This document shows, one piece after another, positions 1 through 34,156 of a stretch of DNA of 34,156 bases; the first letter of the stretch is position 1; each line of letters begins with the position of its first letter. The DNA is from a virus, in the IMG/VR virus record IMGVR_UViG_3300031951_000671, positions 1 to 34,156 of that record; one strand, given 5' to 3'. The notes under the pieces are model-generated. The model saw nothing but the letters and a program-made list of their open reading frames with translations, searched no databases and had not been told where the DNA came from. Both the position numbers and the translations under genes were made by a program.

Positions 1-101
1 GTTTCCTGTGATTACGCATACGCAGAAAAATACCCATACCTGGATAGTGCCAGGAGGGTGTGCCAGTAGTGGAAGTGTTTATTTTAGATTAATTTTATAT
101 T

Positions 102-401
102 TTATTTCTTAGATGAATTGCATTTTCTGCACAAAACCATGACATTTTCCAGTATATTTGAGCCACCATTCGCCAGAGATAATATATGGTCCGCCGTCAG
201 GTCATTTTTTGATCCACATCTTGAGCACCAGGGCTGTAGGGATCTGGCTAATCTACTTATCTTATTCCATTCATGATCGTATTGTTTATTTCTTTCTTTT
301 CTCTTGGGATCCCTTGCCTCTATTGCATTCTTGCAATCTCTACAGATACCGCCACGAGATATGATGCCACAATATAAACAAGGTGAATTAAATTTCTTCA
401 T
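102..401 (-). CDS. HNH endonuclease
   Basis: 99-residue HNH nuclease, expected to cut double-stranded DNA with one metal ion. The amino end has a zinc-binding pair (CLYC near residue 8, CRDC near 20). The core has CSRC near residue 59, then the ADHI motif carrying the catalytic Asp-His near residue 70, a GG-N-L stretch and the closing CRKCN motif. The size is normal for phage HNH proteins. It overlaps the gene before it by 14 bases. In HK97-like phages an HNH protein often sits just before the small terminase and assists genome cutting. Here it is the last gene at the left edge, while the small terminase is the first gene at the right edge, so they would be neighbours if the molecule is circular or circularly permuted. 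A free-standing homing endonuclease is the alternative. Confidence 0.85.
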   Translation of the reverse strand: MKKFNSPCLYCGIISRGGICRDCKNAIEARDPKRKERNKQYDHEWNKISRLARSLQPWCSRCGSKNDLTADHILSLANGGSNILENVMVLCRKCNSSKK

Positions 402-621
402 TATTATTTATATTATTTTCTATTGAACATTCTTCACAGTCATGATCTTCTTCATTATCGTAGTTCTCATACTTGACCATGGCACCCATATGTCCATTGA
501 ATAATGTTAGTGCAGTTAGTGTTCCTCTGTTTAATAGGGACTCAACACCATCAAAGGATAACTTCTCATCTGTCTCTAATCCTACTTGAACTGGTCCTAT
601 TACTAAATGTAGATTATACAT
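388..621 (-). CDS. Hypothetical acidic small protein
   Basis: 77-residue protein I do not recognise. The first 50 residues look like a small folded domain, and the end is very acidic and Asn-rich with a CEEC pair that could bind a metal. An AAAGGAA ribosome binding site lies seven bases before the ATG. It is the first gene after the promoter candidate at 702-730 and overlaps the HNH gene by 14 bases, so the two are probably translated from one short message. Confidence 0.6.
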   Translation of the reverse strand: MYNLHLVIGPVQVGLETDEKLSFDGVESLLNRGTLTALTLFNGHMGAMVKYENYDNEEDHDCEECSIENNINNNEEI

Positions 622-701
622 GGATTAGTTCCTTTATTGGGATTGATTGGTACTCTTTAGATTCCGCCCTGATTTTGGGTGCACAAAGTACAGACCCTCT
701 C

Positions 702-730
702 ATTATAGCAGAAATACTAAAAACTCGCAA
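702..730 (-). promoter_or_regulatory. Sigma70-type promoter candidate
   Basis: Minus strand TTGCGA (730-725), a 17-base spacer, then a perfect TATAAT (707-702). The bases just before the -10 box are TTTCTGC, like the TCTGC/TCTGG before two other promoters in this window. It overlaps the end of the 251-residue gene and would drive the genes at 621 and 401. Confidence 0.65.
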
Positions 731-1472
731 CTTCATTTCTTATCCTAACTATTGTAGATAAGTCATAGAGTCCATTCCTCTTGGGAACCTTATGGCTGTC
801 TATAACCTTCATGAGTTCTCTCTTGGTGATATTTAACCATAGACAGATAGCCTCTTCATCCAGCCAAAACCTTCTATCTGGATTAGCCATAGCCAACTGT
901 AATAATCTATATAGAGTCCAAGAACCTCTACATTTTAGGCAGTTTACCTCACCTAAGATCTGCTCAATATCTATTGCTATCTTACCCTTACATTGATCTG
1001 TTGGACATGGTATTCTTCTTGTCTTCTCTATGAAGGATTTAGTTACTGCTAATCCTTTGGCATGGATCTCTTTAACTTCCCTCGCAAAATCACCAATCCA
1101 GTCCTGTTGTAGGCTCCACCCTAAATGAGTAATGTGAAACTGGGCTGTTGCAGCAACCTCTGTCTCAATACTTGGATGCTTCCTCAACAGGGCTGGCGGT
1201 GTTAGGTTTCTACCTCTTCTGATCTTAGCCTCATATGTATGTAGGACTGGCAAGATATCCACAGCCATAGAGTAATCCATTGCTGCTACATTAAAGCCTA
1301 TTGACCTTTCAGAGTTTGGTGCTCCTGATCCAGTTCTACCTGGAACCAGGAATCCTTTTGCTTCTTGTTGCAGGGTAGGAATGTCAGAGAGTTGATCTCT
1401 CATAATACTCTCACAGCGTCTGCAAAGATACTTCTCATCTCTTGCATCATGCTGACATAGTTGACATTCCAT
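717..1472 (-). CDS. Zinc-finger and helix-turn-helix protein, function unknown
   Basis: 251-residue protein. The first 22 residues hold two CxxC pairs (CQLC, CRRC), a likely zinc ribbon. A second set of cysteines lies near residues 155-182 (CPTDQC and CLKC). The last 50 residues (EEAICLWLNITKRELMKVI and following) look like a DNA-binding winged or excisionase-type helix-turn-helix. This suggests a DNA-binding regulator, but I cannot assign a role. It follows a small membrane protein with an eight-base gap and carries the next promoter in its 3' end. Confidence 0.7.
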   Translation of the reverse strand: MECQLCQHDARDEKYLCRRCESIMRDQLSDIPTLQQEAKGFLVPGRTGSGAPNSERSIGFNVAAMDYSMAVDILPVLHTYEAKIRRGRNLTPPALLRKHPSIETEVAATAQFHITHLGWSLQQDWIGDFAREVKEIHAKGLAVTKSFIEKTRRIPCPTDQCKGKIAIDIEQILGEVNCLKCRGSWTLYRLLQLAMANPDRRFWLDEEAICLWLNITKRELMKVIDSHKVPKRNGLYDLSTIVRIRNEVASF

Positions 1473-1480
1473 TTGCGCCC

Positions 1481-1753
1481 CTATTTTTTCTCTAATTGTT
1501 TGAACAAGTCATCAACATTATCAAACTCTTGATATCCTTCTGGCTTTTGACTTTCTGCTTTTTCTTTTAGTTTCTCATTGATTGAGTCAAGAGTAGCAAG
1601 TCTTTCTTCCCATCTCTTTACCTTTACTCCAAGTAATGGAAGGATTATTAAGACTGGCCATCCAACTGCATATCCAAGGAAGCCCCAGATTAAAATACTT
1701 CTTGCACAAAAGAATGCTAATGATGCAGCAAGTATCATCCAAACAATATTCAT
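1481..1753 (-). CDS. Small membrane protein with coiled coil
   Basis: 90-residue protein. The first 45 residues form two hydrophobic segments (about 3-20 and 24-42) with a small Gly/Trp turn between them. The rest is charged and likely helical or coiled-coil, ending in Lys residues. It overlaps the previous gene in an ATGA junction, so translation is coupled. Function is not recognisable. A late-acting holin-like or host-membrane protein is possible. Confidence 0.65.
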   Translation of the reverse strand: MNIVWMILAASLAFFCARSILIWGFLGYAVGWPVLIILPLLGVKVKRWEERLATLDSINEKLKEKAESQKPEGYQEFDNVDDLFKQLEKK

Positions 1754-2139
1754 TTGTTGTCCTCGTTGTAGTCTATGAAGCCAATCTTTTCCATAGGCTT
1801 ATCACATGCACCACAAATGCTTTCAGTTATCTGAACACAGTCATCAGTCTTGCACCAATATATATCTTCCATTAGTTGCTCTCCAAACGCTTGTAGATGA
1901 ATGTAGTTTAAAGCATTAACTATTTTACGCTTCTTTGTTGCTTCTGGTATTTCTTTTATCTCGTACATTCCGCCACCTACTTCTTCTTCTTGTTTTCTGA
2001 TTCTATATTCTTCTTGGTATTCTCTGACGCATTCTCTACACTTGGTAAGGTACCTTGTAGTTGAGCCATGAGCATAAGCAAAGTACTTCTCTTGTAGCGG
2101 ATACTCAATGCCACACTTGATACAAACTCTTTTATCCAT
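1750..2139 (-). CDS. Zinc-finger protein, function unknown
   Basis: 129-residue protein. An amino-terminal CIKC...CREC zinc finger (residues 6-37) with an aromatic-rich loop is similar to the fingers that precede HNH or endonuclease VII domains in phages. A second cysteine group (CKTDDC, CGAC) lies near residues 96-112. There is no nuclease core. An AAGGAG sits upstream, within the end of the endonuclease VII gene. It may be a degenerate or stand-alone DNA-binding finger. Confidence 0.6.
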   Translation of the reverse strand: MDKRVCIKCGIEYPLQEKYFAYAHGSTTRYLTKCRECVREYQEEYRIRKQEEEVGGGMYEIKEIPEATKKRKIVNALNYIHLQAFGEQLMEDIYWCKTDDCVQITESICGACDKPMEKIGFIDYNEDNK

Positions 2140-2143
2140 TTCA

Positions 2144-2845
2144 TTACCACTCCTTGTACTTTCCTTGAGGATCTACAAATACATCATGAAGTGTTTTGAT
2201 ATTGTCAAGTTTCTTACGACGAGCAGTGTAGTCTTGTAGGTACTTTATGATGCCATCTCTCTTTGGATAATCATCTCTTAGAGTACCCTTTTCGTAACGG
2301 CCAATTGCTGTGTTGCATGAATTACAAACAATGCCTCTTACACATTCACCACATGAAGTCTTACCAGGGCAACAAGCATGGTCATGGTCTACATGTAAAT
2401 GACGGTCTGATGCAGTTCCTGTTGCTGCTCCACAAATATTGCAACCATTTTCAGCAAGAGCAGTCCATTGTTCTACTGTCATCTTATACTTATGCCAGAT
2501 TCTACTCTCAAGAGAATATAGATTTCCCTTGTAAACTTTTCCGTTTATGGTTCTGTAGAATTGCTTTTCTTGGTCTAATGGTAGAACTTCTTTTAGAATA
2601 TCTGTTCTTCCATAATCTCTTACACGATCATAGTGTAAACGGCAGTAGCCTTTTGCATAATGTCTTCTATCGCATTGGTCTACTGTACAGGTAAATTTAC
2701 CAGATGTTCTGCTTACCCTTAAATTGTATCCATTTCGGCATGACTTGCATTTGAAGTCAACACCAAATTTATATTTCTTAAAAGCATCTGTATTATAGAA
2801 TTCTGATAATGCTTTTTCTTGCTTGCATTCTGAACATGTTTTCAT
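2144..2845 (-). CDS. Recombination endonuclease VII-like nuclease
   Basis: 233-residue protein of the T4 endonuclease VII (His-Me finger) family, which cleaves branched DNA such as Holliday junctions. Order: a zinc finger at residues 4-36 (CSEC...CKSC), a second Cys/His group at 53-71, a YKMTVEQW segment at 120-127 typical of the family start, CNIC at 135-138, the catalytic HVDHDH at 151-156, and the CVRGIVCNSCN motif at 168-178. Phages use such enzymes to resolve branched DNA before packaging, and mobile versions also exist. It starts in a TAATG overlap with the small zinc-ribbon gene. Confidence 0.88.
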   Translation of the reverse strand: MKTCSECKQEKALSEFYNTDAFKKYKFGVDFKCKSCRNGYNLRVSRTSGKFTCTVDQCDRRHYAKGYCRLHYDRVRDYGRTDILKEVLPLDQEKQFYRTINGKVYKGNLYSLESRIWHKYKMTVEQWTALAENGCNICGAATGTASDRHLHVDHDHACCPGKTSCGECVRGIVCNSCNTAIGRYEKGTLRDDYPKRDGIIKYLQDYTARRKKLDNIKTLHDVFVDPQGKYKEW

Positions 2846-2994
2846 TATGCGTATACCTCCAGAAATTCTCTGACGGTTATTACGCCTTTGTATTCGTTAC
2901 ATGGTGCACAGAATTGTGTCTTTGTGTAATCAATTGCGTCTGCGATAAATCCCTCGCAAAATACGCACATTAAACTATCTAAGTTTTTGTTCAT
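2845..2994 (-). CDS. Small zinc-ribbon protein
   Basis: 49-residue protein with two CxxC pairs (CVFC at residues 10-13 and CAPC at 29-32), so probably a zinc ribbon. Its stop codon overlaps the start of the endonuclease VII gene as TAATG, which supports it as a real, translationally coupled gene. It is the first gene after the promoter candidate at 3045-3073. An AAAGGA site lies ten bases before the ATG. Function unknown; it may be a partner of the nuclease. Confidence 0.7.
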   Translation of the reverse strand: MNKNLDSLMCVFCEGFIADAIDYTKTQFCAPCNEYKGVITVREFLEVYA

Positions 2995-3044
2995 AGTCTC
3001 AATTTCCTTTGTTAGTATTTACAGTCTTTCAACTGCATACTATA

Positions 3045-3073
3045 AGTATACCAGATGTTTCTGTATATTGCAA
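3045..3073 (-). promoter_or_regulatory. Sigma70-type promoter candidate
   Basis: Minus strand TTGCAA (3073-3068), a 17-base spacer ending CATCTGG, then TATACT (3050-3045). The same spacing and a similar spacer end occur at 5202-5230. The -10 box overlaps a short inverted repeat ATACT-TAT-AGTAT. The promoter lies just past the glycosyltransferase gene and before the zinc-ribbon and endonuclease VII genes. Confidence 0.7.
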
Positions 3074-3104
3074 ACTCTTAGCCATATTTATCAGACATGA
3101 CTGG

Positions 3105-4163
3105 TCAAACTTGATAAAATCCATCTTCCCATAATGTTAATAATCTCTTAAAATATGCCTCAAATTGATATCTAATCATATCAGTAGAGTATTTTGCATA
3201 TGTGTCTGTGGCTATTTTCCTTGGATCTAATTTCTTTACCAGTTCCGCCGCCTCAATAAACTGAGCCAGAGTATTGCATCTAAAGCCATTAAAGCCGTTT
3301 TGGACGGTTTCTGTGAAGATACCCATATCAGTTGTTATGACAGGTGTTCCTGTGGCCATAGACTGGATATGAACATTACAGAAGGGTTCCTGATAGATGG
3401 TTGGTGTAAATGTAGCAATTGCTCCACCAAGTAAAGCAGCCCTGTCGTTAGCCTTTACCTCACCTATGTAAGTTCCATAAGGTGGAATATAGTCTCCAGA
3501 TCCTGCCATAATTAATTTAACGCCTAATCGTTCACAGGCTTGGCTTGCTATGTCTACGCCTTTGCGTTGAGTCATACGACCCATATAAAGATAATAATCT
3601 TTTTTCTCTAACTGCATCGGAAAATCTTCTACATCGTAATAACCATTTACAACGCCATCAAAGAAATTAATATCAATAGATGCAGCATTTCTAAATTGTG
3701 CTGACACAGCAGAACGCCATGTGTTTGATTCAAAGACTTTATATTTAGCAAATACTCCAGAGTAACCAATGCCCCATTCTACTGACATATGATCAGGAAA
3801 TGCATCTGCTATTGGCTTTTGAGCAGTGCCTCCTATAAGGCAGATAAAATCTTTTTGTTGAATGTGTCTTGCAATTGTTTGAATGGCATTACGATTAAAT
3901 ATCTGCCAATGTGGAAGAGTGTTATCAAATGAAGCAGATGTATAGTGCTTGTCTCCTACTGCTTCTAATCTATCTTGTTCTGGTAAGCATTGAATGTAGT
4001 CTGTCACATTTGCATCTGTACCTGGACCAGAGCCATATAGAAATACCTCATGACCAAGGGAAGTCATCATGTTGGCAAATCCAATAACTTTTTCGGTATA
4101 AGCGCAACTACTGAACTCTTTGGTTACTTGTGTATGAGGTAAAGCAACTAAGTGGAAACGCAT
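3105..4163 (-). CDS. Glycosyltransferase, GT4-like
   Basis: 352-residue GT-B glycosyltransferase. The carboxy half has the GT4 landmarks: YMGRMTQRKGVDIA near residue 193, a GEVKANDRAALLGGA stretch, then YQEPFCNVHIQSMATGTPVI, and an ETVQNGFNGF loop. The usual E-x7-E donor motif reads E-x7-Q. It should transfer a sugar from a nucleotide donor (often GDP-mannose or UDP-sugar) to a glycan or protein. The start overlaps the preceding small gene as TAATG. It lies apart from the main sugar cassette, separated by the lysis genes. It may act on the same virion or host glycan. Confidence 0.85.
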   Translation of the reverse strand: MRFHLVALPHTQVTKEFSSCAYTEKVIGFANMMTSLGHEVFLYGSGPGTDANVTDYIQCLPEQDRLEAVGDKHYTSASFDNTLPHWQIFNRNAIQTIARHIQQKDFICLIGGTAQKPIADAFPDHMSVEWGIGYSGVFAKYKVFESNTWRSAVSAQFRNAASIDINFFDGVVNGYYDVEDFPMQLEKKDYYLYMGRMTQRKGVDIASQACERLGVKLIMAGSGDYIPPYGTYIGEVKANDRAALLGGAIATFTPTIYQEPFCNVHIQSMATGTPVITTDMGIFTETVQNGFNGFRCNTLAQFIEAAELVKKLDPRKIATDTYAKYSTDMIRYQFEAYFKRLLTLWEDGFYQV

Positions 4164-4321
4164 TACTTACAGCAACCGTCTTCACAATCGCATTCAATCA
4201 GATCTTGTTCCATATTGTAAATAAGAAAATCTAATTGCTCAAGTGCATTGATTAATGCTATCTTGATTCCAATCAATTCCTCAGCAGGGTACTTCTGGTA
4301 GTTCTGGTTGTTCATATTCAT
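4163..4321 (-). CDS. Small Cys-rich-tail protein coupled to glycosyltransferase
   Basis: 52-residue protein not previously evident because it is short. A GGAGG ribosome binding site lies seven bases before the ATG at 4321. A second in-frame ATG at 4315 is less well placed. The middle is a predicted helix (ELIGIKIALINALEQLDFLI). The end is acidic with four cysteines (C-x-C and adjacent CC). The stop overlaps the glycosyltransferase ATG as TAATG. It overlaps the preceding gene by 41 bases. Function unknown. Confidence 0.6.
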   Translation of the reverse strand: MNMNNQNYQKYPAEELIGIKIALINALEQLDFLIYNMEQDLIECDCEDGCCK

Positions 4322-4475
4322 TATTGGTCCTCCCATTGCTCAGTTCCTCCATTACTTGTTGTCGTATTAACTGCGTCAAATTCAAAATCCATTGATTTGC
4401 CATTTCTAATTGCTGTGGATCATCTGATGACAGAATAATGTCTCCATCAACAAACTGCCATTTATTGTTTTCCAT
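4281..4475 (-). CDS. Hypothetical protein
   Basis: 64-residue protein. A short beta-like start with DGDIILSSDDPQQLEMAN is followed by a helix (QWILNLTQLIRQQVMEEL) and an acidic, Pro-rich tail. A GGAGA site sits before the ATG. It overlaps the gene before it by 14 bases and the gene after it by 41. No recognisable family. Confidence 0.55.
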   Translation of the reverse strand: MENNKWQFVDGDIILSSDDPQQLEMANQWILNLTQLIRQQVMEELSNGRTNNEYEQPELPEVPC

Positions 4476-4686
4476 AGTTGTCTCCGTTATATCGTTTGTT
4501 TCTTACATCTGCAAGTGTACTACCTATGTTAGGTAAGTCTTTTCCTGGATTCCGCTTTTGGTAAGCAGTGATGTATCTTTCAAGATATTCATCTACTAAT
4601 TGTAGCACTTCTTCATCAGTCATGTTATTTATATCTGATTCATTGTTGTGTTTCCAAAATCTTGATAGCAATCCTGGTTCTTTCAT
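4462..4686 (-). CDS. Hypothetical protein
   Basis: 74-residue charged protein, probably mostly helical (MTDEEVLQLVDEYLERYITAYQKR). It begins in an ATGA overlap with the small membrane protein, so it is coupled to it. Function not recognisable. Confidence 0.55.
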   Translation of the reverse strand: MKEPGLLSRFWKHNNESDINNMTDEEVLQLVDEYLERYITAYQKRNPGKDLPNIGSTLADVRNKRYNGDNYGKQ

Positions 4687-4790
4687 TTGTTACCTGTCCA
4701 AAGATAAAGGGCAAAGGCTGCTCCAAGCCCAATTGTTAAATTGCCTAAAATTATTCCTAAAGCACAACCACCAATAATATACTTCATCAT
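4683..4790 (-). CDS. Tiny membrane protein
   Basis: 35 residues with one long hydrophobic, Gly-rich stretch (residues 5-31), almost certainly membrane-inserted. A perfect AGGAGG lies upstream. The ATG at 4790 is four bases from it, and a second in-frame ATG at 4787 is seven bases away and may be the real start. The stop overlaps the next gene as ATGA. It is the first clearly translated gene after the promoter at 5202-5230. Confidence 0.7.
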   Translation of the reverse strand: MMKYIIGGCALGIILGNLTIGLGAAFALYLWTGNK

Positions 4791-4800
4791 ATTTCCTCCT

Positions 4801-5201
4801 GAATTGTCTAAATATAATTTTTAATATTTAAACATGCAAAGGCCCTATCCTTGTGTCCTCTAATGAATTGGCTTTTTAATATTATATATAAGGAACTATA
4901 TAACACCTAAAACATTAAATCCAATGATAATTCATTGACCTGGAGCGTTCACTAAATATATTTCTATATTTAACACACAACACTTTGATCCTCCCAGTGA
5001 CACGACCAAATGTGGATAGGCTACATTGTTTTGTAGATTTATAATTTTTTCTAATATGAACGAAGGGATAAACGCCTTTGTAAAGAAACCTTCTTGCGTA
5101 TAAAACTATGTGTGCTCGTCGTATACTTATGTCCATATTTATCTATTCAGTTGTTTGGCAGTCTTTTTAAAGAGTGACTTTCCATATAGACTCTTGGTAC
5201 T
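4801..5201 (-). other. Leader region of about 400 bases without a convincing gene
   Basis: Between the promoter candidate at 5202-5230 and the first good ribosome binding site at 4795-4800. It holds one open frame of 73 codons (4915-5136) with no ribosome binding site and an unusually basic, low-quality protein. The lower part (4801-4910) is very A+T-rich. I looked for a tRNA and found no T-loop or acceptor pairing. It could be an untranslated leader or a noncoding RNA. Confidence 0.4.
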
Positions 5202-5230
5202 ATTGTAGCAGATGAGTTTTTCTATTGCAA
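5202..5230 (-). promoter_or_regulatory. Sigma70-type promoter candidate
   Basis: Minus strand TTGCAA (5230-5225), 17-base spacer ending CATCTGC, then TACAAT (5207-5202). It lies eight bases beyond the U-tract of the terminator at 5239-5286, the usual end-of-one-operon, start-of-next layout. It would drive the small genes and the GT4 glycosyltransferase at 4790-3105. Confidence 0.72.
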
Positions 5231-5238
5231 ATTCCCGC

Positions 5239-5286
5239 AAAAAAAAATAACCTCCAAGGCGGAAATTGAGATAACTACCTTGGAGG
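5239..5286 (-). terminator. Intrinsic terminator after lysis genes
   Basis: Perfect 9-base inverted repeat CCTCCAAGG / CCTTGGAGG (5278-5286 and 5251-5259) with an 18-base loop, followed on the minus strand by TTA and nine T. It lies 89 bases after the stop of the transglycosylase-like gene. Confidence 0.85.
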
Positions 5287-5374
5287 CTATAGTCAGGAGG
5301 TGTTCTGACATTTATTATTGATTATGGCAACCAATATAATTATTATACCATCACGACTTGTATCATGTCAAACT

Positions 5375-5776
5375 CTAATACCAGCCTTTATTTTTGAAGT
5401 GTTCCCATGCATTACATGGATGAACATGTCTTCTTGAAATATATGAAAGGGTAGCAACTAATTGTGCTATTCCCGCATTGGATTTTTTCATGCCTAATCC
5501 TTCGTAAGTTGAATCAAGCATTTGGCCTATTCCACTGGCTGTAGAAATTGGATTTTCTGCTTTAGGATTCCAGGCTGATTCTTTTCCTATCAACTTGGTA
5601 AAGCATGAGAATTGTTCTTTTGTTAGCAATTCTTTCGCTACCGCCTTTGCATTGACCTGCATCATTGGAGGTCTTGGCTCATAAACTACTGGAACTGCTG
5701 GTTGTGGAGTACTTACTTGTAATAATAAAACTGCTATGACTACAAATAATCCTCCGATTATTGTATTTTTATTAAT
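5375..5776 (-). CDS. Membrane-anchored lytic transglycosylase-like protein (ATT start)
   Basis: Transglycosylase SLT-like domain that would cleave peptidoglycan glycan strands. The ATG at 5665 gives 96 residues with the family core: KLIGKESAWNPKAENP carrying the catalytic Glu, then SASGIGQML-like text (STASGIGQML) and the aromatic end. In frame upstream, without a stop, lie 37 more codons that read as a signal anchor: short basic start (NKN), a run TIIGGLFVVIAVLLLQ, then a Pro-rich linker. No ATG, GTG or TTG occurs there. The only well-placed start is ATT at 5776, seven bases after AAGGAG, giving 133 residues. It follows a terminator and a 13-codon leader ORF and ends before a terminator. A cytoplasmic 96-residue form from 5665 is the alternative. 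Confidence 0.65.
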   Translation of the reverse strand: MNKNTIIGGLFVVIAVLLLQVSTPQPAVPVVYEPRPPMMQVNAKAVAKELLTKEQFSCFTKLIGKESAWNPKAENPISTASGIGQMLDSTYEGLGMKKSNAGIAQLVATLSYISRRHVHPCNAWEHFKNKGWY

Positions 5777-5813
5777 AGGTATTCTCCTTGGTTAGCCCCA
5801 TGAATCGCCCCAT
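5772..5813 (-). CDS. 13-codon leader peptide
   Basis: ATG at 5813 after AAGGA, reading MGRFMGLTKENTY and stop. The stop TAA (5774-5772) shares one base with the ATT start of the transglycosylase-like gene, and the AAGGAG for that gene lies inside this ORF. Such overlap is typical of termination-reinitiation coupling and could explain how an ATT codon is used. Confidence 0.4.
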   Translation of the reverse strand: MGRFMGLTKENTY

Positions 5814-5892
5814 GAGTTTCCTTCCAGATGCCCTTTAAAAGCCGTATAAGGCGATTTCAGACACTTTCAGGCCTTGGTTGTCCCGTTATGTT

Positions 5893-5919
5893 AAAAAGGC
5901 CCAGAATTGCTTCCAGGCC
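5893..5919 (-). terminator. Intrinsic terminator after holin
   Basis: Minus strand 9-pair stem (GGCCTGGAA with TTCTGGGCC, two G-U pairs) closed by a GCAA tetraloop and followed directly by TTTTT. It lies 69 bases after the holin stop codon. Confidence 0.85.
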
Positions 5920-5971
5920 CTCTGCAGTGATAGTCCAAATTCCCTTAAGTGTGAGTGTGACCTGACTGCAT

Positions 5972-6007
5972 AGTATAAGTATAGCAGTTATTTGCTATTT
6001 ACGCCAA
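5972..6007 (-). promoter_or_regulatory. Promoter candidate inside end of holin gene
   Basis: Minus strand TTGGCG (6007-6002), 18-base spacer ending ACTGC, then tandem TATACT boxes (5983-5978 and 5977-5972). The start of the predicted transcript (TATACT-TATA-C-TATGCAGT) matches the one at 3045 in all but one base. Any transcript would meet the terminator at 5893-5919 after about 75 bases. Confidence 0.45.
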
Positions 6008-6203
6008 ACTCTTTTTCATTTGGCTGTAGAGCCTTTGCTAAAGGTGCAAGCAAGCCTGCTAAAAATGCGTTTGCTAATACCTTTGGATCAGTGATTCCGC
6101 TCATGTAGAGGGCTACAACTGAGGCAAATGATGCTCTTGCCCATGACTGGGCCATTGCAATTGCTTTTTCTTTATTGGACTTTACGATTTTGGCTTTAGC
6201 CAT
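5988..6203 (-). CDS. Holin-like protein
   Basis: 71-residue protein with a basic amino end, one or two hydrophobic segments (WARASFASVVALYMSGI near 21-37 and VLANAFLAGLLAPLAKAL near 42-59) and a charged tail. Size, topology and position next to the endolysin fit a small phage holin, which would open the cytoplasmic membrane for the lysin at the end of infection. It overlaps the endolysin gene by eight bases and is followed by a strong terminator. Confidence 0.7.
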   Translation of the reverse strand: MAKAKIVKSNKEKAIAMAQSWARASFASVVALYMSGITDPKVLANAFLAGLLAPLAKALQPNEKEFGVNSK

Positions 6204-6672
6204 TTTTCTTACTCCTTCTTAGCCCCATATTTTTTATTCTTGCTTTTACTTCGTCAGGTGTTTCAACTATCTCAAAATGCATTTCGTCTTTGCGCTTTGC
6301 ATAGTCTCCGCCCCAACGAATTCCGTACTTGCTGCACAACTCTCTTATGATACGAGCCTGCTGCTTTGTAAAAGTATTTTCCGCATGTAATGGATGCTTA
6401 GTAGCGTTTAGATCTATGGCTGTTCCTGATGCGTGATTTGATAAATCAGAATCACTACCTCTAACATCCCTATAGGCGTATGCCCAATCGTCAAACACTC
6501 CCTCATCAATAGGTTCTACCTGAGCATGAAACTCAGCAGCAAAGGCAGTCAAGATTACTCCTGCGTCTTTCTGTAGTCTCATTTTCCTGTCAGTGCCCTT
6601 TATTTTAAAGATCTGTATGTCTATTTCTTTTTGATCTTTAGATGCTGGCCATCCATTTTGTGATTTTTGCAT
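6196..6672 (-). CDS. Endolysin, M15 (VanY-like) peptidase
   Basis: 158-residue zinc peptidase of the M15 family, which cuts peptide cross-links in peptidoglycan. The metal-site pattern is visible: SNHASGTAIDL with His80 and Asp87, and EMHFEI with the second His132. The WGGDY segment at 120-124 before it is also typical. There is no signal peptide and no separate cell-wall binding domain; the length matches single-domain phage M15 lysins. It starts as TAATG after a membrane protein and is followed by the holin. Confidence 0.88.
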   Translation of the reverse strand: MQKSQNGWPASKDQKEIDIQIFKIKGTDRKMRLQKDAGVILTAFAAEFHAQVEPIDEGVFDDWAYAYRDVRGSDSDLSNHASGTAIDLNATKHPLHAENTFTKQQARIIRELCSKYGIRWGGDYAKRKDEMHFEIVETPDEVKARIKNMGLRRSKKNG

Positions 6673-6908
6673 TACTCGCCCTTTGTTTGAAATGTTTTCT
6701 TTTTCTTGGGTTGATTTGATTCTATTAGAAGCACCATAATTTGATCCATTCTTGCCTCTAATCTATTTACCTGATCTTTTATGCTTGAGCCACCATTAGG
6801 CTTCAACTCAGATAAATAATGTTTCACGAGAAACCTTACGGATCCCGCAAACGCTACTGCTATGGTGATTGCAGATACTATAAAGCCTGCCCACTGCTCT
6901 ATGCTCAT
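6672..6908 (-). CDS. Lysis-cassette membrane protein (holin or antiholin-like)
   Basis: 78-residue protein starting at an ATGA overlap with the epimerase gene. One transmembrane segment (about residues 6-27) is followed by a short linker, a coiled-coil helix (SIKDQVNRLEARMDQIMVLL) and a basic tail. Proteins of this shape are common beside phage endolysins and may act as holin or antiholin. With the gene at 5988 this makes two candidate holins around one lysin; their roles cannot be separated from sequence. Confidence 0.6.
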   Translation of the reverse strand: MSIEQWAGFIVSAITIAVAFAGSVRFLVKHYLSELKPNGGSSIKDQVNRLEARMDQIMVLLIESNQPKKKKTFQTKGE

Positions 6909-7861
6909 TTGTTTAGTTCTCCTTGTATCCATTGATAAGTCTGGGTAAGGCCATACTCCAAGTTTTCATCTGGAGCGTAACCCAACACAGATGTTATTAG
7001 TTCATTGTGTGAAGTTCTTGCATGGACACCAAGAGGACCTGGCACATGCTTCTTAGTTAGTTTCTTGCCTGCTATTTCACAGACAATATCCACCAACTCA
7101 TTTATAGACACATTTCTCTCAGAACCAATATTTATTGGCTCAAAGTACTTGTCTTGTCTATAAAAATCTACTGTTGCTTTGATACATTCATCAATGTATA
7201 AGAAGGATCTATGTTGATTACCATCGCCCCAGATTTCTATTTCATCTGTTGCTTTTGCTACCTTACGACAAATTGCTGCTGGTGCCTTTTCTTTACCGCC
7301 ATCCCATGTACCGTATGGTCCATATACATTGTGGTATCTGGCTATCTTGTTCTTCATGCCATAATTTCTATTGTAGGCAAGATATAAACGCTCACTAAAT
7401 AATTTTTCCCAACCGTACTCTGTGTCAGGTGCTGCTGGATATACGGAATCTTCTCTTGTGTTTATGCTGCCTGGATCCATCTGGTTATATTCTGGATACA
7501 CACAAGCGGTAGATGAAAAGAATATAGATTTAACTCTTACCTTCTCTGCTTGTTTTAAAACATTAACATTTATGAGTATTGAATTACCCATAACCTCTGC
7601 GTCATTATCTCCAGAGTTGATATAACCTGCTCCACCCATGTCAGCAGCCAATTGATACACTTCATCAAATCTTATTGGCATTACTTTTTCTATAACGCTT
7701 GGATCTCTTAAATCTCCAATTACAAAGTCATCAGCGTATGTTTCCCAGTGCTCTGGATGTTTAAGATCTACTCCACGAACCCAGAAGCCATCTTCTTTTA
7801 GTCTTTTGACTAAGTGGCTACCTATAAATCCGCCTGCTCCAAGTACTAATGCTGTCTTCAT
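6905..7861 (-). CDS. GDP-mannose 3,5-epimerase-like enzyme
   Basis: 318-residue extended SDR enzyme. GAGGFIGSH at 8-16 is the NAD-binding loop. The rest resembles plant GDP-mannose 3,5-epimerase (GME): AADMGGAGYI near 72-81, SSTACVYPE with Cys120, YGWEK with Tyr149 and Lys153, the HNVYGPYGTW segment, and GGKEKAPAAICRK with Lys192. These four residues lie at a constant offset of 25 from Arabidopsis Cys145, Tyr174, Lys178 and Lys217, the known catalytic set. It should convert GDP-D-mannose to GDP-L-galactose (and GDP-L-gulose). The ATG at 7861 overlaps the carbamoyltransferase stop as ATGA. It probably supplies donor to the fucosyltransferase-like enzymes upstream. A related NDP-sugar epimerase is possible but less likely. 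Confidence 0.82.
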   Translation of the reverse strand: MKTALVLGAGGFIGSHLVKRLKEDGFWVRGVDLKHPEHWETYADDFVIGDLRDPSVIEKVMPIRFDEVYQLAADMGGAGYINSGDNDAEVMGNSILINVNVLKQAEKVRVKSIFFSSTACVYPEYNQMDPGSINTREDSVYPAAPDTEYGWEKLFSERLYLAYNRNYGMKNKIARYHNVYGPYGTWDGGKEKAPAAICRKVAKATDEIEIWGDGNQHRSFLYIDECIKATVDFYRQDKYFEPINIGSERNVSINELVDIVCEIAGKKLTKKHVPGPLGVHARTSHNELITSVLGYAPDENLEYGLTQTYQWIQGELNK

Positions 7862-9300
7862 TTTCGCCCCGCTATCTTTGTATTGTAAGTTTTCTCCCAC
7901 TCAACAATGTCATTCTCGTCATTGAGAAGAGGTTGCCCTTTTATATTTAGGCTTGTGTTTAACAACACTGGAACTCCAGTCATGGCATACCAGTTTGATA
8001 ACACTTCGTATAATCCTGGATGTTGTTCTTTATTGACTGTTTGTACTCTTGAAGTACCGTCTTTGTGAACGACAGCAGGAATCTTGTCTGGTTGTAAGCA
8101 CTCTACTGCATACTGCATGTACGGACTTGTAAAGTCCATCTTGAACCATTTATGAGCATGTTCTTCCATCACTACAGGAGCAAATGGTCTAAATAGTTCA
8201 CGCTTCTTAATTAAATTTACTTTGTCTTTGATATCAGGATCTCTTGGATCAGCCAGAATACTTCTGTTACCCAAAGCCCTTGGACCGTACTCTGCTCTGC
8301 CTGAAGCAACAGCAACTACTTTGTCTCTGATCAATCCTGTAATAATATCTGTTACTGGATATGGACCACCTAAGTCATAGCCAAGATATGGATGTTGCCA
8401 GTTTACATGCTTACCATACGCTGCTGCGGCGGCACCTAAAGAAGAGCCTGCATCACCAGGATTAGGCATGATCCAAATATCATCAAATAATTCCCACAGT
8501 CTTGTATTGGCTGAACAATTCAAAGCACATCCACCCATAAATACAAGGTTTTTCTTGCCAGTTATTCTTTTAACATGCATCATAAATTCATAAAGCCTAA
8601 CTGTATAAACATGTTGTACAGCAGCAGCAATATCAAATCTATCCTGCTCTGTTATTGGAATTGGCCAGTCATGTATTCCTCTATGGAAGTTATATGCTTG
8701 TCTATCTTTGTTGTCAAAATATGATTCTATGTATTTATAATACTTACGCCAATCTCCATATGCCGCCATTCCCATGAAGATATATTCTTCTTCGTTAGGC
8801 TTTAGTCCTACAAGATTTGTAAAGGCTGAGTAGAAAAGACCAAAACTAAATGGATAGTTTTTCTTCTCAACTGACTTTATGTTAGAGCCTTCGCCTACCC
8901 AAATAGATGTTGTGTTAAATTCACCTATTGCATCTAAGACTACTATTGCTGCGTCATCAAATTTACTTGTGTAGTACCCTGCTGCAGCGTGAGAGTAGTG
9001 GTGGCTAAATGATTCTCTTGGCACCCATTTCAAATCTGCTCTGTTGAGATAATAGGGCTTTCCTCCGCCAAAGCCACCACGAGTAATTATTCTCGCCTTC
9101 TTCAGCCATCTATGTTCGTAATACGCTATTCTGTCTGGTTCTCCGTAAGACAATGCATAATCTATTAATTCGTCATTTGTATACCAGTCATTTTTTTCTT
9201 TGCTAAATCTTTCAGCATGTCCAGCAAATAATATGTTTCCGTCTTCTATAAGAGTTACTGATGCATCATGTGTTGTTTCATTGATTCCAAGAATTTTCAT
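7858..9300 (-). CDS. NodU/CmcH-type O-carbamoyltransferase
   Basis: 480-residue enzyme that transfers a carbamoyl group from carbamoyl phosphate, through carbamoyl-adenylate, to a sugar or antibiotic hydroxyl. Family marks: HDASVTL with His11, SHHYSHAAAGYY at about 99-110 (the metal-binding His cluster), GGCALNCSANTRL, PNPGDAGSSLGAA, and EYGPRALGNRSILADPR in the YrdC-like or carboxy half, then PVLLNTSLNIKGQP. Family members are often 550 residues or more; this one ends soon after the NTSLN motif, so the last helix region is shorter. In NodU the target is the sugar of a lipo-oligosaccharide. Here the neighbours suggest a sugar on a phage or host glycan. Overlaps both neighbours. Confidence 0.9.
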   Translation of the reverse strand: MKILGINETTHDASVTLIEDGNILFAGHAERFSKEKNDWYTNDELIDYALSYGEPDRIAYYEHRWLKKARIITRGGFGGGKPYYLNRADLKWVPRESFSHHYSHAAAGYYTSKFDDAAIVVLDAIGEFNTTSIWVGEGSNIKSVEKKNYPFSFGLFYSAFTNLVGLKPNEEEYIFMGMAAYGDWRKYYKYIESYFDNKDRQAYNFHRGIHDWPIPITEQDRFDIAAAVQHVYTVRLYEFMMHVKRITGKKNLVFMGGCALNCSANTRLWELFDDIWIMPNPGDAGSSLGAAAAAYGKHVNWQHPYLGYDLGGPYPVTDIITGLIRDKVVAVASGRAEYGPRALGNRSILADPRDPDIKDKVNLIKKRELFRPFAPVVMEEHAHKWFKMDFTSPYMQYAVECLQPDKIPAVVHKDGTSRVQTVNKEQHPGLYEVLSNWYAMTGVPVLLNTSLNIKGQPLLNDENDIVEWEKTYNTKIAGRK

Positions 9301-10168
9301 AACGCCCCTCTTTGTTTAGTTGTCCAACTTTATTTTTAAATCTGTTTAATATATGACTCATGCCTTCTTTTGGTGGCATAGCAATAACCATGTTTGTAGA
9401 TAATAATCCAGCAGATTGACTAAATGCAGAGTTCCCAACTATCAAAACTTTGGCGGTAAGCATAAGAATAAAAGCATCATAGGTATCTAAGTAATCAATT
9501 ATCTCAACATTAGGGTAAGCACTTTTAAGTAAATCTATATCAATTCCTGTTGTTGGATATCTACCAAACTCATCTTTATGTAAATATGGCTGGCAATTAA
9601 ACATCTTTTGTTTCTCGCCTACAGGAGTATATGGCTCTTCGTTTCTTGCATCAGTAGTAATAATGACTCTTGGGTTATCTAATTGTAAATCTTGTATTAT
9701 CTTAGGTATGTCTTTTAGTAGGTTAAAGTAGAACTTGTCTTCTGTGTACCTTGGATTTTCAGGCACAGCATTTCCTCGTCTAATATGTATGACTATTGAG
9801 TTATGAACTGTGTCAGAAAACTTATTAAATTCTGGTGCATAGTCTAAGAAATCTGTTTCTGCAATAATTCCTGGAGCATGTGACCATCCAAGACCAATAT
9901 GAGGACATAATGTTTTATCTGGAATAGAATCAAAATCTATATCTTTCCAAGGGTTTAGTAGAACATTATTAAATTTCTCAAGCATCTCAGCATATTTTGG
10001 GTCATCTTCACTCTTGATATTATCTGATGAATGTATTAAGAACCACTTAAGTGGAGTATCTTCAAACAATTTATTCTGTTGTTTAGCATAGGACATGGCA
10101 TAGATCTTTTTCCATAGCATGGCACCTATTCCATCATCTGTTGGAAATTCTTTAACTATTTCTGGCAT
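9278..10168 (-). CDS. Fucosyltransferase-like glycosyltransferase
   Basis: 296-residue protein with features of the fucosyltransferase GT-B group (GT11/GT65-like). The amino end has the DGIGAMLWKKIYAMSYA segment. IVIHIRRGN at 125-133 matches the HxRRGD-like donor motif. VIITTDAR follows, and near the end VGNSAFSQSAGLLS is the usual carboxy-terminal glycan or nucleotide loop. It would use GDP-L-fucose or, in this context, GDP-L-galactose. It overlaps the SGNH gene by 13 bases and the carbamoyltransferase by 23. The acceptor cannot be told from sequence. Confidence 0.7.
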   Translation of the reverse strand: MPEIVKEFPTDDGIGAMLWKKIYAMSYAKQQNKLFEDTPLKWFLIHSSDNIKSEDDPKYAEMLEKFNNVLLNPWKDIDFDSIPDKTLCPHIGLGWSHAPGIIAETDFLDYAPEFNKFSDTVHNSIVIHIRRGNAVPENPRYTEDKFYFNLLKDIPKIIQDLQLDNPRVIITTDARNEEPYTPVGEKQKMFNCQPYLHKDEFGRYPTTGIDIDLLKSAYPNVEIIDYLDTYDAFILMLTAKVLIVGNSAFSQSAGLLSTNMVIAMPPKEGMSHILNRFKNKVGQLNKEGRYENSWNQ

Positions 10169-11088
10169 AGTTGTTCATTCCAAAATTCTGCGATATGTAA
10201 CTGTCTATGCAATCCTGGATGAGGCCAATGAGCACCTGGCCCCCAATCTCCAGAAAATTTATGATAATCGTAGGCATAGTCAAATACATCTGGATGCTTT
10301 TCTTTCCATTCTGAGTGGCATCCTGGCCAATTTATCATTTCATAATGAGGAGGTAAGTCAGAAATATTATTAACAAAAACTCCAAATTCAAAACTTGATG
10401 GAAATTGCTTTCTTGTAGGATCTGGTATGTAGTGTCTAAAGTTATCTTTTAAAAATTGTTCTTGTTCATCTGTTAGTCCATTTGACCAGCAAGACCAATA
10501 TAACTTTATTCCTGCCGCTTCACAAAACGCCTCAAGCATCTTGATATGATCCAAATTCTGGTAATAAACCCATTCATAGGGCAAGATTTCCTGATAATTC
10601 CAAGGGGCTGTAGCCTTAGTGACTTTAGGTGAGTGGTTGGCATACCAATCCCTAAGCCCACTTGCATACCCATCTATAAAATAAAATCTCTCAAAATTAG
10701 CAAAATGAGCAATGACTATATCTGGCTTATACTGATATTGATGTATGGCTCCAAAGAAACTGGAAACTAACTTATTTGCAGAGGCTCCAGAGTAGGCTAT
10801 AGAAGCCACAGGAGCGTCATAGAGGCCTGATAGCAGTTGGGGCCATGCCATATCATTAGGAAGGCCCTGTCCAAGCGTTATAGAGCATCCTAAAGCCATT
10901 ACAGAGGGTCTTGTGGACAATTCTATGGACCTCAGACCATCGCTATTCCATTCATAGTTATATTCTGGTCTTGCAACCTCAGAATGACTGGCTAAAATTG
11001 GCTGGGATTGAGAATAATCTTTCTTAGGATTAGTCTTATCATAACCAATATGAGGAATAACTCTGGGATTAAATACATCAAATAGCAT
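10156..11088 (-). CDS. SGNH hydrolase-like protein
   Basis: 310-residue protein with the SGNH (GDSL-like) hydrolase pattern. Block I reads ALGCSITLGQG with the nucleophile Ser69. Block V near the end reads HWPHPGLHRQLHIAEF, giving the catalytic His with a Pro-Gly-x-x-His run. SGNH enzymes remove or transfer acyl groups on carbohydrates. There is no signal peptide, so it should act inside the cell. Its place among sugar enzymes suggests editing or adding acetyl groups on a glycan. Start is a TAATG overlap with a 25-codon gene. Confidence 0.72.
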   Translation of the reverse strand: MLFDVFNPRVIPHIGYDKTNPKKDYSQSQPILASHSEVARPEYNYEWNSDGLRSIELSTRPSVMALGCSITLGQGLPNDMAWPQLLSGLYDAPVASIAYSGASANKLVSSFFGAIHQYQYKPDIVIAHFANFERFYFIDGYASGLRDWYANHSPKVTKATAPWNYQEILPYEWVYYQNLDHIKMLEAFCEAAGIKLYWSCWSNGLTDEQEQFLKDNFRHYIPDPTRKQFPSSFEFGVFVNNISDLPPHYEMINWPGCHSEWKEKHPDVFDYAYDYHKFSGDWGPGAHWPHPGLHRQLHIAEFWNEQLCQK

Positions 11089-11165
11089 TAGTAGATTACT
11101 CCACCTTTAGGTATTTTTCTGTATTTACGCCACATCTTAAACTTATATTTAATTCTTTTTAACAT
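11088..11165 (-). CDS. 25-residue basic peptide
   Basis: Tiny ORF with coupled junctions at both ends. Its ATG overlaps the last codons of the glycosyltransferase gene (AAATGTTAA), and its TAA overlaps the next ATG as TAATG. The peptide has about eleven Lys or Arg in 25 residues (MLKRIKYKFKMWRKYRKIPK then GGVIY). It could bind nucleic acid or membrane, or serve only to couple translation. No family recognised. Confidence 0.5.
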   Translation of the reverse strand: MLKRIKYKFKMWRKYRKIPKGGVIY

Positions 11166-12199
11166 TTTGACTCTTCCCATTCACGCCACCACATTTTCCT
11201 GCCATTATCTAATGGATAGTTAAACCAGGAGTATGCCCATCCTTCTGCTTTTGGTGGGTTATCAAAGAAATCCCATGTCTCAATGCCCTTTTGATTTCTT
11301 ATTCTATGGATATAAGCACTGTAAGTACTTCCTGATGTACCCACAAAATTTACAGAATCATGTAGGACTAAATTGCAGATTAAGCCAAATACCACTTCGT
11401 CTTGAAATGGCAGGGATTTAAAGTCATCTGCAAAGTTATTTACAATGTACTCATCTAATAGAGTAAATCTATGTTTATTATCTTGAACCATTTTATGTCC
11501 TGGTTCACAGGTAGATACTACAATTGGTATATTATTCTGTTCAAATTTATTTAGCCAGTCTTCAAACATTTCTTGGGTAGTCTCAAACATTTTAATATGA
11601 TCAGATAGCCTTAAATGCATACCCTGAAATGTACCCAAAGATGCAGATATTTTGTGAGCCAAATCAGTATATTCCTTCTTAAATTTAACTGAAGATAATG
11701 TCTTATTTAGTTCAGGGCTTCTGCCATAAAAGAATCTTGAGTACCAGCCTAATGTTCCTTTTAGGTGTATTGGCTTATCTAATGGTAATCTTTGTCTACC
11801 TTCTGCAAATGCCAGTTCATATTCTGTTATTTCTGGCTGATTACTATAGTAGTAGTTATTCATCATATCACCTATGACTACTTCTTCTTGCTTGAATGTA
11901 TTTATTTTCTCATCAACAACTATGATGTTTGCATCAAAATCAAGAAGGTCTAAAAGATGTGGGAACTGGTCAGGATTGGTAAAACCTTCTCTTTGTCCGT
12001 TGTACCATCTTGAGGGTGTGTAGATTGGAACAGTTCTAAAATCATATAGATTGTCACCATTATTGCTTACATAGTGCACTACAACAGGTGCTTTTGTTTC
12101 ATGTGACAGACCTATTGCTAATTCCAGGCTCATTACCTGATTGATTAGACCTGTAGGATTCCACAGTTGGAAGAATATTTTATCTGTTGTTCCATTCAT
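11159..12199 (-). CDS. O-fucosyltransferase-like glycosyltransferase
   Basis: 346-residue protein. The start IFFQLWNPTGLINQVMSLELA resembles the GxxNQ nucleotide-sugar loop of O-fucosyltransferases and NodZ-like enzymes. GMHLRLSDH at 193-201 is the HxR-x-x-D motif. FVGTSGSTYSAYIHRIR near 288-304 is the usual final motif that binds the nucleotide. The donor would be a GDP-deoxy or GDP-L-sugar. In eukaryotes such enzymes modify Ser or Thr of proteins, and in rhizobia the sugar of Nod factor. It overlaps the second oxygenase by 20 bases. A paralogue-like enzyme lies at 9278-10168. Confidence 0.72.
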   Translation of the reverse strand: MNGTTDKIFFQLWNPTGLINQVMSLELAIGLSHETKAPVVVHYVSNNGDNLYDFRTVPIYTPSRWYNGQREGFTNPDQFPHLLDLLDFDANIIVVDEKINTFKQEEVVIGDMMNNYYYSNQPEITEYELAFAEGRQRLPLDKPIHLKGTLGWYSRFFYGRSPELNKTLSSVKFKKEYTDLAHKISASLGTFQGMHLRLSDHIKMFETTQEMFEDWLNKFEQNNIPIVVSTCEPGHKMVQDNKHRFTLLDEYIVNNFADDFKSLPFQDEVVFGLICNLVLHDSVNFVGTSGSTYSAYIHRIRNQKGIETWDFFDNPPKAEGWAYSWFNYPLDNGRKMWWREWEESKC

Positions 12200-12740
12200 C
12201 TTCTGTTATTTCGCCCCTAATTACTCTTAGATAATCTGGCCCTTTAGTAAAATACCAATGGTCAGGTTCTGCAAAGTGGAAGAAAATCATAGCAACATGA
12301 TTAGTCTCTGGATTTGGAAACTTCTCTCTCCAGTGCCATTGATCATTTCCATAGTAGGCAAGTGCCTGATTTGGATAAAGCGTATAAGCCTTATCATCTA
12401 CAAACAGGTCCCATGGCTCTACCTGATAAACACACATATCAAGAGTATAAGTACATGCGTTATCGTCTTTATGCTTGTATAAACTTGGTTCAGGATCTTG
12501 ACCTTCATAATGTGCAAACAAGGCATATGTAGGCAGTAAACCTTCGCTATTAAATGCTTCTCTTGCCTTTGGCACTAATTTATCTGCTAATTCTTTTAGA
12601 ATAGGTAGGCTATTGTCTGCAATACAGTACCTGCTAAATCCCGCAGAATATTCAAAACTCTTAGGATTTGCCAGGGCAAGTAGAAGTCTGTCATAGTCTT
12701 CTTGACTTAAAAGGTCATTTACAACTAATGGATCTTTCAT
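12180..12740 (-). CDS. 2-oxoglutarate/Fe(II) oxygenase-like protein
   Basis: 186-residue protein starting at an ATGA overlap with the preceding oxygenase (a TTG nine bases earlier is less likely). It has the double-stranded beta-helix pattern of this family: YKHKDDNACTYTL provides the His-x-Asp metal ligands (about residues 90 and 92). DQWHWREKFP holds the likely distal His with a nearby basic residue, and HVAMIFFHFAE closes the fold. It should hydroxylate a protein or small molecule. Similarity to the prolyl hydroxylase group is weaker than in its neighbour. Substrate unknown. Confidence 0.65.
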   Translation of the reverse strand: MKDPLVVNDLLSQEDYDRLLLALANPKSFEYSAGFSRYCIADNSLPILKELADKLVPKAREAFNSEGLLPTYALFAHYEGQDPEPSLYKHKDDNACTYTLDMCVYQVEPWDLFVDDKAYTLYPNQALAYYGNDQWHWREKFPNPETNHVAMIFFHFAEPDHWYFTKGPDYLRVIRGEITEDEWNNR

Positions 12741-13333
12741 CGCAACCAACTTACTACGGCATATCTTGTTCCTTCAACAACTGGAGAAACAGAATGGTTA
12801 TAAACAAATGTAGATGGAAATACAATCATCTGATTAGCCTTTGGCTTAAATGTGATACCAAAACGAGGGAAGTTAATTTCTCCACCTGTGTAATTTTCAT
12901 TTAAATAATAAACAGTAGATACTCGTCTATGAAATTCACTGCAATCATCTATATGATTAGTAAACTTTTGGCCTTTTCCATATTTTAGAATTCCAAAAGT
13001 ATCATGCCAGTCAGTATCTATAGCAAACATTGCCTTGTAGTCTGCTTCAAGAGGATCAAAATGAGTAAAGAATAAATCACTAAGATTTTTATTAAATAGA
13101 TCTGCTAAACTTGCAGTATTTACTTCTGTTAGTCCTCTGTAAGGAACACCTATGATACTTGTATCTCTTGCATTTGGATTGACATGGTTAGCATCTTGCT
13201 CTTTTACCCTTGCCTCGCCCCAAGATATGCCAGCAGACTGCATTCCTTCTTCTATTTCATTATATAGATTTTCGCTATCAGGAATTACATCGCTATAAAC
13301 TACTATTCCAGGTGCTATTTCTTCTTTATTCAT
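12737..13333 (-). CDS. Prolyl 4-hydroxylase-like 2-oxoglutarate/Fe(II) oxygenase
   Basis: 198-residue single-domain oxygenase. The metal triad is clear: NHIDDC with His127 and Asp129, and YNHSV with His180. Arg190 (GTRYAVVSW) would bind the 2-oxoglutarate carboxylate. The strand VSTVYYLNENYTGGEINFP is the signature of the prolyl 4-hydroxylase group. It would use O2, 2-oxoglutarate and Fe(II) to hydroxylate a side chain, likely Pro or Lys in a protein. A phage Pro-rich protein lies two genes before it. Similar proteins also occur in cyanophages where the substrate is unknown. Confidence 0.85.
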   Translation of the reverse strand: MNKEEIAPGIVVYSDVIPDSENLYNEIEEGMQSAGISWGEARVKEQDANHVNPNARDTSIIGVPYRGLTEVNTASLADLFNKNLSDLFFTHFDPLEADYKAMFAIDTDWHDTFGILKYGKGQKFTNHIDDCSEFHRRVSTVYYLNENYTGGEINFPRFGITFKPKANQMIVFPSTFVYNHSVSPVVEGTRYAVVSWLR

Positions 13334-13345
13334 TATTCCTCCGAT

Positions 13346-13600
13346 TTACCATTTTCCAATGGGACATGTTGCTTTTTCTAATTTGACTTTGCCAGCCATA
13401 ACACAACCACATTTTTTGCATTGTGTGGTTAGTTTAATAAGTTCTGGACAGCCTTTACATATCTCAAATCTTCTTTTAGCCTCTTCTTCTGATGCTCTTT
13501 CAGCATTTGGATTTACTAAGTCCCATGGCCTTGTCTCTCCAAGGTTTTCTTTCCATTGTTGCCAGGCTGATTTAGGCTTCTGGTTTTGTGAGTTTTCCAT
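13346..13600 (-). CDS. Small cysteine-motif protein
   Basis: 84-residue protein (from the ATG at 13600; earlier in-frame ATGs at 13606 and 13630 would give 86 or 94). The second half has CKGCPELIKLTTQCKKCGC and a final CPIGKW, six cysteines that probably bind zinc or an iron-sulphur centre. This type of short protein is often seen beside phage oxygenase genes. The ATG at 13600 overlaps the previous gene by 29 bases and has a GGGG site about eight bases upstream. Function unknown. Confidence 0.65.
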   Translation of the reverse strand: MENSQNQKPKSAWQQWKENLGETRPWDLVNPNAERASEEEAKRRFEICKGCPELIKLTTQCKKCGCVMAGKVKLEKATCPIGKW

Positions 13601-13799
13601 TGACATAGCCCCATCCAAAATAGTCAACATCGTCTAAAGGTTCTTCAGCAGCAGGAACCTCAATTATCTGAGGGTTAGAACTTAGAACTGCAGCATGAGC
13701 AGCATTTCTCTGGAACTTTGCGCTTCCATCGCCTTCATCCTCAAAGTATAAGTTCATTCCTACTTCGCCATCAACAACGAATATAAATTTTCTTTTCAT
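13572..13799 (-). CDS. Hypothetical protein
   Basis: 75-residue acidic protein beginning MKRKFIFVVDGEVGMNLYF and ending with a Trp-Gly-Tyr segment. Good ribosome binding site AAGGAG six bases before the ATG. It is the first gene after the promoter candidate at 13818-13846, so it opens the oxygenase and sugar operon. Small proteins of this kind recur near phage tail genes, but I cannot assign a role. Confidence 0.65.
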   Translation of the reverse strand: MKRKFIFVVDGEVGMNLYFEDEGDGSAKFQRNAAHAAVLSSNPQIIEVPAAEEPLDDVDYFGWGYVNGKLTKPEA

Positions 13800-13817
13800 T
13801 TAGTTCTCCTTAGTAGT

Positions 13818-13846
13818 AGTGTAGCATAGATTGAATTATTTTGCAT
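13818..13846 (-). promoter_or_regulatory. Sigma70-type promoter candidate
   Basis: Minus strand ATGCAA (13846-13841), 17-base spacer ending CTATGC, then TACACT (13823-13818). It has the same spacing and similar boxes as those at 5202 and 3045. It lies at the stop codon of the repeat protein, before the 75-residue gene and the enzyme run down to 6905. Confidence 0.6.
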
Positions 13847-14460
13847 TAGCATGGATCGCAGTTGATTCCAGTCCATGTTCCACCGCAAGGTACGCAGCAT
13901 ACTTGAAGTGTACAACCGTCAATTTCACACTGGCAGCAATTTGAAGTTCCACATCTTGATGGGCCACCTGATGCAGGTACGCATCCATTTGCAGGAATAC
14001 ATCCAGAAGGTGCCACTGGGCTTGGAGCCACAGGTGACGGAGCCACTGGAGAAGGTGCAACTGGAGAAGGTGCAACTGGTGAAGGAGCCACTGGTGACGG
14101 TGCTACTGGAGCAGGTGCAGGGCTTGGAGCAACTGGGCTTGGTGCCACAGGACTTGGAGCAACAGGTGCTGGAGCAGGTGAAGGTGCCACAGGACTTGGC
14201 GCAACAGGACTTGGCGCAACAGGCGCAGGTGCTGGTGAAGGCGCAACAGGTGAAGGTGCAACTGGACTTGGGGCTACTGGCGCAGGCGCAGGAGCAGGGA
14301 TAGGTGCAGGTACAGGTGCTGGGATAGGTGCAGGAATAGGTGCAGGAATAGGTGCAGGCACTGGAGCAGGAATTGGGGCAGGTATAGGTGCAGGAACTGG
14401 TGCTACTGCGGCTCTTAAATGTATGCCTATACCGCTTGGAAAACGCTCTAATGGACTCAC
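13846..14460 (-). CDS. Pro/Ala/Ser repeat protein with cysteine-rich end
   Basis: 204-residue protein. After about 20 residues come PAPIPAP and PAPVPAP repeats, then VAPSP and [10 protein letters not shown] repeats to about residue 150. The end of about 52 residues holds 12 cysteines (for example CGTSNCCQC and QVCCVPC), likely a zinc-binding or disulphide-tight cap. No signal peptide. The Ala-Pro and Ser-Pro repeats are like plant arabinogalactan-protein glycomodules. It follows tail genes, so it is probably a virion or tail accessory protein. The repeat frame is the one that keeps a clean start and a coherent Cys-rich end. Confidence 0.7.
14010..14400 (-). repeat. Pro/Ala/Ser codon repeats
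   Basis: Tandem short repeats that encode PAP, PIP, VAPSP units within the repeat protein. The plus strand shows the matching repeats of GGTGCAGG, GGAGCAACTGG and GGTGAAGGTGC type. They are coding repeats, not a CRISPR: there are no unique spacers and the unit is about 15 bases. Confidence 0.85.
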
Positions 14461-14479
14461 TTCTACTCCTTATTAATTA

Positions 14480-15196
14480 TTAGGCAAATCTACTTTGTGA
14501 AGCAATAACAGTAAATGTGGCTGCTCCTGTTTTTCTAATTGTATAAACATAAACATCTGTAGAGTTAATGTTACCAGAAGAAGGTGCGGTTCCACCTAAC
14601 CACTTAGGAACTACTGCAGATCCATCAATGTTAAAGGCTGTTGGATAGTATGCTGTAGCACCATTTGGTGACTCAAATACTACTGAGATTTGTTCTCCAG
14701 TTGCCATTATTGAGTTAAGGGTTGTTGATCCATCACCACGAACATTGATTGTCCAGTTACCTGTAGCATTTACTGTACGAATATTTACAGCAGCAGTAAG
14801 AACATCAAGATTAATTGCTCCTGTTGCTGCTACTGCAGAAATATTTGCTGTTTCTTTTGGTGATGTTAGAGTTGCACCTGTTGATATTGCAATAGTTGGA
14901 ACAGGACCAGATGGGTTAGTAATTGTAATTCCAGCCCCTGCTGTTAAGCCAGTAACATCGCCAGTACCAAATGACTGCCATGTAGTACCATCATAGTACA
15001 TTGTGGTATTTGTATCAGCAAGATAGACGAACATTCCCTCTTGACGGATAGGTGCTGTCAGGGCAGCGTCTCTCGCTGTAGCGTCAGCAAAGTACATTAT
15101 TGACTGATTTTGCAGGTAGTACTGTACCTGTGCTGCGGTTAAAACATCTCCAGTATTGAAGGTCTTATAACCAGCGTTTGGACTGCCTGTAGGCAT
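14480..15196 (-). CDS. Tail fibre or tail-tip protein
   Basis: 238-residue protein. The start FNTGDVLTAAQVQYYLQNQSIMYFADATARDAAL and the segment GMFVYLADTNTTMYYDGTTWQSF are typical of short siphophage tail or fibre adhesin proteins. The carboxy half is a beta-rich, Thr/Gly-rich region ending in a beta sandwich-like stretch (TDVYVYTIRKTGAATFTVIASQSRF). It lies just after the tail hub gene, so it is likely at the tail tip and may touch the host. Confidence 0.7.
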   Translation of the reverse strand: MPTGSPNAGYKTFNTGDVLTAAQVQYYLQNQSIMYFADATARDAALTAPIRQEGMFVYLADTNTTMYYDGTTWQSFGTGDVTGLTAGAGITITNPSGPVPTIAISTGATLTSPKETANISAVAATGAINLDVLTAAVNIRTVNATGNWTINVRGDGSTTLNSIMATGEQISVVFESPNGATAYYPTAFNIDGSAVVPKWLGGTAPSSGNINSTDVYVYTIRKTGAATFTVIASQSRFA

Positions 15197-15212
15197 GTTA
15201 TTCTCCTTATGG

Positions 15213-16505
15213 TTAGTATGATAAAGTGTTATTGTTGGGTGGATCTGTTAATCCAAGTATACCCTGAGTTGCTGAATCAAGGATAAATGCTTGAATAATT
15301 GGTTCTTGAGTAAAGAACTTTGTTGTCCATGCTGTAGGAGTAACATCGTGTTGAACACCCTGCACGAACAATTCTTTTTCAACTGTTGATCCACCAGGCA
15401 TTGTCTTATATACATATATCAAACGATATATATCTGTGGTCAATCCAGCAACATTAAGGCTATTATTATCAGTAGATAATGATAATGTCATAGAATCAAC
15501 TCTAAGTTCAGCATTTTTTCTTGCTGCAAGTAACATTCTTGCTTGATCGTTTGCTTCTTGGTCTGTTTGTACAAGAATTCCAGTTCTTTGACCTGACTTA
15601 TAAAAATAGGTATCAATACTGTCTTGGTCTTCAACTGTTTGAGTTGTTCCACCTACCCTTGTAACTGAAACATCATTTAGAATAAGTTGATCATCAAATG
15701 CTATATCTAAATTAATATATGGTAGACCAACATTAACAAGGTCAGAAAATAGGCGAGGACCAACATCTGCCAATTCAGAAACATCTGTACGATCCAAGAA
15801 TCTTGCAACTCCTGTAGGCTGAATATAAAAAGCACCAAACTCAGATTGCTCTATTGTTTGAATTGCTTGTAACACATTTCTTTCTCCACCTGGATCTACC
15901 TGCATAGCAGAATCGCCAGTGTCAATATTTCTAAGTCCTACTGGCCAAGTAGCAAAATCTAATAATGAGTTAACTCTTGCACCAGATAGTTGAACTGTAT
16001 TTAAATTATCTACTGTAAGAGGAGCAGCACCTGTAGCAACATTTGCTAATAGACGGAAGCCATCAGCACATTGTAAAGTAACTGTAGCATCTTCATTAGT
16101 TCCTTGATAAAAGTTTGTATCGTATGAAGTAATATATCCTGAAAACATGAAATATCTCTGAATAATTCCATCGCCTCTGTCTTGATCTGCATATATTCTT
16201 ATTTTACGAAGAGGTAGCAATTTACCATAGTAGGGTGATGATGTATTCTGAGGATTAAAGTCTGAATTAGGATCATTTAGCACTACCGTCGCAGTTCCAG
16301 CCTCAAAGTTGGCAAGAATACGGTTACGACCTCTACGAGTAGAGCATCTTCTTACTTGAGCAGATATGTCTACAATGTCTGCTGGAGCATCTGCAAGAAT
16401 GTTTTCATCTAAAATACCAAAATTTGGGTCATTCAGTAAGAATGGATATCCAAATGCTGGGCCATTTGCAAAATCAATCTCTACGCCAAGTTTTGGTTTT
16501 GCCAT
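15213..16505 (-). CDS. Minor tail protein (tail hub)
   Basis: 430-residue protein of the kind that forms the tail tip hub after the tape measure in siphophages. It opens with a beta-rich section including CSTRRGRNRILANFEAGTAT and VVLNDPNSDFNP, then YYGKLLPLRKIRIYA, a signature of this hub family. The middle has the YDTNFYQGTNEDATVTLQC segment, and the end a domain with HDVTPTAWTT. It lies two bases after the tape measure gene's stop region and precedes the tail-tip protein. Confidence 0.78.
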   Translation of the reverse strand: MAKPKLGVEIDFANGPAFGYPFLLNDPNFGILDENILADAPADIVDISAQVRRCSTRRGRNRILANFEAGTATVVLNDPNSDFNPQNTSSPYYGKLLPLRKIRIYADQDRGDGIIQRYFMFSGYITSYDTNFYQGTNEDATVTLQCADGFRLLANVATGAAPLTVDNLNTVQLSGARVNSLLDFATWPVGLRNIDTGDSAMQVDPGGERNVLQAIQTIEQSEFGAFYIQPTGVARFLDRTDVSELADVGPRLFSDLVNVGLPYINLDIAFDDQLILNDVSVTRVGGTTQTVEDQDSIDTYFYKSGQRTGILVQTDQEANDQARMLLAARKNAELRVDSMTLSLSTDNNSLNVAGLTTDIYRLIYVYKTMPGGSTVEKELFVQGVQHDVTPTAWTTKFFTQEPIIQAFILDSATQGILGLTDPPNNNTLSY

Positions 16506-16506
16506 T

Positions 16507-19281
16507 TTAAACTGCCTCTAATAGTAACGAGTTTCCATTAGTTTGTGTTGCCAATAGTCCATTTCTGACTGTTTGGACAAGATCTTGTTCTGATGTTACA
16601 GAGCCTTGTACAGTAATGTTAACAATTGGGGCACCCATTAAATTACCACCAGAAATACCTGCTCCTGTAGCAACTGTGCCTTGAGTAAGTGCTCTAAATC
16701 TTGCTCTTTCTGCAGCGTCTGCTGCTGCATCTGTCATACTACCGCCAAGAATACCTGCTGAGACTGCGTCTGCATTTTCTTTAGCCCTGAAACCAGCATA
16801 TGTACTCATAATTCTTTCATTTTGCAATGCTTGTTCTGCTGCTCTTAATGCTGATGCTATTGATGCTGCACCAATGGCTCCAGATTCTCCTGCTGCCAAT
16901 GCACTTGGTCCTACTTGTGCTGCATACAGTGATGCAGTCTCCATGTCGCCTGCTGCTTTTGCTGCTGCATAATCTCTCAATGCTGCATCTCTTGCTGCTG
17001 CGGCTGCTGCATCTGCTGCTTCTTTTGCTAAGGCTTCTGCATCTGCTGCTGCCTTTGCTGCGGCATCTGCTGCCGCTTTTGCTGCTGCTATTACTGCAGG
17101 ATCTTCGCCAGAACCAGGAACAAATCCTCCAGGTGCAGTTTTGCCAACTACAACTCCAGTGCCTGCCTTTAAAAGAGCCAAATATCTTTCTAATGCTGCT
17201 GTAGCACTTAGCCAACCAATTTCTGCTGCCTTAGCAGGATCAATGAGGGTACCTGAATAAGAAACAGGAGCACCAATCTTCTTGATGTATTCAACAACTT
17301 GGTCAGTGCTTAACTTCCACTTTTCTTGAATTTTAATAATTTCAGCATCAGTTAACTTACCATCATTTACTACACCAACAAAATCAGCGTACAAGCGTAC
17401 TTGGTCTTCAGTCATCTTCCACTTGGTCATTAACTTCTGAATTTCAGAATCGCTTAGAACTCCATCATTTAATGCTGTGAAGAAATCAAGATACTGTGCT
17501 GCTTGGGCTTGTGTGCTGCCCCACTTTTGTGCAAGATTAATAACTTCATCATCTGATATTGTTCCATCTTCAACAGCAAATATTGTAGCCAAATATGCTT
17601 CTACTGCTTCTGTTGTGACGCCCCACTTACCAGCAAGGGCAACAATATCTTTGCTGCTAATGTCGTTATCAGCCAATGCCTTGAGGATATCATCATATCT
17701 TTGTGAAAGGTCATTAACAACTTTTCTTAGCAAAACTTCTTCTTTAAGATCTTTTAGTTTCTGCTTATTTATTTCATCAATTTTTTGCTGTCTATTTAGC
17801 AATGCCTCAGCAGCATTAATTTGAACTAATTTTTCTTCTTCTGCAGATAATAGTTTAACGCCATGAGTTTTGGCTATACGAGCATTGATCTTTGCATAGT
17901 CTGCTTCAAACTTTGCATTTTTCTTTTGTTGCTCAAGCGCTTTCTTCTGTGCAGCAGCAGAGGCTGCAATAGCATCTGCATTTTTCTTTTCTTCTTCAGT
18001 CTTCTTTTTAAGTTGTTCTGCTGTTAGACGATTAGTTCTGGATGCTCTTAATGCAGTACGAGCCTGCTCTCCAAGTGCCTGGCTACTTTTTTCTACGGCT
18101 TTTGTATTATTGCCAAATAAAATTTTAATTAAGGCAAATCCAGCACCAATACCAGCAATAGCAATTGCAACGGCTTTTGCTTGAGGAACAATCATAGAAA
18201 TAATTGTCCATACATTTCTAATTGCTACTGCAAATTTTGCCCAGAATCCTGTTGTGCCTTTAACAACTTTGCCTACTTCTTTGAGTAGTCCTCCAACAGT
18301 TTTGAGTCCGCCTGCTCGTTTTACAAGGGTTTCAATTCCATCAAGCACTCCCTTGGTAAATTTACCAACAAGCATCAACTGAGATGCCACAAATCCAAAC
18401 GGAGCAATAAAAGCAATCGCCTTTAAAAGTGTTTCAAATCTTGCCAAGAATGTAATTAATGCAACGCCAGCGTTAGCAATATTTTCAATGGTCTTTACGA
18501 GATCAAGAAGGGACTTGCTTATTAATGTTCCATTTTTCTCAATCCAGTCTTCAATTTGAGGAACAACTTCTGTTTGAATTCTAAGCGCAAGATCTGTTAA
18601 TGCTGGTAATAAAGCAGTACCAAGTTGTTCTGCTATTTCGCTAAACTGTATTTTCAGTCTGGTAAATGGGTCTTTGGCTGCTACTTTTGCTGCTGTGCCA
18701 GAATAAGTCTGTCCAAGTTGAGCAAATACTCTTTTAAAATCACCTGCTGCTATGGCTCCTCTATCAAGACCAAGATTTAATTTCTCAAGAGGTCTTAAAT
18801 TTCCTTGTGCTGCTTTTGCAAGTGCACTTGTTACAGTACTTAAATCTTTATTTGCTCCAATTGCAACATCTACGGCTAAACTATTTAGATATTGTGCGTC
18901 TGTTGTATCTTTTGTTGCTGCAACAAGGGTAGCATAACTCGCTCTTAATTCTGTGTCCTGAACATTTGTCAGTAATTGTTGCTTTGTTATATAATCTTCT
19001 ACTGCTGCAATTTGAGCATTTGTAGCATTAGTTGTAGTTCTTAAAACATTAGCAAGAACTTCTTGTGATTTTGCATCTTCTACTGCTGATTTAACAGCAA
19101 ACTTTCCAACCTTATATGCAAACAATGCGGCTGCGGCTGCTCCAGCAGCATAAGCCTTTACTACTTTTCTATTAAAATCATCAATCTTTTTGGCTGTCTT
19201 TGCGATATCTTTTTGGGCAGCCTTACTACCTTTATCAGAGTATTGAGAGACAATCCTTGCAATTACTGCACCTGTAGTCAT
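16507..19281 (-). CDS. Tail tape measure protein
   Basis: 924-residue protein, the longest of the tail module, which sets tail length. The first 200 residues are helical with Ala/Lys-rich coiled coil and a hydrophobic stretch near 40-65. Two hydrophobic segments occur near 285-305 and 355-390. A charged coiled coil at about 410-520 is followed by four copies of a 34-36 residue unit (about 527-670). Then comes a long Ala/Asp coiled coil near 715-790 (KAAADAAAKAAADAEAL and similar). The end has ITVQGSVTSEQDLVQTVR, a typical close. It follows the neck-protein and chaperone genes in the usual order. Confidence 0.9.
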   Translation of the reverse strand: MTTGAVIARIVSQYSDKGSKAAQKDIAKTAKKIDDFNRKVVKAYAAGAAAAALFAYKVGKFAVKSAVEDAKSQEVLANVLRTTTNATNAQIAAVEDYITKQQLLTNVQDTELRASYATLVAATKDTTDAQYLNSLAVDVAIGANKDLSTVTSALAKAAQGNLRPLEKLNLGLDRGAIAAGDFKRVFAQLGQTYSGTAAKVAAKDPFTRLKIQFSEIAEQLGTALLPALTDLALRIQTEVVPQIEDWIEKNGTLISKSLLDLVKTIENIANAGVALITFLARFETLLKAIAFIAPFGFVASQLMLVGKFTKGVLDGIETLVKRAGGLKTVGGLLKEVGKVVKGTTGFWAKFAVAIRNVWTIISMIVPQAKAVAIAIAGIGAGFALIKILFGNNTKAVEKSSQALGEQARTALRASRTNRLTAEQLKKKTEEEKKNADAIAASAAAQKKALEQQKKNAKFEADYAKINARIAKTHGVKLLSAEEEKLVQINAAEALLNRQQKIDEINKQKLKDLKEEVLLRKVVNDLSQRYDDILKALADNDISSKDIVALAGKWGVTTEAVEAYLATIFAVEDGTISDDEVINLAQKWGSTQAQAAQYLDFFTALNDGVLSDSEIQKLMTKWKMTEDQVRLYADFVGVVNDGKLTDAEIIKIQEKWKLSTDQVVEYIKKIGAPVSYSGTLIDPAKAAEIGWLSATAALERYLALLKAGTGVVVGKTAPGGFVPGSGEDPAVIAAAKAAADAAAKAAADAEALAKEAADAAAAAARDAALRDYAAAKAAGDMETASLYAAQVGPSALAAGESGAIGAASIASALRAAEQALQNERIMSTYAGFRAKENADAVSAGILGGSMTDAAADAAERARFRALTQGTVATGAGISGGNLMGAPIVNITVQGSVTSEQDLVQTVRNGLLATQTNGNSLLLEAV

Positions 19282-19282
19282 T

Positions 19283-19831
19283 TTAGCCTCTCCTCATTAA
19301 TAAATTTCTTTGTAGTGTTGATTTAGCCTTTTCCAAAGCGTTATAGATATTTTCAGACATTTTATTTCTATTCTTATCTACCACATGCCAAATTAATCTT
19401 GATGGCATAAATGGAGAATCTTCTCTGCTTAAATTATCTATAAATTTGTTCTTACCTGCGGTCTTATTCTTTCTTCCCGCTAATTCATAAATTACACCTG
19501 CTGCTGATCTATTTTTTAGTGCACCAGCATTTGTTGTATAGTCTCTTCTAACCTTACCCTCAGCCTTTGTGGATGTTATTCCAGCCTTAATAACGCTTTG
19601 ATCCCAGGCAGGCCATCCAGCACCACCACGAGAGCGAGGATTGCGAGCAGGCTGAGTAGCCCAACCACTTAGTGGAGGCTCTGATTTTACTAAGCCTTGT
19701 GCTTCTTTTTTAGCACTGCTTAGTTCAGAATTAAGAATCTTGTTAAATTCTTTAACTGCATTCTTATCAAATGTTTCTAATGCTTTTAGTGTTTCTTTGA
19801 CGCCAGTCAGCACTATAACATCTTTACTCAT
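19283..19831 (-). CDS. HK97 gp10-like neck or tail-completion protein
   Basis: 182-residue basic protein. The start (VLTGVKETLKALETFDKNA) and the section AKKEAQGLVKSEPPLSGWA followed by ARNPRSRGGAGWPAW look like the HK97 gp10 family, which joins head and tail. The end is a Lys/Arg-rich helix. It begins in a one-base overlap (TAATG) with the frameshifted tail chaperone frame. In most siphophages this gene precedes the tail tube genes, so its place after them is a small rearrangement. Confidence 0.6.
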   Translation of the reverse strand: MSKDVIVLTGVKETLKALETFDKNAVKEFNKILNSELSSAKKEAQGLVKSEPPLSGWATQPARNPRSRGGAGWPAWDQSVIKAGITSTKAEGKVRRDYTTNAGALKNRSAAGVIYELAGRKNKTAGKNKFIDNLSREDSPFMPSRLIWHVVDKNRNKMSENIYNALEKAKSTLQRNLLMRRG

Positions 19832-20237
19832 TACCTGCTCGCATTCTTGGATCGCTCCTTGAGATAAATAACAATTGCTTCAAGTACACCGTCAGGCGCT
19901 TCAAGCAAGTCGTTGGGAGAAAGGCCAGTCTCCACAGAAACCATGGCTACCGTATAGGTTAGGCTGTCTCTGTGGATTCTGAATTTGGGTCTGTCTCCAG
20001 TTCAACACTATCAAGTGTGTCAAGGAATGACTCGCCAAAAGGCTTTACTACCTTACCAGCATCCTTCATCGCTGCCCAAGCCAGGAAGTAGATATGCTCC
20101 AACTTCTGATCTTCGGTTAACAACTTAGCAAAACCCTTATTATATTTGTTTTCAAATGCAACAAGAGTCTTGGGACGAAGGCTATAAACGCCTTCTTCTC
20201 CGTCACTGGTCTTTACTTTGATACTTAGTCCATCCAT
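19831..20237 (-). CDS. Tail assembly chaperone, -1 frameshift product (GT)
   Basis: Predicted 135-residue fusion. The first 85 residues come from the 92-residue frame. After a -1 slip at 19983-19989 the ribosome would read 50 more residues in the overlapping frame, including TGLSPNDLLEAPDGVLEAI, a motif I recognise from the second part of tail chaperones. The -1 frame has no stop between the slip site and the end at 19831. This is the arrangement known from lambda gpG/gpGT and many siphophages, where the two proteins guide tail tube assembly around the tape measure protein. The tape measure gene follows after one gene. Confidence 0.75.
19959..20237 (-). CDS. Tail assembly chaperone, short form (G)
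   Basis: 92-residue protein, the unshifted product. DGEEGVYSLRPKTLVAFENKYNKGF and the HIYFLAWAA segment fit the family of tail chaperone first frames (the LAWAAMKDAG part is characteristic). It ends in an acidic tail. It acts with the fusion form as a soluble chaperone of the tape measure protein and is not expected in the virion. Confidence 0.8.
   Translation of the reverse strand: MDGLSIKVKTSDGEEGVYSLRPKTLVAFENKYNKGFAKLLTEDQKLEHIYFLAWAAMKDAGKVVKPFGESFLDTLDSVELETDPNSESTETA
19983..19989 (-). other. -1 frameshift slippery heptamer
   Basis: Minus strand C CCA AAT in the zero frame, a full X XXY YYZ heptamer (CCC AAA T), seven codons before the stop of the short chaperone. A TGA in the -1 frame lies upstream, so the slip has to occur after it. 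The downstream -1 frame is open to 19831. Confidence 0.75.
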
Positions 20238-20270
20238 TATATTTCGCCCCTTTAAGGTTAGTTAATTAAA

Positions 20271-20720
20271 CTAAGGAGTTACATCCTTAGTGATTGCTCC
20301 AGAGATAGGCCAGGACACAGCGATAGTACTTAGTTGGCCTACCGCACCATTTAGCGGAGTCCATTCAGTTACTAATGCATCAAAGCGATATTCTGGATTT
20401 GTTGCTGATATTGGTGCAGACGCTATTGGCTTGACTGCACATGCAACCTTTGTTCCTACACGATTTGGCATCAAAGGATTTCCTGGTTCTCCACCAAAAA
20501 ACTCTTCAATAGAATTGTTTGCAAAATCTTGATAGAAATCAAATGTTACTGTATTAGTTCCAACACCTGCAATTACTTCTTTATAGATGACGCCATCCTT
20601 CACAGGAGTCACATCTAAAACATCGTGGACAGTTGAAAGCGTTATGCTTGACACATGGTCGCTAAAATCATATGCGCCTTCAAATACCACACTTGCGTTA
20701 GTTAGAACCATTTTGGCCAT
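20271..20720 (-). CDS. Tail tube protein paralogue 2
   Basis: 149-residue protein. The start LTNASVVFEG, DHVSSITLSTVHDVLDVT, the YQDFANN segment and the end NPEYRFDALVTEWTPLNGA to KDVTP resemble its neighbour at 20722. Both have the beta-rich fold of siphophage major tail proteins. It begins one base after the stop of the neighbouring paralogue and is followed by the tail chaperone, as expected for a tail tube gene. Which of the two builds the tube cannot be decided from sequence. Confidence 0.75.
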   Translation of the reverse strand: MAKMVLTNASVVFEGAYDFSDHVSSITLSTVHDVLDVTPVKDGVIYKEVIAGVGTNTVTFDFYQDFANNSIEEFFGGEPGNPLMPNRVGTKVACAVKPIASAPISATNPEYRFDALVTEWTPLNGAVGQLSTIAVSWPISGAITKDVTP

Positions 20721-20721
20721 G

Positions 20722-21147
20722 TTACGGAGTTACATCCTTAACGATAGCGCCAGTGATTGGCCATGTAACTGATGCTGTAGCGAGTTCGCCAACTGCACCA
20801 TTTAGAGGTGTCCACTCAGAAATCAACGCATTGAATTGATATTCTGGGTTGTCTGCTGAAATTGCAGCATTTACAGGCTGTACCTTGATTGCAGCAACTG
20901 TACCCAAGAGTGGGTAGATTGTCTGCTCAACTTCGCCTGTTGCAAAATCCTGATGGAACTCAAGAGTTACTGAGTTATCTACAAGACCTGCGATACGCTC
21001 TTTTGCTGCTTGTGGAACATTTCCACCTTTGAATGCTGTGGTTTCAAGAACATCATATGTGCTTGAAAGAGTTACAGATGCAATGTGATCAGCGAGGCTT
21101 ACACCAGCAATAGTAACTTCAACATTTGTAAGTACTAAACGAGCCAT
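20722..21147 (-). CDS. Tail tube protein paralogue 1
   Basis: 141-residue protein related to the next gene. Shared blocks are LTN near the start, SxTLSSTYDVLE, HQDFATGE, and the end NPEYQFNALISEWTPLNGA to KDVTP. It differs mainly in the middle, where a short loop in this protein is longer in the other. The fold prediction is a tail tube (major tail) protein. It follows a small hypothetical gene and precedes the paralogue, giving a tandem pair. Confidence 0.78.
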   Translation of the reverse strand: MARLVLTNVEVTIAGVSLADHIASVTLSSTYDVLETTAFKGGNVPQAAKERIAGLVDNSVTLEFHQDFATGEVEQTIYPLLGTVAAIKVQPVNAAISADNPEYQFNALISEWTPLNGAVGELATASVTWPITGAIVKDVTP

Positions 21148-21149
21148 TA

Positions 21150-21392
21150 TTATTTATCTCCTTGTTCATTGTTAAATGTGTTAAAAACAAATGCTTCTGG
21201 TTCTTCCTTTAGCACTTGCACTTCTTCTTTTATTTCTTTTACTGCTTTTGGTGTCTGCCCTGCTTTTTTGATATGTCCTGCATTGACGAGAAATTCTACT
21301 GAACTCCCATAAGCAATTATATCATCTTCGGTAAGTTTTTCACCATTAATCTTACCGCAAACTGTTTTACTTGAGGTAACTGTATATTCCAT
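21150..21392 (-). CDS. Hypothetical small protein in tail module
   Basis: 80-residue protein from the ATG at 21392, which has AAGGAG six bases upstream. A longer open frame starts at 21479 but has no such site and overlaps the previous gene. The start is a small beta-like region (VTSSKTVCGKINGEKLTEDDI), and the rest is Lys/Glu-rich and likely disordered. Position between tail completion and tail tube genes suggests a head-tail joining role, but no family is recognised. Confidence 0.6.
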   Translation of the reverse strand: MEYTVTSSKTVCGKINGEKLTEDDIIAYGSSVEFLVNAGHIKKAGQTPKAVKEIKEEVQVLKEEPEAFVFNTFNNEQGDK

Positions 21393-21402
21393 TTTGTTCT
21401 CC

Positions 21403-21804
21403 TTAGCCCCAAATTGTGAGGTTGTAACGATAAGATAAAAATGTTTGATCTCCAGAACCATATGTACCGCTTTCAGCACTTATAACTCTTAGAGTATTAA
21501 CAAGTCCACCTAATGTTCTATCAGATTCTATGGCAGTCTTAATTGACTTATTGCCAGTTCCACCTAAGAGTTCATCAAGTTTCTCTTGCCCTGCTCTTTC
21601 GGAGATTCTCTGAACAATCACATAAACATCAACGGATGCTTGGTCCAAACCACGAGCATTATCAATATCAAATGTGAAATCTAATTGACCTACTATAGCG
21701 CATGGAGGAACTACAACATCTGGGATTTGATCATAAATACGAATGCCAGATATGCGTTCTATATTCTTTCCAATACGCTCTCTTACTTTGCTAATTTGAA
21801 TCAT
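21403..21804 (-). CDS. Tail terminator or completion protein
   Basis: 133-residue protein. The opening helix (KVRERIGKNIERISGIRIYDQIPD), PCAIVGQLDFTFDID, the VDVYVIVQR strand and the end TFLSYRYNLTIWG fit small head-tail joining and tail terminator proteins of siphophages. It starts as TAATG after the connector gene. It would cap the tail at the head end. Confidence 0.68.
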   Translation of the reverse strand: MIQISKVRERIGKNIERISGIRIYDQIPDVVVPPCAIVGQLDFTFDIDNARGLDQASVDVYVIVQRISERAGQEKLDELLGGTGNKSIKTAIESDRTLGGLVNTLRVISAESGTYGSGDQTFLSYRYNLTIWG

Positions 21805-22427
21805 TAGTAAGCCAATCCCTTATTTCTTCTAAATGTCTTTAACAACATTTCTACATCTGGGTCAAGTCTTGAATTTAATCTAACTGTACCCAATTCTACA
21901 GATCCAGCAATTCCAAATGGTGATTGCTTTCTTACAAATAATCTTGATGCCTGAATCTTGCAGGCCATCTCTACTTCATATGGTACTTGTGGAAATCCAA
22001 ATATTCCTGATACCCGCACTGTTTGAGGGAAGAAGTAAGGAAATACATATGAGCCTATAGCCAATAATCTTGTATAAGGCCATCCCTTTAGTGGATTGTT
22101 TACTGGCTCGTACATAACATCTAATGGAGCACTTGTAACATTCCATATTTGAGTATATGTCTGTTCAAAATCAACATCACAAGCCAATTCTGTTACTTCA
22201 ACGATATCGTCTGTTTCTACATACCAAGGGCTGTATGCTGTGTAGTATCTTGTAGCAGGGAATGCTTGACTACCCTCTTGGTAAAAAAATCTTTGGCAAT
22301 ATTCATCAATCTGACGACTGGCAGTAAGAATCGCTGCTTCAATAGCAACATCATCTATAGAATCTTCTATCTGCAATGCATTCTTAACATCAGCCAAAGT
22401 TGTATAAACTGTGCTTGATTGACTCAT
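21804..22427 (-). CDS. Head-tail connector (gp6-like)
   Basis: 207-residue protein. The amino end TLADVKNALQIEDSIDDVAIEAAI and ASRQIDEYCQRFF are the helical signature of head-tail connector proteins like HK97 gp6. They form a ring under the portal. The rest is a beta domain typical of this family in actinobacterial phages. It begins in an ATGA overlap with a 34-codon gene. Confidence 0.78.
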   Translation of the reverse strand: MSQSSTVYTTLADVKNALQIEDSIDDVAIEAAILTASRQIDEYCQRFFYQEGSQAFPATRYYTAYSPWYVETDDIVEVTELACDVDFEQTYTQIWNVTSAPLDVMYEPVNNPLKGWPYTRLLAIGSYVFPYFFPQTVRVSGIFGFPQVPYEVEMACKIQASRLFVRKQSPFGIAGSVELGTVRLNSRLDPDVEMLLKTFRRNKGLAY

Positions 22428-22528
22428 TTGCTCCTCTTCTCCAATTTAGGTAACATAGCCTTTTCTACTTTAGGTAGAGCAGTTGCTGTTTCCTTTTTAA
22501 TTCTAAATATCTTTTTAAGTTTTTTCAT
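22424..22528 (-). CDS. 34-residue basic peptide
   Basis: Small ORF between the capsid terminator and the connector gene. It reads MKKLKKIFRIKKETATALPK then 14 more residues ending KLEKRSK. The stop overlaps the connector ATG as ATGA. The ribosome binding site is weak (GAGGG close to the ATG). The junction is the main evidence. Function unknown. Confidence 0.5.
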   Translation of the reverse strand: MKKLKKIFRIKKETATALPKVEKAMLPKLEKRSK

Positions 22529-22540
22529 TTTCCCTCGTTT

Positions 22541-22580
22541 AAAAGGAACAGGCTGACAAATCGGGGCGTCTGCCAGCCTG
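22541..22580 (-). terminator. Intrinsic terminator after major capsid gene
   Basis: Minus strand 10-pair stem (CAGGCTGGCA with TGTCAGCCTG, one G-U pair), 12-base loop, then TTCCTTTT. It lies 69 bases after the capsid stop. The tail genes continue on the same strand and no strong promoter is visible after it, so partial readthrough is likely. Confidence 0.7.
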
Positions 22581-22648
22581 CCCTTCCTTAGATTACTCTA
22601 AGTATTGCAATAGAGTGCGGGAGGCCCTGTGCTCTATGCAAATCTAAC

Positions 22649-24001
22649 TTAGAATGATGGTGCTGCTAAACCAGTTCCGCTAATTACGGATGTTGCTGCA
22701 GGATAACGACCAGCAGAGAATGCTGAGTATCCATAAACAACTGACTTAACAGTGAGTGAGCCTGCACCAGTTGCATCAAATGTCAATGCGAATGGTGATC
22801 CAGCCTGCTCCCAAAGATGTAGTTCTGGTGCTGTTACGCAATAGATTTCATCTTCGTTTGTACCTGCACCTGCATCAGTAACAACATTAGCATCAGCAAT
22901 GATAGGTAGACCCATCAATGAGTAGCCAGAGTTACCGTAAGATGCTGAACCTGCACCAGTTGAGAATGCGTTCATTGGACCATTTGCTGTAGGAACAACA
23001 AGTGGACGCTTTGCATCATCAACAGCAGCAAGCAAGAATGCCAAGCGGCGTGGGTGCATGATCCAGTGTGTAGGATTCATGAATACGCCAGTTTGGATCT
23101 TCTGGTAAGCATCTGCCAACTTTGGATATAGTTCTGCAACTGTTGGTGAAGCATCTGTATATGTTACAGAGTTAACGCCAGAGGTGTTGCGGATACCACG
23201 AATTTGTCCTGATGCTCCAGAACCATTGAGGATCTGGTTGTCAAGAGTGGTGTGCCATGAACGGATTAGGTCCTGTACGACGAATGCATCTACGCCAGTT
23301 CCACGCTCAATGACCTGCTTTGATAGATCTTGCTGACCTGCGATTGTACGCACATCAATAGTCAAGAGTGTATCATCGCTGTCTGTTTCAGAAACAGCAG
23401 AGTTCTCAGAAGCCTGAACTGCAGTGCTTGTGCCTGTAGTCATGCGAGAGATATTTAGTGTCATACCTGCATTTGGCAACACATGCTTGTTGGTTGCGAA
23501 ATCAGCAGTTGGACGACCTGCACGAGCAAATGGTGCTGCGAGATCAACGAGGTATTGTGGGATTACAAGACCTGCAAAGTTACCTGTTGCAACATCACGA
23601 CGCTCAACTTCGTTTTCACGAGCATGGCGAGCAAGACGATCTTGTGCGCCAAAGTCATTACGATACTGAGCATTGAATGCGTCAGCAATGAATGAGTTTC
23701 CTGAATTCTCAGTGTATGTGCGTGGTTCGCTTACAATCTTTGTTGTAGCGGTTGTCTTTGGCATAGCAACATCTGCTACTGCTGCACGAACTTCTGCAAC
23801 CTTAGCATCAGCATCTGCTTGTGCCTTGAACTTGTCAATCTTTGAATCAAGTGAGCGTGATTCCTCAACAAGGGCATCTACCTTTGCTGACTCATCATTT
23901 GTAAGGTCTGTGCGGTTCTCTGCTGCTACTGCTTCAAGAACTGCATCCATTTCTGCCTTAACTGCTTCACGGCGTTCAATCAATTTGTCTAAATAAGACA
24001 T
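22649..24001 (-). CDS. Major capsid protein, HK97 fold
   Basis: 450-residue protein that forms the head. The first 70-110 residues are a Lys/Glu/Ala-rich coiled coil (LDKLIERREAVKAEMDAVLE), the delta or scaffold domain normally removed by the prohead protease. Then comes the HK97 core: VIPQYLVDLAAPFARAGRP, the DTLLTIDVRTIAGQQDLSKQ region, WHTTLDNQILNGSGASGQIRGI, MNPTHWIMHPRRLAFLLAA and the end with LMGLPIIADANV. It follows the protease in usual order and is followed by a terminator. Confidence 0.93.
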   Translation of the reverse strand: MSYLDKLIERREAVKAEMDAVLEAVAAENRTDLTNDESAKVDALVEESRSLDSKIDKFKAQADADAKVAEVRAAVADVAMPKTTATTKIVSEPRTYTENSGNSFIADAFNAQYRNDFGAQDRLARHARENEVERRDVATGNFAGLVIPQYLVDLAAPFARAGRPTADFATNKHVLPNAGMTLNISRMTTGTSTAVQASENSAVSETDSDDTLLTIDVRTIAGQQDLSKQVIERGTGVDAFVVQDLIRSWHTTLDNQILNGSGASGQIRGIRNTSGVNSVTYTDASPTVAELYPKLADAYQKIQTGVFMNPTHWIMHPRRLAFLLAAVDDAKRPLVVPTANGPMNAFSTGAGSASYGNSGYSLMGLPIIADANVVTDAGAGTNEDEIYCVTAPELHLWEQAGSPFALTFDATGAGSLTVKSVVYGYSAFSAGRYPAATSVISGTGLAAPSF

Positions 24002-24115
24002 TGTTTGTTCTCCTTATGTGAGTTATTTAAGTTATTTGAGGTGGTGGCGATGGATTTCACGACGCTTACAGGGTGTGATTTTCGCTCCGACTTCGCCTAT
24101 TATTTCTAATAGGAA

Positions 24116-25489
24116 TTATATTGTGTTGCGCTTTGCTTGTGCCAATCTTAGAGACATTCCTCTAATTGGTACATTTAATTGTGTAGAAGGAATTTCTCCA
24201 ATTACCTTAGAACCTTCTCCAGGTGTATCTGTAATTAATTGAGTAATTGCAGACTCTTCTAATTCATCATCTTCTACATCTGTGTATGGAGAGTTTTCTT
24301 CTTCTTCTGACTCTACTCCGTTATTTCCAAGTAGTGTACCCATGACTTCTACAGCCTTCATGATGTATTCATGACCTTCTGTTAAGTCTCCAAAGATGCT
24401 CTCTAATACTAATAGTGAATCACCACTTACTTCTCTGCCCTCTTTAATTTGAGCAATAGCCTTCTTTAGGGCTTCTCTTGCTTCTACAGAAGTTGCTGGG
24501 TATGCAGGATATGTGACGATTGATACATCTCCGTCAGCCAGAGATACCTCAGTAAGTGTTCTTTGAGTACGGTCCTCATTCCACTTCTGACGAATAACTC
24601 TAAAGGCAAAGGACATTTGATCAACATCTCCACGAGCAACGAGTGTATGTAAGTCTCTTGCTTCTTGGGTGTCTGCTAATTCTGCCTCAAAATAAAGACC
24701 TCTTTCGTCTTCATATAATTTCATTGTGCCATTCTTGGTTCTGGCTAATGGCAAGCCCTCATGATTAATCAATAAGCGAACATCTGGTGTCTCTGTTAGA
24801 GTCTTTCTAAAGGCACCTGCTGCTATTGTTTCAATGAATGGTAGTGGCAAGGATGGCTCATTGAATACCGCAGCATAGCCTGCCATACGCAGTTTACCGT
24901 CTTCTGCCCTTGTTTCTATGTCCCTCACCACGAAGGTACGGCGTTCTGTCTTTTTCATTTTGCTCCTTGTCTTACTTTCTTCATTATTTAAGGAATCTAT
25001 TTGGCGTTGTGCCCAGTTTTGAGCAGCATCATCAAAGTTTGAATTTCCGCCCCAAAGTAACCAAGCAACTAATCCTGGACCTGGATACTGTGAATCTGAA
25101 GGATCACTGTTCTTAGGTGCCTGACCGTCTGCTTTGTGTCTGGCGAACCATGGTGCCATCTTTCTGACTTTGTTCTCAGAAATACGACCTGCTGCCATTT
25201 CTCTTGCTTCTCTCTTGGTAGCATCAGTAAGTCCGTCGCCACCAAAACCTTCTGCTAAATAATCCAATCCCTTTTGAGCATTTCTTCTAATAAATTGTGG
25301 GACTGTTCCTACTTCTCTAACCTCTCCAAGAGGTTCCATATCTTCTGCTATAGATATTGCTACCATTTGATCAATAGCATCTTGTTTATTATCATGGCAT
25401 TTAAGAGTAGTATATGAGCCATCAGACTCTTCTTTAACTACCGCCCAATTTTCACAATCGCTCTGTTCAGAAGATATTCCGTAAGGCAT
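24116..25489 (-). CDS. Prohead protease with extra amino-terminal domains
   Basis: 457-residue protein. Residues 1-50 carry a short WAVVKEE...KCHDNKQDAIDQM module. Residues 60-165 carry the module RKMAPWFARHKAD ... GPGLVAWLLWGGNS, known from phage head proteins. The protease proper begins near residue 178 (KKTERRTFVVRDIE), with YAAVFNEPSLPLPFIETIAAGAF, LLINHEGLPLARTKNGT (the His near 242), and SLADGDVSIVTYPAY for the Ser region. It is the serine protease that matures HK97-type capsids. An in-frame ATG at 24958 with AAGGAG four bases upstream could give a separate 280-residue protease. Starts in TAATG overlap with the portal gene. Confidence 0.85.
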   Translation of the reverse strand: MPYGISSEQSDCENWAVVKEESDGSYTTLKCHDNKQDAIDQMVAISIAEDMEPLGEVREVGTVPQFIRRNAQKGLDYLAEGFGGDGLTDATKREAREMAAGRISENKVRKMAPWFARHKADGQAPKNSDPSDSQYPGPGLVAWLLWGGNSNFDDAAQNWAQRQIDSLNNEESKTRSKMKKTERRTFVVRDIETRAEDGKLRMAGYAAVFNEPSLPLPFIETIAAGAFRKTLTETPDVRLLINHEGLPLARTKNGTMKLYEDERGLYFEAELADTQEARDLHTLVARGDVDQMSFAFRVIRQKWNEDRTQRTLTEVSLADGDVSIVTYPAYPATSVEAREALKKAIAQIKEGREVSGDSLLVLESIFGDLTEGHEYIMKAVEVMGTLLGNNGVESEEEENSPYTDVEDDELEESAITQLITDTPGEGSKVIGEIPSTQLNVPIRGMSLRLAQAKRNTI

Positions 25490-26892
25490 TAGTTTTTTAC
25501 CTCATCGCTATAAACAGCATCAGGATTCTCTGGATTAATTAATGCTACCTGCTGTAACTGAGCAGAAGCAAGACCAGTGTGACCAATCTCTTCCATGCCC
25601 AAAGTCTTAGCAACATCATCAGGGTTATATCCAGCCTGTACGAGAATAGAAGCAATTTCAGCCTTCATCTTATCTCCAACAAGTGGTGCCTGTGCTGCAT
25701 CAATATTCTGTAGAGGAAGTCTGTATTGATCTCCAGATTCTCCAAGTGGAGATAGATCTTCGTATGAACGAACATCATTTAGGCTTAGGAAGCCTTCTCT
25801 TAGACCCTTTGTGTAGGCATCAAATCTTTCAATTGTGGTACCACGAAGAAGGGCATCTAAATTAAATCTAACAAATCCATCTGCTTCAGGAAGCAATGGT
25901 GATAGTGCTTGTTCCAAACGCTCTAATAGTGGGCGTAGAGAATGCTGTACAAATGAAAGGTTCTGTGCTTCAACAGACGCATAAGACATAGCACCATTTA
26001 CTGGATGACCCAAGAGACTTAGAGGGACTCTAAAAATTCTTGCGATATCTTCCACATTGAATTTTCTGCTTTCAATTAATTGTGCGTCTGCAGCGTTTAG
26101 TGATAGAGGCTTAAATGCTGCTCCACCTGAAAGAACTGCTGTTGATCCAGACATATAAGGACCACCATGGTTTTGATTCCATTGACGCTTGATATCTGCA
26201 GCCTGCTCATCTGTCAATTCACCTGCTACTTCAATAACACCTGCAGGATTTGCGGCATTACCAAAATATGAAGAAGCATAGGTATCAGAAGCCATAGATA
26301 TTCCTACAGACATTCTACATGCACCAATAGGTGATAGTCCATAATGGCTTCCAGGAAGTTTCATCATTGGAATATGAACCATCTCATTTTTAGTCAAAAT
26401 ACGAGTAAAATTATTTAGTTCATCTCTTAGTTTATATACAAGAGGTTCTCCTGGAGCCAATCTTTCTATCTTTACATCATTAGGATTAATACAATATAGT
26501 TCAACTACCTCGCCAGAATCATCTCTAACAGTTAGGATATATGCATTTCCATGTAGGTGTAGGGATGTAATTATTTGCTCAATAAACTCTAATCTTGTTG
26601 ATTCTGGATTAGGCTTATTTATCCATTCAGGCTGACTTCCGTATACCGCCGAATAAGAGATACGATTGCGACCTCTGCGTACATATGCACCCATTGGTAG
26701 CGAAGCAACAGTGTCACCTAATAGCCTTACGCATGAATAAACTGTAGAAATACGAAGAGCAGAGTCTGCATCTACATAAACACCAGCATTAGCAACACCA
26801 TAGAGTGGACGAGGTGGAATTAGAGGCTCAATGTACTGGTTATTGCCTTGTCGCTGTTCACCAGATGCTTTTAATCTTTTAGATAGACTCAT
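25489..26892 (-). CDS. Portal protein, HK97 family
   Basis: 467-residue portal, the ring through which DNA is packed. Signature segments: ALRISTVYSCVRLLGDTVASLP near 45-66, LHLHGNAYILTVRD, the NEMVHIPMMKLPGSHYGLSPI loop, and FNVEDIARIFRVPLSLLGHP followed by NLSFVQHSLRPLLERLEQAL. The length is normal for the family. It precedes the protease and capsid genes, the classic HK97 order. A fibre gene lies on its other side, between it and the terminase. Confidence 0.92.
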   Translation of the reverse strand: MSLSKRLKASGEQRQGNNQYIEPLIPPRPLYGVANAGVYVDADSALRISTVYSCVRLLGDTVASLPMGAYVRRGRNRISYSAVYGSQPEWINKPNPESTRLEFIEQIITSLHLHGNAYILTVRDDSGEVVELYCINPNDVKIERLAPGEPLVYKLRDELNNFTRILTKNEMVHIPMMKLPGSHYGLSPIGACRMSVGISMASDTYASSYFGNAANPAGVIEVAGELTDEQAADIKRQWNQNHGGPYMSGSTAVLSGGAAFKPLSLNAADAQLIESRKFNVEDIARIFRVPLSLLGHPVNGAMSYASVEAQNLSFVQHSLRPLLERLEQALSPLLPEADGFVRFNLDALLRGTTIERFDAYTKGLREGFLSLNDVRSYEDLSPLGESGDQYRLPLQNIDAAQAPLVGDKMKAEIASILVQAGYNPDDVAKTLGMEEIGHTGLASAQLQQVALINPENPDAVYSDEVKN

Positions 26893-26907
26893 ATTAACCT
26901 ATTCTCC

Positions 26908-30745
<3,838 letters not shown>

Positions 30746-30753
<8 letters not shown>

Positions 30754-31099
30754 TCGCCGTCACCTGTGCCCTTACTGTCATTTGTCCTTGAATTAATCTT
30801 TGAATATTTGAACCGCTTGTGAGTTCCAAATCATAAACATATAAACCTGGCTGAATTGATTCCATTTGAGTTGCAGTAGCCATTAGGTTAATTGTACCAG
30901 TTAATGGAGTTATTGTTATTCCGCCATTACTTGTGGATAGAGTTAAAACAGCAGCAGAATCAAACTTGCTGCGTAGTTGCATACGAGCAGTATAGCCAGT
31001 CAATACGATAGGGTTGCCGTTATAATCAGTGTAAACAATACTGAGTGTCCATGTAGCCCCTTGATCCATGACGCCATTATAGATGCCTGCTGTCGCCAC
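30746..31099 (-). CDS. Baseplate upper protein-like small structural protein
   Basis: 117-residue protein with a GTG start, three bases after the small membrane gene. The pattern [20 protein letters not shown][12 protein letters not shown] and the end GLYVYDLEL[16 protein letters not shown] is a common beta-rich phage protein seen beside tail fibre genes, similar to the amino-terminal domain of BppU-type baseplate proteins. It likely attaches the fibre encoded next. The two genes overlap by eight bases. Confidence 0.65.
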
Positions 31100-31101
31100 T
31101 A

Positions 31102-31245
31102 CTACTCCTTCTCATTTATATATACTAAAAAAGTGCCTAATGCTATAAAAGCAAGAGGCATTGAAATTAAAAAAAGTCCATAAGTTGCAAGACCTACACC
31201 CGCTATTTCTGTCAATAGTGACCAGTCTATCTTGAATTTCTTCAT
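31102..31245 (-). CDS. Tiny membrane protein
   Basis: 47 residues from the ATG at 31245 (an ATG at 31248 is directly adjacent to the ribosome binding site and less likely). It has a basic start and two short hydrophobic stretches (about 11-29 and 30-41). AAGGAG lies four bases upstream. The next gene starts two bases after the stop with a GTG preceded by GGAG. Function unknown. Confidence 0.6.
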   Translation of the reverse strand: MKKFKIDWSLLTEIAGVGLATYGLFLISMPLAFIALGTFLVYINEKE

Positions 31246-31253
31246 CATTCTCC

Positions 31254-32759
31254 TTATACGAAGTGTATTCTTGGCGTGATTGGCTTTTGTTTAGGTGCTG
31301 TTGCCCTATCATAACCAAATATTGCTGCTACAGCAGCGTCAATCTTACGCTTATTTGTAGCCTTTGCTACCATCAGACCTCTTGAGGAAGTCTTAGTAAC
31401 TGTGTTTGCTATATGTCTGGCAAGTCTTGGATCACCATCATGAGTAAATGATTGATTCATAATTGCCTCGTAAAATTTCTGTGTTGCTGGAACCATACGC
31501 TCTGCAGAGTTTGGATAAGATACGATAGGCATACCTTGTTCCTCAAGAATCATAAATGTTCTGGCCCATCTTGCTGGATCAAAGCAAATTTCAAGAGTGT
31601 TAGTATCTTTATCTCTATAAGCGTCAATAATTGTCTTCTCTACCTCTGCAATTGGTACAGTCCACATAGGATCTGGATCTACTTCAGGTATCTCCCATAG
31701 TCCTACTATCTTTAGATGAGGCTTTTCACCACCTAAGTACCATCCAATTATAGCAGTTGCATCGTTAGAAAAAGACCCATCAAATGCCAGAACAACATCT
31801 TCACCTTTAATCGCCCCACGATTCTTAAGTTCTAATGCGTCCCAGGCATCTGAGGGAATCCATGCTTGGCCTGTGCTTACCCACATATTGAGTCTTTTAG
31901 TTTTAAACTCATTTTCTGGAGTAAGTAACACAGCAGATTGCATATCCTCTTCAGATAAAATATCTCCAAAAGAAGGATTTGCTAAGTGCCAATTCTCAGG
32001 ATCCTTGTAATTCAATTTATCATTGCCTTGCCACCATGCAAAAAAGAAGGAAGGATCTTCAACTTCACCTTTTGCTATTTGTATTCCACGATTATACATA
32101 TCGTAGCAAACAGAATCTTTACCATTTGAATCATATTTTGAACCAGCAGTAGTAATTGCTACAAGCATTGGTTCTTCACGAGCACCCATAGATAGAGATA
32201 AAACATCATATAGTTCTCTATTTGGTTGTGCATGTAACTCATCAATTACAATAAATGTAGAGTTAAGACCTTCTTTTGTATATGCTTCAGAAGACAAAGC
32301 CCTATACACAGAACCAGTCAAAGGGTTATAAATTGTATTTTGATAAACCTCTAAAATGTCTTTTAACTCTGGTTCTAACTCAATCATCTTCTTTACTGTC
32401 TTAAAGATAATACGAGCCTGTTCTTTATCTGCCGCCGCAGAATAGATCTGACCACCATTAACACCCAAAACCAACTGCTCTAAAACAAGAGAAGCAATTA
32501 GGGCTGACTTTCCATTTTTACGAGCAATGCCAATTAAGGCACGACGATGTTTTAGAAGCCCATCTTCTCTTTCAGCATATAGATGCAGAAGAAGATCTTT
32601 TTGCCAGGGCCTAAGAAGGAACTTATCGCCAGTCTTACCAGCAATAGAGTCTTCCGTTAAATGGCAGAGAGTCTCAATAAAGTCTATGACTTCATAACCA
32701 CGAGTGTTGCCTAACTCAGTTTCTGAAACAGGTGAAAGATATGTAGGTGGCCACGCCAT
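31254..32759 (-). CDS. Terminase large subunit
   Basis: 501-residue packaging motor. The ATPase part has the PWQKDLLLHLYA adenine segment near 51-62, an unusual Walker A IGIARKNGKSALIA at 76-88, and Walker B FIVIDELHA at 169-177 with Asp173 and Glu174. The nuclease half has VVLAFDGSFSNDATAI near 300 and the FDPARWAR segment, and the DAAVAA end. The length is normal. It makes the genome-length cuts and packs DNA into the prohead. The S1-domain gene lies directly before it with one base between. Confidence 0.93.
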   Translation of the reverse strand: MAWPPTYLSPVSETELGNTRGYEVIDFIETLCHLTEDSIAGKTGDKFLLRPWQKDLLLHLYAEREDGLLKHRRALIGIARKNGKSALIASLVLEQLVLGVNGGQIYSAAADKEQARIIFKTVKKMIELEPELKDILEVYQNTIYNPLTGSVYRALSSEAYTKEGLNSTFIVIDELHAQPNRELYDVLSLSMGAREEPMLVAITTAGSKYDSNGKDSVCYDMYNRGIQIAKGEVEDPSFFFAWWQGNDKLNYKDPENWHLANPSFGDILSEEDMQSAVLLTPENEFKTKRLNMWVSTGQAWIPSDAWDALELKNRGAIKGEDVVLAFDGSFSNDATAIIGWYLGGEKPHLKIVGLWEIPEVDPDPMWTVPIAEVEKTIIDAYRDKDTNTLEICFDPARWARTFMILEEQGMPIVSYPNSAERMVPATQKFYEAIMNQSFTHDGDPRLARHIANTVTKTSSRGLMVAKATNKRKIDAAVAAIFGYDRATAPKQKPITPRIHFV

Positions 32760-32760
32760 G

Positions 32761-33561
32761 CTAACCTCTAAGTGCTAACGACAGCCTGCTCTTTTCAAAG
32801 TCAATCTCTATGATTTCTACTTCTACTTCATGACCAACAGTAAATTGATCAGGTGTAAATTCAGCCATCTTGGATTTATGTACCAGGCCAGCAAGTAGAC
32901 CTATCTCAACAAAGACTCCATATTCAGTAATACCTGAAACTAAGCCCTTATGGATTTGACCTACTGTTAATTTGGCAAATTCTATTTGCTTATCTTCTTT
33001 TTGCATTTGCTCAATAAGAGTGCGGCGATTTAGAACTATACTTCCCTTAGCCCTATCAATTGAATTGATAATAAATTCGGCCTCATGGCCTACATATGGA
33101 GTAAAGTCTGTAACCCTATTTACATCAACTAAGGATCCTGGAAGGAAGGCCTTTAGGCCAATGTCCACCATTAATCCACCTTTAACAACTTTAGTCACTT
33201 TGCCAATAACAGGAATAGACAATTCAAATCTATTCTGCATATCATTCCAAATGGCTTCTGTCTCACCTTGTTTTAGAGACAATATGTATTGGCCTTCATC
33301 AGTCTTATTTATGACTATGCCTTCTACTACCTGCCCAATTTGGACTACTTCATTAATCTCTACATTCTTGCGATTGGTCAATTCATGCTTTGGCACAAAT
33401 GCCTCGCTCTTGTCACCAATATCTACTAAGACGCCATCACGATCAATTTGGACAATAGTCCCAGACACTGGTTGCCCATGTCCAAAATATTTCATGGATG
33501 CGTCAATGGCAGCCATAAAGTCTTCTGCTGTTCCTATGTCGTTAATTGCTATTTGATTCAT
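32761..33561 (-). CDS. S1-domain RNA-binding protein (ribosomal protein S1-like)
   Basis: 266-residue protein made of three S1 domains (about 30-97, 113-180, 196-264). The first carries GTIVQIDRDGVLVDIGDKSEA. The second carries VTKVVKGGLMVDIGLKAFLP, with the SLVDVNRV stretch that follows. The third carries GITEYGVFVEIGLLAGLVHKS. The order and details match the start of actinobacterial ribosomal protein S1, which has four domains. It would bind mRNA or the 30S subunit and may favour phage messages or replace host S1. It lies between the two terminase genes, overlapping the small terminase by 20 bases. A packaging-related RNA role cannot be excluded. Confidence 0.85.
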   Translation of the reverse strand: MNQIAINDIGTAEDFMAAIDASMKYFGHGQPVSGTIVQIDRDGVLVDIGDKSEAFVPKHELTNRKNVEINEVVQIGQVVEGIVINKTDEGQYILSLKQGETEAIWNDMQNRFELSIPVIGKVTKVVKGGLMVDIGLKAFLPGSLVDVNRVTDFTPYVGHEAEFIINSIDRAKGSIVLNRRTLIEQMQKEDKQIEFAKLTVGQIHKGLVSGITEYGVFVEIGLLAGLVHKSKMAEFTPDQFTVGHEVEVEIIEIDFEKSRLSLALRG

Positions 33562-34072
33562 TTATTTGTTCAGCCCCTGTTTCTACGATTATCGTTTCAG
33601 CCTCAATTATATCATTGTTGGCTCTGGCACGATTAGCCCTTCTTTCCAAAAGTTTGTCAATAGAAGTTGCAGCCTTGACCTCTGCAACGCCCAAGCGTGA
33701 TCTCGCAATGGGATCAAAGCCAAGAGATGTTAACGCATCAGTGTAGGCTTTGTTAATTGCGACAAACGCTCTTCCATCGTTGCTCTCAAGGGTAGCCATA
33801 TATTTATTTCTGGCCGCTTCAGATGCATCAGCCAAGAAAGCAGCATTAGCAATTGCATCAATATCAGAAACAGGCGATAGCCAAGTTACGGCCATAGCCC
33901 AAGCCCTGTCCCAAAGTTTTTTACCTGCCTCGCCTAATTGCTCAGGGTAGGCTGGAATCTCACGAGCCATGGGTAAATGCGTAATATTATTCAAATCAGG
34001 CAAAGGTCTTTGGCCAGGATTTCCCAACAATCGTTTTAATTCGTTAGGTTTTGGTGGTCTTCCCGCAGTCAT
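33542..34072 (-). CDS. Terminase small subunit, P27 family
   Basis: 176-residue protein. The amino end TAGRPPKPNELKRLLGNPGQRPLP is the hallmark of P27-type small terminases. The middle helix group (LGEAGKKLWDRAWAMAVTWLS) and the end (GVAEVKAATSIDKLLERRAN) fit as well. It recognises the packaging start and loads the large subunit. Normally it is directly followed by the large terminase; here an S1 gene is inserted between. The short region to the right edge (34073-34156) is A+T-rich with GGAG before this gene and nothing else clear. Confidence 0.92.
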   Translation of the reverse strand: MTAGRPPKPNELKRLLGNPGQRPLPDLNNITHLPMAREIPAYPEQLGEAGKKLWDRAWAMAVTWLSPVSDIDAIANAAFLADASEAARNKYMATLESNDGRAFVAINKAYTDALTSLGFDPIARSRLGVAEVKAATSIDKLLERRANRARANNDIIEAETIIVETGAEQINESNSN

Positions 34073-34156
34073 ATTATTTTATTCTCCAATGTCCGATTTG
34101 CGTATTTTATTCTAAAATATCCTGATTCTGTAATTTCGCAGAGAAATACAGAACAG

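Follow-up and report, generated by a model that had tools for sequence, protein, structure and literature searches.

A truncated homologue of actinobacterial ribosomal protein S1 encoded between the terminase genes of a phage lineage

The S1 gene and its neighbours

The window, by which we mean the whole 34,156-nucleotide stretch analysed here (IMG/VR record IMGVR_UViG_3300031951_000671), contains on its minus strand, which an earlier note on this DNA had not given, a gene for a 266-aa protein resembling domains 1-3 of bS1 (32761..33561; ATG start, TAG stop). It lies between the genes for the terminase small subunit (TerS; 33542..34072, minus strand; phrog_83, 8e-14) and the terminase large subunit (TerL; 31254..32759, minus strand; phrog_9, TerL_ATPase). 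TerS overlaps the start of S1 by 20 bp, and the S1 stop codon ends one base before the TerL ATG (32759). A Shine-Dalgarno-like AGGGG for S1 is located within the 3' end of TerS (33574..33578, minus strand), and a G-run was found at or near this position in nearly all of 30 representatives. The Shine-Dalgarno-like site for TerL, AGAGG (32765..32769, minus strand), is formed by the last S1 codons (AGA GGT), and its position ahead of the TerL ATG suggests coupled translation. The terminase, portal, protease and capsid genes in the window give the S1 gene a true viral genome setting. A search for tRNA genes in the window found none.

Other parts of the window were also inspected. On the upstream side of TerS the contig continues for 84 bases (34073-34156), and several relatives (L001, L003, L006, L010 and L123) have their first base 54-85 bases ahead of TerS. 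These shared ends suggest a physical, cos-like genome end. Adjoining the portal gene is a gene for a 1281-aa protein (26908-30753, minus strand) with long collagen-like G-x-T repeats and C-terminal repeated NxAxG-type motifs, which is probably a fibre or head decoration protein. A cluster of glycosyltransferase, nucleotide-sugar epimerase, Nol-like carbamoyltransferase and 2OG-Fe(II)-oxygenase-like genes (3105-13333, minus strand) perhaps serves to decorate DNA or the virion with sugars.

Pfam S1 matched three stretches of the 266-aa protein (E 2.7e-33), which, together with the TerS and TerL flanks, bears out the earlier description of three S1 domains between the small and large terminase genes. 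The likeness to domains 1-3 of actinobacterial RpsA that had been noticed at the same time also held: the top NCBIfam model was PRK07899, the actinobacterial 30S S1 (258 bits, residues 2-265 matching positions 9-277 of 486 in the model), and the best PDB chain was mycobacterial bS1 (8wi7_b, E 1.9e-74). Among the NCBIfam runners-up, PNPase reached 46 bits, and no other S1-domain protein exceeded 60 bits. Because the generic S1 proteins PNPase, RNase R and GSP13 score so far below the bS1 model, the phage protein does not group with PNPase or Tex, the result that the earlier note had named in advance as contradicting its reading. NCBIfam bit scores and the PDB and Foldseek rankings all put bS1 ahead of PNPase, Tex, RNase R and GSP13 in similarity to the protein. 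At 266 aa and 258 bits, against an NCBIfam equivalog cut-off of 691, it falls short of full bS1 and is thus a truncated homologue and not a complete bS1. Judged by these comparisons, the phage protein is an ortholog of actinobacterial bS1 domains 1-3 and not a PNPase or Tex protein. A PHROGs search returned no family for it.

Domain anatomy and conserved residues

The protein begins with a segment that corresponds by homology to the helix with which bS1 docks on uS2 (residues 1-27, predicted helix 12-21; 33481..33561, minus strand), followed by S1 domain 1, with predicted OB strands (residues 31-95; 33277..33471, minus strand), domain 2 (residues 118-178; 33028..33210, minus strand) and a domain 3 of the RNA-binding type (residues 203-264; 32770..32955, minus strand). 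An AlphaFold model (mean pLDDT 83, pTM 0.53) has the same helix and three OB domains at about these positions, joined by helical linkers, and the top Foldseek matches of this model were bS1 chains in ribosomal (30S) complexes (9gux_B, E 1.8e-21). The phage protein stops after domain 3; the actinobacterial bS1 proteins compared with it are 442-489 aa long.

To interpret conserved positions, we relied on residue roles defined in E. coli S1 and assigned phage counterparts by alignment. E. coli F5 and K43 contact uS2 (PMC10123108); they correspond to F15 and to K51 of domain 1, K43 lying at the uS2 Zn pocket. The docking residues F15, I19, D47 and K51 are invariant in all 69 distinct phage S1 proteins, as are the domain 2 pocket residues K127 and F139 (E. 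coli K117 and F130). In domain 3, the RNA-binding residues F217, H228, D254 and R259 are likewise invariant in 69 of 69 proteins, whose pairwise identity goes down to 43%, and position 214 is kept as Y or F. Read from the alignment, the RNA-binding residue set is absent from domains 1 and 2. In domain 3 of the phage proteins, the loop that reads SWKHIDHP in bacteria is four residues shorter. The N-terminal segment agrees with the bacterial consensus at 63%, domain 1 at 56%, domain 2 at 52% and domain 3 at 41%. This gradient, together with the shortened loop, suggests that docking was kept while the RNA side moved.

This pattern bears on two ways in which the protein might act without helping phage mRNAs to be translated. 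It could be a competitive inhibitor that docks at uS2, displaces host bS1 and shuts off bS1-dependent host translation. The docking residues are the best-kept part of the protein, and overexpressed E. coli domain 1 or domains 1-2 displace S1 and halt bulk translation (PMC3296737). However, such a shutoff needs domain 1 or domains 1-2 only, yet the RNA-binding residues of domain 3 are kept in every protein, and a location in the packaging operon speaks against an early shutoff protein; we therefore consider an inhibitor unlikely. A role away from the ribosome strikes us as rather improbable too. Here the protein would bind phage transcripts or RNA polymerase and affect stability, transcription cycling or RNase control, much as host S1 works with Qbeta replicase or T4 RegB. 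Domains 1-3 of S1 do act outside ribosomes in Qbeta replicase, with domain 3 binding RNA (PMC4200798), and domain 3 is the most diverged from bacteria of the three phage domains, but the invariant counterparts of the uS2-contact residues F5 and K43 argue for the ribosome, although OB1-OB2 also anchor Qbeta replicase.

Distribution, history and hosts

IMG/VR, scanned with the protein itself and then with alignments, yielded 27, 96 and 131 relatives, and the loci fetched contain at least 87 distinct S1 DNA sequences. The order TerS-S1-TerL, which the earlier note had proposed looking for in other phages, recurs throughout: on contigs that reach far enough, S1 directly adjoins TerL in 86 of 86 cases and TerS in 75 of 76. 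The sole exception on the TerS side is L154, where an additional ORF (601-1377, 258 aa) intervenes; it overlaps the ends of TerS and S1 and, read by eye, resembles a SAM-dependent methyltransferase. The 69 distinct complete S1 proteins are 258-269 aa long, and the longest S1-bearing contigs measure 32-34 kb. In a comparison of records G507-G516 and the window, GC content is uniform in S1-bearing genomes, at 38-39%; in the S1-lacking relatives examined it is 41-54%.

The annotated phage collection contained no genuine close relative of the phage S1. Its best matches, in the two phage-labelled records examined, CAKLQH020000011.1 (L029) and MW495066.1 (L030), turned out to lie in bacterial chromosome stretches (cmk-rpsA-himD and ispH-rpsA-rplU-rpmA), so their rpsA genes are not to be counted as viral. 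Other longer matches were in unannotated or unverified records, and those to Lak phages were partial only. Such mislabelled contigs raise the question of whether the S1 gene itself is cellular contamination or functionless cargo. Against this stand the terminase, portal and capsid neighbours, the at least 87 distinct copies, a median dN/dS of 0.21 and the lack of any loss seen; with no copies outside a viral context and no broken copies observed, we regard this explanation as refuted. Likewise, a chance gene is excluded because at least 87 distinct viral copies occupy the same place with a dN/dS of about 0.2.

When 94 distinct TerL sequences were placed in a tree, those from S1-bearing contigs formed one clade, within which the single sequence scored as lacking S1 (L229) comes from a contig that starts inside TerL. 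S1-lacking relatives (57-69% TerL identity) have TerS and TerL adjacent, as does phiPsal1, an isolate phage of Pontimonas that is without S1. A single gain is consistent with the distribution of S1 on the TerL tree, and no loss was observed. Distances between S1 proteins track those between TerL proteins (Mantel r 0.77), which indicates that the gene was inherited with its neighbourhood. Median dN/dS was 0.21 for S1, 0.16 for TerS and 0.08 for TerL, and the phage S1 is under purifying selection. This close linkage, with its fixed place between terS and terL and shared pattern of distances, would be expected if S1 were a packaging accessory that acts alongside TerS and TerL, perhaps by bridging them or by clearing RNA or ribosomes off the DNA ahead of packaging. 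However, a single insertion also explains the linkage, close relatives and phiPsal1 have adjacent terS and terL genes without S1, and the residues kept are of the ribosomal type. We consider a packaging role very improbable.

The phage S1 is mostly 44-48% identical to bS1 of the class Actinomycetes, 36-45% identical to bS1 of other actinobacterial classes and 25-35% identical to homologues from outside the actinobacteria. All phage S1 proteins form one clade (100% SH-aLRT), and the stem leading to it measures 0.99 changes per column. Attachment of this clade to three actinobacterial groups was indistinguishable: a small-genome, low-GC order, whose rpsA set we label Nanopelagicales-like on those two traits alone, other Actinomycetes and other actinobacterial classes all went unrejected (AU p 0.46-0.67). 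Placement among RpsA proteins, which had been proposed as a way to name the host, thus points to the phylum Actinomycetota and not to a group within it; the donor phylum was likely actinobacterial. The long stem and the equally fitting attachments make S1 a weak host marker, informative for the phylum at most, and the suggestion that it was the best host marker in the window did not survive, as TerL supports the phylum equally well. No TerL match was found in 296 genomes of the small-genome, low-GC order, an empty result that proves little. The nearest annotated isolate phages by TerL infect Pontimonas and Streptomyces. The S1-bearing lineage probably consists of small phages of actinobacteria.

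A possible minimal bS1 for host ribosomes

Domains 1-3 of E. coli S1 constitute a minimal S1 still able to bind the 30S subunit and mRNA and to melt RNA (PMC3858243), and E. coli fragments that dock, domain 1 or domains 1-2, displace native S1 from ribosomes (PMC3296737). The phage protein resembles these domains, as well as OB1-3 in Qbeta replicase, in having the same cut, with an anchor to the ribosome or replicase and one RNA-binding domain (PMC3858243, PMC4200798), but the E. coli and Qbeta fragments were cut from a cellular protein in the laboratory, whereas here the same cut has been kept by evolution in a phage gene. We therefore favour, at a probability of about 55%, the idea that the phage protein is a minimal bS1 that docks on the host 30S subunit and favours phage mRNAs, for which we infer docking, bS1 displacement, mRNA preference and time of expression. 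An ancestor of the phage clade would have captured an actinobacterial rpsA and inserted it between terS and terL, keeping domains 1-3 and losing domain 4 and the C-terminal tail. S1 would be made from the packaging operon through Shine-Dalgarno starts, likely with coupling. The N-terminal helix and domain 1 would compete with host bS1 for docking at uS2 on the host 30S subunit. At the mRNA exit channel, domains 2 and 3 may then grip the 5' regions of abundant phage mRNAs and unfold them, which would tilt initiation in favour of phage transcripts.

The kept docking and RNA-binding residues agree with the suggestion in the earlier note that the protein could bring phage mRNAs to host 30S subunits, but two genome-wide predictions made from it failed. 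S1-bearing phages did not avoid Shine-Dalgarno sites: a 4-mer match was found in 50-77% of genes in six S1-bearing genomes, against 5-17% at control positions and 51-58% of genes in S1-lacking relatives. Nor were start regions more structured in S1-bearing phages; the difference was slightly reversed (mean z -0.01, versus -0.27 without S1). Both analyses took the first ATG in each long ORF as the gene start, which is a crude call but was made alike for the two sets. Given this normal Shine-Dalgarno use and start structure, any effect on initiation would occur without a genome-wide change in leader type. The position of the gene in the packaging operon, not among evident early takeover genes, also counts against a minimal bS1. 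A further point against it is that Gram-positives depend less on S1 than E. coli does.

Phage-encoded ribosomal proteins are already known (PMC6375957), and viral bS21 and bL12 have been shown elsewhere to be incorporated into ribosomes. Like the genes for virus-encoded bS21, bL12, bL9 and HPF, the S1 gene described here encodes a ribosomal protein, lies in genuine phage genomes and evolves under purifying selection; unlike the viral ribosomal proteins surveyed, it is one fixed syntenic gene in small phages. That survey omitted bS1 as a functionally ambiguous domain (PMC6375957). The rpS1-like proteins of huge phages, including Lak phages, also have S1 repeats and a proposed role in initiation (PMC7162821), but the Lak match spans only 38% of the protein, and Shine-Dalgarno sites are rare in huge phages with S1 and common here (50-77% of genes). 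In huge phages, bS1 has been hard to prove (PMC7162821). Homologues of rpsA were reported from uncontaminated viromes in 2013 without genomic context, which was called for (PMC3877843) and which the TerS-S1-TerL locus now supplies. We found no paper describing this arrangement in the literature searched, mostly without subscription journals and preprints. Compared with actinobacterial bS1 (PRK07899; 8wi7 chain b), the phage protein has a collinear N-terminal helix and domains 1, 2 and 3, 44-48% identity, and the docking and domain 3 RNA-binding residues, but it differs in lacking domain 4 and the C-terminal tail (266 versus 442-489 aa), in the four-residue deletion in the domain 3 loop, and in forming a separate long-branched clade at a viral locus. 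We regard the phage protein as a viral homologue of bS1 in truncated form.

Among viral ribosomal proteins, bS1 has so far been unsettled: context-free in viromes, left out of the main survey and hard to prove in huge phages. The small-phage gene combines genomic context and orthology with docking residues and a history of single origin. As the ribosome-docking and first RNA-binding parts are kept, the virus may re-equip host ribosomes, and we tentatively propose virus-specific ribosomes, in which a viral bS1 lacking domain 4 would replace host bS1 at the exit channel and change which mRNAs initiate, a trait fixed across the lineage since one capture. The natural minimal S1 of domains 1-3, together with close phage relatives with and without S1, offers a compact, testable system. 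If docking proves true, it would provide direct evidence of small phages re-equipping host ribosomes at the step of mRNA recruitment.
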